From Pseudacidovorax intermedius (lineage in GTDB: Bacteria > Pseudomonadota > Gammaproteobacteria > Burkholderiales > Burkholderiaceae_C): DNA of 64,000 nt. The stretch lies in the NCBI RefSeq assembly GCF_003350475.1, contig NZ_QQAV01000003.1:62001-126000 (forward strand), given 5' to 3'. Positions within the stretch are counted from its first letter, which is position 1, and each line of letters starts with the position of its first letter. The position numbers were made by a program, and so were the translations under genes. Below are positions 1 to 64,000 of this stretch, piece by piece. The notes beneath the pieces are model-generated. The model was not told where the DNA came from. It ran no database searches and saw only the letters and a list, made by a program, of their open reading frames with translations.

Positions 1-987
1 GGCATGGCCGACTACCGCGCCGCGGTGCAAAAGCTGGCCTTCGGCCCCACGCACGAGGCCGTCACCAGCGGCCGCGTTGCCACCATCCAGACCATCGGCG
101 GCTCCGGCGGCCTGAAGGTGGGCGGCGACTTCCTCAAGCGCTACTTCGGCGATTCGCAGGTGTGGGTCAGCGACCCGACCTGGGAGAACCACCGCGCCAT
201 GTTCGAGGGCGCCGGCTTCCAGGTGAACCTGTACCCCTACTACGACCCGGCCACCGGCGGCCTGCGCTTCGAGGACATGCTGGCGGCCTTCAAGACGCTG
301 CCCGCCCGCAGCATCGTGCTGATGCACGCCAGCTGCCACAACCCGACAGGCGTCGACCTGTCGCAGGACCAGTGGAAGCAGCTGATCCCCGTGATCGCCG
401 AGCGCGGCCTGATTCCCTATGTGGACATGGCCTACCAGGGCTTCGGCGACGGTCTGGTCGAGGACGCCTTCGCGCCGCGCGCGCTGGCCGATGCGGGCGT
501 GCGCTTCTTCCTGGCCAACTCCTTCTCCAAGAGCTTCTCGCTGTATGGCGAGCGCTGCGGCGGCCTGTCGGTGGTGTGCGGCTCGGCCGAGGAAGCCGGC
601 CGGGTGCTGGGCCAGCTCAAGAGTTCGGTGCGCGCCAACTATTCCAGCCCGCCGACGCACGGCGCGCGCATCGTGACGCGCGTACTGAGCACGCCCGAGC
701 TCTACGCCCAGTGGGACGCCGAGCTCGCCGAGATGCGGGGCCGCATCAAGGCCATGCGCGAGGCCCTGCATGCCACGCTGGCCGACCGCCTGCCCGGTCG
801 CGACTTCGGCTACTTCCTGACCCAGCGCGGCATGTTCAGCTATACCGGCCTCACGCCCGAGCAGGTGGACCGCCTGCGCGAAGAGCATGCGGTGTACCTG
901 GTGCGCTCGGGCCGAATGTGCATCGCCGGCCTGTCGACCAAGAACGTGGCCTACGTCGCCCAGGCCATGGCCGCCGTGCTGGACTGA
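1..987 (+). CDS. tyrB: Aromatic amino acid aminotransferase, 5' truncated by window edge
   Basis: Class I PLP-dependent aminotransferase that moves the amino group between aromatic amino acids or aspartate and 2-oxoglutarate in the cytoplasm. The reading frame is open from base 1, so roughly the first 70 residues of a ~398-residue protein lie outside the window; the first Met at base 4 is internal. The HNPTG motif sits near residue 112 of the visible part and the PLP-binding Lys is in [13 protein letters not shown] near residue 176. The stretch [15 protein letters not shown] and the C-terminal [14 protein letters not shown] segments resemble E. coli TyrB more than AspC. kynA follows 25 bases later on the same strand, which suggests shared transcription and a role in aromatic amino acid turnover. 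Confidence 0.9.
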
Positions 988-1012
988 ACCCACCCTCCCC
1001 AGGAGCCTTGCG

Positions 1013-1897
1013 ATGAATTCCTCGACATCCGCCGGCCAGGCGGAGGGCGGAGCGCTGCCCGAACAGATCGTCCACGAAGAAAAAGCCCAGCTCGACTTCA
1101 GCCAGTCGATGAGCTACGGCGACTACCTGCATCTGGACGAGATCCTGGGCGCCCAGCATCCGCTGTCGCCCGCGCATGACGAGATGCTGTTCATCGTGCA
1201 GCACCAGACCAGCGAGCTGTGGATGAAGCTGATGCTGCACGAGTTGACGGCCGCCACCGCCGCCATCGCCAACCCAAGCGAGAACACCAAGCCCGAGGCC
1301 TTCAAGATGCTGGCGCGGGTCACGCGCATCATGGAGCAGCTGGTGGGCGCCTGGACCGTGCTCTCGACCATGACGCCGCCCGAGTACACCGCCATGCGGC
1401 CCTACCTGGCCAACTCCAGCGGCTTTCAGAGCGCCCAGTACCGCTGCATCGAGTTCGCGCTGGGCAACAAGAATGCCGCCATGCTCAAGCCGCATGCCCA
1501 TCGCCCGCACCTGCTGTCGATGGTGGACGCGGCATGGCGCCGGCCTTCGCTGTACGACGAGACGCTGCGGCTGATGGCCCGCGAAGGCATCGCCATTCCG
1601 GCCGACAAGCTAGAGCGCGACTGGACGCAGCCCTATGCCGCCAGCGAAGGCGTCAAGCAGGCCTGGCTCACGGTCTACCGCGATCCGAAGGCGCACTGGG
1701 ACCTGTACCAGCTGGGCGAAAAGCTCACCGACATCGAGGATGCGTTCCGCCTCTGGCGCTTCCGCCACGTGACGACGGTGGAACGGGTGATCGGCTTCAA
1801 GCGCGGCACCGGCGGCACCGGTGGCGTGAGTTACCTGCGCAAGATGCTGGACGTGGTGCTGTTCCCGGAACTCTGGGCGCTGAGAACAGAACTTTGA
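1013..1897 (+). CDS. kynA: Tryptophan 2,3-dioxygenase
   Basis: Haem dioxygenase that opens the indole ring of L-tryptophan to N-formylkynurenine, the first step of the kynurenine pathway. The ATG at 1013 follows an AGGAG at 1001-1005 and gives 294 residues, the usual bacterial length. By alignment with the Xanthomonas enzyme, His64 (in VQHQTSELW) matches the distal His, Tyr125 and Arg129 (EYTAMRP) the substrate-binding pair, His252 (FRHVTTVER) the axial haem ligand, and GTGGTGG near 265-271 the substrate-closing loop. It probably forms a unit with the upstream aminotransferase. No kynB or kynU is visible nearby, so the rest of the pathway must be elsewhere. Confidence 0.96.
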
Positions 1898-1957
1898 GCC
1901 CCCCCATGCCGCTTCGCGGCTCCCCCCTCTCTGTCGCCTTCGGCTTGGAGGGGGGCG
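1898..1957. repeat. Hairpin-rich extragenic repeat between convergent genes
   Basis: Directly after the kynA stop lie two nested inverted repeats: GCCGC/GCGGC (1908-1920, three-base loop) and CCCCCCTC/GAGGGGGG (1922-1929 with 1948-1955), the latter enclosing a smaller GCC-ttc-GGC hairpin. The wording, a run of C, atgccgcttcgcggc, then ccccctctct, matches a dispersed extragenic element I recall from Comamonadaceae genomes; that family link is from memory. It lies between convergent kynA and the FAD monooxygenase and could end transcription from both sides. No second full copy was noticed in the window. Confidence 0.6.
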
Positions 1958-2083
1958 CACTCAGAAGCCTGGCGAAGCCAGTTCCTCGGGTGCCCTGGCG
2001 TGGCCTGCTCCGCGGCCGTTCGATGCTTGACGCTTGGCCAGATTCATTCGGTCGCGGGTGACCTTGCGGGCCCGCACGGCGCC

Positions 2084-3280
2084 TCATCCGGCGTACAGCC
2101 AGGGCTGATCCATCAGGGCCGGACCGGCCAAGCGCATCGCCATGTCACGGCCCCAGCGTGCCGGGCCACCCAGATGGAATATCCGCCCATTGCGCCGCGC
2201 GCGGGCCTGGACCTGCGCATCACGCGCCCAGCGCGCCTGCGCATAGCGCACCAGGGCCTGAGGCACCTGGGCTGGCGTGCAGCCACCGAGCTGCTGAGCC
2301 AGCGCCACGGCGTCCTCGATCGCCATGCCGGCACCCTGCGCCAGGTAGGGCAGCATCGGGTGCGCCGCATCGCCCAGCAGCGCCACGCGCCCGTCGACCA
2401 TCTCCTGCGGACCGGTCAGCGGCGTCCGGTCGCACAACGTCCAGGCTCGCCACGCCGGAACGGCATCGAGCAGCGCCCGCAGCGGCTGGCCGACATGGCC
2501 GGTGGCACGGTCGAGTGCAGCGCGGCTGGCGGCCTGGTCCCAATCGCGCGCATCGGCAGCGGCCTCGTCCGGCGCTGATTCGACCAGCACCACCAGATTG
2601 AGCCATTCGCCGCCGCGCACCGGATAGGCCACGGCATGCAGTCGCGGCGCCAGCCAGACATCCACCTGCCGGCTGCGCAGTGCCGCGGGCAAGATGTCCT
2701 GCTTCAGGAGCGCTCGAAAGGCCATGTGCCCGGTCGGCCGGGCCGGTGCTGCATCGGGCCAGATGTGAGGACGGACACGGCCCCACACGCCATCGGCGCC
2801 GACGAGCGCATCGCCTTCCCAGGCGCGGCCATCGTCGGTGGCGGCGCAGACGAATTCGTCGCCGCGGGTGGACAGGCGCTCGATGCGCGCGCCCGTGCTG
2901 AGCATCACGGCGCCCTCGGCCTGCGCGCGCACGGCCTCCAGCAGCAGGCCGTGCAGATCGGCGCGATGGACCGTGAAGTACGGCGCGCCGTAGCGCTGCT
3001 CCATGGCGCCTGCAAGGGGCATGGTGGCGATGCGGCCGCCGTTCAGCGCAGATGACACGCACAGCCGCTCGGGATGGGCCACGATGCCATTCAATGCCTC
3101 GCCCAGCCCCAGAGCGCGCAGCCTCCGGACGACGTTCGGTCCCAGCTGGATGCCCGCGCCCACCTCGCTGAAGGCGGGCGCCTGCTCCATCAGGTCTGCC
3201 GTGCGGCCGGCCCGCGCCAGGGCCAGGGCGGCGGCCAGGCCGCCGATGCCTCCGCCGACGATGAGGGAATGGATGCGCAT
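2084..3280 (-). CDS. FAD-dependent aromatic-ring monooxygenase, salicylate hydroxylase-like
   Basis: Group A flavoprotein monooxygenase of 398 residues. The N-terminal Rossmann motif VGGGIGG is at residues 8-14, the second NAD(P)H/FAD motif GADG at 161-164, and the GD motif GDAAHPMLPYLAQGAG at 303-318; these are the three hallmarks of the PHBH/salicylate hydroxylase family. Such enzymes hydroxylate aromatic rings using NAD(P)H and oxygen. The substrate cannot be read from sequence. Position next to kynA invites comparison with kynurenine 3-monooxygenase, but the overall wording is closer to NahG/UbiH-like proteins. It lies 64 bases downstream of the Feo genes on the same strand, possibly by chance. 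Confidence 0.85.
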   Translation of the reverse strand: MRIHSLIVGGGIGGLAAALALARAGRTADLMEQAPAFSEVGAGIQLGPNVVRRLRALGLGEALNGIVAHPERLCVSSALNGGRIATMPLAGAMEQRYGAPYFTVHRADLHGLLLEAVRAQAEGAVMLSTGARIERLSTRGDEFVCAATDDGRAWEGDALVGADGVWGRVRPHIWPDAAPARPTGHMAFRALLKQDILPAALRSRQVDVWLAPRLHAVAYPVRGGEWLNLVVLVESAPDEAAADARDWDQAASRAALDRATGHVGQPLRALLDAVPAWRAWTLCDRTPLTGPQEMVDGRVALLGDAAHPMLPYLAQGAGMAIEDAVALAQQLGGCTPAQVPQALVRYAQARWARDAQVQARARRNGRIFHLGGPARWGRDMAMRLAGPALMDQPWLYAG

Positions 3281-3344
3281 GCGCTCGTGGATCCCAAAAA
3301 GTCCACGATTCTCGGCCCGACCGCGCCGGCCGGGCTGCGCTGGA

Positions 3345-3611
3345 TCAGCGGCGTGCCGAGGACGAGGCGCCGTCGCGGCCCCCGACCGGCGTCGGGCCGC
3401 AGGTGCCGCAGCTGTCGCAGGAACCGCAGCCGCCCGCCTGGCCCAGAGAGCGGGCCACCTTCGCCTCGCGCTCCTCGCGCACTAGGCCGCTGCGCGCCAT
3501 CCAGCGCGCCATGCGCGGCGCGAGCGAGCGCCGCCAGCCGGCCGGCATCCAGTGCCAGGCGGCATAGACGGCGGCCACGAGGACGATCAGGGCAACGACG
3601 GCGTTTTGCAT
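3345..3611 (-). CDS. Small Cys-rich membrane protein associated with FeoB
   Basis: 88-residue protein with one N-terminal membrane helix (about residues 3-22, AVVALIVLVAAVYAAWHW), a short basic stretch and a Cys-rich motif CGSCDSCGTCG around residues 62-72. This layout matches the FeoB-associated Cys-rich membrane proteins found at the 3' end of feo operons. It starts 27 bases after feoB stops, on the same strand, so it is almost certainly the third gene of the operon. The four closely spaced Cys could bind iron or another metal or take part in redox steps; the function of the family is not settled, so that part is inference. Confidence 0.8.
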   Translation of the reverse strand: MQNAVVALIVLVAAVYAAWHWMPAGWRRSLAPRMARWMARSGLVREEREAKVARSLGQAGGCGSCDSCGTCGPTPVGGRDGASSSARR

Positions 3612-3638
3612 GGCAGCGATCTCCGCAACAAAGGAGCG

Positions 3639-5519
3639 TCAGCCGGCCCCCAGGGCCAGCGCGACGCGGTAGGTGATGAAGCAGGCCACGTAGGCCAGCC
3701 CGAACAGATAGCCGGTCATGATGAAGACCTGCTTCCAGCTGTTGGTCTCGCGCTTCACGGTGGCCAGCGTCGAGATGCACTGCGGCGCGAACACGAACCA
3801 CACCAGCAACGACAGGGCGGTCGCCAGCGACCAGCTGCCGGCGATCAGCGGCTCCAACGCGCCCGCCACCTCTTCGCCGGAAGCCGAGAGCGCGTACACC
3901 GTGCCCAGCGCCCCCACCGCCACCTCGCGGGCGGCCATGCCGGGCACGAGGGCGATGGAGATCTGCCAGTTGAAGCCGATGGGCGCAAAGATGTACTCCA
4001 GCAACTGGCCCAGCCGGCCGGCGAAGCTGTACTCGATGGCCGGGCCTGTGGCGCCAGCGGGCGGCGCCGGATAGCTCGACAGGAACCACAGCAGGATGGT
4101 CAGCGTGAGGATGATGGTGCCCACGCGGCGCAGGAAGATCCATGCCCGCTCCCACAGGCCCAGCAACAGGTTGCGCAGGTTGGGCCAGCGGTAGGCCGGC
4201 AGTTCCATCAGCAGCGGCGAATGGCCCTGCTGCGTGCGCAGGCGCTTGAGCACCCAGGCCACGGCCATGGCCGAGACGATGCCGAAGACATACAGCAGGA
4301 ACAGCACCACGCCCTGCAGGTTGAAGATGCCCAGCACCTCGCGCTGCGGGATGAAGGCGCCGATCAGCAGCGCATACACCGGCAGCCGGGCCGAGCAGGT
4401 CATCAGCGGCGCGATCAGGATGGTGGTCAGCCGGTCGCGCCAGTTGCTGATGGTGCGCGTGGCCATGATGCCGGGGATGGCGCAGGCGAAGCTGGACAGC
4501 AGCGGAATGAAGGAGCGGCCCGACAGGCCCACGGTGCCCATCACCCGGTCCAGCAGGAAGGCCGCACGCGGCAGGTAGCCCGAGTCCTCCAGCGCCAGGA
4601 TGAAGAGGAACAGGATCAGGATCTGCGGCAGGAAGACCAGCACGCCGCCCACGCCCGCCACCACGCCATCGACCAGAAGGCTGCGCAGCGGGCCTTCGGC
4701 CATCACTTCTTGCACCCAGCCACCGATTGCGTCGGTGCCGGCCTTGATGGCGTCCATGGGCACCGCCGCCCAGCTGAACACCGCCTGGAACATCAGGAAC
4801 AGCGTCACGGCCAGCACCAGCATGCCCCACACAGGATGCAGCACCACGCGGTCGATGCGGTCGCTGGTGGCCAGGCTGCCCTGCGGCGTCTGCACCGCGA
4901 GGTCGAGGATGCGGCGCACCTCCCTGTGCGAGGCCAGCACGTCGTCCATGGACGGTGCTTCCCAGGGCAGCGGCGACGCGGCCGGCACCGGCGCGTCGAG
5001 CGCAGCCAGCAGCTCGGTGGCGCCGTGCCGGCGCACGCCCACGGTGCGGATCACCGGGATGCCCAGCTCGCGCGACAGGATGTCGGTGTCCACCCGGATG
5101 CCCTGGCGCTCGGCCATGTCGGTCATGTTCAGCGCCACCACCATCGGCACGCCCAGGCGCTTGGCTTCAAGCACCAGCCGCAGGTTCAGCCGCAGGTTGG
5201 TGGCGTCGGTCACGCAGACCAGCAGGTCGGGCAGTTGGTCGCGACGGCCCGTGACCACGTCGCGCGTCACCGCCTCGTCGGCCGACAGGGCATTGAGGCT
5301 GTAGGCACCCGGCAGGTCGAGCACCGCCACGTGGCGGCCACCGGGGGTGCGCAGTTCGCCTTCCTTGCGCTCGACGGTCACGCCGGCATAGTTGGCCACC
5401 TTCTGGCGGCTGCCCGTCAACAGATTGAACAGGGCCGTCTTGCCGCAGTTGGGATTGCCCAGCAGCGCGACGCGGCGCGGCGGGTTCGGCGACTGGAACG
5501 CGATGCTCGCCTCAGCCAT
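3639..5519 (-). CDS. feoB: Ferrous iron transport protein B
   Basis: Inner-membrane Fe(II) transporter with an N-terminal GTPase domain. The P-loop GNPNCGKT is at residues 21-28, switch I contains ANYAGVTVE, the G3 DLPG is at 68-71 and G4 is NMTD. The second half contains many hydrophobic helices and the typical RSFIPLLSSFACAIPGIMATR gate segment; at 626 residues it is somewhat shorter than the ~770-residue E. coli protein, as is common. The start ATG overlaps the feoA stop by eight bases, showing tight translational coupling. A Cys-rich small protein follows. Confidence 0.96.
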   Translation of the reverse strand: MAEASIAFQSPNPPRRVALLGNPNCGKTALFNLLTGSRQKVANYAGVTVERKEGELRTPGGRHVAVLDLPGAYSLNALSADEAVTRDVVTGRRDQLPDLLVCVTDATNLRLNLRLVLEAKRLGVPMVVALNMTDMAERQGIRVDTDILSRELGIPVIRTVGVRRHGATELLAALDAPVPAASPLPWEAPSMDDVLASHREVRRILDLAVQTPQGSLATSDRIDRVVLHPVWGMLVLAVTLFLMFQAVFSWAAVPMDAIKAGTDAIGGWVQEVMAEGPLRSLLVDGVVAGVGGVLVFLPQILILFLFILALEDSGYLPRAAFLLDRVMGTVGLSGRSFIPLLSSFACAIPGIMATRTISNWRDRLTTILIAPLMTCSARLPVYALLIGAFIPQREVLGIFNLQGVVLFLLYVFGIVSAMAVAWVLKRLRTQQGHSPLLMELPAYRWPNLRNLLLGLWERAWIFLRRVGTIILTLTILLWFLSSYPAPPAGATGPAIEYSFAGRLGQLLEYIFAPIGFNWQISIALVPGMAAREVAVGALGTVYALSASGEEVAGALEPLIAGSWSLATALSLLVWFVFAPQCISTLATVKRETNSWKQVFIMTGYLFGLAYVACFITYRVALALGAG

Positions 5520-5805
5520 GGGCGGCCTCCGCGGGTACGACGTGGATCAGTGCGGCCTCATAGCGACGCAGGGCGAAGGTGGTGTGACCCAGGCGCACGG
5601 CCAGCGGCTCACGGCCGGGGTGACCACTGGCCACCACGCAGACGCGCTCGCCGGGGACGAAGCCGATTTCGGTCAGGCGCAGCGCCAGGTCGCGGTCGTC
5701 CGCGGCTTCGCCGCGAGCAACATCCATCACGGTCGCCCATTGGCGGTCGGGCAGTTGGTCGAGCGGCAGAAAGGCGGCCGGTGCGCGCGAGGCAGAGGTG
5801 GACAC
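5512..5805 (-). CDS. feoA: Ferrous iron transport protein A
   Basis: Small cytoplasmic SH3-like protein that supports FeoB. The conserved FeoA pattern is visible: LDQLPDRQWATVMDV at the start, RLTEIGFVPGERV in the middle and REPLAVRLGHTTFALRRYEA at the end. I place the start at the GTG at 5805 (97 residues). The frame stays open upstream to a TTG at 5865, but that would put the start inside the AT-rich palindrome at 5863-5875, which looks like a promoter or operator. The ribosome site for the GTG is weak. It overlaps feoB by eight bases. Confidence 0.85.
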   Translation of the reverse strand: MSTSASRAPAAFLPLDQLPDRQWATVMDVARGEAADDRDLALRLTEIGFVPGERVCVVASGHPGREPLAVRLGHTTFALRRYEAALIHVVPAEAAHG

Positions 5806-5862
5806 GGAAGCAATGGGCCCCGCCGCAAGGCGAAGCTCTCTCTGGCAAAAGCTAGATGCTAA

Positions 5863-5875
5863 CAATTTTCAATTG
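5863..5875 (-). promoter_or_regulatory. AT-rich inverted repeat upstream of feoA, possible operator
   Basis: CAATT-ttc-AATTG is a perfect inverted repeat in an AT-rich island (about 5855-5876) within GC-rich DNA, about 58 bases before the proposed feoA GTG. Position suits an iron-responsive operator or the feo promoter, but the match to the Fur consensus is poor, unlike the clear site at 37523, so the regulator is unknown. Confidence 0.35.
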
Positions 5876-5947
5876 CAAGCAGGACCCCCGAGATCAGAAA
5901 CCGTGTTGCCATTCGGCAATGCTGGCCGAAGCCGGCCGCGCAAAACA

Positions 5948-5983
5948 AAGGCCGCGGACCGGCGCTCACCGTTCCGCGGCCTT
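5948..5983 (-). terminator. Rho-independent terminator of acnA
   Basis: Inverted repeat AAGGCCGCGGA (5948-5958) with TCCGCGGCCTT (5973-5983), an 11-bp stem, followed on the minus strand by TTTGTTTTG. It sits 45 bases after the acnA stop and is oriented to end acnA transcription. Confidence 0.75.
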
Positions 5984-6028
5984 GCTGGCACCGGGACCGC
6001 GTCCAATCGGACGCAGCGGCCGGGCGCT

Positions 6029-8776
<2,748 letters not shown>

Positions 8777-8866
8777 GGAAAGCATCCTTCTTGTTCGAAC
8801 CAACGAGCAAGATAGCAGGCTTTGAAGGCACTGGACGTCAGCGGGGTGCCCCTCCTACCGAGGCGC

Positions 8867-9286
8867 TCAGGCTTGCATCACGGGCCGGCAGCGGGGCGAC
8901 GTGGCGCGCAGGCCGGCCCATTGCGCAGCAGCCAGTGCCAGCACCACCACGGCCTGCAACCCCAACCAGGCCGCGCCGAGCGCCGTAGGCTGCAGGCGGC
9001 CCCCGGCAAGCAGGACCAGGCATCCCAGGGCCCAGCCAAGATTGCCGATGGCCACCAGGGCAATGAGGACGCGGGGCGACACAGCGCGGCTGGCCATCCA
9101 CGCCGCCGCGGCGGCATAGACCAGCAGGAACAGGCCGCTGTAGCCAAGCAGCGCCGAAGGCAGGCCGGTCAGCGCGGACAGCGGCGCGGTCGCTGCGCAC
9201 TGGATGGCGCCCGTGAGCAGGCAGGACGCGGCATCCAGCGCCATCACGCGGGAAAGAAAACGGGGCGAGGTCAGGATCGGGGACAT
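8867..9286 (-). CDS. Small integral membrane protein, function unknown
   Basis: 139 residues from the ATG at 9286, which has AAGGAG at a good distance; the frame extends further upstream but the ribosome site favours this start. Four hydrophobic helices are evident (roughly residues 13-35, 39-62, 70-92 and 100-122), and little is soluble except the short ends. I do not recognise a named family. It is divergent from the XRE/MmyB-type regulator gene at 9425, and the shared 138-base gap contains an inverted repeat at 9371-9391. This arrangement suggests the regulator controls it. Confidence 0.75.
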   Translation of the reverse strand: MSPILTSPRFLSRVMALDAASCLLTGAIQCAATAPLSALTGLPSALLGYSGLFLLVYAAAAAWMASRAVSPRVLIALVAIGNLGWALGCLVLLAGGRLQPTALGAAWLGLQAVVVLALAAAQWAGLRATSPRCRPVMQA

Positions 9287-9370
9287 GGCAACTCCTTGCA
9301 GGGTGGATGGAATCGACGGGGGCCGGGGGCACCCCGTCGAACGCATCCTCCCGCCGCCGCTGCACCGCGG

Positions 9371-9391
9371 CCATGACCTGGCGGGTCATGG
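9371..9391. promoter_or_regulatory. Inverted repeat in divergent promoter, candidate operator
   Basis: CCATGACC (9371-9378), a five-base spacer, then GGTCATGG (9384-9391): an 8-bp perfect inverted repeat 33 bases before the XRE regulator ATG and about 85 bases before the membrane-protein ATG. Location and symmetry fit an operator for the dimeric helix-turn-helix regulator; binding is inferred. Confidence 0.45.
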
Positions 9392-9424
9392 TCCGGCCGC
9401 GCAGGGGACCGCCAGAATGGCCGC

Positions 9425-10285
9425 ATGTCCGCCAGTCCCCACCCCGACTCCTCCCCGCCGCCGGGCAGCGACGCGTCCTTCGGCGCCCATCTGCGCCACT
9501 GGCGCCAGCAGAGGCGAATGAGCCAGCTCGACCTGGCCCACGACGCCGACATCTCCACGCGCCACCTCAGCTGTGTCGAAACCGGCCGCGCCCTGCCCAG
9601 CCGCGACATGGTGCTGCGGCTGGCCGAGCGGCTCTCAGTGCCCCTGCGCGAACGCAACCGATGGCTGGTGTCCGCCGGCTATGCGCCGATGTACCGCGAA
9701 CGGCCCATCGACGACCCCGCCCTGGCCATGGCCCGCCAGGCCGTCGACCGTCTGCTGCAGGCCCACGAGCCCTACCCCGCACTGGCCGTGGACCGCCACT
9801 GGCAACTGGTCGCGGCCAATGCGCTCGTACCGCGGCTGCTCAAAGGCGTCGCGCCCTTTCTGCTGGCAGCGCCGGTCAACGTGCTGCGCCTGAGCCTGCA
9901 TCCCCAGGGCCTGGCGCCGCGCATCACCAACCTGCGCGCCTGGCGGGCGCACCTGCTGGAGCGCCTGGCCCAGCAGATCGGTGCCACCGGCGATCCGGTG
10001 CTGCAGGCGCTGCACCAGGATTTGTCCGGCTACGCCCTGCCGGCGACCCGCGATGGGGCCGCGACCGATGGCGATCTCGCCGGTATCGCCGTCCCCTTGT
10101 GCCTTCGCCACGGCGGGGCGGTGCTCAATCTCATCAGCACCACCACCGTCTTCGGTACACCAGTGGACATCACGCTTCAGGACCTGGCCGTCGAATCCTT
10201 CTTCCCGGCCGACGCGGCCACCTCGGCGGCGCTCGCCGCCCTGGCCACCGACGCATCGCCGTCGAACGGGGTCGGCATGCGCTGA
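9425..10285 (+). CDS. XRE-family regulator with MmyB-like ligand-binding domain
   Basis: 286 residues. The N-terminal helix-turn-helix covers about residues 19-75 (FGAHLRHWRQQRRMSQLDLAHDADISTRHLSCVETGRALPS..., with the recognition helix around STRHLSCVETG). The rest, starting near YAPMYRERPIDDPALAMARQAVDRLLQAHEPYPALAVDRHWQLVAAN, is the PAS-like MmyB-type domain common in actinobacterial and proteobacterial regulators and thought to bind small hydrophobic ligands. It is divergent from the membrane protein at 8867; the inverted repeat between them is a likely binding site. The gene for a FMN-binding protein follows on the same strand 116 bases later. Confidence 0.85.
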   Translation: MSASPHPDSSPPPGSDASFGAHLRHWRQQRRMSQLDLAHDADISTRHLSCVETGRALPSRDMVLRLAERLSVPLRERNRWLVSAGYAPMYRERPIDDPALAMARQAVDRLLQAHEPYPALAVDRHWQLVAANALVPRLLKGVAPFLLAAPVNVLRLSLHPQGLAPRITNLRAWRAHLLERLAQQIGATGDPVLQALHQDLSGYALPATRDGAATDGDLAGIAVPLCLRHGGAVLNLISTTTVFGTPVDITLQDLAVESFFPADAATSAALAALATDASPSNGVGMR

Positions 10286-10401
10286 CAGGCGGACGCGCCT
10301 GCAGGCGTCAGGCGCCCCCAAGGAGGGCTTCTACGGTGCTTGGCACGCGTTCACATGACGCGCCGCCTCACCCACCCATCAGAAGGAAAAGGAAGTTCGC
10401 C

Positions 10402-10899
10402 ATGACTCACACCGACGACCATGCCAAGCTCTGGGAGCTGATCAAGGACACGCGTTTCGGCATGCTCACGCACCGCCACGGCGATGGCCTGCTGCACAGC
10501 CACCCGCTGACCACGCAGAACCGCTCGGTGGACGAGAACGCCACGCTGTACTTCTTCATCCCGCTCGATGGCGAGATTGCCCGCCATGTCGCCAACGATC
10601 CGGTCGTGAACGTGGCCTACGCCAATCCGGACGACGACAGCTATGTGTCGGTGGCCGGCCGGGCCGTGCTCTCGAATGACGAGACCATGAAGCGCGAGCT
10701 CTTCAACAAGGTCGCCGAGGCCTGGTTCCCCAAGGGCGTCGACGATCCCAACCTGGGCCTGCTGGCCGTGGGCATCGAAGCAGCCGAGTACTGGGATGTG
10801 ACCGAGAGCAAGGTCACGCAGCTGCTCAAGATCGCGCGCGCTGCCATGGGAGGCAAGGCGCCGCCGTCGATGGGCGAGCACAAGAAGCTGGACCTCTGA
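10402..10899 (+). CDS. General stress protein 26-like, FMN-binding split barrel
   Basis: 165-residue cytoplasmic protein of the pyridoxamine-phosphate-oxidase-like fold. The opening KLWELIKDTRFGMLTHRHGDGLLHSHPLTTQ, the YFFIPLDGEIARHV segment and DDSYVSVAGRAVLSNDE match the general stress protein (GsiB/YdaG, GSP26) subgroup. These bind FMN or a related flavin; the physiological substrate is unknown. The ATG follows a purine-rich AAGGAAAAGGAAG. The gene stands alone: the regulator upstream is separated by 116 bases and acnB downstream is convergent. Confidence 0.85.
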   Translation: MTHTDDHAKLWELIKDTRFGMLTHRHGDGLLHSHPLTTQNRSVDENATLYFFIPLDGEIARHVANDPVVNVAYANPDDDSYVSVAGRAVLSNDETMKRELFNKVAEAWFPKGVDDPNLGLLAVGIEAAEYWDVTESKVTQLLKIARAAMGGKAPPSMGEHKKLDL

Positions 10900-10984
10900 T
10901 CCCACTACCGCGCCTCTGCGCGGCGCACCGGGGCTTTGACGGAACGACCGCGATGCTGCAGTTGCGCGGCCCCCCGGCCGAACG

Positions 10985-11011
10985 AAAAAGGGCCCGCCGA
11001 AAGGCGGGCCC
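10985..11011 (-). terminator. Rho-independent terminator of acnB
   Basis: GGGCCCGCC (10990-10998), tetraloop, GGCGGGCCC (11003-11011), followed on the minus strand by five T. It lies 43 bases past the acnB stop. On the plus strand only two T follow, so it acts mainly on acnB but may also help stop the convergent stress-protein transcript. Confidence 0.88.
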
Positions 11012-11054
11012 TTGCATTGGCGATGCGCCGGCTAAGTAAAGCCGGCGATCAGTA

Positions 11055-13646
11055 TCAGGCAGCGACGCCGTCGGCCACTTCCTTGTAGTCCTCGATCTTG
11101 TCGAAGTTCAGGTACTGGTAGATCTTGTCGCCGTTCTGGTTGATGACGCCAATGTCCGCCATGTACTCGTCCTTGGTCGGGATGCGGCCGAGTTTGGAGC
11201 AGATGGAGGCCAGTTCCGCCGAACCCAGGTACACGTTGGTGTTCTTGCCCAGCCGGTTGGGGAAGTTGCGGGTGCTGGTGGACATCACCGTCGCGCCTTC
11301 GCGCACCTGCGCCTGGTTACCCATGCACAACGAGCAGCCCGGCATTTCGGTGCGTGCACCGGCATTGCCGAACACGCCGTAGTGACCTTCCTCCGTCAGC
11401 TGCTGCGCGTCCATCTTGGTCGGCGGTGCGATCCACAGCTTGACCGGGATGTCGCGCTTGCCTTCCAGCAGCTTGGAAGCCGCGCGGAAGTGGCCGATGT
11501 TGGTCATGCACGAGCCGATGAACACCTCATCGATCTTGGCGCCGGCGACGTCGGACAGCGTCTTCACGTCGTCCGGGTCGTTCGGGCAGGCCACGATGGG
11601 CTCGTGGATGTCGGCCAGGTCGATCTCGATCACGGCGGCGTACTCGGCATCGGCATCGGCCTTGAGCAGCTGCGGATCCTTCAGCCAGGCTTCCTGCGCA
11701 TCGATGCGGCGCTGCAGCGTGCGGGCGTCCTGGTAGCCCTCGGCAATCATCCACTTCATCAGCGTGATGTTGCTGTTGATGTACTCGATGATCGGTTCCT
11801 TGTTCAGGTGCACCGTGCAACCGGCGGCCGAGCGCTCGGCGCTGGCGTCGGACAGCTCGAAGGCCTGCTCCACCTTCAGCTCGGGCAGGCCCTCGATTTC
11901 GAGGATGCGGCCGGAGAAGATGTTCTTCTTGCCCTTCTTCTCGACCGTCAGCAGGCCCTGTTTGATGGCGTAGAGCGGAATGGCGTTGACCAGGTCGCGC
12001 AGCGTGACGCCGGGCTGCATCTTGCCCTTGAAGCGCACCAGCACCGACTCGGGCATGTCCAGCGGCATCACGCCGGTGGCGGCCGCGAAGGCGACCAGGC
12101 CGGAGCCGGCCGGGAAGCTGATGCCGATCGGGAAGCGCGTGTGCGAATCGCCGCCGGTGCCGACGGTATCGGGCGTCAGCAGGCGATTGAGCCAGCTGTG
12201 GATCACGCCGTCGCCCGGGCGCAGCGAGATGCCGCCGCGGGTGCTGATGAAGTCCGGCAGTTCGTGGTGCATCTTCACGTCCACCTTCTTGGGGTAGGCG
12301 GCCGTGTGGCAGAAGGACTGCATGACCAGGTCGGCCGAGAAGCCCAAGCAGGCCAGGTCCTTCAGCTCGTCGCGGGTCATCGGGCCGGTCGTGTCCTGGG
12401 AGCCGACCGAAGTCATCTTGGGCTCGCAGTAGGTGCCCGGGCGGATGCCCTGGCCTTCGGGCAGGCCGCAGGCGCGGCCGACCATCTTCTGGGCCAGCGA
12501 GAAGCCCTTGCCGGTGTCGACCGGTGCCTTGGGCAGGCGGAACAGCGTAGAGGTCGGCAGGCCCAGGGCCTCGCGCGCCTTGGCCGTCAGGCCTCGGCCG
12601 ATGATCAGCGGAATGCGGCCACCAGCGCGCACTTCGTCGAACAGCACGTCGCTCTTGACCTGGAACTCGGCGATGACCTGACCGTCCTTCAGCGCCTTGC
12701 CTTCGTAGGGGCGCAGTTCGACGGTGTCGCCCATGTTCATCTGGCTCACGTCCAGCTCGATGGGCAGGGAGCCGGCGTCTTCCATGGTGTTGTAGAAGAT
12801 CGGGGCGATCTTCGTGCCCAGGCAGATGCCGCCGAACTTCTTGTTCGGGATGTAGGGGATGTCCTCGCCGGTCCACCACAGCACGCTGTTGGTCGCCGAC
12901 TTGCGCGACGAACCGGTGCCGACCACGTCACCCACATAGGCCACGGGCAGGCCGCGGGCCACCAGGTCCTGGATGAACTTGACCGGGCCGCGCTTGCCGT
13001 CTTCCTCGGGCTCGAAGGGCGCGCCCTCGCGCTTGTTCTTCAGCATCGCCAGGGCGTGCATCGGAATGTCGGGGCGGGTGGTGGCGTCGGGGGCCGGCGA
13101 CAGGTCGTCGGTGTTGGTCTCGCCGGGCACCTTGAAGACCGTGAAGGTGATGCTCTGGGGCACTTCCGGGCGGCTGGTGAACCACTCCGCGTCGGCCCAG
13201 CTCTGCAGCACCGCCTTGGCGTTGGCGTTGCCGGCATCGGCCAGTTCCTTGACGTCGTGAAACTGGTCGAACATCAGCAGCGTCTTCTTGAGGCCTTCGG
13301 CCGCCACGGCGCCGACTTCGGCGTCCTTGAGCAGGTCGATCAGCGGGCCGATGTTGTAGCCGCCCAGCATGGTGCCCAGCAGCTCGGTGGCGTGCGCACG
13401 ACCGATGAGCGCGTTCTTCTCGGTGCCATGGGCGATAGCCGCGAGGTAGCTGGCCTTGACCTTGGCCGCGTCGTCCACGCCGGCAGGCACGCGATAGGTC
13501 AGCAGGTTCAGAAGGAATTCGCCATCCTTGGCGGTGGCGGACTTCAGAAGTTCGATGACTTCGCTGGTCTGCTTGGCCGACAGGGGAAGCGGGGGGATGC
13601 CCAGCGCGGCGCGCTCGGCGACATGGTCAACGTAGGCTTGCAACAT
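11055..13646 (-). CDS. acnB: Aconitate hydratase B
   Basis: Bifunctional aconitase / 2-methylisocitrate dehydratase B of 863 residues, catalysing citrate to isocitrate in the TCA cycle. The ATG at 13646 gives the conserved start [22 protein letters not shown] and is preceded by GGAGAAAAGAAAG; the open frame runs 11 codons further upstream without support. It has the N-terminal HEAT-like domain, then the swivel domain ([21 protein letters not shown]), and C-terminal cluster ligands in [15 protein letters not shown] and [13 protein letters not shown]. It leads away from a secreted protein gene, the citE-like/tam pair and mdh, all on the minus strand. Confidence 0.97.
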
Positions 13647-13793
13647 CTTTCTTTTCTCCGGAAAACGTTCGGACAGCATCCATTAACGCCGGCAGCCGCA
13701 GGGGTTCGAGCCCTCCCAGGGCCTGCGCGCCGACGGTGGCCACGGCGCTGGGCTTCAAGCAAGAGCCGCGCCGGTGGCCAGTCAGGCTGTGGG

Positions 13794-14378
13794 TTATTTC
13801 TTGGGCGCGTCGGCGCCTTCGAACAGCGCCTTGGGCGGGTTCTTCTTCATCTCTTCGGCAAAGGCCACCTGCGCGGCCGCCTGGCATTCATCGGCCATGC
13901 GCACGCCCTGCTTCTGGTTCATCAGCATGGACTTGTTGCCCAGCTGCAGCCACATGGCGCCCGCGCGGCTGTCTTCCAGGCGGATGGCGCCGGTGCGGCT
14001 TTCGACCGGGTGCATGCGGTACTTGGCGCCCTTGGTGCTGACGGTGAAGAAGCCGGGCTTGGCTTCGTCGGCCGTGACGGTCACGTCGGCACCCAGTTCG
14101 CACTGGATCTTGCCGGTGAAGACGCGCTTGGCGACTTCGATGTCGTTGTCGGTGAGCACCGCATCGTCGGCGACGGGCGTGGTCTCTTCCACCGCCTTGA
14201 CGGCGCTGGCCTTGAGGTGCTGTTTGCCCTTGACGTGCACGACCTTGTCCTTGGACGCGGCCTTGGCGGCAGGCTTGGCCTTGGTGGCGGCCTTGTCGGC
14301 GGTACCGCTGGTCTGGGCCAGCGCGGAAAGCGGCAGCGCGAGCGCAGCAGCGGTGATGAACGCGAGGGTCTTGTTCAT
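13794..14378 (-). CDS. Secreted periplasmic protein, function unknown
   Basis: 194 residues from the ATG at 14378. A clear signal peptide, MNKTLAFITAAALALPLSALA followed by Gln-Thr, is cut near residue 21. Next comes a Lys/Ala-rich linker (about 25-65) and then a compact domain (about 75-185) with two Cys, one in KIQCELGADVTV and one in RMADECQAAAQ, which could form a disulphide. Wording such as KYRMHPVESRTGAIRLEDSRAGAMWLQLGNKSMLMNQKQGVRMADEC recurs in conserved Burkholderiales hypothetical proteins, as far as I recall. No catalytic motif is evident. It sits between acnB and the citE-like gene, with separate spacing on each side. Confidence 0.8.
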   Translation of the reverse strand: MNKTLAFITAAALALPLSALAQTSGTADKAATKAKPAAKAASKDKVVHVKGKQHLKASAVKAVEETTPVADDAVLTDNDIEVAKRVFTGKIQCELGADVTVTADEAKPGFFTVSTKGAKYRMHPVESRTGAIRLEDSRAGAMWLQLGNKSMLMNQKQGVRMADECQAAAQVAFAEEMKKNPPKALFEGADAPKK

Positions 14379-14409
14379 GGTGAGAGGAACCTTCCTTGGA
14401 TGGCGGAGT

Positions 14410-15435
14410 TCAGGTGGACGCGTCGTCCGTCGCAAACCAGCCGGCGGCTTGGTCCGGCAACGTGCGTCCGGTGGCGTGTGCGCGCATCAGCACCTGCCAG
14501 AAGTGGCGGTAGCTCGCGCGGTCGTGCAATGTGCCATCAAAGCTGATGGGCGCCCAATCTGCTTCTTGTGCTGAAGCTATTATTTGTGTAGCAATTTGAA
14601 TCTGATCCTGGTCCGGCGCGAAGGCCTCGAGGATGGGACGGATCTGGTTCGGATGGATGCTCCACATCCGCGTGTAGCCGAACTCCCGCGCCGCCCGGCG
14701 CGCGGCGCTCTTCATGGCCTGCGCATCGTTGAACTCGGTCACGACGCAATGGGACGGGACCTTGCCAAAGGCGTGCGCGGCACTCGCGATGGCCAGCTTG
14801 GCGCGGACGACCAGCGGGTGCGAGAACTGGCCCTGCGCGCCCATGCCCTCCGCCGGGATGGCACCGGCATGGGCCGAGACGAAGTCCATCAGGCCGAAAC
14901 TGAGCGACTGCACCCGAGGATGCGCCGCGATGTCGAAGGCATGGTGCACCGCCAGCGGCGACTCGATGAGCACGTGCAGGGGCAAGCTGGTGGCGCCGGT
15001 TGCATCCAGAGCGGCCACGGCGCGCACCACGTCGGCCGGCCGCTCCACCTTCGGGACCATCAGGTAGGCCAGGCGATCGCCGGCCTGGCCGGCAATGGTG
15101 TCGACATCGGCCTCGAACGCGGGGTGGTCGACCGGATGAACCCGAGCGCCCACGCGCATGCCCTCAGCTGCGTTGCGGGCCAATTCGACGACGAGCCGGG
15201 CATGGTCCGCTTCGCCACCGACGGGAGCGCCGTCCTCGCAGTCGAGCGTGACGTCGAAGACGCAGGCCCCGAACTCGGCCGCCATCTCGGCCTGCAGCGC
15301 CAGGCTCTTACGCATGCGGGCCTCGACGCCGCTGTAGTGGTCGCACACCGGCAGCGCGACGGCGCCGGCCTGGGCGCCGAGCAGCACCTCCGCCGGGTGG
15401 GCCGAGCGTCGTACGGCGATGGAATCGGCACTCAT
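14410..15435 (-). CDS. HpcH/HpaI aldolase, CitE-like CoA-ester lyase
   Basis: 341-residue TIM-barrel protein of the citrate-lyase beta / malyl-CoA lyase family, which cleaves or forms C-C bonds in acyl-CoA esters using Mg. Family landmarks are VTLDCEDGAPVGGE, the Arg in GARVHPVDHPAF, LMVPKVERPADV, LPLHVLIESPLAVHHAFDIA (catalytic metal Glu) and SLSFGLMDFVSAHAG. No CitD or CitF neighbours occur, so it is a stand-alone enzyme; the CoA substrate is unknown. Its ATG overlaps the tam stop as ATGA, so the two are co-translated. Residues 281-288 (IATQIIAS) are written by an AT-rich 19-base repeat that also occurs upstream of sdhC; the codons there (ATA ATA, ACA, TCA) contrast with the GC-rich remainder. 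Confidence 0.85.
   Translation of the reverse strand: MSADSIAVRRSAHPAEVLLGAQAGAVALPVCDHYSGVEARMRKSLALQAEMAAEFGACVFDVTLDCEDGAPVGGEADHARLVVELARNAAEGMRVGARVHPVDHPAFEADVDTIAGQAGDRLAYLMVPKVERPADVVRAVAALDATGATSLPLHVLIESPLAVHHAFDIAAHPRVQSLSFGLMDFVSAHAGAIPAEGMGAQGQFSHPLVVRAKLAIASAAHAFGKVPSHCVVTEFNDAQAMKSAARRAAREFGYTRMWSIHPNQIRPILEAFAPDQDQIQIATQIIASAQEADWAPISFDGTLHDRASYRHFWQVLMRAHATGRTLPDQAAGWFATDDAST
14576..14594 (-). repeat. 19-base AT-rich palindromic element inside the citE-like frame (copy 1)
   Basis: On the minus strand it reads TTGCTACACAAATAATAGC. It matches 15 of 19 bases of the element at 18329-18347, with the same TTGCT and ATAGC ends; GCTA and TAGC form short arms. It is in frame and encodes part of IATQIIAS. 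A GCTTC/GAAGC inverted repeat flanks and overlaps it (14561-14577). Confidence 0.55.
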
Positions 15436-16208
15436 GCGGGACGGCGCGCCACGATGAACATGCGCGGGAAAGCCAGCAGACGGCGGCCGTCGGAGCGCAC
15501 CGGATAGGCGGCGTCGACGCCCTGCTCGTAGGCCTTCAGGTAGCTGGCACGCAGCTCTGCCGGAAGCGGATCGAGAAACGGCCGCAGTCCGGTGCCGCTG
15601 ACCCATTCGACGATGGCGCCCGCCGAAGCCATGCGGTGCTGATAGACCGTGTGCCAGACGTCCACGTCGGCCGCCCCGGGCGCGAGCAGGTCGTAGTAGC
15701 CGCCGATCGTCAGCAATTCGGTTCTCACACGGTCGGCATCGCCGATGTGCGCGGCCCAGGGCGCACGACCGGCCAGCTCGCGCATCAGACGATGCGTGGG
15801 CTCCTGGCGGTTGTCGGGCATCTGGATGGCCAGCACGCCGCCCGGTGCCAGCAACGAAAAGAGCCGCGGCAGCAGCTCCTCGTGGCCCGGCACCCACTGC
15901 AGGGCGGCATTGGCATAGATGAGATCGGGGGCATCGCCTGCAGGCTGCCAAGTGCCGATGTCACCCAGTTCGAAGCGGGACTGCGGCAAGCGCTGGCGCG
16001 CGGCGACGATCATGGCCTCGGCGTTGTCGACGCCGATCACCTCGGCAGCCGGGAAGCGCCGCACCAGCAGCTCGGTGGAATTGCCCGGCCCGCAGCCCAG
16101 GTCGACCACCCGCCGCGCCGACGCCAATGGCACCCGGGCCAGCAACTCGGCGGCCGGGCGGGTCCGCTCATCCTCGTAGCGGCGGTACAGCGCGGGATCC
16201 CAATCCAT
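15432..16208 (-). CDS. tam: Trans-aconitate 2-methyltransferase
   Basis: 258-residue SAM-dependent methyltransferase that methylates trans-aconitate, the inhibitory by-product formed from the aconitase intermediate cis-aconitate. The start MDWDPALYRRYEDERTRPAAELLARV and the SAM motif VVDLGCGPGNSTELL (about residues 34-48), acidic residue in EVIGVDNAEAM, and QWVPGHEELLPRLFSLLAPGGVLAIQMPDN are typical of Tam. The ATG at 16208 is the first that gives the conserved N-terminus. Location between mdh and acnB fits its role in cleaning up after aconitase. It overlaps the CitE-like gene by four bases (ATGA). Confidence 0.9.
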   Translation of the reverse strand: MDWDPALYRRYEDERTRPAAELLARVPLASARRVVDLGCGPGNSTELLVRRFPAAEVIGVDNAEAMIVAARQRLPQSRFELGDIGTWQPAGDAPDLIYANAALQWVPGHEELLPRLFSLLAPGGVLAIQMPDNRQEPTHRLMRELAGRAPWAAHIGDADRVRTELLTIGGYYDLLAPGAADVDVWHTVYQHRMASAGAIVEWVSGTGLRPFLDPLPAELRASYLKAYEQGVDAAYPVRSDGRRLLAFPRMFIVARRPA

Positions 16209-16342
16209 GATGTCTGAGAAAGAGTTGGAAAACGGGCCCCGCGTTCCCGGGCCGTCGGAAAGAAGGTTCGCGAGGCGACTGGAACCCCTTCCCGCCGCGC
16301 GCCCGGCCGAGCCGGCCGGAACGCGCGTGGCCTCGGAAGGCC

Positions 16343-17329
16343 TCAGAGCAGGTGCTTGACGCCGTCCTGCTCGCCCTGCAGTTCGGCCAGGGTCTTGTTG
16401 ATGCGCTCCTGCGAGAAAGCGTCGATTTCGAGGCCTTCGACGATCTTGTACTTGCCGTTCTCGGTGGTGACCGGGAAGCCGAAGATCACGTCCTTGGGAA
16501 TGCCGTATTCGCCGTTGGAGGGCACGCCCATGGTGACCCACTTGCCCTGCGAGCCCAGGGCCCAGTCGCGCATGTGGTCGATGGCGGCGTTGGCGGCCGA
16601 GGCGGCCGACGACAGACCGCGCGCATCGATGATGGCGGCGCCGCGCTTGCCCACGGTGGGCAGGAACACGTCGGCGTTCCAGACCTGGTCGTTGATGGCG
16701 TCCTTGACCGACTTGCCGCCGATGGTGGCGAAACGGTAGTCGGCGTACATGGTGGGCGAATGGTTGCCCCACACGGTCAGCTTCTCGATCTCGCCGACCT
16801 GGCCGCCGGTCTTGGCGGCGATCTGGCTGGCGGCGCGGTTGTGGTCCAGGCGCAGCATGGCGGTGAAGTTCTCGCGCGGCAGGCTGGGCGCGCTCTTCAT
16901 GGCGATGTAGGCGTTGGTGTTGGCGGGGTTGCCGACCACCAGCACCTTGACGTCGCGGCTGGCGACCTTGTCCAGGGCCTTGCCTTGGGCGGTGAAGATC
17001 TGGGCGTTGGCGGCCAGCAGGTCGGCGCGCTCCATGCCAGGACCGCGGGGGCGCGCACCCACCAGCAGGGCGTAGTCGGCGTCCTTGAAGGCGACTTCCG
17101 GATCGCCGGTGGGGATCACGCCAGCCAGCAGCGGGAAGGCACAGTCTTCCAGTTCCATGATCACGCCCTTGAGCGCCTTCTGGGCCTTCTCGTCGGGGAT
17201 CTCCAGCAGCTGCAGGATGACCGGCTGGTCCTTGCCGAGCATCTCGCCCGAGGCGATGCGGAACAGGAGGGCGTAACCGATTTGGCCGGCGGCGCCGGTG
17301 ACGGCGACGCGAACGGGCTTTTTGCTCAT
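16343..17329 (-). CDS. mdh: Malate dehydrogenase
   Basis: NAD-dependent malate dehydrogenase, 328 residues, oxidising malate to oxaloacetate in the TCA cycle. The ATG at 17329 follows GGAGTCTTCCC and gives [24 protein letters not shown], the NAD-binding glycine motif; the open frame extends 36 codons further upstream but has no family match there. Catalytic residues are seen in [14 protein letters not shown], the substrate Arg in MLRLDHNRA and the catalytic His in [12 protein letters not shown]. It belongs to the type found in Burkholderiales, similar to cytosolic MDH. It is divergent from the GntR regulator gene; the 12-bp palindrome at 17477 lies between them. Confidence 0.97.
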
Positions 17330-17476
17330 GGGAAGACTCCAGACGAAGAGAAAGGAAACGGAACGTGCCGTGCGAGCCCTGCCTGCAGGCATCTGCACGT
17401 CGACCGGCACCGCCAATCGACCCGGGGCAGGAAACAACCGCGCATTCTAGGCCGATTCCATGGCGCACGTCTTATG

Positions 17477-17488
17477 TCTTATATAAGA
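17477..17488. promoter_or_regulatory. Perfect 12-bp palindrome, likely GntR operator
   Basis: TCTTATATAAGA is perfectly symmetric and lies in the mdh/gntR divergent gap, 147 bases before the mdh start and 46 before the regulator ATG at 17535. AT-rich palindromes of this size are normal operators for GntR/HutC proteins, so it probably serves the adjacent regulator in controlling itself, mdh and perhaps the sdh genes. No second copy was seen upstream of sdhC. Confidence 0.6.
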
Positions 17489-17534
17489 TGTGGGACTTGG
17501 CACGCTTCGCGATGCCGCCCTGCCCACCCCATTC

Positions 17535-18290
17535 ATGTCCTCCCCACCCGCCGCGGACGCCGGCACCCCCTCCTTCAGCCCGCTGTACCAGCAGATCCGG
17601 GCATTGATCCTGCAGAGTCTGCAGGCCGGGGAATGGAAGCCGGGCGAGCCCATCCCCAGCGAGATCGAACTCGCCGCCCGCTTTCGCGTGAGCCAGGGCA
17701 CGGTGCGCAAGGCCATCGACGAACTGGCGGCCGACAACCTGCTGGTCCGCCGGCAGGGCAAGGGCACCTTCGTCGCCACTCATGCAGAGCAGCAGGTGCA
17801 ATACCGCTTCCTCAAGCTGGTGCCCGACCAGGGCAGCCCCACCAGCGAGGGGCCTGCCGAACGCACCATCGTGGACTGCCGAAGGGTGCGCGCGAGCGCC
17901 GAGGTGGCGCGGGCGCTGGCCTTGCGCGCGGGAGACGCCGCGCTGCAGGTGCGCCGGGTGCTGGCCTATGCCGGCGTTCCCACGATCCTCGAAGACCTCT
18001 GGCTGCCCGGCACGCCCTTCAAGGGGCTCACGGCGGAACGCCTGGCCGAGTGGCGCGGCCCCATGTACGAGATGTTCGAGACCGAGTTCGGCGTCCGCAT
18101 GGTGCGGGCAGAGGAAAAGCTGCGCGCCGTTCTCCCCGATGCGGAGCAGGCTTCGCTGCTTCAGGTGACACTGCAGACGCCGCTGCTCTCGGTGGAACGC
18201 ATCGCCCACACGTATCACGATGCGCCGATGGAGCTGCGCCGCGGCCTGTACCGCACCGACACGCACCACTATCGCAATGACCTCGGCTAG
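17535..18290 (+). CDS. GntR-family regulator (HutC subfamily) of the mdh/sdh locus
   Basis: 251 residues from the ATG at 17535; an in-frame GTG at 17490 would start just after the palindromic operator and is less likely. The winged helix covers about residues 12-80: FSPLYQQIRALILQSLQAGEWKPGEPIPSEIELAARFRVSQGTVRKAIDELAADNLLVRRQGKGTFVA, a textbook GntR pattern. The remainder is a UTRA-type ligand domain. It sits between divergent mdh and the sdhCDAB-sdhE-gltA genes, so it most likely senses a TCA metabolite and adjusts this cluster; the ligand is unknown. Confidence 0.9.
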   Translation: MSSPPAADAGTPSFSPLYQQIRALILQSLQAGEWKPGEPIPSEIELAARFRVSQGTVRKAIDELAADNLLVRRQGKGTFVATHAEQQVQYRFLKLVPDQGSPTSEGPAERTIVDCRRVRASAEVARALALRAGDAALQVRRVLAYAGVPTILEDLWLPGTPFKGLTAERLAEWRGPMYEMFETEFGVRMVRAEEKLRAVLPDAEQASLLQVTLQTPLLSVERIAHTYHDAPMELRRGLYRTDTHHYRNDLG

Positions 18291-18328
18291 CCGGCGGCCC
18301 CCTCCGACACTGATGGGCAGAAACGATG

Positions 18329-18347
18329 TTGCTTCAAAAAATATAGC
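18329..18347 (+). repeat. 19-base AT-rich palindromic element upstream of sdhC (copy 2)
   Basis: Reads TTGCTTCAAAAAATATAGC and matches the citE-internal element at 14576-14594 in 15 of 19 positions, on the opposite strand. It lies in two overlapping hairpins: GTTGCT/AGCAAC (18328-18333 with 18345-18350) and TTGCTTC/GAAGCAA (18329-18335 with 18351-18357). It sits between the GntR stop and the sdhC start, in the sdh leader or promoter region. Confidence 0.55.
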
Positions 18348-18477
18348 AACGAAGCAAGGCGACAGAAAGCTTCAGAGACAGCCCATGCAACATGGTGCAT
18401 TGCAATAGAATTTTGAGTTGCCTGCATAAACGTCCTGACACGAGTCGCCCTATCGACCTCCCAGAAAGAACCTCCCC

Positions 18478-18924
18478 ATGACAGAGCTAGCTTCCAAGAC
18501 CAGGCCGCCGCGCCGCGAATTCCGCAACATCAACGTGGTCACGGATCTCACGGGCTACCGGCTTCCGCCGGCGGGCATCGTGTCCATCCTCCACCGTGTC
18601 AGCGGCGTGCTGATGTTCCTGTTGATGCCGTTCATCATCTGGATGTTCGACACCTCCGTCTCTTCGGAAATCTCCTATGCCCGCTTCAAGGCCGCCTTCG
18701 ACAGCGGCCTTGGTTTTTTGCCGGGGTGGTTCCTGAAGCTGGTGGCCCTGGCCCTGATCTGGGGCTACCTGCACCACTTCTGCGCCGGCCTGCGACACCT
18801 GTGGATGGACGTGAGCCATGAGGCCGTGACCAAGGAGTTCGGCAAGACCTCCGCCATCGTCGTCCTGGCCATCAGCATCCTCCTGACGCTGGCGCTCGGC
18901 GCCAAGCTGTTCGGCCTGTACTGA
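18478..18924 (+). CDS. sdhC: Succinate dehydrogenase cytochrome b556 subunit
   Basis: 148-residue membrane anchor of complex II. Three helices are visible: about residues 36-58 (VSILHRVSGVLMFLLMPFIIWMF), 84-108 and 124-146. The SILHRVSGV motif is the family signature for haem and quinone binding, and the C-terminal GLRHLWMDVSHE is also typical. The 187-base gap upstream holds the palindromic element at 18329 and a possible -10 box TAGAAT at 18406-18411. It begins the sdhCDAB-sdhE-gltA series on the plus strand. Confidence 0.95.
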   Translation: MTELASKTRPPRREFRNINVVTDLTGYRLPPAGIVSILHRVSGVLMFLLMPFIIWMFDTSVSSEISYARFKAAFDSGLGFLPGWFLKLVALALIWGYLHHFCAGLRHLWMDVSHEAVTKEFGKTSAIVVLAISILLTLALGAKLFGLY

Positions 18925-18949
18925 TCACAAGAAGAAGGCACACAACACC

Positions 18950-19315
18950 ATGGCAGTGAATTACGGCTCCAAGCGCACCGTCGTCGGCGCGCACTACGGC
19001 CTGCGCGACTGGCTCTCGCAACGCGTCACCGGCGCGCTGATGGCGGTCTTCACCATCGTCGTCCTGGCGCAGGTTCTCCTCACCCGCGGCCCCGTCGGCT
19101 ACGACCAGTGGGCAGGCATCTTTGCCCCTCAATGGATGAAGGTCCTGACCTTCGCAGTGATCGCCGCGCTCCTCTGGCACGTATGGGTGGGCATGCGCGA
19201 CGTGTGGATGGACTACGTCCAGCCCGTCGGCATCCGTCTGTTCATGCAAATCTTCACCATCGTCTGGCTCGTGGGTTGTGCCGGCTGGGCGATTCAAGTG
19301 CTCTGGAGGATCTGA
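18950..19315 (+). CDS. sdhD: Succinate dehydrogenase hydrophobic membrane anchor
   Basis: 121-residue second membrane subunit of complex II. It has three helices (about residues 28-48, 60-82 and 92-115), with the SdhD pattern GLRDWLSQRVTGALMA near the start and LLWHVWVGMRDVWMDYVQP, whose His is the expected haem ligand. The ATG is preceded by AAGAAGG, 26 bases after sdhC. sdhA begins four bases after its stop. Confidence 0.95.
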   Translation: MAVNYGSKRTVVGAHYGLRDWLSQRVTGALMAVFTIVVLAQVLLTRGPVGYDQWAGIFAPQWMKVLTFAVIAALLWHVWVGMRDVWMDYVQPVGIRLFMQIFTIVWLVGCAGWAIQVLWRI

Positions 19316-19319
19316 GCCC

Positions 19320-21128
19320 ATGTCGTACACCAAAGCAAAAATCGCGACGCGCAAGTTCGACGTCGTCATCGTCGGCGCCGGCGGCTCCGGCATGCGTGCC
19401 GCGCTCGAACTCTCGCGCGCCGGCCTGAACGTGGCCTCGCTGTCCAAGGTCTTCCCGACCCGCTCGCACACCGTGGCGGCGCAGGGCGGCGTGTCGGCGT
19501 CGCTCGGCAACATGTCCGAGGACAACTGGCACTATCACTTCTACGACACCATCAAGGGCTCCGACTGGCTGGGCGACCAGGACGCCATCGAGTTCATGTG
19601 CCGTGAAGCACCGAAGGTCGTGATCGAGCTCGAGCACTTCGGCATGCCCTTCGACCGCAACCCGGACGGCACGATCTACCAGCGCCCCTTCGGCGGCCAC
19701 ACCGCCAACTACGGCGAGAAGCCCGTGCAGCGCGCCTGCGCCGCGGCCGACCGCACCGGCCACGCCATGCTGCACACGCTGTACCAGCAGAACGTGAAGG
19801 CCAAGACGAACTTCTTCGTCGAATGGATGGCCCTGGACCTGATCCGCGACGCCGACGGCGACGTGGTGGGCGTCACGGCCATCGAGCTCGAAACCGGCGA
19901 CCTGTTCGTGCTGCAGGCCAAGGCCGTGCTGCTGGCCACCGGCGGCGCGGGCCGCATCTTCGCGGCCTCCACCAATGCCTTCATCAACACCGGTGACGGC
20001 CTGGGCATGGCGGCACGCGCCGGCATCCCGCTGCAGGACATGGAATTCTGGCAGTTCCACCCCACCGGCGTGGCCGGCGCGGGCGTGCTGCTGACCGAAG
20101 GCTGCCGCGGTGAAGGCGCGATCCTGCTCAACAGCAATGGCGAGCGCTTCATGGAGCGCTATGCGCCCACCCTGAAGGACCTGGCCCCGCGCGACTTCGT
20201 CTCGCGCTCGATGGACCAGGAAATCAAGGAAGGTCGCGGTTGCGGTCCCAACAAGGACTACATCCTGATGAAGCTCGACCACCTGGGCGCCGACACCATC
20301 CGCAAGCGCCTGCCCTCGGTGGAAGAGATCGGCCACAACTTCGCCAACGTGGACATCACCAAGGAGCCCATCCCGGTCGTGCCCACCATCCACTACCAGA
20401 TGGGCGGCATCCCGACCAACATCAATGGCCAGGTGGTGGTGCAGAACGGCGACGTGCACAACCAGGTCGTGGGTGGCCTGTACGCCGTGGGCGAATGCTC
20501 CTGCGTGTCGGTGCACGGCGCCAACCGCCTGGGCACCAACTCCCTGCTGGACCTGCTGGTCTTCGGCAAGTCGGCCGGCAAGCACATCGTCGACTTCGTC
20601 AAGAACAGCGGCGAGCACAAGCCGCTGCCCGCAGACGGCGCCGACCGCACCCTGGCCCGCCTGAACCAGCTGCAGGATTCGAATGACGGCATCTATGCGC
20701 AGGACATCGCCAACGACATCCGCGCCACCATGCAGCAGCACGCCGGCGTGTTCCGCACCCAGGCCAGCATGGACGAAGGCGTGGTCAAGGTGGCCGACCT
20801 GCGCAGCCGTGTGCCTTCGGTGACGCTGAAGGACAAGTCCATGGTGTGGAACACCGCGCGCATGGAAGCACTTGAAGTCGACAACCTGATCGAAGTGGCC
20901 CAGGCCACGATGGTCTCGGCCGCTGCCCGCAAGGAATGCCGCGGCGCCCATACGGTGGACGACTACGAGCACCCGGCCGACCATCCGGAGTTCCCGCTGG
21001 GCCGCAACGACAAGGAATGGATGAAGCACACGCTGTGGCACAGCGCGGGCAACAACCTGACCTACAAGCCGGTCAACCTCAAGCCGCTGACCGTCGACAG
21101 CGTGCCGCCGAAGGTCCGCACGTTCTGA
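19320..21128 (+). CDS. sdhA: Succinate dehydrogenase flavoprotein subunit
   Basis: 602-residue catalytic subunit that oxidises succinate to fumarate and carries covalently bound FAD. The Rossmann motif VVIVGAGGSGMRAALELS starts near residue 15, and the FAD-linked His is in SHTVAAQGGVSASLG. Substrate and active-site motifs include FGGHTANYGEKPVQRACAAADRTGHAMLHTL, FWQFHPTGV and the Arg in GANRLGTNSLLDLLVFG. The ATG at 19320 gives the usual start MSYTKAKIATRKFDVVIV. It is followed by sdhB and by sdhE, whose product inserts the FAD. Confidence 0.98.
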   Translation: MSYTKAKIATRKFDVVIVGAGGSGMRAALELSRAGLNVASLSKVFPTRSHTVAAQGGVSASLGNMSEDNWHYHFYDTIKGSDWLGDQDAIEFMCREAPKVVIELEHFGMPFDRNPDGTIYQRPFGGHTANYGEKPVQRACAAADRTGHAMLHTLYQQNVKAKTNFFVEWMALDLIRDADGDVVGVTAIELETGDLFVLQAKAVLLATGGAGRIFAASTNAFINTGDGLGMAARAGIPLQDMEFWQFHPTGVAGAGVLLTEGCRGEGAILLNSNGERFMERYAPTLKDLAPRDFVSRSMDQEIKEGRGCGPNKDYILMKLDHLGADTIRKRLPSVEEIGHNFANVDITKEPIPVVPTIHYQMGGIPTNINGQVVVQNGDVHNQVVGGLYAVGECSCVSVHGANRLGTNSLLDLLVFGKSAGKHIVDFVKNSGEHKPLPADGADRTLARLNQLQDSNDGIYAQDIANDIRATMQQHAGVFRTQASMDEGVVKVADLRSRVPSVTLKDKSMVWNTARMEALEVDNLIEVAQATMVSAAARKECRGAHTVDDYEHPADHPEFPLGRNDKEWMKHTLWHSAGNNLTYKPVNLKPLTVDSVPPKVRTF

Positions 21129-21156
21129 CATCGCCGCAACCCCACGAGACACCGAC

Positions 21157-21858
21157 ATGAAGCGCACATTCCAGATCTACCGCTACGACCCGGACAAGGA
21201 CGCCAAGCCCTACATGCAGACCGTCGAGATCGAGCTCGACGGCCACGAGCGCATGCTGCTGGACGCCCTGGTGAAGCTCAAGGCCCAGGATCCGAGCATC
21301 GCCTTCCGCCGCTCCTGCCGCGAAGGCGTCTGCGGCTCGGATGCGATGAACATCAACGGCAAGAACGGCCTGGCGTGTCTGACCAACATGAACACGCTCA
21401 AGGGCACCATCGTGCTCAAGCCGCTGCCGGGCCTGCCGGTCATCCGCGACCTGATCGTGGACATGACCCAGTTCTTCAAGCAGTACCACTCGATCAAGCC
21501 GTACCTGATCACCGAGGGCCTGGCCCCCGAGCGCGAGCGGCTGCAGTCGCCCGAGGAGCGTGAAGAGCTCAACGGCCTCTACGAGTGCATCCTGTGCGCG
21601 AGCTGCTCCACCAGCTGCCCGAGCTTCTGGTGGAACCCCGACAAGTTCGTCGGCCCGGCCGGCCTGCTGCAGGCCTACCGCTTCATCGCCGACAGCCGTG
21701 ACGAAGCCACTGGCGAGCGGCTCGACAACCTCGAAGATCCGTACCGCCTGTTCCGCTGCCACACGATCATGAACTGCGTGGACGTGTGCCCCAAGCACCT
21801 GAACCCCACCAAGGCCATCGGCAAGATCAAGGAGCTGATGGTGCGCCGCGCCATCTGA
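21157..21858 (+). CDS. sdhB: Succinate dehydrogenase iron-sulfur subunit
   Basis: 233-residue subunit that passes electrons from the flavin to quinone. Three cluster-binding motifs are visible in order: SCREGVCGSDAMNINGKNGLAC for [2Fe-2S], CILCASCSTSCPSFWWN for [4Fe-4S] and CHTIMNCVDVCPKHLNPTKAIGKI for [3Fe-4S]. The N-terminal RYDPDKDAKPYMQTVEI is the usual ferredoxin-fold start. It lies 28 bases after sdhA. Confidence 0.98.
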   Translation: MKRTFQIYRYDPDKDAKPYMQTVEIELDGHERMLLDALVKLKAQDPSIAFRRSCREGVCGSDAMNINGKNGLACLTNMNTLKGTIVLKPLPGLPVIRDLIVDMTQFFKQYHSIKPYLITEGLAPERERLQSPEEREELNGLYECILCASCSTSCPSFWWNPDKFVGPAGLLQAYRFIADSRDEATGERLDNLEDPYRLFRCHTIMNCVDVCPKHLNPTKAIGKIKELMVRRAI

Positions 21859-21892
21859 TCCTGGCCGAACGAAGCAACGGAGACGACACGCC

Positions 21893-22204
21893 ATGCCGCA
21901 ACTGCAGCCAGCCCCGGGCGCATCCGACGAACGACTCGACGAGCGCGCCCTGGCCCGGCTGCAGTGGCGTTGCCGACGCGGGTTGCTGGAGAACGACATC
22001 TTCATCACCCGCTTCTTCGAGCGGCATGGCGCTGGCCTGACCCGGGCGCAGGCCCAGGCGATCGAAACCCTGATGGACCTGGCGGACAACGACCTGCTCG
22101 ACCTTCTGCTGCGCCGAAAGGAGCCCGAGCCCGCATGGGCCGGGGCCGAGGTGGCGGCGGTGCTGGAGCTGATGCGCCCCCCCGGCGACCGGCTCGCGGC
22201 CTGA
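21893..22204 (+). CDS. sdhE: FAD assembly factor SdhE
   Basis: 103-residue helical protein that promotes covalent attachment of FAD to SdhA. The signature [18 protein letters not shown] contains the essential RGxxE motif; [30 protein letters not shown] is the second conserved block. It lies between sdhB and gltA in the same orientation, the expected context. The N-terminal ~20 residues are longer and more acidic than in the E. coli protein. Confidence 0.93.
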
Positions 22205-22269
22205 GCCGCTCCATCCGATCCTTCGCCACCCCTCTCCCATTTCCTCCACCTTCTCAAGAGAAAGTCGAC

Positions 22270-23580
22270 ATGAAAGCCTCCGACATCAAGGCCACGCTCG
22301 CGTTCAGCAATGGCGGCCAAGCCATCGATCTGCCGATCTACAAGGGCACGGTCGGTCCGGACGTCATCGACATCCGCAAGCTGTACGCGCAGACAGGCAT
22401 GTTCACCTACGACCCGGGCTTCCTGTCCACGGCGTCGTGCCAGTCGGCCATCACGTACATCGACGGCGACAAGGGCGAGCTGCTGTACCGCGGCTACCCC
22501 ATCGAGCAGCTCGCCGTGAACTGCGACTTCCTGGAAACCTGCTACCTGCTGCTCAACGGCGAACTGCCCAACGAAGCCCAGAAGACCGAGTTCACGAACA
22601 CGGTCACGCACCACACGATGGTGAACGAGCAGATGCAGTTCTTCCTGCGTGGCTTCCGCCGCGACGCGCACCCGATGGCCGTGCTGACCGGTCTGGTGGG
22701 CGCCCTGTCGGCCTTCTATCACGACAGCACCGACATCAATAACCCCGAGCATCGCGAGATCGCGGCCATCCGCCTGATCGCCAAGATGCCCACGCTGGTC
22801 GCCATGGCCTACAAGTACGGCACCGGCCAGCCGTACATGTATCCGAAGAACGACCTGAGCTACTCGGGCAACTTCCTGCGCATGATGTTTGGCACGCCGT
22901 GCGAAGAGTACAAGGTCAACCCGGTCATCGAGCGCGCCATCGACCGCATCTTCATCCTGCACGCGGACCACGAGCAGAACGCGTCGACCTCCACCGTGCG
23001 CCTGTGCGGCAGTTCGGGCACCAACCCGTTCGCCGCCATCGCGGCCGGCGTGGCCTGCCTGTGGGGCCCTGCCCACGGCGGGGCCAACGAGGCCTGCCTG
23101 AACATGCTGGAAGACATCCAGCGCAATGGCGGCGTCTCCAAGGTCGGCGAGTTCATGGAGAAGGTCAAGGACAAGAACTCCGGCGTCAAGCTGATGGGCT
23201 TCGGCCACCGCGTGTACAAGAACTACGACCCGCGCGCCAAGCTGATGCAAGAAACCTGCAACGAGGTCCTGTCCGAGCTCGGCCTGGAGAAGGACCCGCT
23301 GTTCGCCCTGGCCAAGCAGCTGGAAAAGATCGCCCTGGAAGACGACTACTTCGTGCAGCGCAAGCTCTACCCGAACGTCGACTTCTACTCCGGCATCGTG
23401 CAGCGCGCCATCGGCATCCCGGTCAACCTGTTCACCGGCATCTTCGCGCTGGCCCGCACCGTGGGCTGGATCGCCCAGCTGAACGAGATGATCAGCGACC
23501 CCGAGTACAAGATCGGCCGTCCCCGCCAGCTGTTCAGCGGCTCCGACAAGCGCGACGTAAAGCCCATCGCCCAACGTTGA
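22270..23580 (+). CDS. gltA: Citrate synthase (hexameric type)
   Basis: 436-residue type II citrate synthase that condenses oxaloacetate with acetyl-CoA. The ATG at 22270 gives [16 protein letters not shown] and is preceded by AAGAGAAAG. Active-site residues are seen in [17 protein letters not shown] (His), [15 protein letters not shown] (His/Arg) and [11 protein letters not shown] (Asp). The N-terminal beta-rich domain typical of the NADH-sensitive hexameric enzymes is present. It ends the sdh cluster and is followed by a strong terminator. Confidence 0.98.
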
Positions 23581-23624
23581 TCGCTGTCCGCATGCACGCG
23601 CCGCAAGGCGCCCGCCTGCAGTGC

Positions 23625-23648
23625 AAAGGCCGCCTTCGGGCGGCCTTT
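23625..23648 (+). terminator. Rho-independent terminator of gltA
   Basis: AAAGGCCGCC (23625-23634), TTCG tetraloop, GGCGGCCTTT (23639-23648) and two more T: a 10-bp stem 45 bases after the gltA stop that ends the sdh-gltA transcript. Confidence 0.9.
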
Positions 23649-23751
23649 TTGCGTCTTGACTGACATCCGACTGACTTCTTCGTCGTCACATTGCGCTGCG
23701 GAGGGTGACCTCCGACATCCACATCGTCCACGAAGAGGAAGGAAACGTCCC

Positions 23752-23892
23752 ATGAAGAAACTCGCTGCCCTGCTCGCCATCACTTTCGCCGTCTCCGTGC
23801 CGCTGGCCGGCTGCAACACCTTCAAGGGTGCGGGCCAGGACGTCCAGAAGGCGGGCGAAAAGATCGAAGACTCTGCAAAGAAGCGTCAGTGA
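23752..23892 (+). CDS. Entericidin A/B-family small lipoprotein
   Basis: 46 residues. MKKLAALLAITFAVSVPLAGC is a lipoprotein signal peptide with the lipobox LAGC and Cys21 as the lipidated residue. The mature part, NTFKGAGQDVQKAGEKIEDSAKKRQ, is the classic short amphipathic entericidin sequence (Gly/Ala/Lys-rich, GAGQDVQKAGEKIE). AGGAAGGAAA precedes the ATG. In E. coli the paired EcnA and EcnB proteins act as antidote and bacteriolytic toxin; a single copy such as this is widespread in Proteobacteria and its role is not established. Confidence 0.88.
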   Translation: MKKLAALLAITFAVSVPLAGCNTFKGAGQDVQKAGEKIEDSAKKRQ

Positions 23893-24065
23893 TTTAGGGC
23901 GGCGTCCGCCGCTCTTCCACGACAGACGGCCCATTCCGGGCCGTTTCTCGTTGGGGCCGAGCCTTGCCGGCCGTGTGCTCGCCAACGGCCAGCCGAGCCG
24001 TCGCGATCCACGATGGTCCAACCGAGGAAATCCAGGGAAAATCACGCCTCCCCTCGTGGATCGTG

Positions 24066-25037
24066 ATGACCTCGCCTGCCCCGCTCACCCTTGAACGCAG
24101 TTTTGCGCGCCGCATCGACCTGACGTCGCTGCAGCTGTTCGTGGCCGTGTGCGAACTGGGCAGCATCGGCCGCGCCGCCGAGCGCGAGTTCATCGCCGCG
24201 TCGGCCATCAGCAAGCGGCTGTCCGACCTCGAATCCACGCTCGGCATCAGCCTGCTCTACCGCCATGCCCGCGGCGTGGACCTGACGCCCGCGGGCGAGA
24301 GCCTGCTGCACCACGCCCGCGCCATGCTCTACAGCCTGGAGAAGATGCAGGGCGAGCTCTCCGAGTACGCCGAAGGCGTGCGCGGCCATGTGCGGGTGCA
24401 TGCCAACATCTCCGCCATCGTGCAGTACCTGCCCGAAGACCTGGGCGCCTTCAGCCGCCTGCACGACGGCATCAAGATCGACCTCGAGGAACACCTGAGC
24501 CACGAGGTGGTGCGCGCCGTGCAGGCTGGCGCGGCGGACCTGGGCATCTGCCATGTGTCCGAGGACGACGCCCTCGACCTGCAGACCCTGCCCTACCGCC
24601 GCGACCAGCTGGCCTTGGTGCTGCCTCGGCACCACCCGCTGGCCGCGCAGGCGTCGGTCGCCTTCGCCGAGACGCTCAACGAGGACCATGTGGGCCTGCA
24701 CACCCACAGCTCCATCTACCGGGCGATGCACCAGGCGGCCACGGCGGAAGGCCGCAGCGTTCGCCTGCGCATCCACGTCACCGGGCTGGACGCCATGTGC
24801 CGCATGATCGACAACGGCCTGGGCGTGGGCGTGATGCCGCGTCGCGCCTTCGAGCTGATGCACGCCGGCATCGGCAGCCGGCTGGCAGCCGTGGACCTCA
24901 GCGACGACTGGGCTCACCGCGAGATCCGCCTGGTGGCCCGCGACTTTTCCACGCTGCCGGTGGCCGCCCGCACCCTGGTGCAGCACCTGCAGCCACCCGC
25001 CCCCGCCGAAACCCAGACCGCTTCTACTGCGACCTGA
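24066..25037 (+). CDS. LysR-family transcriptional regulator upstream of leuC
   Basis: 323 residues from the ATG at 24066. The N-terminal helix-turn-helix is about residues 17-77: [59 protein letters not shown], followed by the linker helix and a periplasmic-binding-protein-like effector domain. leuC starts 41 bases after its stop, on the same strand, so it may be co-transcribed with leuCDB. LysR genes are usually divergent from their targets, so the parallel arrangement is noteworthy. The effector is unknown; a leucine-pathway intermediate is a natural guess only. Confidence 0.9.
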
Positions 25038-25078
25038 ACCCGAACCGCTTCAACGATTTCCCACGAAAGACGAGACCC

Positions 25079-26500
25079 ATGGCCCGCACGCTCTACGACA
25101 AGATCTGGGACGAGCACGTCGTCCACACCGAGGAAGACGGCACCGCCGTCCTCTACATCGACCGTCACCTGGTGCACGAAGTGACCAGCCCGCAGGCCTT
25201 CGAAGGCCTGCGCCAGACCGGCCGCAAGCTGTGGCGCGTGAGCTCGGTGGTGGCCACGGCCGACCACAACACGCCCACCACCGGCTGGGAGCGCGGCTAC
25301 GACGGCATCGCCGATCCGATCAGCAAGGAACAGGTCACCACGCTGAACACCAACATCGAGGAATTCGGGGCCGCAGCGTTCTTCCCCTTCCTGTCCAAGC
25401 GCCAGGGCATCGTGCACGTGATCGGCCCCGAGAACGGCGCCACGCTGCCGGGCATGACGGTGGTCTGCGGCGACAGCCACACCTCCACCCACGGCGCCTT
25501 CGGCGCGCTGGCCCACGGCATCGGCACCAGCGAGGTCGAGCATGTGATGGCCACGCAGACCCTGCTGGCCAAGAAGGCCAGGAACATGCTGGTGAAGGTC
25601 GAGGGCAAGCTGCCCCTGGGCTGTACGGCCAAGGACATCGTGCTGGCCATCATCGGCAAGATCGGTACGGCTGGCGGCACGGGCTACACCATCGAGTTCG
25701 CCGGCTCCGCCATCCGCGACCTGTCGATGGAAGGCCGCATGACGGTCTGCAACATGGCCATCGAAGGCGGCGCGCGCGCCGGCCTGGTGGCGGTGGACCA
25801 GAAGACCATCGACTACGTGAAGAACCGCCCGCTCGCGCCCACCGGCGTGGAGTGGGACCAGGCCGTCGCCTACTGGAAGACGCTGCATTCCGACCCCGAC
25901 GCGAAGTTCGACACCGTGGTCGAACTCGATGCCGCCGAGATCAAGCCGCAGGTCACCTGGGGTACCTCGCCCGAGATGGTGCTGCCCATCGACGGCCGCG
26001 TGCCCGACCCGGACAAGGAAAAGGACGCCAACAAGCGCGGCGCCATCGAGCGCGCGCTGGCCTACATGGGCCTGGAGCCCAACAAGGCGATGAACGACAT
26101 CTTCGTCGACAAGGTTTTCATCGGCAGCTGCACCAACAGCCGCATCGAGGACATGCGCGAGGCCGCCACCGTGGTCAGGAAGCTGGGCCAGAAAGTCGCC
26201 AAGAACATCAAGGTGGCCATGGTGGTGCCCGGCTCCGGCCTGGTGAAGGAACAGGCCGAGCGCGAAGGCCTGCACGAGGTGTTCAAGGCCGCGGGTTTCG
26301 AATGGCGCGAGCCCGGCTGCTCGATGTGCCTGGCCATGAACGCCGACCGGCTGGAGCCGGGCGAGCGCTGTGCCTCCACCAGCAACCGCAACTTCGAAGG
26401 CCGTCAGGGCGCGGGCGGACGCACCCACCTCGTGAGCCCGGCCATGGCCGCCGCCGCCGCCATCCGCGGCCACTTCGTCGACATCCGCACCATCGCCTGA
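25079..26500 (+). CDS. leuC: 3-isopropylmalate dehydratase large subunit
   Basis: 473-residue [4Fe-4S] subunit of isopropylmalate isomerase, the second step of leucine synthesis (2- to 3-isopropylmalate). The start [15 protein letters not shown] is typical. Cluster ligands lie in [18 protein letters not shown] and [49 protein letters not shown] is the conserved active-site stretch. leuD follows 17 bases later and supplies the other half of the enzyme. Confidence 0.98.
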
Positions 26501-26517
26501 GCCAGGGAGCAGACACC

Positions 26518-27168
26518 ATGCAGAAATTCACCGTGCACCAGGGCCTCGTCGCCCCGATGGACCGCGAGAACGTCGACACCGACGCCATCATCCCCAAGCA
26601 GTTCCTCAAGTCGATCAAACGCACCGGCTTCGGCCCCAACCTGTTCGACGAATGGCGCTACCTGGACCATGGCGAGCCCGGCATGGACCCGGCCAGCCGC
26701 AAGCCCAACCCCGACTTCGTGCTGAATCAGCCGCGCTATCAGGGCGCCTCCGTGCTGCTGGCCCGCAAGAACTTCGGCTGCGGCTCCAGCCGCGAGCATG
26801 CGCCCTGGGCGCTGGACCAGTACGGCTTCCGCGCCATCATCGCGCCGAGCTTCGCCGACATCTTCTTCAACAACAGCTTCAAGAACGGCCTGCTGCCCCT
26901 CGTGCTGCCCGAGGTGACCGTGGCCAAGCTCTTCGACGAGGTGTTCGCCTTTCCGGGTTATGAGCTGACCGTGGACCTGGACCGCCAGGTCGTCGTCAAG
27001 CCCGATGGCGAAGAGCTGCCCTTCGAGGTCCAGCCCTTCCGCCGCTACTGCCTGATGAACGGCCTGGACGACATCGGCCTGACGCTGCGCCACAAGGACA
27101 AGATCAAGGCCTTCGAGGCCGAGCGGCTGGCGGCCAAGCCCTGGCTTGCACATCAAATGCTGGCCTGA
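26518..27168 (+). CDS. leuD: 3-isopropylmalate dehydratase small subunit
   Basis: 216-residue swivel-domain subunit of isopropylmalate isomerase. Its motifs are [24 protein letters not shown] at the start and [42 protein letters not shown] in the middle, which matches the aconitase-family swivel domain. It lies between leuC and leuB with gaps of 17 and 28 bases, so leuCDB is one operon. Confidence 0.98.
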
Positions 27169-27196
27169 CCTTTTCACCCCAACAGAAGCACCACTT

Positions 27197-28267
27197 ATGA
27201 AGATCGCAGTTCTGCCCGGCGACGGCATCGGCACCGAAATCGTCGCGGAGGCCGTGCGCGTCCTGGACGCGCTGGACCTGACGTTGGAGATGGAGACCGC
27301 CCTGGTCGGCGGCGCCGCCTACGAGGCCCACGGCCATCCGCTGCCCGAGGCCACGCTCAAGCTGGCCAAGGAGGCCGATGCCGTGCTCTTCGGCGCCGTC
27401 GGCGACTGGAAGTACGACAAGCTGGACCGCCCGCTGCGTCCCGAGCAGGCCATCCTGGGCCTGCGCAAGAACCTGGGCCTGTTCGCCAACTTCCGCCCCG
27501 CCATCTGCTACGAGCAGCTGACGCATGCCTCCAGCCTCAAGCCCGAGCTGGTCGCGGGCCTGGACATCCTGATCATCCGCGAGCTGACCGGCGACATCTA
27601 CTTCGGCCAGCCGCGCGGCAAGCGCGTCGCCACCGACGGGCACTTTCCCGGCGCTGACGAGGCCTTCGACACCATGCGCTACTCGCGCCCGGAGATCGAG
27701 CGCATCGCCCGCGTGGCCTTCGAGGCCGCCCGCAAGCGCAACAAGCGCGTGACCAGCGTGGACAAGGCCAACGTGCTGGAGACCTTCCAATTCTGGAAGG
27801 ACGTGGTCACCGAGGTGCACAAGGACTACCCCGACATCGAGCTGGAGCACATGTACGTCGACAATGCGGCCATGCAGCTCGTGAAGAAGCCCAAGGCCTT
27901 CGACGTGATCGTGACCGGCAATATGTTCGGCGACATCCTTTCGGACGAGGCCTCGATGCTGACCGGCTCCATCGGCATGCTGCCCTCGGCCAGCCTGAAT
28001 GACAGCAACCAGGGCCTGTACGAACCCAGCCACGGCAGCGCCCCCGACATTGCCGGCAAGGGCGTGGCCAATCCGCTGGCCACCATCCTGAGCGCCGCGA
28101 TGATGCTGCGCTTCTCCCTCAACCAGGAAGAGGCCGCTCAGCGCATCGAGGCCGCCGTCAAGGCCGTGCTGGCGCAGGGCCTGCGCACGCCCGACATCTG
28201 GAGCGAAGGCACGACCAAGGTCGGCACCCGGGAAATGGGCGATGCCGTGCTGAAGGCGCTGACCTGA
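27197..28267 (+). CDS. leuB: 3-isopropylmalate dehydrogenase
   Basis: 356-residue NAD-dependent decarboxylating dehydrogenase, third step of leucine synthesis, giving 4-methyl-2-oxopentanoate. [16 protein letters not shown] opens the protein; the substrate Arg residues occur in [14 protein letters not shown] and [10 protein letters not shown], Lys in [11 protein letters not shown], and metal Asp residues in [34 protein letters not shown]. The signature NxxGDILSDExS is intact. It is the last gene before a terminator. Confidence 0.98.
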
Positions 28268-28299
28268 TCGCCGCGCCCTCGGGCGCACGGGACATCCCC

Positions 28300-28329
28300 T
28301 GCAAAACGGCCCTATTGGGCCGTTTTGCA
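28300..28329 (+). terminator. Terminator after leuB, probably bidirectional
   Basis: TGCAAAACGGCCC (28300-28312), loop tatt, GGGCCGTTTTGCA (28317-28329): a 13-bp stem with four T in the distal arm, 32 bases after the leuB stop. It separates leuCDB from the asd leader region. Confidence 0.85.
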
Positions 28330-28366
28330 TGTAGGAGGATACCGATGCGCGCTACAATCGCTCTCC

Positions 28367-28468
28367 ATGTTTGTCGCCCGCCCGTTCGCCCTGAACACCG
28401 TGCCTGCCGCCCTGGCCAGCACCGCGCGCGCATCCATCACCAAAACCACGACGACCATTAAGGGCTGA
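28367..28468 (+). CDS. Candidate asd leader peptide rich in Thr, Ile and Lys
   Basis: A 33-codon ORF ending 106 bases before the asd ATG. Residues 24-32 read ITKTTTTIK: five Thr, two Ile and two Lys, all end products of the aspartate-semialdehyde pathway. It resembles the E. coli thr operon leader in character. A -10-like TACAAT at 28353-28358 would place transcription start within a few bases of this ATG, so the message may be almost leaderless; the -35 is poor. A competing ORF in another frame (ATG 28345, after a perfect AGGAGG at 28333-28338; 38 codons, ends at 28461) is His-rich and lacks biological sense for asd. The downstream RNA arms are described in the adjacent regulatory entry. Function is inferred, not shown. 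Confidence 0.55.
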
Positions 28469-28527
28469 CCCAGCCTGGTTCGTCGCGCGTGCCTTCCCCC
28501 TGGCCCCGGACGAGCCAGGCGGGCCAG
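28450..28527 (+). promoter_or_regulatory. Candidate attenuator with mutually exclusive hairpins before asd
   Basis: Four arms can be read. Arm 1, GACGACCA (28450-28457), overlaps the Thr codons and pairs with TGGTTCGTC (28476-28484) with one bulged base. Arm 2, CCTGGTTCGTC (28474-28484), pairs instead with arm 3, GACGAGCCAGG (28509-28519), over 11 bp with one G-U. The third alternative, CTGGCCC (28500-28506) with GGGCCAG (28521-28527), closes around arm 3 and excludes the 2:3 pairing. This is the usual design of amino-acid attenuators. The weak point is that no uninterrupted T-run follows; only tcttcttt at 28542-28549. Confidence 0.5.
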
Positions 28528-28574
28528 CCCCTTCGCCGCGGTCTTCTTTGTATGACTCTGAAAGGGCTTTTGAC

Positions 28575-29705
28575 ATGAGCAAGTTGGTAGGTTTGGTCGG
28601 CTGGCGCGGCATGGTCGGCTCGGTCCTGATGGACCGCATGGTGGCCGAGAACGATTTCGACCTGATCGAGCCGCTGTTCTTCTCCACCTCGAACGCCGGC
28701 GGCAAGGCGCCCGCCATGGCCAAGAACGAGACCACGCTGCAGGACGCCTTCGATATCGCGCAGCTCAAGCGCTGCGAGATCATCATCACGGCCCAGGGCG
28801 GCGACTACACCACCGAAGTCTTCCCCAAGCTGCGCGCCGCCGGCTGGAACGGCCACTGGATCGACGCCGCCTCCACCCTGCGCATGAAGGACGACGCCGT
28901 CATCGTGCTTGATCCGGTCAACATGCCGGTCATCAAGAACGCGCTGTCCGACGGTGGCCGCAACTGGATCGGCGGCAACTGCACCGTCAGCTGCATGCTG
29001 ATGGGCGTGGGCGCGCTCTACAAGGCCGGTTTGGTCGAGTGGATGAGCACGCAGACCTACCAGGCCGCATCGGGCGGCGGTGCGCAGCACATGCGCGAGC
29101 TGCTCACGCAGTACGGCACGCTCTACTCGGAAGTGAAGGCCCTGCTGGACGACCCCAAGAGCGCCATCCTCGAGATCGACCGCCAGGTCATCGCCAAGCA
29201 GCGCAGCCTGTCGGGCGAAGAGACGGCCAACTTCGGCGTGCCCCTGGGCGGCTCGCTGATCCCCTGGATCGACAAGGACCTGGGCAACGGCATGTCCAAG
29301 GAAGAATGGAAGGGCATGGCCGAGACGAACAAGATCCTCGGCCAGGGCGAGGGCTTCGGCAGCCCCGCCGTGCCGGTCGACGGCTTCTGCGTGCGCGTGG
29401 GCGCCATGCGCTGCCACAGCCAGGCGCTGACCTTCAAGCTCAAGAAGGACGTGCCGCTGGCCGACATCGAGGCCATGATCGCTGCCGACAACGCCTGGGT
29501 GAAGGTGGTGCCCAACACGCGCGAAGCCACCCTCAAGGACCTGACGCCCGTGGCCGTGACCGGCACCATGACGATCCCGGTCGGCCGGCTGCGCAAGATG
29601 GCCATGGGGCCCGAGTACCTGGGCGCCTTTACCATCGGCGACCAGCTGCTCTGGGGCGCGGCGGAACCGTTGCGCCGCATGCTGCGCATCCTGCTGGACG
29701 CTTAA
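28575..29705 (+). CDS. asd: Aspartate-semialdehyde dehydrogenase
   Basis: 376-residue NADPH-dependent enzyme that reduces aspartyl phosphate to aspartate semialdehyde, the branch point to Lys, Thr, Met and Ile and to diaminopimelate for the cell wall. The N-terminal [22 protein letters not shown] is the NADP-binding motif, the catalytic Cys136 is in [13 protein letters not shown], and the family signatures [16 protein letters not shown] and [22 protein letters not shown] are intact. The ATG at 28575 is preceded by AAAGGG; the frame extends nine codons upstream to a TTG without a ribosome site. The upstream region carries the leader ORF and attenuator. Confidence 0.97.
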
Positions 29706-29713
29706 CACTCCTC

Positions 29714-29743
29714 ATCATGCGTTGCCCCGGGGCAACGCATGAT
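29714..29743. repeat. Perfect 30-base palindrome between asd and fimV
   Basis: ATCATGCGTTGCCCC followed immediately by its exact reverse complement; all 30 bases are symmetric. As RNA it would form a 13-bp stem with a CCGG loop. It starts nine bases after the asd stop. No T-run follows on either strand, so it is not a standard terminator; it could be an RNA 3' end structure or a dyad-protein site. Confidence 0.75.
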
Positions 29744-29835
29744 CTGGATGAGACGGCCGGCGCCCCAACCGAGCGGTGCCCTTCGCCTTGTTTTTGGGCA
29801 GCGCGGGTGTTAACGTCTACTTACATTTTTCGGGC

Positions 29836-32532
29836 ATGGCCCGCGACAGCATGACCAGACTCTCGCCGCCTGCGCAGGCCGCCGGCCGCGACACGGCCGC
29901 TTCGGCGGCCGTTCGCCGTTTCCGCATTTCTCCACTGGGCTGGGCCGTGGTGGCGGCGTTCGGCTTGTGGTCGACCCAGTCGCAGGCGCTGACGCTGGGC
30001 GCGTTGAATGTGCTGTCGGCGCTGGGCGAGCCCCTTCGGGCCGAAGTCCAGGTCACCGATGTCACCCAGGCCGAGGCGACGAACCTGCAGGTCCGCCTGG
30101 CTGCACCTCAGACTTTCCAGAATGCCGGCTTGACGTTCGCCGATACGCTCCAGGGCGTGCGCACGACGCTCCAGCGGCGCGCGGACGGCGGCTACGTAGT
30201 CCGCCTGGAGGGTGTCCGTCCAATGAACGACCCGTTCGTGGACATCCTGATCGAAGCCAATTCGCCCAGCGGGCGACTGGTCCGGGACTACACCGCCCTG
30301 ATCGATCCGCCGCAGGGCCGGGCGCCCGCGCCATCGTCCGGCGTGGCCATCGACCGCCCGATCACGCCCGCACCCACCCCCCGGGCCGCAAAGGCCGAAC
30401 GGCCGGCAGCCACCCCGGTGGAAGCCGTGGCAGCGCCCGCTCCGGCAGCGGCCCCGCCAGGGGCTGCAAGCGCCATCACCGTGCGCGCGGGCGACACCGC
30501 CGGCCGCCTGGCCGCGGCCGCCAAGCCGGCCGATGTCTCGCTCGACCAGATGCTGCTGGCCATGCTGCGCGCCAACCCCAGCGCCTTCATCAACGGCAAC
30601 GTCAACCGGCTGCGCGCCGGCGCCGTGCTGCAGATGCCTTCGGCCGACGCGGCCCGGGCCACACCGCCGGAAGAGGCCCGCCGCACCATCGTGGCCCAGA
30701 GCCGCGACTTCAACAGCTACCGGCAGCGCCTGGCCACCAACGCGCCGTCGATGAACGTGGAAGGGGCGGACCGGCAGGCGTCGGGCGGCCTCCAGGCGCG
30801 CGTGCAGGACCGATCGGCCGCGGGCGCATCCGCAGACCGGCTGACCATCTCGCGGGGCGCGGCGCCGGGCCAGGCCTCGGCCGAGGAGCGCCTGGCACAG
30901 CAGCGCCAGGCGAAGGAAGCCAGCAGCCGGGTCGCCGAACTCTCCCGCAACATCGAGGAGCTCAACCGGCTGCAAGGCGCATCGGGCGGCGCGTCCGCAG
31001 GCACGGCGGCACCCGCACAGGCCGCACCTGCCGGGCCCTCCGCCCCTCGGACCGCGGCGCCCTCCGAGGGAACGGCGGGCGGTACAGGCGCACCAGGCGT
31101 GACGGCGCCTTCCACCACAGGGGCCGCCTCGTCGACGCCCGCAGCGCCGGCGCCGCAAGCCGCCGCGTCCGGCGGGGCCGCCGTGGCGCTGCCCGCGGCA
31201 CCGGCCTCCGCAACGGCATCTCCCGCACCGGTCCCGCCTGCCCCCTCCGCCGCGCAGGAAGAACAAGGCCTGTTGGATTCGCTGCTGGCCAATCCGCTGA
31301 TGCTGGCGGGTGGCGGCATCGTCCTGCTGCTGTTGCTGCTCGCCCTGCTGGCTCGCCGGCGCCAGCAGCAGAAGAAGGACGCGGCCGAGAGCCTGTTCCC
31401 CGAAAGCCTGCAGAAGGACTCCTACTTCGGCGGCTCCGGTGGCGCGACGGTCGACACCAGGGAGGACCACAGCGGCGCCTCCTCGCTCAACTATTCGCCC
31501 AGCCAGCTCGATGCAGGCGATGTGGACCCGGTGGCGGAGGCCGACGTGTACCTCGCCTACGGACGCGACCTCCAGGCCGAGGAGATCCTCAAGGAAGCGC
31601 TGCGCACGTCGCCGGAACGCACCAGCATCCAGCTCAAGCTGCTGGAGATCTACGCCCGCCGCCGCGACGCCCGCGCTTTCGAGCAACTGGCGCTCGAGTT
31701 GCAGGCGCGGACGGGCGGCATGGGGTCCGACTGGCATCGCGCGCAGGAATTGGGCCGCAGCCTCGACCCGTCCAACGCGCTCTACCAGAGCGCCCATGCG
31801 GCCGACGCGCCCGCAGCAGCCATGCCTGCAGGCCTGACGCCTGCCATGAGCGCCGCCGGCATCGCCGCATCCACCAGCGCGGCCGGCGCCATGTCCGCCT
31901 CCCCGGAGGAGCCGAAGCCCCAGGCGTTCGTGCCTTCGGTCGCGCCTCTGGATTTCGACCTGAATCTGGACCTGCCGCCCGCACGCGCGCCGGCGGCCGC
32001 CCCGGCGCCCACGACGCCCTCGGTGTCGTCGCTGTTCCCGTCGGCGCTGGCCGATGACCCGCGTCCGGTCCCCGGCGGGCCGGCCTCGGGACTTCGCGGT
32101 GCGGCGGACGAGCCCACCATTCCGGCGCCCCTGCGTTCGGCCCCGGTCGGCGATCTGGGCAACGACTTCGACACCGCCCCGGCCGAACTGGAGCCGATGG
32201 CAGGGTTCCGCCATGTCGGCGACGAGGTGCGCACCCAGCCTGCCACGCTGCATGCGCCGCTGTCCATGGAAGGCTCGGACATCTTCAGCCGCGACTTCCA
32301 TGCCGCGCTCAACACGGCCGACACGCAGCCCATGGACCTGCCGCTTCACATTCCCACGGGCATCGACCCTGGCCCCGGGGAAAGCGCCGACGCCGTCAAG
32401 CTGTCGCTCGCGCGCGAGTTGCACGCGCTGGGCGATCCGGAAGGCGCCCGCATGCTGCTGGAGGAGTTGATCGCCGAAAGCGACGGCGCCCTGCAGGACG
32501 ACGCACGCCGCCTGCTGGCCGAACTGCGCTGA
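29836..32532 (+). CDS. fimV: FimV-family inner-membrane protein with LysM-like and TPR parts
   Basis: 898 residues from the ATG at 29836; an in-frame GTG at 29776 gives a longer form. A signal or anchor helix (about 31-51) ends in QSQA, followed by LTLGALNVLSALGEPLRAEV, the FimV N-terminal signature. A LysM-like region, ITVRAGDTAGRLAAAAKPADVSLDQMLLAML, lies near 213-270, then a long Ala/Pro/Gly-rich linker, one membrane helix (about 486-508, LMLAGGGIVLLLLLLALLA), a TPR-like part (ADVYLAYGRDLQAEEILKEALRTSPERTSIQLKLLEIYARR) and the C-terminal FimV motif ending DPEGARMLLEELIAESDGALQDDARRLLAEL. FimV proteins bind peptidoglycan and support type IV pili and polar assembly. Position between asd and truA is conserved in relatives. 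Confidence 0.9.
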   Translation: MARDSMTRLSPPAQAAGRDTAASAAVRRFRISPLGWAVVAAFGLWSTQSQALTLGALNVLSALGEPLRAEVQVTDVTQAEATNLQVRLAAPQTFQNAGLTFADTLQGVRTTLQRRADGGYVVRLEGVRPMNDPFVDILIEANSPSGRLVRDYTALIDPPQGRAPAPSSGVAIDRPITPAPTPRAAKAERPAATPVEAVAAPAPAAAPPGAASAITVRAGDTAGRLAAAAKPADVSLDQMLLAMLRANPSAFINGNVNRLRAGAVLQMPSADAARATPPEEARRTIVAQSRDFNSYRQRLATNAPSMNVEGADRQASGGLQARVQDRSAAGASADRLTISRGAAPGQASAEERLAQQRQAKEASSRVAELSRNIEELNRLQGASGGASAGTAAPAQAAPAGPSAPRTAAPSEGTAGGTGAPGVTAPSTTGAASSTPAAPAPQAAASGGAAVALPAAPASATASPAPVPPAPSAAQEEQGLLDSLLANPLMLAGGGIVLLLLLLALLARRRQQQKKDAAESLFPESLQKDSYFGGSGGATVDTREDHSGASSLNYSPSQLDAGDVDPVAEADVYLAYGRDLQAEEILKEALRTSPERTSIQLKLLEIYARRRDARAFEQLALELQARTGGMGSDWHRAQELGRSLDPSNALYQSAHAADAPAAAMPAGLTPAMSAAGIAASTSAAGAMSASPEEPKPQAFVPSVAPLDFDLNLDLPPARAPAAAPAPTTPSVSSLFPSALADDPRPVPGGPASGLRGAADEPTIPAPLRSAPVGDLGNDFDTAPAELEPMAGFRHVGDEVRTQPATLHAPLSMEGSDIFSRDFHAALNTADTQPMDLPLHIPTGIDPGPGESADAVKLSLARELHALGDPEGARMLLEELIAESDGALQDDARRLLAELR

Positions 32533-32662
32533 TACTCCAGGGCACGCGCCGTGCCACCCAGCCAGGGGGCCGGTCCGGCCTTCCTTTTTCTGCCATGTCC
32601 GCGCTGCCGTCCTGTCCTCCGATCTTCCTCGCCTGCCTGCCCGCTGCAGGCGCGTCGCGCGC

Positions 32663-33475
32663 ATGAGGCTCGCGCTCGGCGTCCGCTACGATGGCCGCGC
32701 CTACGACGGCTGGCAAAGCCAGCCTTCCGGCCGCACGGTGCAGGACCAGCTCGAACGGGCGCTCGAACGCTTTGCGCAGCAGCGCATCGGCACGCTGTGC
32801 GCCGGCCGCACCGACGCGGGCGTGCATGGCTGGATGCAGGTGGTGCACTTCGACACCGACGTCGAGCGCGTGCCCTTCTCCTGGGTGCGCGGGCCCAACC
32901 GCTTTCTGCCGGAGGACATCGCCGTGCAGTGGGCGCAGCCGGTGCCCGACAGCTTCCACTGCCGCGCCGCGGCGCGGGGGCGGCGCTACCGTTATGTGGT
33001 GTCCCAGTCACCGGTGCGACCCAGCCTGGACGCGGGCAAGGTGGGCTGGTCGATGCATGCGCTGGATGGCGAGGCCATGCGCACCGCCGCCGCGCACCTG
33101 CTGGGCGAGCACGACTTCAGTTCCTTCCGCGCCTCGGCCTGCCAGGCCAAGTCGCCGGTCAAGACCGTCCGGCGCATCGCCATCACGCGGGTCGGCGCGG
33201 CCGAGCGCTGCCGCTGGCATTTCGACTTCGAGGCCGACGCCTTCCTGCACCACATGATCCGCAACATCATGGGCTGCCTGGTGCGCGTGGGCCAGGGCCA
33301 TGCCACACCCGACTGGCTGCGCGAGGTACGCGACGCGCGCAGCCGGCAGGCAGCGGCGCCCACCTTCGCGGCCGACGGGCTGTACTTCCTCGGCCCCCTC
33401 TACGACGCCGCATGGGGACTTCCGCCCGAGGTCACCATGGGCGTGGAGCCTGGTGCCTGCGAGGCCCTGCCCTGA
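32663..33475 (+). CDS. truA: tRNA pseudouridine(38-40) synthase
   Basis: 270-residue enzyme that isomerises uridines 38-40 in the anticodon stem of tRNAs. The catalytic Asp51 is in LCAGRTDAGVHG; YDGRAYDGWQSQPSGRTVQDQLERAL and DFEADAFLHHMIRNIMGCLVRVGQG are further signatures. The ATG at 32663 follows the fimV stop by 130 bases, in which the weak hairpin around 32560 is not a clear terminator. trpF follows 65 bases later, the common fimV-truA-trpF order. Confidence 0.96.
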   Translation: MRLALGVRYDGRAYDGWQSQPSGRTVQDQLERALERFAQQRIGTLCAGRTDAGVHGWMQVVHFDTDVERVPFSWVRGPNRFLPEDIAVQWAQPVPDSFHCRAAARGRRYRYVVSQSPVRPSLDAGKVGWSMHALDGEAMRTAAAHLLGEHDFSSFRASACQAKSPVKTVRRIAITRVGAAERCRWHFDFEADAFLHHMIRNIMGCLVRVGQGHATPDWLREVRDARSRQAAAPTFAADGLYFLGPLYDAAWGLPPEVTMGVEPGACEALP

Positions 33476-33540
33476 ACAGCGTCAGGCAGTCCCCGCCCTC
33501 TCGCCCCGTCACGCGCCCTGTTCCTCTGTCTGCACACGCC

Positions 33541-34233
33541 ATGACCCCTTCGTCCGCCACCTTCCGCACCCGCATCAAGATATGCGGCCTCACGCGCGAG
33601 CAGGACGTGGATGCGGCCGTGGACGCGGGCGCCGATGCGGTGGGCTTCGTGCTCTACGCCAAAAGCCCGCGGGCCGTGACCGTGGAGCGCGCCGCCGAGT
33701 TGGCGCGCCGGCTGCCGCCTTTCGTGGTGCCGGTGCTGCTCTTCGTCAATGAAGCGCCGGATCGGGTGCAGGCCGGGCTGGTGGCGGTGCCAGGTTCCAT
33801 GGCCCAGTTCCATGGCGACGAGACACCCGAACTGTGCGGACAGTCCACCGCCGAGGGAGGCCACCGCTGGCTGCGCGCCGCCCGCATCCCCCTGGGCGCG
33901 GCAGGGGCCGGCTTCGACCTCTTAAACTACGCGGCTTCCTATTCCCAGGCCAGCGCCATCCTGCTCGACGCCCATGTCGACGGCTATGGCGGTGCCGGCA
34001 AGGTCTTCGATTGGTCACTCCTTCCAACCGCCGTCGACGCTCACCTCGTCTTGAGTGGTGGGCTCGCACCTGCAAACGTGGGCGATGGCATTGCGCTGCT
34101 GCGCCCGCGCTGCCGGTCGCTGTCGGTTGATGTGAGCTCGGGCGTCGAGACGGCCAAGGGCATCAAGGACGGCGACAAGATCCGCGAGTTCGTCGCCGCC
34201 GTCCGCGCGGCCGACGCGCTACTCGCCCGCTGA
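33541..34233 (+). CDS. trpF: Phosphoribosylanthranilate isomerase
   Basis: 230-residue TIM-barrel enzyme of tryptophan synthesis that converts phosphoribosylanthranilate to CdRP. The catalytic Cys lies in RIKICGLTREQDVDAAVDAGADAVGFVLYAKSPR near the start and the catalytic Asp in ILLDAHVDGYGGAGKVFDW; SGGLAPANVGDGI and VDVSSGVETAKGIKD bind phosphate. The ATG at 33541 is the first that gives the family N-terminus. trpB begins 121 bases later. Confidence 0.96.
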   Translation: MTPSSATFRTRIKICGLTREQDVDAAVDAGADAVGFVLYAKSPRAVTVERAAELARRLPPFVVPVLLFVNEAPDRVQAGLVAVPGSMAQFHGDETPELCGQSTAEGGHRWLRAARIPLGAAGAGFDLLNYAASYSQASAILLDAHVDGYGGAGKVFDWSLLPTAVDAHLVLSGGLAPANVGDGIALLRPRCRSLSVDVSSGVETAKGIKDGDKIREFVAAVRAADALLAR

Positions 34234-34354
34234 GCCGGGGCCTTCGGGCCCGCCGGCTGCACCCCCAGGACACTGCGCGTCCTGACGGCTGCCAAGAAGA
34301 CCTCCTCGTTCTGCCGGTGCCCACCTGTGCACCGGCGCCATCATCACGATCGCC

Positions 34355-35613
<1,259 letters not shown>

Positions 35614-35617
<4 letters not shown>

Positions 35618-36477
35618 GCGCCGCGAACACCACGCCGGACAGCCGCCGCATCGCATCCACCTTCACGCGTCTGGCGGGCGAAGGCCGCAAGGCGCTGATT
35701 CCTTATGTGACCGCCGGCTTCCCGCAGGCCGACATCACGCCCGCGCTGATGCACGCCATGGTCGCCGCTGGCGCCGACGTGATCGAGCTGGGCGTGCCCT
35801 TCTCCGACCCCATGGCCGACGGCCCCGTGATCCAGAAGGCCGGCGAGGCCGCACTGGCCATCGGCGTCGGCATGGCGCAGGTGCTGGCCATGGTGGCCGA
35901 GTTCCGCGGCCAGGACACGACGACGCCCGTCGTGCTGATGGGCTATGCCAACCCGGTGGAGCGCTACGACCTCAAGCATGGCGCCGGCGCCTTCGTGCGC
36001 GACGCGGCGGCGGCGGGCGTGGACGGCGTGCTGATCGTCGATTACCCGCCAGAAGAGTGCGAGGCCTTCGCCGCCGACCTGCGCGCGCACGGGCTGGACC
36101 TGATCTTCCTGCTGGCCCCCACCAGCACCGACGCCCGCATGGCGCAGGTGGCGCGGGTGGCCAGCGGCTATGTCTACTACGTCTCGCTCAAGGGCGTGAC
36201 CGGTGCCGGCCACCTGGACACTAGTGCCGTCGAGCAGATGCTGCCGCGCATCCGCCAGCACGTGACGGTGCCGGTGGGCGTGGGCTTCGGCATCCGCGAC
36301 GCGCAGACGGCACAGGCCGTGGGCCGCACGGCCGACGCGGTGGTGATCGGCACGCGGATCATCCAACTGCTGGAAGGCCAGCCGCGCGAAGCGGCACTGG
36401 CCGCGGCCGGCGATTTCCTGCGCGGCATCCGCGCCGCACTGGATGCGCTGCCGGCCCCCGGGCCGAAAGCGGGATAA
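35614..36477 (+). CDS. trpA: Tryptophan synthase alpha subunit
   Basis: 287-residue TIM-barrel subunit that releases indole from indole-glycerol phosphate. The catalytic Glu is in [20 protein letters not shown], the catalytic Asp in [11 protein letters not shown], and the phosphate site is [14 protein letters not shown]. It overlaps trpB by four bases. A GATAAT at 36473-36478 overlaps the stop codon and could be the -10 box of a separate accD promoter. Confidence 0.98.
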
Positions 36478-36585
36478 TCCGTCCCCTCGTTCCCCGCCCT
36501 GCCCGGCCACCGCGCCCGGCAGGCGCCGCGGACAGGCGGCTTGGCCGCCCCGTCCGCCTCCTTGCACAGAACTCGGACGCACACC

Positions 36586-37458
36586 ATGAGCTGGCTCGAA
36601 AAACTCCTCCCCCCCAAGATCGCGCCCACCGACCCCGGTGCACGGCGCCAGATGCCCGAGGGCCTGTGGATCAAGTGCCCGAGCTGCGAGACGGTGCTCT
36701 ACAAGACCGACCTGGAGCAGAACCAGAACGTCTGCCCCAGTTGCAGCCACCACCACCGCATCGGCGCCCGCGCGCGGCTCGACGCCTTCCTCGATGCCGA
36801 GGGCCGCTACGAGCTGGGCCAGGAAGTACTGCCGGTCGATGCCCTCAAGTTCAAGGACAGCCGCAAGTACCCCGAGCGCCTGAAGGAAGCGCTGGAGTCC
36901 ACCGGCGAGACCGACGCCCTGGTGGTGATGGGCGGCTCGGTGCTCAACATCGGCGTGGTCGCCGCCTGCTTCGAGTTCGAGTTCATGGGCGGCTCCATGG
37001 GCTCGGTGGTCGGCGAGCGCTTCGTGCGCGGCGTCGAGACCGCCATCGAGCAGAAGGTGCCCTTCATCTGCTTCACCGCCACCGGCGGCGCCCGCATGCA
37101 GGAAGGCCTGCTGTCGCTGATGCAGATGGCCAAGACCAATGCGGCGCTCACGCGCCTGGCCAAGAAGGGGCTACCGTACATCAGCGTGCTGACCGACCCG
37201 ACCATGGGCGGCGTCTCGGCCGGCTTCGCCTTCGTGGGCGACGTGGTGATCGCCGAGCCCAAGGCGCTGATCGGCTTCGCCGGCCCGCGCGTGATCGAGT
37301 CCACCGTGCGAGTGAAGCTGCCCGCGGGCTTCCAGCGCGCCGAGTTCCTGCAGGAAAAGGGCGCCGTCGACTTCATCAGCGACCGCCGCGAACTGCGCAA
37401 GACCATCGCCAGCGTGCTGGCCATGCTCACGCGCCAGCCGGCCGACGCGGTCGGCTGA
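36586..37458 (+). CDS. accD: Acetyl-CoA carboxylase carboxyltransferase beta subunit
   Basis: 290-residue subunit that with AccA carboxylates acetyl-CoA to malonyl-CoA, the first step of fatty-acid synthesis. The N-terminal zinc ribbon has Cys31, Cys34, Cys50 and Cys53 (CPSC...CPSC). The carboxylase core includes [22 protein letters not shown] and [39 protein letters not shown]. It follows trpA by 108 bases. A GC-rich hairpin at 37474-37494 lies after the stop but has no T-run. Confidence 0.98.
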
Positions 37459-37522
37459 TCGCCCTCGGGCGCCCGGCCCGGAGCGGCCGGGCCGTGGTGC
37501 GGTTGCCACAACCACCACGAAT

Positions 37523-37539
37523 ATGAGAAAAGTTCTCAT
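37523..37539 (+). promoter_or_regulatory. Fur box upstream of siderophore receptor
   Basis: ATGAGAA-aag-TTCTCAT is a perfect 7-3-7 inverted repeat and matches the core of known Fur boxes (AATGAGAA...TTCTCATT). It is 86 bases before the receptor ATG and marks iron-repressed transcription. A terminator hairpin lies between the two. Confidence 0.8.
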
Positions 37540-37576
37540 TAGCAAGGCAGAATAGGGTTTTCACCAGTTCGCCAAC

Positions 37577-37599
37577 AGCGCGCATCGGCGCGCTTTTTT
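37577..37599 (+). terminator. Rho-independent terminator between Fur box and receptor start
   Basis: AGCGCGC (37577-37583), loop atcg, GCGCGCT (37588-37594), then five more T. It could end accD transcription, yet it lies downstream of the Fur box. A transcript starting at the Fur-controlled promoter would therefore meet it before the receptor start at 37626. Confidence 0.75.
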
Positions 37600-37625
37600 G
37601 TGGCCGCTCGCCGGCACGCCTGCTC

Positions 37626-39716
37626 ATGAGAAGACTGCTCCCTGTCGCCGCCGCCCTGGCGCTGCCGCTGCCCTGCGCCGTGGCCCAGACCACCCTGGAC
37701 ACCGTGGACGTGCGCGCCGACCGCAGCAACGGCTTCGTCGCCAACACGGTGGAGGCCGGCACCTTCCGCGGCGGACAGCTGATGGACGTTCCGGCCACCG
37801 TGAATGCCGTCACCAGCGCCGTCATCGAGCTGCAGGCGGCCGACAGCGTCTACGACGTGCTGCGCAACACCGCCGGCGTCACGCGCCAGCAGAACGGCGG
37901 CGACACCTTCGACCAGCTGGTGATCCGCGGGATCGGGGTCGAGAACCGCACCAACTACCGGCTCAACGGCTCGCTGGCCATTCCCAACATCTCCGAGATC
38001 CCGATGGAGAACAAGGAGCGGGTCGAGGTGCTCAAGGGCGCCTCGGCGCTGTACTACGGCTTCACCTCGCCGGCTGGCATCGTCAACTTCGTGACCAAGC
38101 GGGCCGGGGCCACGCCGGTGACGAGCGTGGGCGTGCGCCTCGACAACCACGGCGAGGCGCAGGGCCTCGTGGACATCGGCCGCCGCTTCGGCGAAGGCGA
38201 TCAGTTCGGCGTGCGCATCAATGCCGCAGGCGGCAGCCTCGGCTCGGCCATCGGCGGCGTGGACGGCAACCGGCAGATGCAGTCGCTCGCCTTCGACTGG
38301 CGCGTGAACTCGCAGCTGACGATCAAGGCCGACGTCGAGCACTACCAGAAGCGCGTCGTCGAGCAGGCCGGCATCGGCCGGCCGGCAGCGGTGAATGGCG
38401 TGATCACGCTGCCCGCGCTACCGGACCCCACCAAGCTGCTCGGCCCGACCTTCGCGCCCTTCGTCGCCGAAGTCACCAACCAGCAGCTGCGCGCCGACTA
38501 TTCGATCAACAGCGACTGGGCGCTGATGGTGGAAGCGGGCCGCTCGGACGCCGAGCGCGACCGCGGGCTCGGCACCGTCAGCAACTACAACGTCAGCACC
38601 GGCCGCGGGCGCATCACCGGCAACGTGCAGCACCTCGAGCAGACCTCGCAGCTGCTGCGCACCGAACTCTTCGGCACCTTCCAGACCGGTGACGTCCAGC
38701 ACGAACTGACGCTGGGCGTCGCCCGCGCCGACAAGAGCCAGGCGCCGATCTATAGCCGCAACTATGGCAACGCCAACACGGTGCAGAACCTGTACAACCC
38801 GGTGCCGATCGGACCGCTCGCGCTCAGCAACCGCACGGTGGTGCCCACGACCGGCTTCCAGGACAGCAGCGACCTGGGCCTGTACGCGCTGGACCGCATC
38901 GTGCTCTCGCCCGAGTGGCAGTTGGTGGCCGGCGTGCGCCATACCCGCTACCAGAGCGTGCAGGGCGCCAGCACCACGCTGCCGGTGACCAGCTACGACG
39001 TGGACGAGACCTCGCCGCTATTGGCACTGACCTACAAGTTCACGCCCGACCTGGCCATCTACGGCTCCTATTCCCAGGGCGTGGAGGAAGGCGACACTGC
39101 CCCCGCCGGTACCGCCAACCAGAACCAGCGCCTCGCCCCCGGCGTGAGCAAGCAGAAGGAACTGGGCCTGCGCTGGCAGGCGCCCAACGGCACGATGTTC
39201 TCGGCCGCCGTGTTCGACATCGACCGGCCCGGCAGCTACACGAACAGTGCCAACACGTTCGTGGGCGACGGACGGCAGGTCTACCGGGGCCTGGAGCTGT
39301 CGGCCCAGGGTCAGCTCACGAAGCAGTTGGCCTGGCAGGCCTCCGGCCAATGGCTGAACGCGGCCTTCCGCGACATCAACGCCCAGTACAACGGCAAGTT
39401 GCCCGAGAACACGGCACGCAAGACGGCCAGCCTGTTCCTGTCGTACGACATCGCCGGCGTGCCCGGCCTCTCGATCAATGGCGGCGCCTACTACACGGGC
39501 CGCCGGCCCATCGACGACCTGAACCAGGGCTTCATCGGCGGCTACACGCTGTTCGACGTCGGCGCGCGCTATGTGACCCAGCTCTTCGGCAGGCGCACCC
39601 AGTTCCAGCTGAACGTGGAGAACGCCGGCGACAGGCGCTATTGGTCCGCAGCCGGCACGCGTCTGGCCGTCGGCACGCCGCGCACCGTGAAGGCCTCGAT
39701 GAAGGTCGACCTGTGA
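37626..39716 (+). CDS. TonB-dependent siderophore receptor
   Basis: 696-residue outer-membrane receptor of the FhuA/FpvA-like class. The signal peptide MRRLLPVAAALALPLPCAVA is cut before QTTLDTVDVRADR, a short TonB-box region. The plug domain (about 45-155) includes QLMDVPATVNAVTSAVIELQAADSVYDVLRNTAGVTRQQNGGDTFDQLVIRGIGVENRTNYRLNG and VEVLKGASALYYGFTSPAGIVNFVTKR; the rest is a beta-barrel ending in a hydrophobic Leu after TRLAVGTPRTVKASMKVDL, suited to barrel assembly. The upstream Fur box implies iron control. A membrane flavin reductase gene follows 18 bases later. The siderophore is unknown; no biosynthesis genes are in the window, so it may be one taken from other organisms. Confidence 0.92.
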   Translation: MRRLLPVAAALALPLPCAVAQTTLDTVDVRADRSNGFVANTVEAGTFRGGQLMDVPATVNAVTSAVIELQAADSVYDVLRNTAGVTRQQNGGDTFDQLVIRGIGVENRTNYRLNGSLAIPNISEIPMENKERVEVLKGASALYYGFTSPAGIVNFVTKRAGATPVTSVGVRLDNHGEAQGLVDIGRRFGEGDQFGVRINAAGGSLGSAIGGVDGNRQMQSLAFDWRVNSQLTIKADVEHYQKRVVEQAGIGRPAAVNGVITLPALPDPTKLLGPTFAPFVAEVTNQQLRADYSINSDWALMVEAGRSDAERDRGLGTVSNYNVSTGRGRITGNVQHLEQTSQLLRTELFGTFQTGDVQHELTLGVARADKSQAPIYSRNYGNANTVQNLYNPVPIGPLALSNRTVVPTTGFQDSSDLGLYALDRIVLSPEWQLVAGVRHTRYQSVQGASTTLPVTSYDVDETSPLLALTYKFTPDLAIYGSYSQGVEEGDTAPAGTANQNQRLAPGVSKQKELGLRWQAPNGTMFSAAVFDIDRPGSYTNSANTFVGDGRQVYRGLELSAQGQLTKQLAWQASGQWLNAAFRDINAQYNGKLPENTARKTASLFLSYDIAGVPGLSINGGAYYTGRRPIDDLNQGFIGGYTLFDVGARYVTQLFGRRTQFQLNVENAGDRRYWSAAGTRLAVGTPRTVKASMKVDL

Positions 39717-39734
39717 GCGCGGTGAGAGGCTGAC

Positions 39735-42200
39735 ATGCCCTGGACCTGGCGCCAAGCCCTGTTCCAGCTCCACTGGCTGGCCGGCATCACGGCCGGCACG
39801 GTGTTGGCGGTCATCGGCAGCAGCGGCGCGCTGCTGGCCTACCGGGCGGAGATTGTTGAAGCGCTGAACCCCGCGCTGTTCCAGCGCCAGCCGCCCACGC
39901 CCGGCGCGGCCCCGCTCACCCCCGCAGCACTGGTCGCCGCCGTGCAGGCGCGTGACCCGAAGGTGCAGGTGCAGACACTCACCCTGCGCAAGCAGACCGG
40001 TTGGCCCGTGCGCATCGGCTTCGCGCCGGCGCCCGGCCAGCGCCGCGGCGCCCAGCACTGGCTGGACCCGTGGACCGCCGAGCCGCTGCCCGAGCCGCGG
40101 GGCGACGAATTCTTTGAGACCGTCGAATCGCTACACCGCTGGCTGCTGCTGCCGCGCGACATCGGCAAGCCGGTGACGGGCGTGCTCGCGGCCTCGCTGT
40201 TGTTGCTGGCCATCTCGGGCCTGGTGCTGCGCTGGCCGCGTCGGACGCTGGACTGGCGCGCCTGGCTGCGCGTGGACCTGCGCCTGCGCGGCCGCGCGCT
40301 GCTGTGGAACCTGCATGCGGTGGCGGGCACGCTGGCGCTGCTGTGCTACCTGGTGTCGGGGCTGACGGGCGTCTACTGGGGCTTCGATGCCGTGCGTGCG
40401 GCGGTGGACGGCGCCGTGGGCGAAGGACAGGCGGCGCGCATGCAGCGCAGCGGCGGCAACCCGGCCGGCCGTGCCATGGGCGCGGCTGGCGGCGCGGCGT
40501 CCGCGCCGGGCCCCACGCCCGCGCCACCCCGCGCCGCGCCCGATCTGGACCGGCTCTGGCAGGGCTTCCTGCGCGCATCGAACGGCAATTGGCAGCTGGT
40601 GACGCTGCGGCTGCCGGCACGGGCCAATCCACGCGTCGAAGCCACCTACCTGCGCCGCGACGCCGAGCACGAGCGCGCCCGCAACCGGCTCTACCTGGAC
40701 GCCGCCACTGGCGAGCCCATCGAGCATCGCCGCTATGCGGAACTGAGCGCGCCGGCGCGGCTGGTCAACAGCATCTATCCGCTGCACATGGGCAGTTTCT
40801 GGGGCCCGCTCGGCCGGGTGGTGATGGTGCTGGCCAGCGCCGGGCTCCTGCTCTTCGCCATCACCGGCTGGCTGCTGTACCTGCGCCGCCGGCGCGAGGC
40901 AGCGGCGGCACGGCGGGCGCGGCGGGCCTCGCTGGCGGCGGCGGGTGGCGGCGCCACGCCCGAGGCCGGCGGGCTGCTGGTCGCCTTCGCCACCCAGACG
41001 GGCCATGCCGAACGGCTCGCCTGGCAGACCGCGGCCGCCCTGGGTGCCGCTGGCGTGCCGGCCACCGTCAGGCCGCTGCAGGCGCTGGCCCCGGCTGATC
41101 TGGCCCGCCACCCGCGCGTGCTGGTCGTGGCCAGCAGCTACGGCGATGGCGAGCCGCCCGACGCGGCCCGCGCCTTCGCCCGGCGGCTGGCCATCATGAA
41201 CGCCCCGCTGGCGCCCGCCCCCGCCTTCGGCCTGCTGGCGCTGGGCAACCGCCAATACGGCACCTTCTGCGGCTTCGGCCATGCGCTGGATAGCCACCTG
41301 CGCCGCCTGGGCGCGCGACCACTGTTCCCGCTGGTGGAAATGGACGAGGCGGACGCCTCCGCCATCGTGCGCTGGCGCGCCGAAGTGGGCGCCGCCTTCG
41401 GCGTCGTGCTGGACGAGGACGCAACGCCGGACCCGGCCCTGGCCGCACCCCGCTGGCTGGAGGCCGAGTTGGGCCGGCGCACGCACCTGAATCCTGGGAG
41501 CGCCGGCTCGCCGCTGTTCGAGCTACAGATCGCCCTGCCCCCCGAGACCGACTGGCAGCCAGGCGCACTGGTGGAGATCGAAGCGCCTACGGCCGGCGAG
41601 CCACCCCGGCGCTATTCCGTCGCCTCGATCCCGGACGACGGCACCCTCAGCCTGCTGGTGCGCCAGCGCGTGCTGGACGACGGGCGCCTCGGCCTCATGT
41701 CCAGCTGGCTCACGGTGCAGACTCTGCCCAGCGCACCGCTGCGTCTGCGGCTGGTCGACAACCCGGGCTTCCGGCTGATCGACGACGACCGCCCCTGCAT
41801 CTTCATCGGCAACGGCTCGGGCTTTGCGGGCCTGCGCGGACATCTGCGCGAGCGGGCGCGGCGCGGCCATGGGCGCAACTGGCTTATCTTCGGCGAGCGG
41901 CATCCGGACCACGACGCCTTCTTCGCCGACGACGTGCAGGCCTGGCAGGCCCGCGGCCTGCTCCCGCGGGTGGACCTGGCCTGGTCGCGCGTGGCACCCA
42001 CCGGCCGCCATGTGCAGGACGCACTCAAGGATGCAGGCGACGCGTTGCGCCGCTGGGTGGACGACGGCGCCGTGCTCTATGTCTGCGGCAGCCTGGCGGG
42101 CATGGCGCAGGGCGTGGATGCCGCGTTGCGCGAGCTGCTCGGTTCCGCGGCGGTAGAAGCACTGCTCATGGAAGGCAGGCTGCGCCGCGACGTCTACTGA
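39735..42200 (+). CDS. PepSY-flavodoxin-FAD/NAD(P)H reductase fusion, likely siderophore-iron reductase
   Basis: 821 residues. The N-terminal part (1-380) is a PepSY membrane module with helices near 12-34, 150-170, 193-213 and 352-374. A flavodoxin domain follows (about 413-545: LLVAFATQTGHAERLAWQTAAALG ... VVASSYGDGEPPDAARAF ... LLALGNRQYGTFCGFG). The last third is a sulfite-reductase/cytochrome P450 reductase-type module: FAD site RRYSVASIP, then NAD(P)H site CIFIGNGSGFAGLRGHL and WLIFGERHPDHDAFF. This layout moves electrons from NAD(P)H through FAD and FMN into the membrane. Being 18 bases after a siderophore receptor, it most likely reduces Fe(III)-siderophore at the inner membrane. The role is inferred from context. 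Confidence 0.85.
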   Translation: MPWTWRQALFQLHWLAGITAGTVLAVIGSSGALLAYRAEIVEALNPALFQRQPPTPGAAPLTPAALVAAVQARDPKVQVQTLTLRKQTGWPVRIGFAPAPGQRRGAQHWLDPWTAEPLPEPRGDEFFETVESLHRWLLLPRDIGKPVTGVLAASLLLLAISGLVLRWPRRTLDWRAWLRVDLRLRGRALLWNLHAVAGTLALLCYLVSGLTGVYWGFDAVRAAVDGAVGEGQAARMQRSGGNPAGRAMGAAGGAASAPGPTPAPPRAAPDLDRLWQGFLRASNGNWQLVTLRLPARANPRVEATYLRRDAEHERARNRLYLDAATGEPIEHRRYAELSAPARLVNSIYPLHMGSFWGPLGRVVMVLASAGLLLFAITGWLLYLRRRREAAAARRARRASLAAAGGGATPEAGGLLVAFATQTGHAERLAWQTAAALGAAGVPATVRPLQALAPADLARHPRVLVVASSYGDGEPPDAARAFARRLAIMNAPLAPAPAFGLLALGNRQYGTFCGFGHALDSHLRRLGARPLFPLVEMDEADASAIVRWRAEVGAAFGVVLDEDATPDPALAAPRWLEAELGRRTHLNPGSAGSPLFELQIALPPETDWQPGALVEIEAPTAGEPPRRYSVASIPDDGTLSLLVRQRVLDDGRLGLMSSWLTVQTLPSAPLRLRLVDNPGFRLIDDDRPCIFIGNGSGFAGLRGHLRERARRGHGRNWLIFGERHPDHDAFFADDVQAWQARGLLPRVDLAWSRVAPTGRHVQDALKDAGDALRRWVDDGAVLYVCGSLAGMAQGVDAALRELLGSAAVEALLMEGRLRRDVY

Positions 42201-42260
42201 GCGGCTTCAGGCGCAGTTGCCCGGCGCCCGCCCTGTGGGGTTCGGCGCCGGCTCCGTGCC

Positions 42261-42818
42261 TCAGCGCCCGATGCCGTAGATGCCCACCAGCAGATTGCCC
42301 AGCACCATCGCCACGATCTGCAGCAGCACGATGGCCACGAGCGGCGACAGGTCCACGCCGCCGATCAACGGCACCACGCGGCGGATGGGCCGCACCAGCG
42401 GCTCGGCCAGGCGCTGCACCAGGTCGTGCAGCACGGGGGATGCGCCGGGGATCCATGACAGCACCGCATAGACGATCAGCAGCGCCGTCAGCCCCGACAC
42501 CGCCAGCTGCAGCAGCCCGAACAGCGACAGCAGCGGCAGCGCCACCGGCCGCAGCCCGCCGGCCAGCAGCATCAGCAGCAGGTACTTGAGCATGACGATC
42601 AGCCAAGCCGCCACCAGGCTGGCGAGGTCCCAGCGGCCCGCTGCGGGCAAGATGCGGCGCAGGGGCAGCACGATCCAGTCGGTCAATGCAAAGACGAAAC
42701 GCCCCAGCGGATTGCCGAAGGGCACGCGGTGCAGCTGCATGTACAGGCGCAGCAGGCAGGCGCCGCCCAGCAGGCCGGCGATGACGTCCAGCAGGAACGA
42801 AGGGATCTGGTAGAGCAT
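42261..42818 (-). CDS. YggT family membrane protein
   Basis: 185-residue integral membrane protein with two YggT repeats, each with a hydrophobic helix followed by an amphipathic P-rich loop: LLRLYMQLHRVPFGNPLGRFVFALTDWIVLPLRRILP and VYAVLSWIPGASPVLHDLVQRLAEPLVRPIRRVVPLIGGVDLSPLVAIVLLQIV. The ATG at 42818 gives MLYQIPSFLLDVIAGLLGGAC; the frame extends further but without support. The family affects osmotic tolerance or cell-division membranes in some bacteria; no firm function is known. It is divergent from the LonN-domain protein. Confidence 0.9.
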   Translation of the reverse strand: MLYQIPSFLLDVIAGLLGGACLLRLYMQLHRVPFGNPLGRFVFALTDWIVLPLRRILPAAGRWDLASLVAAWLIVMLKYLLLMLLAGGLRPVALPLLSLFGLLQLAVSGLTALLIVYAVLSWIPGASPVLHDLVQRLAEPLVRPIRRVVPLIGGVDLSPLVAIVLLQIVAMVLGNLLVGIYGIGR

Positions 42819-42890
42819 CGTCAGGAAGAGAAAGACGCCGCAGGGGGCAAGGAGGGAGTGCGATGATAGCCACGCACTTCTGCGCCCATC

Positions 42891-43517
42891 ATGTCCGAAG
42901 CCAACCCCTTCCTGCCGCTTTTCCCCCTCGGAACCGTGCTCTTTCCGGGCGGGCTGCTGCCGCTGCGGATCTTCGAGCTGCGCTACCTGCAGATGATCGG
43001 CGAGTGCCACAAGGCCGGCACGCCCTTCGGCGTGGTCGGGCTGATGCGGGGCGCGGAAGTGCGAGCCGCCGCAGCGGCGCCCGAGGTCTTCGCGGACCTG
43101 GGCACGCTGGCCACCATCCGCCACCTGGAGTCGCCCCAGTCCGGCCTGCTGGTCATCGAATGCGTGGGCACCGAGCGCTTCCGCATCCTGGAGCGCCGGC
43201 AGCAACCCAACGGCCTGTGGACGGCGCGCACCGAAGTGTTGCCGCCCGAAGCCCGCGTGCCCGTGCCGGACGACCTGCTCGGCGTGGCCGATGGGCTGCG
43301 CCAGTTCGCCGAGACCCTGCGCCAGCGCGGCGGGCCGCTGCCCCTGGCCGAGCCGCCGGACTACGACGACTGCGCCTGGGTGGCCAACCGCTGGTGCGAG
43401 CTGCTGCCCTTGCCCTCCGAGATGCGGCAGCGCCTGCTGGCCCTGGACAGTCCGCTGGTTCGCCTGGAGCTGGTGAGCGACCTGCTGGCGCAGACGCGCA
43501 TCTCGGGCCAGCGCTGA
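42891..43517 (+). CDS. LON peptidase N-terminal-domain protein
   Basis: 208 residues comprising only a Lon substrate-binding (LonN) domain: LPLFPLGTVLFPGGLLPLRIFELRYLQMI at the start, GLLVIECVGTERFRILE in the middle, and a helical C-terminal part (WCELLPLPSEMRQRLLALDSPLVRLELVSDLL). There is no AAA ATPase or Ser-Lys protease, so it is a stand-alone member of PF02190, as found in many Proteobacteria; role unknown. It is divergent from the YggT gene with a 72-base gap. Confidence 0.9.
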   Translation: MSEANPFLPLFPLGTVLFPGGLLPLRIFELRYLQMIGECHKAGTPFGVVGLMRGAEVRAAAAAPEVFADLGTLATIRHLESPQSGLLVIECVGTERFRILERRQQPNGLWTARTEVLPPEARVPVPDDLLGVADGLRQFAETLRQRGGPLPLAEPPDYDDCAWVANRWCELLPLPSEMRQRLLALDSPLVRLELVSDLLAQTRISGQR

Positions 43518-43738
43518 GCGAACGGCGCGGACCGCATCCCCCCGTCATCACACTGCGAGCACGCAGGCTGCGTTCCCGCGGCGCACGCACCGCGTTGCGC
43601 AGCGCGGCCCCGCTAAAATCGCCGGCCGCGCTGCACCGGGCCCCCGGCCCGGCGACCCTGGCGCCCTTCCCCTGACAGCCGCCCTCCCCCCGGTCGCCCC
43701 CGCGCCCGGCGGCGGCCTCCAACTGCACGACGCCCTCC

Positions 43739-45277
43739 ATGTCCGACCACACCACGCCGGCCGCTGCCGCCCCTTCCGTTGACGACAACCAGCTGATCGC
43801 CGAACGACGCGAGAAACTGAAGGCGCTGCGGGCCGGCCAGGCCGAGGGCCGCGGCGTCGCCTTCCCCAACGACTTCAAGCCCGCCGACCGCGCCGACGCC
43901 CTGCTCGCCGCCCATGGCGAGACGCCCGCCGAGACGCTCGAAGCCACGCCCGTGGCCGCCAGCGTGGGCGGCCGCATGATGCTCAAGCGCGTGATGGGCA
44001 AGGCCAGCTTCGCCACCCTGCAGGACGCCACCGGCCGCATCCAGCTCTACGTCACCCGCGACGCCCTGGGCGAAGAGGCCTACGCCGACTTCAAGAAGTG
44101 GGACCTGGGCGACATCGTCGGCGCCGAAGGCACGCTGATGAAGACCAAGACCGGCGAGCTGTCGATCAAGGTCAGCCGCCTGCGCCTGCTGACCAAGAGC
44201 CTGCGTCCGCTGCCCGACAAGTTCCACGGCATGAGCGACCAGGAGCAGAAGTACCGCCAGCGCTACGTCGATCTGATCACCGACGAGGCCGCCCGCACGC
44301 GCTTCGCGGCCCGCAGCAAGGCCGTGAGCGGCATCCGCGAATTCATGGTGAGCCATGGCTTCCTGGAAGTGGAGACGCCCATGCTCCATCCCATTCCCGG
44401 CGGTGCCAATGCCAAGCCCTTCGTCACGCACCACAACGCGCTCGACCAGGAGATGTACCTGCGCATCGCGCCGGAGCTCTACCTCAAGCGCCTGATCGTG
44501 GGCGGCTTCGAGCGCGTGTTCGAGATCAACCGCAACTTCCGCAACGAAGGCATCTCGGTCCGTCACAACCCCGAGTTCACGATGATGGAGTTCTACGCGG
44601 CCTACTGGAACTACCGCGACCTGATGGACTTCACCGAAGCGCTGATCCGCGACGCCGCCACCAAGGCCGTGGGCACGCTGCAGCTGACCTACCAGGGCAA
44701 GCCGGTGGACCTGGCCGCGCCCTTCGAGCGCCTCACCATCCGCGAAGCCATCGTCAAGCACACCGAGGCAAGCGACAACGTGGACAGCCGCGACTGGCTG
44801 ATCGCCGCGCTGCGCAAGCTGGGCATGAGCGAGGAGAAGGACCGCCTGAGCGGCCGCACCCTGGCCAGCCTACAGGTGCTGTACTTCGAGGAAGTGGTCG
44901 AAGAAAAGCTCTGGCAGCCGACCTTCATCATGGAGCACCCGACCGAAATCTCGCCCCTGGCCCGCGCCAACGACGAGCGGCCCGAGGTGACCGAGCGCTT
45001 CGAGCTCTACATCACCGGCCGCGAGTTCGGCAACGGCTTCTCGGAGCTGAACGACGCCGAGGACCAGGCCGCCCGCTTCAACGCCCAGGTGGCCGCCAAG
45101 GACAGCGGCGACGACGAGGCGATGTATTTCGACCACGACTTCGTGCGCGCGCTGGAGTACGGCATGCCCCCCACCGGCGGCTGCGGCATCGGCATCGACC
45201 GCTTCATGATGCTGCTGACCGACTCGCCCAGCATCCGCGACGTGATCCTGTTCCCGGCACTGCGGCGCGAGGGCTGA
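43739..45277 (+). CDS. lysS: Lysine--tRNA ligase, class II
   Basis: 512-residue class II aminoacyl-tRNA synthetase that charges tRNA-Lys. An OB-fold anticodon domain (about residues 60-170, [32 protein letters not shown]) precedes the catalytic core: motif 2 [47 protein letters not shown] and motif 3 [42 protein letters not shown] at 43614-43619 in the 221-base upstream gap may be its -10 box; nothing else is evident there. Confidence 0.98.
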
Positions 45278-45335
45278 GCGTGGCGGCAAGCCAGCCCGTC
45301 GGAGCGGTCGCGGGCGGCCCTCTTCCAGTCCCGCG

Positions 45336-46979
45336 TCAGTAGCCCAACGAGAAGCCGCCCATGGTGTCAAGCCCATTGGGGTACTGTTGCCCGGAAACCG
45401 GGAGACCACCCACTTGCAACACCGACATCAATGACGTGGCCCCGGTGGTCGCGTTGACAAGATAGGCGCGCAAGCTCTGCCCCAGCGTACGCGTGTCGAT
45501 GTCGGACAGATAGCCGAACCGGCCCGATGCATCGAACGTCGGGACCGCATGCGGGAGCGGTGCCCCCAACAGGCTTAAGGTTCCATTGATGGGGTCAACC
45601 GCGTAGCGCTGTGTGACCGGAGCGGCCGCAGGCGTACCGACGTTTTCGAACTGCCCAACATAGAGTACGTGCGCATGCGGATGGACCGCCAGCCGGCTGA
45701 ATGTGGGCAAGGCACGGCGCGCTGAACTCACCTCGCTGATCGCCCCTGTCGCAGGGTCCACCCGGAAGCTCTTGAGCGCATAAGTGGTCGTTGGATTGCT
45801 CCCCCCAGTCGCCATCGCAGTAGTGCCGTATGCGAATCGCCCGTCCGGCGTGAAAGATACGAATGCGTCGGAATCCAGGTCGAAACGCCCGGTCCGTCGA
45901 AGTAAACCGGTCTGAAGATCGACGGCGTAGACGGTAACCGACAAGGGTGACGCCGAGCTGGGGACGGATCGGTCCAATGACGAGAAGGCAAAGGCGAAGC
46001 GGCCACTGGGATCAAAACGGAGTTCAGCCACAGCAGGCATCGTTGTCGAGTCGACCTCGCTCACTGCGCCATTGCTGGCGTCCACTCGCAACAACCGCAA
46101 CGGCAGCGCAGCCCAGGTTGGAACAGCTCCTGGTGCATTGGTCTGCCTGTAACCGGCGCTGTAGAGAAAGCGACCGGAAGGATGCATCATGAGCCTGCGG
46201 GCCACGAACGGCGCAGCGCCATCGCGCCATTGGACCAACGACGCAGAACGCTCAGAGATGCTGCCGTCCTGCCGCAGCGCACGCCGGTATACGTCGGAGA
46301 TGCCCGTGCTCGTAACCCCGCCCTGGCTTGTCACGGTGCCCCCGCGGATCACGTAAGCCCAGCGGCCACCGGGATGAGGTACGGCGATCTCCGGATCGAC
46401 CGCCTCGTCGTCCAAGGGACTTGCAAGGTTGACGGCGACAGGGGCCGTGCCTAAGGCGCCTGTGGCCGGATCAATCGGATGACTTCGCACCTGGACGTTT
46501 TGCGGCAGCAGGTATTCGTTCTGGTGGCTTACCGCCACGTAAGCAAAGCGGGCGACCATTCCGCTGCAGATCACGGTGGTGCGGGGATCTTCCGGACCCG
46601 CCTCGCCGGCCGCCGTGCCAGCGTCGACCGTGCATTGACGCGCAGGATCGACAGGCGGCGATTTGACGGAAACCGAATAGCGGCCTCCCCGGGGGAGCGC
46701 CGTCGAGAAGGCAAAGGTGCCGTCCGCTTCGGGCACCACTTCTTCCGCGCCGTTCAGTTGCAGCACCAGCCCAGGCGGGACCCAGCCATCAAGCCGACCG
46801 CGAACCTGAAAAGTGGCCGTTGCCTGCGGCGTGTCGCCGCCGGCTGGATCGGCCGAAGTGCCGGGGCTCGATCCTGAAACAGGCATGAAGGCCCCACCAC
46901 CTCCTTGGCTTCCACCCCCTCCGCATGCCATCAATGCGGCGGCAACGGCCCACCCGGCCAACCAGGCTCTTGCGTTCAC
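45336..46979 (-). CDS. Beta-propeller (lactonase-like) lipoprotein
   Basis: 547 residues from the GTG at 46979, which has AGGGAG six bases upstream; the frame also allows a GTG at 46985, which would leave no spacing. The signal VNARAWLAGWAVAAALMAC is a lipobox ending in Cys19. Next is a Gly-rich stretch, a beta-sandwich-like domain (about 45-140, FQVRGRLDGWVPPGLVLQLNGAEE) and a seven-bladed beta-propeller in the YncE/6-phosphogluconolactonase style: repeated GRFAYxxS-like strands (HPGGRWAYVIRGG, HPSGRFLYSAGY, DPSGRFAFAFSS, TPDGRFAYGTTA, HPHAHVLYVGQF). It is likely cell-surface or periplasmic; no catalytic residues are evident, so function is unknown. Base use looks somewhat less GC-biased than in its neighbours. 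Confidence 0.82.
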   Translation of the reverse strand: MNARAWLAGWAVAAALMACGGGGSQGGGGAFMPVSGSSPGTSADPAGGDTPQATATFQVRGRLDGWVPPGLVLQLNGAEEVVPEADGTFAFSTALPRGGRYSVSVKSPPVDPARQCTVDAGTAAGEAGPEDPRTTVICSGMVARFAYVAVSHQNEYLLPQNVQVRSHPIDPATGALGTAPVAVNLASPLDDEAVDPEIAVPHPGGRWAYVIRGGTVTSQGGVTSTGISDVYRRALRQDGSISERSASLVQWRDGAAPFVARRLMMHPSGRFLYSAGYRQTNAPGAVPTWAALPLRLLRVDASNGAVSEVDSTTMPAVAELRFDPSGRFAFAFSSLDRSVPSSASPLSVTVYAVDLQTGLLRRTGRFDLDSDAFVSFTPDGRFAYGTTAMATGGSNPTTTYALKSFRVDPATGAISEVSSARRALPTFSRLAVHPHAHVLYVGQFENVGTPAAAPVTQRYAVDPINGTLSLLGAPLPHAVPTFDASGRFGYLSDIDTRTLGQSLRAYLVNATTGATSLMSVLQVGGLPVSGQQYPNGLDTMGGFSLGY

Positions 46980-46999
46980 TGTCACTCCCTTTTTGTTCT

Positions 47000-47011
47000 G
47001 GACTGCAGTCC
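47000..47011. promoter_or_regulatory. Perfect 12-bp palindrome upstream of the propeller lipoprotein
   Basis: GGACTGCAGTCC is perfectly symmetric and is 21 bases before the lipoprotein GTG at 46979; GCAGTCC recurs at 47033-47039. The AT-rich CTATGTAAAC beside it gives a possible -10 on the minus strand. It may be an operator; the regulator is unknown. Confidence 0.4.
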
Positions 47012-47156
47012 TATGTAAACTAGCAGTCCGGATGCCCGCGACGGCTGCGCAAGAGCCTAGCAGTGCCGTGCGGCGATTCGCACTCCCTCCGAAACTAAAA
47101 GCCAGAATCAGGAATTTGTGCCTAGGCTCGGAATCGCGTCCTGCCGAACCGGCGTG

Positions 47157-47390
47157 TCAGGTGCGGGCAACCTTCACCAGCTTCATCCGCCCACCCGCGC
47201 CGGCGTGGATGTCGACGGCAGCCTTGGCCACGCCCAGTTGTTTCGCCACCAGGGCGATCAGCTCGGCATTGGCCTTGCCGTCCACCGGCGGCGACTTGAG
47301 CTGGGCCAGCCAAGTGCCGTCTTCCTGCTGCACCAGCGTGCTCGCCCGGGCGTTGGGCTTGACCTTCACCTGCAGCATGGTGGTCGCCAT
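47157..47390 (-). CDS. yggU: DUF167/YggU family protein
   Basis: 77-residue protein. LQVKVKPNARASTLVQQEDGTWLAQLKSPPVDGKANAELIALVAKQLGVAKAAVDIHAGAGGRMKLVKV is the complete DUF167 domain with the conserved PVDGKAN turn. The ATG at 47390 gives the family N-terminus. It starts 11 bases after the nagZ stop on the same strand, so it is probably co-transcribed. The molecular function of this small alpha/beta family is unknown. Confidence 0.9.
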   Translation of the reverse strand: MATTMLQVKVKPNARASTLVQQEDGTWLAQLKSPPVDGKANAELIALVAKQLGVAKAAVDIHAGAGGRMKLVKVART

Positions 47391-47401
47391 GGGCCGCGTT
47401 C

Positions 47402-48505
47402 TCAGACGGTGGCGGGCAGCAGCGCGCGGGCGTGGCGGTAGGCCGGATCGGCCATCAGCGCGTCCCAGCCCAGTGCCTCCCCGCGCGGCAGCAGGGCCCG
47501 ACGGCGAGCTTCGCGTTCGGGCGACGGCGCGAGTTCGCCACTCGCGCGCGCCTGCGTCATCGCATCCAGGAATTCGTCCAGCACCGCGCCGCCGTTCAGG
47601 CTCTGGTTGCACAGCAGCGCCAGGTCGCAGCCGGCCTTCAGGGCCTGCAGCGCCGCCTGGGCGGGCGTCAACAGCCGGCCTTCGAGGTGGCGAGCACCTT
47701 CCATGCTGAGGTCGTCGCTGATAACCGCGCCGGTGAAGCCCAGGCGCTGGCGCAGCACCTCCTGCAGCCACCGGGAAGAGAAGCCCGCGGGCCGCGCATC
47801 GACGGCGGGATAGACGACATGCGCCGGCATCACCGCCGCCAGGCTCGCACTGAGCCAGCGATAGGGTGCGGCGTCGTCGGCCAGGATCTCCTCCAGGCCA
47901 CGCGGATCGACCGGCACGGCCACGTGCGAATCAGCCGCCGCGAAGCCGTGACCGGGGAAATGCTTGCCGCAATGCGCCATGCCGGCATCGCGCAGGCCGT
48001 GCATCACCGCCCGGGCGAGCGCTGCGACGACGGCGGGGTCGCGGTGGAAGCTGCGGTTGCCGATGACGGCGCTACGCGAGGCCGGCGCATCGCCCGCCGC
48101 CGCGTCGGCATGGTCCAGGTCCAGCACCGGCGCGAAGGAGAAGCCGATGCCGCAGGCGCGCAGCTCCGCTGCCAGCACCTGGCCGAGGGCGACCGCCGCG
48201 TTCAGTGCGCGCTGCGGGCCGTCTCCCCCCGACTGCCACTGCATGCCCAGCGACCGCATCGACGGCAGCGCCGTGAAGCCATCCGTGCGGAAGCGCTGCA
48301 CGCGGCCGCCCTCATGGTCCACCGCGATCAGCAAATCGGGCCGCAGTGCCTGGATCTCGGCCGAGAGCGCCGTGATCTGCGCCCGGCTCTCGAAGTTGCG
48401 GCTGAAGTAGATGCAGCCGCCCACAAGCGGATGTTGCAGGCGGCGCCGGTCGTCGGCCGTAAGGGCGGTGCCGGCGACGTCGATGATGAGTGGGGAATCG
48501 GTCAT
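47402..48505 (-). CDS. nagZ: Beta-N-acetylhexosaminidase of peptidoglycan recycling
   Basis: 367-residue cytoplasmic glycoside hydrolase family 3 enzyme that removes GlcNAc from 1,6-anhydro-muropeptides. The general acid/base site is in CGKHFPGHGFAAADSH, the nucleophile Asp in VISDDLSMEGA, and DHEGGRVQRFR and NRSFHRDPAVV are further motifs. I start at the ATG at 48505 (MTDSPLIIDVAG); a GTG at 48523 gives six more residues, and neither has a strong ribosome site. It lies downstream of acpS by 105 bases on the same strand, the usual pdxJ-acpS-nagZ order. Confidence 0.95.
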   Translation of the reverse strand: MTDSPLIIDVAGTALTADDRRRLQHPLVGGCIYFSRNFESRAQITALSAEIQALRPDLLIAVDHEGGRVQRFRTDGFTALPSMRSLGMQWQSGGDGPQRALNAAVALGQVLAAELRACGIGFSFAPVLDLDHADAAAGDAPASRSAVIGNRSFHRDPAVVAALARAVMHGLRDAGMAHCGKHFPGHGFAAADSHVAVPVDPRGLEEILADDAAPYRWLSASLAAVMPAHVVYPAVDARPAGFSSRWLQEVLRQRLGFTGAVISDDLSMEGARHLEGRLLTPAQAALQALKAGCDLALLCNQSLNGGAVLDEFLDAMTQARASGELAPSPEREARRRALLPRGEALGWDALMADPAYRHARALLPATV

Positions 48506-48610
48506 GGGGTCCAGGTCGGGCACGATGCCCAGAGAACAGACGGCGGGGCGACGGGCAGGCGCTTTCAGACTGCCGGGCGGGCGCCGATCACGGGAGCGCG
48601 CAACGCCTGC

Positions 48611-49006
48611 TCAGTCGCGCTTCTCGACCACCACGAAGCTGGCCGCATAGTCGGCCTCGTCGGTGACGGTCACATGCGCGCTCAGGCCCTGGGCCTCGAA
48701 CCAGCTCTTGAGCGGGTCATGCAGCGCGATGTACGGCTTGCCGCTGCGGTCATTGAGGATTTCGCACAGCCGCCAGCTCATGGGCATGCGCATGCCCAGC
48801 CCGATGGCCTTGCTGAACGCTTCCTTGGCCGAGAAGCGGGTGGCCAGGTAACGCATGCCGCGCGCCGGCCAGCGGCTGCTGCGCTGGCGCCAGATCGCGA
48901 GCTCGGCATCGCCCAGCACGCGCTCGGCGAAACGGTCGCCCTGCCGGCCGACGGTGGCTTCGATGCGACGGATGTCGCACAGGTCGGTGCCGATGCCGTG
49001 GATCAC
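48611..49006 (-). CDS. acpS: Holo-[acyl-carrier-protein] synthase
   Basis: 131-residue 4'-phosphopantetheinyl transferase that activates acyl carrier protein. Motifs are [15 protein letters not shown] (Mg-binding Asp) near the start and [17 protein letters not shown] in the middle; the C-terminal [20 protein letters not shown] closes the fold. It starts with GTG at 49006, whose bases overlap the pdxJ stop as GTGA, indicating translational coupling. Its substrate acpP is in this window at 62155. Confidence 0.95.
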
Positions 49007-49767
49007 GAGGCAGCCGCGTCGATGCAGCGCAGGTAGGCGCGCGTGGTGGCGTCGTAACCGGCTTCGAGCGCGTCGGCGACGAAGGCATGGCCGATGGACA
49101 CCTCCTTGACCTGCGGCACGGCGCGCAGGAAGTCGGCGAGGTTGTCCTGGCTCAGGTCGTGGCCGGCATTCACCTCGAGGCCAGCGGCCTGCGCAGCCTG
49201 CGCGGCGGCGGCGTAGCGGGCGAGCACCGCGTCGGCATCGGGCCGGCCGCGGGAGGCCGCATAGCCTTCGGTGTAGAGCTCGATACGGTCGGCTCCCACG
49301 GCGCGGGCCGCAGCCATCATCTCGGGCACCGGGTCCATGAACAGGCTCACGCGCACGCCGAGGGCTTTCGCCTCGGCGATCAGCGGGCGCAGGCGCTCGG
49401 CGTCCTGCGGGAAGGTCCAGCCGTGGTCGCTGGTGAACTGGTCCTCGCTGTCGGGCACGAAGGTGGCCTGGTGCGGGCGCAGCTCGCGCACGAAATCCAT
49501 CAGGTTGTGGAAGGGGTTGCCTTCGATGTTGAACTCCACGCCTGGCCAGTCCTGCTTCAGCAGCGCGTGCAGTTCGTGCACGTCGTCGGCGCGGATGTGG
49601 CGGGCGTCCGGCCGCGGATGCACGGTGATGCCGTGCGCGCCGGCCTGCAGGCACAGTGTGGCGGCGCGGGTGACGCTGGGAATGCCCAGGTGGCGGGTGT
49701 TGCGCAGCAGCGCGACCTTGTTGACGTTGACGGACAGTGCCGTGCGGGAGGAAGTGGCGGTGTTCAC
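49003..49767 (-). CDS. pdxJ: Pyridoxine 5'-phosphate synthase
   Basis: 254-residue TIM-barrel enzyme that condenses 1-deoxyxylulose 5-phosphate with 3-amino-2-oxopropyl phosphate in vitamin B6 synthesis. Signatures are [62 protein letters not shown] and [17 protein letters not shown]. Start is GTG at 49767. It overlaps acpS by four bases (GTGA) and lies 58 bases from recO. Confidence 0.96.
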
Positions 49768-49825
49768 GGATGGACCTTCGGCTTGGCCTGCGAAGCGGGT
49801 GCGTCGACCCTGGGCCGGGCGCGCT

Positions 49826-50605
49826 TCACAGATCCTGCAGGTCGCGCATCATCTGCCGGGTGCGCAGCTGGGCGACGCCGCAATGGTAGTGGAGCAGTTG
49901 ACGCAGCTGGCCGCGTAACGCCCCGCTGGCGCCGGCCGACAGCTCGGCCACGGCACGCAGCGTGCGGGTGAAGGGGGCCGGATCGGCCAGTGCCCGCTGC
50001 AGCGATTGCCAGCCTTCGGCGGCGAGCGCGGCGGGCTCGTCCTCGTCGGCCTCGCGCAGCCCGGCCTCGGGCACCAGCAGATAGCGGCCGCCCGGCGTGA
50101 GCGGACTCAGGGTGAGGGTCTGGACATCGAGGTCGGGCAGGAAGCCGATCTCGCGCAGCAGCAGCAGCTCGAAGGCTCGCAGGGCCGAGGCCTGTACCGC
50201 CTGCTGCGAGGCCGGATCGTGCGGCGTGCCCAGCACCTGGACCACGGCCGCATAGGCGTCGAACAGCGCCGGGTGCGCATCCTCGCGCGCCAGCAGGCGC
50301 AGCAGAAGCTCGTTGAGGTAGTAGCCCGACATCAGCGCATCGCCGGTGGGCATGACGTGCCCGCCCATCCATTCGGCGGACTTGAGCGTGCGCACCTCGG
50401 CATCGCCGCCGAAGGCAAGCTGCAGCGGCTGCAGCGGCAGCAGCACCGGCCGGAAGTTGGAACTCGGCCGCTTGGCTCCCTTGGCCACCAGCGCGATGCG
50501 CCCGTGATGGCGCGTGAACACCTCCAGGATCAGGCTGGACTCGCTCCAGTCGTAGCGATGCAGCACGAAGGCGGGTTCATGCGCGACCCGGCGGCTGGTC
50601 GCCAC
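49826..50605 (-). CDS. recO: DNA repair protein RecO
   Basis: 259-residue recombination mediator that helps load RecA on SSB-coated single strands with RecR. It has the N-terminal OB-fold ([55 protein letters not shown]) and the helical C-terminal part; the zinc-binding Cys of some RecO proteins are absent. The start is GTG at 50605; the era stop precedes it by only one base, so the two are coupled. Confidence 0.94.
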
Positions 50606-50606
50606 G

Positions 50607-51659
50607 TCACTCGTAGCCGAAGCTTTTCACACGGGCTTCGTCGTCGGCCCAGCCGGAGCGCACCTTCACCCACAGCTCGATGAACACCTTGGCGTCCATC
50701 AGCTTCTCCAGTTCCTGGCGCGTCTCCATGCCGATGCGCTTGATGCGCTCGCCCTTGTCGCCGATCACCATGGCCTTGTGGCCGTCGCGTTCGACCACGA
50801 TGGTGGCGGCAATCTTGACCAGGCGCTTGTGGCCCTTCTTCTGCGGCGGCTCTTCCTCGAACTTGTCGACGACCACGGTGGAGGTGTAGGGCAGCTCGTC
50901 GCCGGTCAGGCGGAAGAGCTTTTCGCGCACCGTCTCCCCGGCCAGAAATTTCTCGCTGCGGTCGGTCAGTTCCTCCGCGTCGTACCACCAGTTCTGCTCG
51001 GGCAGGTACTTGGCGCAGATGGCGAACAGGCGCTCGATGTCCTTGGCGTTCTTGGCCGACATGGGCACGAACTCGGCGAAGCGGTCCTGCGCCTCGCCGC
51101 CGTGCTCGCGCTGCATCTGCTGCAGCCACGGGGCCAGGTCGGCGCGGCGCAGCACGGTGTCGAGCTTGTTGGCGATCAGCAGCACAGGGATGTTGCGGTC
51201 GAGCAGGCCCAGCACCTTGGCATCCGCCGACGTGAAGCGGCCGGCCTCGACCACGAACAGGATCAGGTCCACGTCGGCCACCGCGCCAAGCACCGTCTTG
51301 TTGAGCGAGCGGTTGAGCGCATTGGCGTGACGCGTCTGGAAGCCCGGCGTGTCGACGAACACGAACTGCGTGCCGCCCGGGCCCTCGGCGTCGGCCACCG
51401 TACGGATGCCGGTGATGCGGTGGCGCGTGGTCTGGGCCTTGCGCGAGGTGATGCTGATCTTCTGGCCCACCAGCGCATTCATCAGCGTGGACTTGCCGAC
51501 GTTGGGCTTGCCGACGATGGCCACCAATCCGCAACGCTGGCCCGGGATGGGCTGGGCCTGCACGCCGGCGGGCATCGCCGGCATGGGCGGCATGTGGTCG
51601 GGCACGGGATCGTGGTCGGGTTCGGACGGAAGGTCGGGAAGGTCGTTGTGGTCGTTCAT
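50607..51659 (-). CDS. era: GTPase Era with extended acidic N-terminus
   Basis: 350-residue ribosome-assembly GTPase that binds 16S rRNA. G1 GKPNVGKST, switch/G3 DTPGF and G4 NKLD are present; the C-terminal KH domain includes [36 protein letters not shown]. The ATG at 51659 gives about 45 residues before the G domain, rich in Asp, Pro and Met ([20 protein letters not shown]), whereas E. coli Era starts close to the G1 motif. It follows rnc by 17 bases and precedes recO, the usual order. Confidence 0.96.
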
Positions 51660-51676
51660 GACAGCAAGAAGGAGGT

Positions 51677-52363
51677 TCAGCGGCCGCGGGTCTTCAGGCG
51701 CTGCAGCATGGTGGCGGCCGCCGCCTGCTCGCCGGCCCGTCGGGAGCCGCCGCTGCCGCGCTCGACCAGGCCCAGTTCCGGCACCTCGCACTCGACCTCG
51801 AAGGTCTGCTTGTGCGCGGCGCCCAGGGTACCGACGACGCGATAGGCCGGCAGTTTCATTTTGTGGCCCTGCAGCCATTCCTGCAGTTCGGTCTTGGGGT
51901 CCTTGGAGGCGGCGCTCATCTGCGGGTCGATGTCGACGCCCGCATACAGGCGCTGGACCAGCGCCTGCGCCGGGCCGAAGCCGGCGTCCAGGTAGACGGC
52001 GCCGATCAGCGCCTCGACCGCGTCGGCCAGGATCGACGGCCGGGCCGCGCCGCCCGAGCGGGCCTCGCCCTCGCCCAGCCGCAGCAGGCCGGGCAGTTGC
52101 AGGTGCTGCGCGATGCCATGCAGCGTGTCCTGCTTCACGAGGTTGGCGCGCACACGCGACAGGTCACCCTCGGCCTGGCGGGCCAGCCGGGTGTAGAGCA
52201 GATGCGAGATGGCCAGGCCCAGCACCGAATCGCCCAGGAATTCCAGGCGCTCGTTGTGCTCGGCCGAATAGCTGCGGTGCGTGAGGGCCCGCTGCAGCAG
52301 GCGCTCGTCGGAGAAGGCATGCCCCAGGCGCGCCTGGAGCGCCGCCAGGCTGCTCGGATTCAC
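51677..52363 (-). CDS. rnc: Ribonuclease III
   Basis: 228-residue double-strand-specific endoribonuclease for rRNA and mRNA processing. The catalytic signature is [12 protein letters not shown], the second acidic cluster [13 protein letters not shown], and a C-terminal double-stranded RNA-binding domain ([40 protein letters not shown]) follows. Start is GTG at 52363, with AGGGAAG eight bases upstream. It lies between the DUF4845 gene and era. Confidence 0.97.
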
Positions 52364-52418
52364 GTGAAGACTTCCCTGTCGTTGTGGTGCCGCAGCCTGC
52401 TGGAACCCGAAGTGGCTC

Positions 52419-52775
52419 TCAGTCGGTGCGGCCGGAGTATTTCATCAGCAGCCACGCCGGTCCGACCAGATGGATCTGCTTCTCGTAGGCAAAGGAGACC
52501 ACCACCTTGTCGCCCACCTTCTGCACCTCCAGGTCCTTGCCCGAGATGGCGGTGAAGTCGTCGATGGCCTGGCCCCGGTCGAACAGCGAGCGGACCTCGG
52601 GCACGGTGGTGCCGGCCTTGGCGCGCTCCGCCGCCTTCATGATGGCCTGGTACTCGATCAGCGTGGGCACCAGTTGGGCGGCGACCACGCCGACGCAGCC
52701 CAGCACGACCACGACGAACAACAGCCCGATGAACGAAATGCCCCGTTGACGGGTTCTGCCTTCGCCTGCCCTCAT
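52419..52775 (-). CDS. DUF4845 membrane protein
   Basis: 118-residue protein with one N-terminal helix (about 12-34, [25 protein letters not shown]) and a periplasmic domain ([66 protein letters not shown]). The helix preceded by [11 protein letters not shown] resembles a type IV pilin-like start. The ATG at 52775 has AAGGAG at eight bases; a GTG at 52784 overlaps that site. Position between lepB and rnc is characteristic of this family. Function unknown. Confidence 0.88.
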
Positions 52776-52838
52776 GAACTTCACTCCTTCGCCGGGATGA
52801 CCCGCCCTCGTTGCCCGCCGCCACGCTGCGGCGCCTGA

Positions 52839-53813
52839 TCAGTGGAATGGCCCGATCCGCTTGAGGTTGCCGAAGTTCATCCAGACGAAGAAGGCACGGC
52901 CCACGACGTTCTGGTCCGGCACGAAACCCCAATAGCGCGAATCGAGGGAGTTGTCGCGGTTGTCGCCCATCATGAAGTAATGACCGGCCGGCACCTTGCA
53001 AACAAACCCTTCAACACTGTAACGACAATTTTCACGACTGGGGAAGTCCATGATCTCGGCGTCCGACAGGCCCGCACGGCGGCTGTCGTCGTTGAGGATC
53101 CGGTGCTCGACGGCGCCCAGCTTCTCGGAGTACTGCTTCGAGTAGCGCATGGTGTCTTCGTCGAAGTAGTCGGGCAGCGCGTCCTTGCTCACGGGCTGGC
53201 CGTTGATGGTCAGCCGCTTGTTCTGGTAGGACACCTCGTCGCCCGGCACGCCGACGACCCGCTTGATGTAGTCCATCGACGGCTGCGGCGGATAGCGGAA
53301 CACGACCACGTCGCCCCGTGCCAGCGGCGTGCCTTCGGTGATCTTGGTGCCCAGCACCGGCAGGCGCAGGCCGTAGGTGAACTTGTTGACCAGGATGAGG
53401 TCGCCGGTCAGCAGCGTCGGCATCATCGAGCCAGACGGGATCTTGAAGGGCTCGGCCACAAAGGAGCGCAGCAGGAAGACGACCAGGATCACGGGGAAGA
53501 GGCCCGCCGTCCAGTCGAGCCACCAGGGCTGGGCCAGCAACCGCTCGCGCGTCTTGCCGCCGTCGTCGGTGTCCAGCCGGTCGATGCCCTGGCGCTTGAG
53601 TTCCTCGCGGCGCTGGGCCTGCGTGGCCTCGAAGGCCTGCGCAGCCTGGCGCCGGCGCGGCAGGAAGACCAGCCGCTCGGCGAGCCAGTACAGGCCCGTG
53701 ACGACCGTCGCCAGGAACAGCAGCAGGGCGAAGTTGCCCTCCACCGCGCCGACGTACCAGGCGCCGATGTAGCCGGCGAACGCGGCGAGGATCAGGGAGG
53801 TGAGGATGGGCAT
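52839..53813 (-). CDS. lepB: Signal peptidase I
   Basis: 324-residue membrane peptidase that removes signal peptides. Three N-terminal helices (about 3-21, 27-46 and 95-118) precede the nucleophile Ser in FKIPSGSMMPTLLTGD and the general base Lys in YIKRVVGVPGDEV. GHYFMMGDNRDNSLDSRYWGFVP is the third signature. It follows lepA by 52 bases, the conserved order. Charged stretch RRRQAAQAFEATQAQRREELKRQGIDRL is the cytoplasmic loop between helices. Confidence 0.97.
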   Translation of the reverse strand: MPILTSLILAAFAGYIGAWYVGAVEGNFALLLFLATVVTGLYWLAERLVFLPRRRQAAQAFEATQAQRREELKRQGIDRLDTDDGGKTRERLLAQPWWLDWTAGLFPVILVVFLLRSFVAEPFKIPSGSMMPTLLTGDLILVNKFTYGLRLPVLGTKITEGTPLARGDVVVFRYPPQPSMDYIKRVVGVPGDEVSYQNKRLTINGQPVSKDALPDYFDEDTMRYSKQYSEKLGAVEHRILNDDSRRAGLSDAEIMDFPSRENCRYSVEGFVCKVPAGHYFMMGDNRDNSLDSRYWGFVPDQNVVGRAFFVWMNFGNLKRIGPFH

Positions 53814-53865
53814 CGCTTGGAATTGTTCTGGGGGAAGCTGAGTGGCGGCGGACCGTCGGTCGGGC

Positions 53866-55677
53866 TCAGTCCTCGACCTGCAGGATGGCGAGGAAGGCTT
53901 CCTGCGGCACCTCGACCGAGCCGATCTGCTTCATGCGCTTCTTGCCGGCCTTCTGCTTCTCGAGCAGCTTGCGCTTACGGGTGATATCACCGCCGTAACA
54001 TTTTGCCAGCACGTTCTTGCGCATCGCCTTGACGGTCTCGCGGGCGATGATGTTGGCACCGATGGCGGCCTGGATGGCCACGTCGAACATCTGGCGGCTG
54101 ATGATCTCGCGCATCTTGGCCACCACCGCGCGGCCGCGGTATTGCGACTGGCTGCGGTGCACGATGATGGACAGTGCATCCACCTTGTCGCCATTGAGCA
54201 GGATGTCGACCTTGACCACGTCCGAGGCGCGGTACTCCTTGAACTCGTAGTCCATGGAGGCATAGCCGCGGCTCACCGACTTCAGCTTGTCGAAGAAGTC
54301 CAGCACGATCTCGCCCAGCGGCATCTCGTAGGTGAGCATGACCTGGCGGCCGTGGTAGGCCATGTTGATCTGCACGCCGCGCTTCTGGTTGGCCAGCGTC
54401 ATCACCGGGCCCACGTATTCCTGCGGCATGTACAGGTGCACCGTCACGATGGGCTCGCGGATCTCGGCCATGCGGCCGATGTCGGGCATCTTGGAGGGGT
54501 TCTCCACCATGATGACCTCGCCGTCGCTCTTGAGCACCTCGTACACCACGCTCGGCGCGGTGGTGATCAGGTCCTGGTCGAACTCGCGCTCCAGGCGCTC
54601 CTGCACGATCTCCATGTGCAACAGCCCCAGGAAGCCGCAGCGGAAGCCGAAGCCCAGCGCCTGCGACACCTCGGGCTCGAAATGCAGAGAAGCGTCGTTG
54701 AGCTTGAGCTTCTCCAGCGCGTCGCGGAGCTGGTCGTACTCGCTGGCTTCGGTCGGGTAGAGGCCGGCAAAGACCTGCGGCTGGATCTCCTTGAAGCCCG
54801 GCAGCGGCTCGGTCGCCGTGAAGGCGGCGCCGCCGGAGCCCTGCTTGATCAGCGTGACCGTGTCGCCCACCTTGGCCGCCTGCAGCTCCTTGATGCCGGC
54901 GATGATGTAACCCACCTCGCCCGCCTCCAGGCTGTTGCGCGGCTCGTTGGCCGGCGTGAACACACCCAGGTTGTCGGCGTTGTAGGTGGCGCCAGTGGCC
55001 ATCAGCTTGATGCGCTCGCCCTTGGCCAGGCGACCATCGACCACGCGCACCAGCATCACCACGCCCACGTAGGCGTCGAACCAGCTGTCGATGATCATGG
55101 CGCGCAACGCGCCATCCGGGTTGCCACGCGGCGCTGGGATCCGGGCGACGACGGCCTCCAGGATCTCGTCCACGCCCATGCCGGTCTTGGCCGAGCAGGG
55201 GATGGCGTCACCGGCATCGATGCCGATCACATCCTCGATCTCTTCCTTCGCGCGGCCTGGATCGGCCTGGGGAAGGTCCATCTTGTTGAGCACCGGCAGC
55301 ACCTCGACACCGAGGTCCAGCGCCGTGTAGCAGTTGGCCACCGTCTGCGCTTCCACACCCTGCGAGGCATCGACCACGAGCAACGCGCCTTCGCAGGCGG
55401 ACAGCGAACGCGAGACCTCGTACGAGAAGTCGACGTGGCCCGGCGTGTCGATGAGGTTGAGGTTGTAGACCTGCCCATCCTTGGCCTTGTAGTGCAGCGC
55501 AGCGGTCTGCGCCTTGATGGTTATCCCACGCTCCTTCTCGATGTCCATGGAGTCGAGCACCTGCGCTTCCATCTCGCGCTCGGCCAGGCCGCCGCACCGC
55601 TGGATCAGGCGGTCCGCCAGCGTGGACTTGCCGTGATCGATGTGCGCAATGATCGAGAAGTTTCTGATGTGGTTCAT
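53866..55677 (-). CDS. lepA: Elongation factor 4
   Basis: 603-residue translational GTPase that acts on the ribosome under stress, also described in biogenesis of the 30S subunit. The P-loop [14 protein letters not shown] starts at residue 10; DTPGHVDF and NKMD follow, then EF2-like domains II, III, V and the LepA-specific C-terminal region ([30 protein letters not shown]). The ATG at 55677 is right after a TTG and is the natural start [14 protein letters not shown] 556-base gene-free stretch lies upstream. Confidence 0.98.
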
Positions 55678-55732
55678 CAACGAGCAGACTTAAGTCTTTG
55701 AATTTGCTAGCGCAGCAACGGGAGCGCACAAG

Positions 55733-55763
55733 AAAAAAGGGCGCGTCCTTGGCAGACGCGCCC
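55733..55763 (-). terminator. Rho-independent terminator between mucD and lepA
   Basis: GGGCGCGTC (55739-55747), loop cttggca, GACGCGCCC (55755-55763), then six T on the minus strand (a-run 55733-55738). It ends minus-strand transcription arriving from mucD, well before lepA starts, so lepA has its own promoter within the last 60 bases. Confidence 0.85.
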
Positions 55764-56233
55764 TGAACCAACAAGCAATGGCAACTGCAGTAGTTGGAAC
55801 TTCATTGTAGGCAAAACGGGGGGCGCGTACAGGCCGGCGGACGCCGGGGAAGCCTCGTTGCAGGTCAGCAACAGGAATTTATCAACACCTTATTCACAGG
55901 CTGTGTGGGTTGTTTTCTGGACAACTTGTGGGCGATCTGTGGACCGACGGTGCATCGCGACCTTGAATCCCGCATCGTGAACAAGCGATGGCCGCTTATG
56001 AAGCAAAACCGCACTGAGGCGGGCGCATTCTACCGAAATGGTTGTTAACGCCTTGGAGCCGCCTAGAACGATCTGCCCTATCGACCTCCAGAGGTTGTTC
56101 GCAAATTTTTATCCGAAGCCCTTCGGCAAGGCCGAGCAGGGGCGCCCGAATGGCCCCAAAACCAAGTCATGGATGGGGCCACTCCGAACCGGCCAGCGGC
56201 TGCCCCGAGGTGCCGTCGCCCTGGTCGCGGGAG
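55764..56233. other. Gene-free stretch with DnaA-box-like sites
   Basis: No supported gene. Within 55879-55946 there is one site matching the DnaA consensus TTWTNCACA (TTATTCACA at 55890), TTATCAACA at 55879 (one change from TTATCCACA) and several degenerate TGTGG-type sites on the other strand at 55904, 55927 and 55938. The rest shows no clear promoter or RNA. Confidence 0.4.
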
Positions 56234-57724
56234 TCAGCGGGCGGGGCGGATCAAGGCGTACTGCGCCCAATCCCCGCGCCGGAACAGCACGCTGACCGCT
56301 TTGCTCTTGTCCATCTTGGCCAGCGCAGCATCGAATTCCTTGAGGCTGGCGACTTCCACATTGCCCACCGACAGGATGATGTCGCCCTCGCGCAGACCCG
56401 CACGGGCCGCCGCGTCGGTGGCGGATTCGACCCGGACGCCGCCGCGCAGCTTGAGCTCGCGCCGTTGGGCGTCTGTGAGTTCGGCCAACGCCAACCCCAG
56501 CGACTTCGCGGCCGCCGAGACGGAAGGCTTGGGCTCTTCCTTGCCCGCGGCCGGCCGGCGCGTCGGCTGGTCGGCCTCCAGCTCGGCCACCGTGATCGAG
56601 AGGTCGCGCGTCCCACCACGGCGGAACACGGTCACCGTCGTCTTGGTGCCCGGCTTGGTGTTGCCGACCATGCGCGGCAGGTCGCTCGGCCGCTCGATGT
56701 CCCGGCCGTCGTACTTCAGAATGACGTCGCCGGGCTCGATGCCGGCCTTGTCGCCCGGCGAGCCGCTTTCCACGCCGCGCACCAGCGCGCCCTGCGCCTT
56801 GGGCAGGCCGATGGATTCCGCCACATCCTTGCTTACCTGGTCGATCTGCACGCCGATGCGTCCGCGCGACACGCGGCCCGTCGCACGCAGCTGGTCGCTG
56901 ACGCGGATCGCCTCGTCGATCGGGATCGAGAAGGAAATGCCCATGAAGCCGCCGGAGCGCGAATAGATCTGGCTGTTGATGCCCACGACCTCGCCGCGCA
57001 TGTTGATCAGTGGTCCGCCCGAATTGCCCGGGTTGATGGCCACGTCGGTCTGGATGAAGGGGAGGTATTCGCCGGTGTCGCGCTGCTTGGCGCTGACGAT
57101 GCCCGCCGTCACGGTGTTCTCCAGACCGAAGGGCGAGCCGATGGCCATCACCCATTCGCCCACGCGCAGGCGGGAGATGTCGCCCACCTTCACCGCCGGC
57201 AGGCCCGCGGCATCGATCTTGACCACGGCCACATCGGTGCGCTTGTCCGCGCCGACGATGCGCGCCTTGAACTCGCGCTTGTCGGTGAGCGTGACGATCA
57301 CTTCGGAGGCGTCCTCGACCACGTGCGCATTGGTCATCACATAGCCATCCGAGGTGAGGATGAAGCCCGAGCCGACGCCGCGGGGTCGCTCTTCCTCCTG
57401 GGGCTGCTGCTGGGGCCGGTTCTGCCGTGGCGCATTGGGCAGCGGCTGGCCGAAGAAACGGCGGAAGAACTCCTGCATCTCCTCGTCCATCTCCCCCGAA
57501 CCGCGGCGCGTGACCCGCTCCACGGTGCGGATGTTGACCACCGACGGACCGACCTGATCGACCAGGTCGGTGAAGTCGGGCAGTGTGCGGGTGGCCTGTG
57601 CCGCCTGGGCCACGGCCGGCTGCATCGGCACCAGCAGCGTCAATCCGGACAGGGCGGCGAAGGCCAGCGCCGGAACGCGGCGAGCCAGGGCGGAAGAAGA
57701 CATGAAACGGTCTCTGTTCGTCAT
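56234..57724 (-). CDS. mucD: DegP/MucD-like periplasmic serine protease
   Basis: 496-residue HtrA-family protease that degrades misfolded envelope proteins. A signal peptide (about 8-40, ending PAVAQA) leads to the trypsin-like domain with catalytic His134 (TNAHVVED), Asp164 (KRTDVAVV) and Ser235 (NPGNSGGPL). A Q/P-rich loop lies near residues 92-115. Two PDZ domains follow (SRGRIGVQIDQVSKDVAESIGLPKAQGALVRGVESGSPGDKAGIEPGDVILKYDG and the last 100 residues). It is the last gene of the rpoE-rseA-rseB-mucD operon, so it is probably a sigma-E target as well as part of the stress circuit. Confidence 0.95.
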   Translation of the reverse strand: MTNRDRFMSSSALARRVPALAFAALSGLTLLVPMQPAVAQAAQATRTLPDFTDLVDQVGPSVVNIRTVERVTRRGSGEMDEEMQEFFRRFFGQPLPNAPRQNRPQQQPQEEERPRGVGSGFILTSDGYVMTNAHVVEDASEVIVTLTDKREFKARIVGADKRTDVAVVKIDAAGLPAVKVGDISRLRVGEWVMAIGSPFGLENTVTAGIVSAKQRDTGEYLPFIQTDVAINPGNSGGPLINMRGEVVGINSQIYSRSGGFMGISFSIPIDEAIRVSDQLRATGRVSRGRIGVQIDQVSKDVAESIGLPKAQGALVRGVESGSPGDKAGIEPGDVILKYDGRDIERPSDLPRMVGNTKPGTKTTVTVFRRGGTRDLSITVAELEADQPTRRPAAGKEEPKPSVSAAAKSLGLALAELTDAQRRELKLRGGVRVESATDAAARAGLREGDIILSVGNVEVASLKEFDAALAKMDKSKAVSVLFRRGDWAQYALIRPAR

Positions 57725-57832
57725 CCTCGGACTTCTTTCAACAACAGGGAGAGCAAGGGAGCAGGCACCACGATAGCCGCTGGGCCGCCCCTCTCGGGAG
57801 ATGCCCTTGAGAAGGCCCAGGCGGCGAAAGGT

Positions 57833-58915
57833 TCAGCGGGTGCGCGCGAGCGCGCGGGCAAAGGCGTCCAGCGTGCGCATCGGCACCTCGCCCACGGCAG
57901 TGAGCCACCAGTCGCCCGCAGCATCGGGGAGCTTGCGCGAGAGGGTGTAGGTGGCACCCTGGGCCTGGGCCCCCTCCTGGCGCGGCTGGTCGCCATACGG
58001 CTCCAGGAACAGCGACACCGTGGCCAGCCCGTCGGAGAAGGTCCACTGCAGGATGCGCTTGCGCGGACCGAAGAAGAAGCGCGGCTCGCCGATGGGACGC
58101 AGGTAGCTGCTGACCGGCTTGAAACCGGGGACGGGCTGCGACAGCGTCCAGCCTTCGGCGTCGACATTGACGGACTCGAGCCTGGAGCGCTCGGTCTTCC
58201 AGCCCTGGGTGTTGTCCATCATCTCGGCCAGCGCCGGAACGGGCATCGGCTCCTCGAATTGGAGTTCGGAGAAGGCCGACTGCTCCACCACGGCGCCGCG
58301 CGCATCGAGAGTCTGCAGCTTCAACACCAGGCCCGAGCGTCGCTCGCACCACACACGGTAGCCGAAGCGCATGGCATCGCGGGCGACGATCTGGACCACA
58401 TCGGCCTCGATGCCTGCGACACGGCCACGACCGAGCGGACGGGCGTCGTAGAACTCGGTGATGGAGCCCTCGGTCGCCCCCAGGAGATTGGGGAAGACGT
58501 CGAGGTTCTCGCGCTGCTCGGTCTTGACCAGCCGCTGGTCCGGCAGGAAGGTACGGACCAGCTCGTTGCGGCGGAAGGTGGACCGCTGCGGCCCCGACAG
58601 CGTCTCCACACGCTCGATGCACACCGGGCCGTCGCAGGCGTGCCAGATGCGCGCACTCGACAACGCGCCGGCGCCGGTCGAGACCACGAAGGTGCCCACG
58701 TATTCGGTGGTGCGCGCCGCCTCGTGCATGCGGCGCAGCCAGTCGATCGCACCCGAGCCGGTCGGCGCCTGGACAGGCGGCAAGGTGGTCGTCGAAGGCG
58801 AGGCATTGCCCGGAGGCGGCGCCGCCTGCGCGCCTGCTGGCGCAGCAGCCAATACCAGCAAGGCAGCAGGAACGGTCGCGACCAGTCGGCGGCGCGAGGC
58901 GGGAAAAACGGGCAT
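57833..58915 (-). CDS. rseB: Sigma-E regulatory protein RseB/MucB
   Basis: 360-residue periplasmic protein that binds RseA and delays its cleavage, and senses lipoproteins or LPS. Signal peptide MPVFPASRRRLVATVPAALLVLAAAPAGAQA precedes a LolA-like domain (RTTEYVGTFVVSTGAGALSSARIWHACDGPVCIERVETLSGPQRSTFRRNELVRTFLPDQRLVKTEQRENLDVFPNL) and the smaller C-terminal domain (LSQPVPGFKPVSSYLRP...). The ATG at 58915 is used; the open frame extends further but without family match. It lies 26 bases after rseA. Confidence 0.93.
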   Translation of the reverse strand: MPVFPASRRRLVATVPAALLVLAAAPAGAQAAPPPGNASPSTTTLPPVQAPTGSGAIDWLRRMHEAARTTEYVGTFVVSTGAGALSSARIWHACDGPVCIERVETLSGPQRSTFRRNELVRTFLPDQRLVKTEQRENLDVFPNLLGATEGSITEFYDARPLGRGRVAGIEADVVQIVARDAMRFGYRVWCERRSGLVLKLQTLDARGAVVEQSAFSELQFEEPMPVPALAEMMDNTQGWKTERSRLESVNVDAEGWTLSQPVPGFKPVSSYLRPIGEPRFFFGPRKRILQWTFSDGLATVSLFLEPYGDQPRQEGAQAQGATYTLSRKLPDAAGDWWLTAVGEVPMRTLDAFARALARTR

Positions 58916-58941
58916 CGGCAGTGGAATGGCGATCCGGTCGG

Positions 58942-59568
58942 TCAGCGGGAAGGGGCTTCGAAGGTGGCGTTGCGCAGGAAGCCCGAGGGCATCTGGGAGG
59001 CGCCGCCGGCTTCTTGGTGGGCTTCGAGCAACTCGTCGAGCCGCGGGTCGCGCAGCATCACCTCGGGGCGGTTGCCCACCTGGACGAGGCTCTGCTGCTG
59101 CGCGGGCGCCGGACTGACGGACGCCAGCGTCGGCGCACCGGCATCCTGCCTCGCCATCTGGGCCCCTCCGGAGGTGCCGCCACCCGACACGAAGCTCCAG
59201 CCGACCGCCGCCGCCACGGCCACCGAGGCCACACCGGCCACGAGGCGCCACCGGAACACCGGTTCGTTGGCCGCCTCCGCGCGACGGCTCCATTCGAGCG
59301 GGGGCTGCACCACTTCGATGGGCCGCAGCACCGGCGGCTCCTGGGCCATGCGCTGGCGCAGCTTGTCGAGGAAGACATCGCTATCGGTGCAGGCGGTGTG
59401 CCGTCCGGTGCGAAGCGCCTCGCCCACGAGGTGGTACATCTGCCAGGAGTCACGCAGTGCGCCGTCGCCGGCCACCTGCTGCACGGCCTGCGCCATTTCA
59501 TCCGCCGGCATCTCGCCGTCCATCAGCGCCGATACCCGTTCAAGGGTCTGGGTCCTAAGCTCGTTCAT
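58942..59568 (-). CDS. rseA: Anti-sigma-E factor RseA/MucA
   Basis: 208-residue single-pass inner-membrane anti-sigma factor. The cytoplasmic domain is MNELRTQTLERVSALMDGEMPADEMAQAVQQVAGDGALRDSWQMYHLVGEALR, the sigma-binding fold, followed by one membrane helix near 110-130 (LVAGVASVAVAAAVGWSFV) and a periplasmic tail. The ATG at 59568 has AGGTG six bases upstream; a GTG three codons earlier is possible. It lies 13 bases after rpoE. Confidence 0.92.
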   Translation of the reverse strand: MNELRTQTLERVSALMDGEMPADEMAQAVQQVAGDGALRDSWQMYHLVGEALRTGRHTACTDSDVFLDKLRQRMAQEPPVLRPIEVVQPPLEWSRRAEAANEPVFRWRLVAGVASVAVAAAVGWSFVSGGGTSGGAQMARQDAGAPTLASVSPAPAQQQSLVQVGNRPEVMLRDPRLDELLEAHQEAGGASQMPSGFLRNATFEAPSR

Positions 59569-59581
59569 GGGGTTCACCTGA

Positions 59582-60220
59582 TCACCAACGTTTGCCCGAC
59601 TGGTTCTCCAGCAGGGGTTTCACTCGCGCAGAAATCGCCTCGCGGGCCCGGAAGATGCGCGAACGGACGGTACCGATCGGGCAATTCATCGCTTCGGCGA
59701 TTTCCTCGTAGCTCAACCCCTCGATCTCACGCAAGGTCACGGCCTGGCGCAATTCGGCCGGCAGCGCCTCCATGGCGGCATTCACCGCCGCAGCCACTTC
59801 ATTGGCCGCGAGCACGGATTCAGGGGTTTCGTCGCTGATTGGTTCGTTTCCGCCGCGGTAAGTTTCATCGTCGTCGTCACTGCTGCGCAGCGCCGCTTCG
59901 GACACCGTCGGGTCGCGTTTCATGTCCACCAGCGCCTTCTTGGCGGTGTTCACAGCAATCCGGTACAGCCAGGTGTAGAACTGCGCGTCGCCGCGGAACT
60001 GGTGCAGCGCACGATAGGCCCGGATGAAGGTTTCCTGCGCGATGTCTTCGATCAGATCCACATCACGCACCATCCGGCCAATCAGGCGCTCGATCCTTCG
60101 CTGGTACTTGATCACCAGGAGTTCGAAGGCCTTGGCGTCGCCGGCCAGGGTGCGCTGGACCAGCAGAAGATCAGCCTCGCCCGGATTGGCAGGCGGTGGC
60201 GGCAGCGGAGCGCTCGTCAT
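59582..60220 (-). CDS. rpoE: ECF sigma factor RpoE
   Basis: 212-residue extracytoplasmic-function sigma factor for envelope stress. Region 2 reads DAKAFELLVIKYQRRIERLIGRMVRDVDLIEDIAQETFIRAYRALHQFRGDAQFYTWLYRIAVNTAKKALVD and region 4 LPAELRQAVTLREIEGLSYEEIAEAMNCPIGTVRSRIFRAREAI. An acidic linker, SSDDDDETYRGGNEPISDETPE, separates them. Its ATG overlaps the stop of the upstream small gene by four bases (ATGA). It heads rseA-rseB-mucD. Confidence 0.95.
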   Translation of the reverse strand: MTSAPLPPPPANPGEADLLLVQRTLAGDAKAFELLVIKYQRRIERLIGRMVRDVDLIEDIAQETFIRAYRALHQFRGDAQFYTWLYRIAVNTAKKALVDMKRDPTVSEAALRSSDDDDETYRGGNEPISDETPESVLAANEVAAAVNAAMEALPAELRQAVTLREIEGLSYEEIAEAMNCPIGTVRSRIFRAREAISARVKPLLENQSGKRW

Positions 60221-60678
60221 GCCGGCGCCCCCTGGGAACGGCGCCCTTCGGCGGGCACACCATCGAAAGCAGCCCGGCGCAGGGCCCGCCACCGCAGGGG
60301 ATCGGCGTCCCGATCCAGCCACATCCAGTGGGTGCGGCCGTCGGTCATCACGCACCGCACCAGCATCAGCGTGCCGAGGTCCATGACCACGGCCAGCGCG
60401 CCGCCCGCCTGCGGGTTCAGGCCGCGAAGGTCGGTCATCGACCATTCGGCACCGGTCCAATGCAACACCCCCCGGCCAGTGGTCCGGCGCGCATCCCACG
60501 CCAGTGCCACGCCCGCCGCTGCAGCCAGGATCATCGCGACAGTCGCCGCATCGAAGGCGGCGAAATGGAAGCCCCAACCCAAGGCGCAGAGGCCTCCGAT
60601 GCCCGCGACGGCCCCATGCAGGGCTGCCGCGCGGCGGGAGGCCCCGACCGGAAAACTCACCGCCGGGGCGTGGTGCAT
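60217..60678 (-). CDS. Small membrane protein, possibly YgfX/CptA-like
   Basis: 153 residues. Two hydrophobic helices (about 20-40 and 45-62, ALHGAVAGIGGLCALGWGFHFAAFDAATVAMILAAAAGVALAW) are followed by a soluble part with RGVLHWTGAEWSMTDLRGLNPQAGGALAVVMDLGTLMLVRCVMTDGRTHWMWLDRDADPLRWRALRRAAFDGV. This pattern, two helices and then a W-x-L-R-D..W..LRR C-terminus, looks like the YgfX family (PF07254), but similarity is by eye only. It stands between fabF and rpoE and overlaps the rpoE ATG, so it is translated together with the sigma factor. Start ATG at 60678. Confidence 0.65.
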   Translation of the reverse strand: MHHAPAVSFPVGASRRAAALHGAVAGIGGLCALGWGFHFAAFDAATVAMILAAAAGVALAWDARRTTGRGVLHWTGAEWSMTDLRGLNPQAGGALAVVMDLGTLMLVRCVMTDGRTHWMWLDRDADPLRWRALRRAAFDGVPAEGRRSQGAPA

Positions 60679-60728
60679 GGGAGATTCAGAGGGGCGAAAA
60701 GCGACGGGATAAACGCCAAGGGAACGCG

Positions 60729-61973
60729 TCAGACCCGCTTGAACACCAGCGTGCCGTTGGTGCCGCCGAAGCCGAAGTTGTTCTTCACGGCCACGTCGAT
60801 CTTCATGTCCCGCGCCGTGTTGGCGCAGTAGTCCAGGTCGCATTCCGGATCCTGGTTGAAGATGTTGATGGTCGGTGGGCTCTTCTGCTCGTGCACCGCC
60901 AGCACCGTGAACACCGACTCGATGCCCCCGGCGCCGCCCAGCAGATGGCCCGTCATGGACTTGGTGGAGTTCACCACCATGTTCCGGGCGTGGTCGCCGA
61001 AGGCCAGCTTGATGGCGTTGGTTTCGTTCAGGTCGCCCAGCGGCGTGGACGTGCCATGCGCATTCAGGTAATCGACCTGGTCGGCGTTGATGCCGGCGTT
61101 GCGCAGGGCGGCCTGCATGCTGCGGCGCGGACCGTCCACGCTGGGCGCAGTCATGTGGTAAGCGTCGGCGCTCATGCCGAAGCCCACGAGCTCGGCATAG
61201 ATCTTGGCGCCACGGGCCTTGGCATGCTCGTATTCCTCGAGCACCACGACCCCAGCGCCCTCGCCCAGCACGAAGCCGTCGCGGTCCTTGTCCCACGGGC
61301 GGGAGGCTGTGGCCGGATCGTCGTTGCGCGTGGAAAGCGCCCGTGCTGCGGCGAAACCGCCGATGCCAAGAGGCGAGACGGTCGACTCGGCGCCGCCGGC
61401 CACCATCACATCCGCATCGCCGGCCTGGATCAGGCGCGCCGACAGGCCGATGGCATGCAGGCCGGTGGTACAGGCTGTGACCACCGCGATGTTCGGGCCC
61501 GTGAAGCCGTACTTGATCGACAGGTGGCCCGAGATCATGTTGATGATCGAAGCCGGCACGAAGAAGGGCGAGATGCGGCGCGGGCCGCGGTTGGTCAGCT
61601 CGGCATGCGTCTCTTCGATCATCGGCAGGCCACCGATGCCCGAGCCGATGTTGCAGCCGATGCGCTCAGCCAGCTCGGGCGACAGCGCCTCGCCGGTGGG
61701 CAGACCGCTGTCCTGCACCGCCTGGATCGAGGCGGCCAGTCCGAGATGGATGAAGCGGTCCATGTGGCGCGCCTCCTTCTCGGAGATGTATTGGGTGATG
61801 TCGAAACCCTTGACCTGGCCCGCGAAGCGGCACGCCAGGTTGCTGGCATCGAAGCTGGTGACGGTGCTGATGCCCGACTGGCCCGCCACGAGATTGGCCC
61901 AGCTCTCGGCCACAGTGTTTCCGACGGGGGAGATGCAACCGAGCCCGGTGACGACGACGCGGCGTTGAGTCAT
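60729..61973 (-). CDS. fabF: Beta-ketoacyl-ACP synthase II
   Basis: 414-residue condensing enzyme that elongates acyl-ACP with malonyl-ACP. The active-site Cys is in [13 protein letters not shown]; the two His lie in [11 protein letters not shown] and [13 protein letters not shown]; the conserved Lys is in [27 protein letters not shown] opens the protein. It follows acpP by 181 bases on the same strand. Confidence 0.98.
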
Positions 61974-62154
61974 GCCGGCGAACCTTTCTGCAATGGTGGG
62001 TCTCCCAGACCTGGGGCGCCGTGCGCCTGGAGCGTCAATGAAAGGACGGTTCCGGGAGGAAATGAAGCCGAAGGCCCGCGAAACGGGAGAGGAGGGAGCC
62101 TCGCAAAGCGCCGGTCGTGCAGCGCAGCGGGCAAACGGCTTGGGGCTTGGCCGA

Positions 62155-62394
<240 letters not shown>

Positions 62395-62545
62395 TTAGGT
62401 TCCCTCTGAGGGTGGTAAAGAATCAAGGATTTTAGCCGGGCCGTTCCGGGCGAAGTCCCGGCAAGGGCCTACGGCCGCTCGGAGAGCCACTGTCCAGCCC
62501 CTCGCGCAGATTCGTCCGACAGGCGGCTGCGCGGCGGCGGGTGGA

Positions 62546-63289
62546 TTACATGTACATGCCGCCGTTGACGTGCAGTTCCTGGCCCGTCACGTAGCCGGCC
62601 TGCGGCGACGCCAGATAGGCCACGGCGTGGGCCACATCGGCCGGCTTGCCCAGATGGCCCAGCGGGATCTGCGCCAGCAGCGCCTGCTGCTGCGCCTCGG
62701 GCAGGCTTGCGGTCATGTCGGTCTCGATGAAGCCAGGCGCCACGCAGTTCACCGTGATTGCACGGCTGCCCAGCTCGCGCGCCAAGGCACGGGTCATGCC
62801 GGCCACGCCCGCTTTGGCAGCGGCGTAGTTGACCTGCCCCGGATTACCAGAGGCGCCCACCACGCTGGTGATGCTGATGATGCGGCCATAGCGCTGCTTC
62901 ATCATCGGCCGGATCACCGCCCGCGAGAGGCGGAAGACAGCCTTCAGGTTGGTGTCGATGACGGCATCCCAGTCCTCGTCCTTCAGCCGCATGGCGAGCA
63001 TGTCGCGGGTGATGCCGGCGTTGTTGACGAGCACATGCAGGCCCCCGTGGGCCTTCACGATGGCGTCGATCATGGCCTCCACGGCCGGGCCGTCGGTGAC
63101 ATTCAGCACTTTGCCTTCACCACCGTGGGGCGACAGCGCTGCGCCGATCTTGGCGGCGCCGTCGGCGCTCGTGCCCGTGCCGATGACCTTGTAGCCGCGC
63201 TGGGCGAGTTCCAGCGCGGTGGCTGCGCCGATGCCGCGCGTGGCGCCGGTGACAAGGGCCACCTGGCCCTGGATCGCGGGAGTGTTCAT
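62546..63289 (-). CDS. fabG: 3-oxoacyl-ACP reductase
   Basis: 247-residue short-chain dehydrogenase that reduces beta-ketoacyl-ACP with NADPH. TGATRGIGAATALEL is the cofactor motif, NNAG follows, and the catalytic Ser-Tyr-Lys is in ISITSVVGASGNPGQVNYAAAKAGVAGM. VNCVAPGFIETDM and the C-terminal HVNGGMYM are typical. It lies 30 bases after fabD. Confidence 0.98.
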   Translation of the reverse strand: MNTPAIQGQVALVTGATRGIGAATALELAQRGYKVIGTGTSADGAAKIGAALSPHGGEGKVLNVTDGPAVEAMIDAIVKAHGGLHVLVNNAGITRDMLAMRLKDEDWDAVIDTNLKAVFRLSRAVIRPMMKQRYGRIISITSVVGASGNPGQVNYAAAKAGVAGMTRALARELGSRAITVNCVAPGFIETDMTASLPEAQQQALLAQIPLGHLGKPADVAHAVAYLASPQAGYVTGQELHVNGGMYM

Positions 63290-63319
63290 GCGTGTTTCCA
63301 GAAAAAGGGAGAGACGGCG

Positions 63320-64000
63320 TCAGGCGACCAGCTGCCGCGCTTCGCCCAGCGAGGCCGGATCCTGGATGAAGCCGCTGGCCAAACCGGGCGCGATGCGCTT
63401 GACCATGCCCGACAGCACCTTGCCCGGACCGGATTCGACGACGGCCTCGACGCCCCGGGCCTGCAGCGCCTGCACGCTCTCGACCCAGCGCACCGGACCT
63501 GCCGCCTGGCGCACCAGCGCCTCGCGGATTCGGGCCGGATCGGTTTCGATCGCCACGTCGATGTTGTTGAGCACGGGAATCTGCGGCGCCTTCAGTTCGA
63601 CCTCCGCGAGGCGGCGCGCCAGGGCCTCGGCCGCCGGCTTCATCAGGCTGGAATGGAAGGGCGCCGACACCGGCAGCGGCAGTGCGCGCTTGGCGCCCTG
63701 GCTCTTGAGCAGTTCGCAGGCGCGCTCGACGGCCGCCTTGCTGCCGGCGATCACGGTCTGCATCGGGTCGTTGAAATTGACGGCTTCGACCACTTCACCG
63801 GGGGCGCCCATGGCGGCCGTGGCCTCGGCACAGCCGGCCTTCACCTGCTCGGCCGCCATCCCCAGGATGGCGGCCATGGCGCCCGTACCGACCGGCACGG
63901 CCTCCTGCATCGCCTGGGCACGGAAGCGGACCAGCGGCGCCGCCTGCGCCAGCGTCAGCACGCCGGCAGCGACCAGCGCGGAATACTCGCCGAGCGAGTG
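63320..64000 (-). CDS. fabD: Malonyl-CoA:ACP transacylase, 5' end outside window
   Basis: The frame is open through the window edge; 226 residues are visible of a usual ~310. The visible part begins at HSLGEYSALVAAGVLTLAQAA, the nucleophile elbow GHSLGE with the catalytic Ser; the conserved Arg is in PLVRFRAQAMQEAVP and the catalytic His in PVSAPFHSSLMKPAAE. It transfers malonate to ACP and heads fabG-acpP-fabF here. Confidence 0.95.
   Translation of the reverse strand, partial: HSLGEYSALVAAGVLTLAQAAPLVRFRAQAMQEAVPVGTGAMAAILGMAAEQVKAGCAEATAAMGAPGEVVEAVNFNDPMQTVIAGSKAAVERACELLKSQGAKRALPLPVSAPFHSSLMKPAAEALARRLAEVELKAPQIPVLNNIDVAIETDPARIREALVRQAAGPVRWVESVQALQARGVEAVVESGPGKVLSGMVKRIAPGLASGFIQDPASLGEARQLVA

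Follow-up and report, generated by a model that had tools for sequence, protein, structure and literature searches.

How is asd controlled in Pseudacidovorax intermedius? The window, i.e. the whole stretch of 64,000 nucleotides analysed here (contig NZ_QQAV01000003.1), holds at 28575–29705 a gene that we take, by sequence recognition, to be asd, encoding aspartate-semialdehyde dehydrogenase. An earlier sequence-only reading had proposed that the region just upstream is an attenuator through which asd is tuned by the supply of its own end products. Comparison with relatives leads to much the same answer: a ribosome-mediated attenuation leader very likely sets asd expression in response to the availability of the amino acids whose synthesis passes through Asd, namely Thr, Ile, Lys and Met.

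A leader ORF with Thr, Ile and Lys codons

All features described here lie on the forward strand. Translation bears out the 33-codon ORF at 28367–28468 that had been read from the letters, with ITKTTTTIK as its residues 24–32. These sensor codons (28436–28462) retain their Thr/Ile/Lys(/Met) composition across relatives. The box TACAAT (28353–28358), a −10 element, ends 8 nt before the leader ATG, and the Shine-Dalgarno sequence (SD) of asd, GAAAGGG, is placed at 28560–28566 by its sequence and by folds of the window. An inverted repeat containing TTTT, TGCAAAACGGCCC...GGGCCGTTTTGCA, is found at 28300–28329, between leuB and the leader ORF; because it separates the two, the leader ORF is probably on its own transcript. 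The repeat is perfect and, with its T run, is probably the leuB terminator.

A second ORF in another frame (28345–28461) had been regarded as a competitor with the better ribosome site. Its start lies upstream of the conserved −10 box, so that the ORF should be absent from the transcript, and we rejected it. The suspicion that the leader ATG is nearly leaderless fared better. Among 92 distinct leaders encoded as separate ORFs, a −10-like hexamer ends 6–9 nt before the ATG in 86 and TACAAT is the best such hexamer in 77; the hexamer was picked as the best TANNNT within 18 nt, with no control set, so that the method itself somewhat favours these positions. Judging from translation, conservation and the position of the −10 box, the separate leader ORFs are probably leaderless, with transcription starting at or beside the leader ATG. 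Such a start would answer the open problem of the leader's ribosome site. A precedent for a leaderless attenuator ORF is trpL of Sinorhizobium meliloti, as described in passages of PMC7298713.

Conservation across the family

We fetched 110 asd loci by protein (80 loci and 30 from whole genomes, the window's own among these). An ORF ending like TKTTTTIKG* and a conserved RNA precede asd in 104 of them: the stop codon of the Thr/Ile/Lys-rich frame lies 72–208 nt before asd and is followed by the same kind of RNA. These loci are best protein or model matches rather than a random sample and are not all independent (L003 and L088 denote one place, and L081 is the window's own locus); for L038 and L042 the survey of the leader frame used a wrongly placed asd start. 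Six loci were not counted as positive (L034, L058, L061, L076, L080 and L105). L058 has only 40 nt of upstream sequence and thus provides no evidence of absence, while the element is absent at asd in the other five, all of which belong to the family.

A covariance model of tail and RNA, R1 (86 positions, 12 pairs, built from 48 sequences), matches 314 of the 399 genomes drawn across the family, mostly once per genome; the position before asd was checked at the loci read, a subset of the 314. The matches span 121 of 141 genera and include 286 of the 350 good-quality family genomes. In a draw of nearest relatives R1 matches 33 of 36 family genomes at E ≤ 4e−8; the three misses include one genome that is 65% complete and has no asd match, and G031, which keeps a degenerate LeuB tail. 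An order-wide draw gave 20 matches in 399 genomes. Twelve are family members (E ≤ 4e−12) and the other eight are weak (E ≥ 5e−5), one of which, in G319, precedes asd with the same kind of leader. Two of the weak matches outside asd, L143 and L151, were inspected individually and dismissed as chance matches, each lying away from asd inside an ORF (presumably aroB and an ABC permease gene, respectively).

The sensor occurs in two forms. Among 170 distinct upstream regions, outgroups included, a strong sensor is the C-terminal tail of LeuB in 46 and a separate ORF in 72, four of these separate ORFs belonging to other families; in 25 regions the stretch showed no leuB. Within the family, about a third of the sampled upstream regions have the LeuB-tail form. 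Translation of the asd leader, whether an ORF with Thr/Ile/Lys codons or a LeuB tail, probably reports amino acid supply to asd.

Two mutually exclusive helices share one arm

The RNA downstream of the sensor codons contains three arms, each delineated by swap test and covariation: A, GCCTGGTTCGTC (28473–28484); B, CCTGGC (28499–28504); and C, GACGAGCCAGGC (28509–28520). Arm A is one base longer than the second arm of the sequence-only reading, whose 11-bp pairing (28474–28484 with 28509–28519, one G-U) proved to be conserved and covarying in relatives. The conserved competitor of this helix is CCTGGC (28499–28504) with GCCAGG (28514–28519), i.e. arm B competes with A for C. The helices A:C and B:C are mutually exclusive, as both use arm C and both covary with it, and they are found just after the sensor codons, where an attenuator would have them. 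The competitor suggested originally, an outer hairpin CTGGCCC/GGGCCAG (28500–28506/28521–28527), is present in the window but not conserved: only 10 of 139 loci have a 7-bp equivalent enclosing C, and we rejected it as the alternative structure. Likewise, the pairing of the Thr codons (28450–28457) with 28476–28484 exists, with one bulged base, but does not covary within groups (0/500 swaps as good for all sequences, but 82/500 for separate leaders and 285/500 for LeuB tails).

The segment 28459–28531 folds at −50.8 kcal/mol, compared with a mean of −29.9 for shuffled sequences (z = −6.5, 0/200 shuffles), and the whole of 28345–28574 has z = −2.3 (3/200 shuffles as good). Since the A arms differ in length, a MAFFT alignment with RNAalifold missed the arms, a hairpin across the stop codon being the sole structure found, and we therefore used an anchored, alignment-free swap test, which left out L141 (no C anchor), L126, L144, L165 and L166 (other families) and L061. 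Over 114 distinct combinations, the mean energy of A:C duplexes is −21.9 kcal/mol with the cognate partner and −20.0 with a swapped one, and that of B:C duplexes −13.9 and −13.0; in both cases 0/500 swaps were as good. The control pairings A:B, C:SD, A:SD and leader end:SD were unremarkable (341, 367, 427 and 67 of 500, respectively).

A covariance alignment gave a concordant picture. It was fitted to A:C, used 100 loci and matched 95 (no match: L034, L061, L076, L080, L105), and its shuffles keep the relatedness of the sequences. Cells changed on both sides number 20 for A:C and 26 for B:C, against 7.9 and 7.5 after shuffling; for both helices, paired cells, double-changed cells and the covariation score were each reached in 0/500 shuffles. 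Two measures did not rise above shuffles, namely further pair types in A:C (475/500) and pairs changed on both sides in B:C (313/500). Where the ninth position of C is A (arm C GCCGG changed to GCCAGG), both A and B have U in 13 of 14 distinct combinations. Such a three-way change is the trace that a two-helix switch should leave. Thus, the check that had been proposed for Comamonadaceae came out positive for the frame as well as for the arms, and together they support the interpretation of the element as a putative asd attenuator tuned by end products.

The hairpin across the stop codon (28462–28476) pairs GGGCTG (28462–28467) with CAGCCT (28471–28476). In the alignment 90.5% of its cells are paired and 17 are changed on both sides (4/500 shuffles reach this), and it covaries with the final sense codon, which is GGC (Gly) or AGC (Ser); its swap test is not significant (126/500). 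Pairing of the leader end with the A–B loop is weak (22/500, or 250/500 with other boundaries). In four LeuB-tail genomes (L046, L071, L014 and L096, i.e. Ideonella, Rubrivivax, Aquabacterium and a similar genome) arm B, GGACCCC, matches a downstream GGGGTCC, which makes an extra alternative helix.

Taken together, these data suggest the following scenario. Transcription would begin at the leader ATG or immediately beside it. With an ample supply of charged tRNAs, the ribosome would reach the stop codon and cover the leader end and arm A, B:C would form and asd would be kept low. When Thr, Ile or Lys is short, the ribosome would stall on the sensor codons and leave arm A free, so that A:C would form, exclude B:C and allow asd to be expressed.

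Output of the switch

While the sensor and the switch are well supported by the comparisons above, any assignment of their output is more tentative. For the window we favour a translational output, with sequestration of the SD as the clearest prediction of the folds. With A available (28463–28595), A:C pairs and the leader end pairs with an anti-SD, AGCCCCTTCG (28526–28535), with z = −1.99 (8/200 shuffles as good). Masking A (28481–28595) gives a fold in which B:C is formed and the asd SD is taken up by AGCCC.UUCG; the stability of this fold does not exceed that of shuffles (z = +1.57, 191/200 fold as well). The leader end and the asd SD have AAGGGCT in common. Accordingly, in the window the anti-SD would sequester the asd SD when A is masked, and the leader end, GGGCTG, would capture the anti-SD when A is free.

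In relatives, in analyses that left out long intergenic regions, masking A lowers predicted SD access in five of seven members of the window's clade and raises it in none, and for other separate leaders the figures are 37 down and 7 up of 78. The latter effect is not specific to the cognate sequence, as a swapped SD gives a similar drop (33 down, 5 up of 78). In LeuB-tail genomes masking A leaves predicted access unchanged (6 down, 8 up of 45). The A–B loop has at least five contiguous bases complementary to the SD in 106 of 139 loci, compared with ~27% of shuffled loops, and its pairing with the cognate SD is better than that with swapped ones (2/500 as good).

The most serious alternative, possible but in our estimate clearly the less probable, retains the sensor and takes intrinsic termination of transcription, at a hairpin and U-tract before the SD, as the output. 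A U-tract precedes the SD in 57 of 77 and 24 of 43 sequences, against 4.9 and 2.5 expected, a roughly tenfold enrichment. One scan lists strict terminator-like hairpins in 54 of 132 sequences, the long intergenic regions again being left out; the window is included, with a hairpin at 28502–28543 followed by TTCTTTGT. As this hairpin overlaps arm C, A:C would compete with it. A second scan finds no terminator in the window. The lack of a clean T run, which had been noted as a difficulty, is therefore only part of the picture: it agrees with this second scan, but not with the U-tracts of relatives or with the hairpin listed by the first. The D arms, examined with the same exclusion of long intergenic regions, also speak both ways. 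The D5:D3 hairpin around the U-tract pairs better as cognate than swapped (0/500 overall, 0/500 in separate leaders, 6/500 in LeuB tails), but D has no partner among A, B, C and the B:C loop that is supported in both groups: C:D reaches 96/500 and A:D 30/500 overall, loop:D 4/500 overall but 91/500 and 415/500 within groups, and B:D is supported only in LeuB tails (2/500, versus 497/500 in separate leaders). Termination would fit the LeuB-tail genomes, which have no predicted SD switch. Against it, 13 leaders of another family, f32, have no U-run between hairpin and asd when read by eye. Sequestration of the SD thus remains the favoured output for the window, whereas other lineages may use transcription termination instead.

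Alternatively, termination might depend on Rho and take place in the C-rich stretch between the leader stop codon and arm C, where a stalled ribosome together with A:C would block it. The stretch is indeed rich in C and poor in G (medians over 98 distinct sequences: 0.47 for C and 0.27 for G), and such an output would suit the lineages lacking a U-tract as well. The pairing arms would by themselves be expected to make the stretch C-rich, however, and we consider Rho an unlikely answer.

Amino acid composition of the tails

Asn, Ser (AGY) and Arg (AGR) share the ANN codons with Thr, Ile, Met and Lys, and a fair test of composition is therefore one within ANN codons. Thr, Ile, Lys and Met account for 925 of the 936 ANN codons counted, and Asn for three. 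By group, the four amino acids take 271 of 272 in LeuB tails, 469 of 476 in separate leaders and 185 of 188 in the leaders of families f32 and f14 (16 leaders, last 15 codons, near-copies kept), with zero, three and zero Asn codons, respectively. Asn is made from aspartate, but not through Asd. Its near absence suggests that selection acts on the amino acids read and not on A-rich DNA. At positions −10 to −2 Thr, Ile, Lys and Met make up 84% of residues in 36 distinct LeuB tails and 90% in 58 distinct separate leaders, whereas frames +1 and +2 of the tails yield 2–12%. Met is present in some lineages, as in AITMTKTIKG, AITTMTKTIKS and TAITTTKTMKG. Composition and conservation thus point to a short upstream ORF with codons for the end products of the pathway that it would regulate, as expected of an attenuator.

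The core AAA ACC ACG ACC ATT AAG GGC is nearly fixed in separate leaders, synonymous sites included, which points to an added constraint on the RNA. The same fixation bears on another reading, in which the nascent peptide itself, as in SecM or TnaC, would stall the ribosome without any hunger for codons. This would explain why KTTTIKG is nearly invariant among the 60 distinct leaders of exactly 33 codons, but conservation at synonymous sites is what a constraint on RNA would give, and LeuB tails and the leaders of other families vary the order of Thr, Ile, Lys and Met while keeping the composition; we regard arrest by the peptide as quite improbable. That the ORF is fortuitous, and the region merely a promoter with a 5′ UTR, is hardly credible: codon-position differences in codons 2–22 show no clear coding constraint, but all 92 separate leaders of 32–38 codons have an ATG that follows closely on a −10 box and shares the frame of the tail, LeuB proteins elsewhere carry a tail of this kind as an in-frame fusion, and Asn hardly occurs among the ANN codons.

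Relation to known attenuators

One of the closest known systems is thrL of E. coli, whose leader peptide has many Thr and Ile codons and precedes genes of the aspartate family. The asd leader resembles it in placing Thr and Ile codons ahead of an aspartate-family gene, but differs in that asd rather than thrABC would be controlled, that Lys and sometimes Met codons are added, and that A:C and B:C share their 3′ arm. With asd instead of a thrA-type gene downstream, and with conserved Lys codons in addition to Thr and Ile, it does not qualify as a leader of the thrL type. Eight ACC codons are given for the thr leader in a part of PMC1183508.

Passages of PMC7298713 describe S. meliloti trpL as a leader ORF at the 5′ end of its RNA that attenuates a biosynthetic gene, with a terminator as output; the asd leader is similar in having a probably leaderless ORF and putative attenuation of a biosynthetic gene, for another amino acid and another gene. 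In Corynebacterium, ilvB-II has a conserved RNA motif, an upstream ORF rich in several end products of the pathway and a strong terminator stem (passages of PMC10272879). Several end products in the ORF and a conserved RNA motif are shared with the asd leader; unlike in the latter, the pathway is that of branched-chain amino acids, and a fusion to an upstream enzyme is not mentioned in these passages. The asd leader is predicted to work like ribosome-mediated attenuation of the thr and trp type.

The Rfam asd motif RF01732, another candidate RNA named after asd, is listed for Lactobacillales in a part of PMC2864571, that is, for a different order of bacteria, and has no match here. No Rfam covariance model reaches its gathering score in the window or in L016, L017, L051, L073 and L096; at E ≤ 1 the region 28280–28640 has only two sub-threshold matches, mir-1915 and SpF51. 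By word search, asd, aspartate and threonine are absent from the main text of an attenuator survey (PMC2965389), and the literature searched, with most subscription journals outside its scope, contained no report of an asd leader. If the proposal is correct, Burkholderiales have, where the aspartate pathway branches, a sensor for several amino acids, and its variants (Thr/Ile/Lys, with Met in some) form a natural series for measuring which codons set sensitivity.

Leaders in other families

We drew 24 other families of the order, three of which had no good asd match. With one genome from each of the remaining 21, only f14 had such a leader within ~300 nt of asd. The leader is present in all three f14 genomes and in 13 of 30 f32 loci read (38 of the 41 genomes drawn have asd); R1 gives only weak matches at asd in f32, in 7 of the 41 genomes (E = 2.5e−4 to 0.055). 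Peptides and RNAs in both families are unlike those of the window (for instance ...VITKTITTKTIIKR*, ...TATTIKTITKTIP*, ...KRTTTIITKTVMKG*), and the codons are again mainly those of Thr, Ile and Lys. When read by eye, the 13 f32 leaders have an TGTANANT-like box ending 6–8 nt before the ATG; in the f14 leader L164 an SD-like AGGAAG stands in place of the −10-like box.

In f32, a sensor of the same type appears to be joined to an RNA of different construction. In L197, L198, L200, L202–L208, L211, L212 and L215 an CGTCGTGCCCG-like stretch follows the leader stop codon, and a hairpin of 8–9 bp, of the CTTCCCCGC/GCGGGGAAG type, lies ~20 nt before the asd ATG with no U-run after it.

The sensor as a tail of LeuB

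LeuB proteins with the tail have 10–21 residues after the MG.AV motif, compared with 4–6 in 89 of 96 other LeuBs (the printed tail-length counts included the stop codon). Ribosomes finishing LeuB, an enzyme of the leucine pathway, would thus gauge the availability of the four amino acids derived through Asd and set asd. On balance we incline to the view that the last codons of LeuB are an attenuator of asd, the sensor existing both as a tail and as a leaderless ORF and being kept where asd seems to have been replaced. If so, the C-terminal codons of an enzyme would, in the LeuB-tail form, regulate a gene of a different pathway. Control of a gene's translation by the end of the protein encoded upstream is a feature of SecM and similar C-terminal regulatory peptides, SecM acting through peptide arrest. 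Here, in contrast, a metabolic enzyme is the carrier, and it is probably codon hunger that provides the signal.

A quick tree of asd (LG+G4) is poorly resolved and needs 17 changes among tail, separate ORF and none; its starred branches force only two to three changes per label, so that the number of switches between the forms is not fixed.

In 13 full-length cases asd is only 67–71% identical to that of the window, the median for the others being 90%. The low-identity loci are L137, L140, L170, L171, L174, L177–L179, L182, L184, L187, L190 and L191, and also L111–L113 and L115. Where measured, their LeuB is 86–91% identical, against a median of 87.6% for the others. It seems, judging from these identities, that the asd coding sequence was replaced beneath a retained leader in these loci. 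The asd of two public MAGs labelled Akkermansia and Singulisphaera (L012 and L030) groups with Limnohabitans-like Comamonadaceae, and these records look mislabelled.
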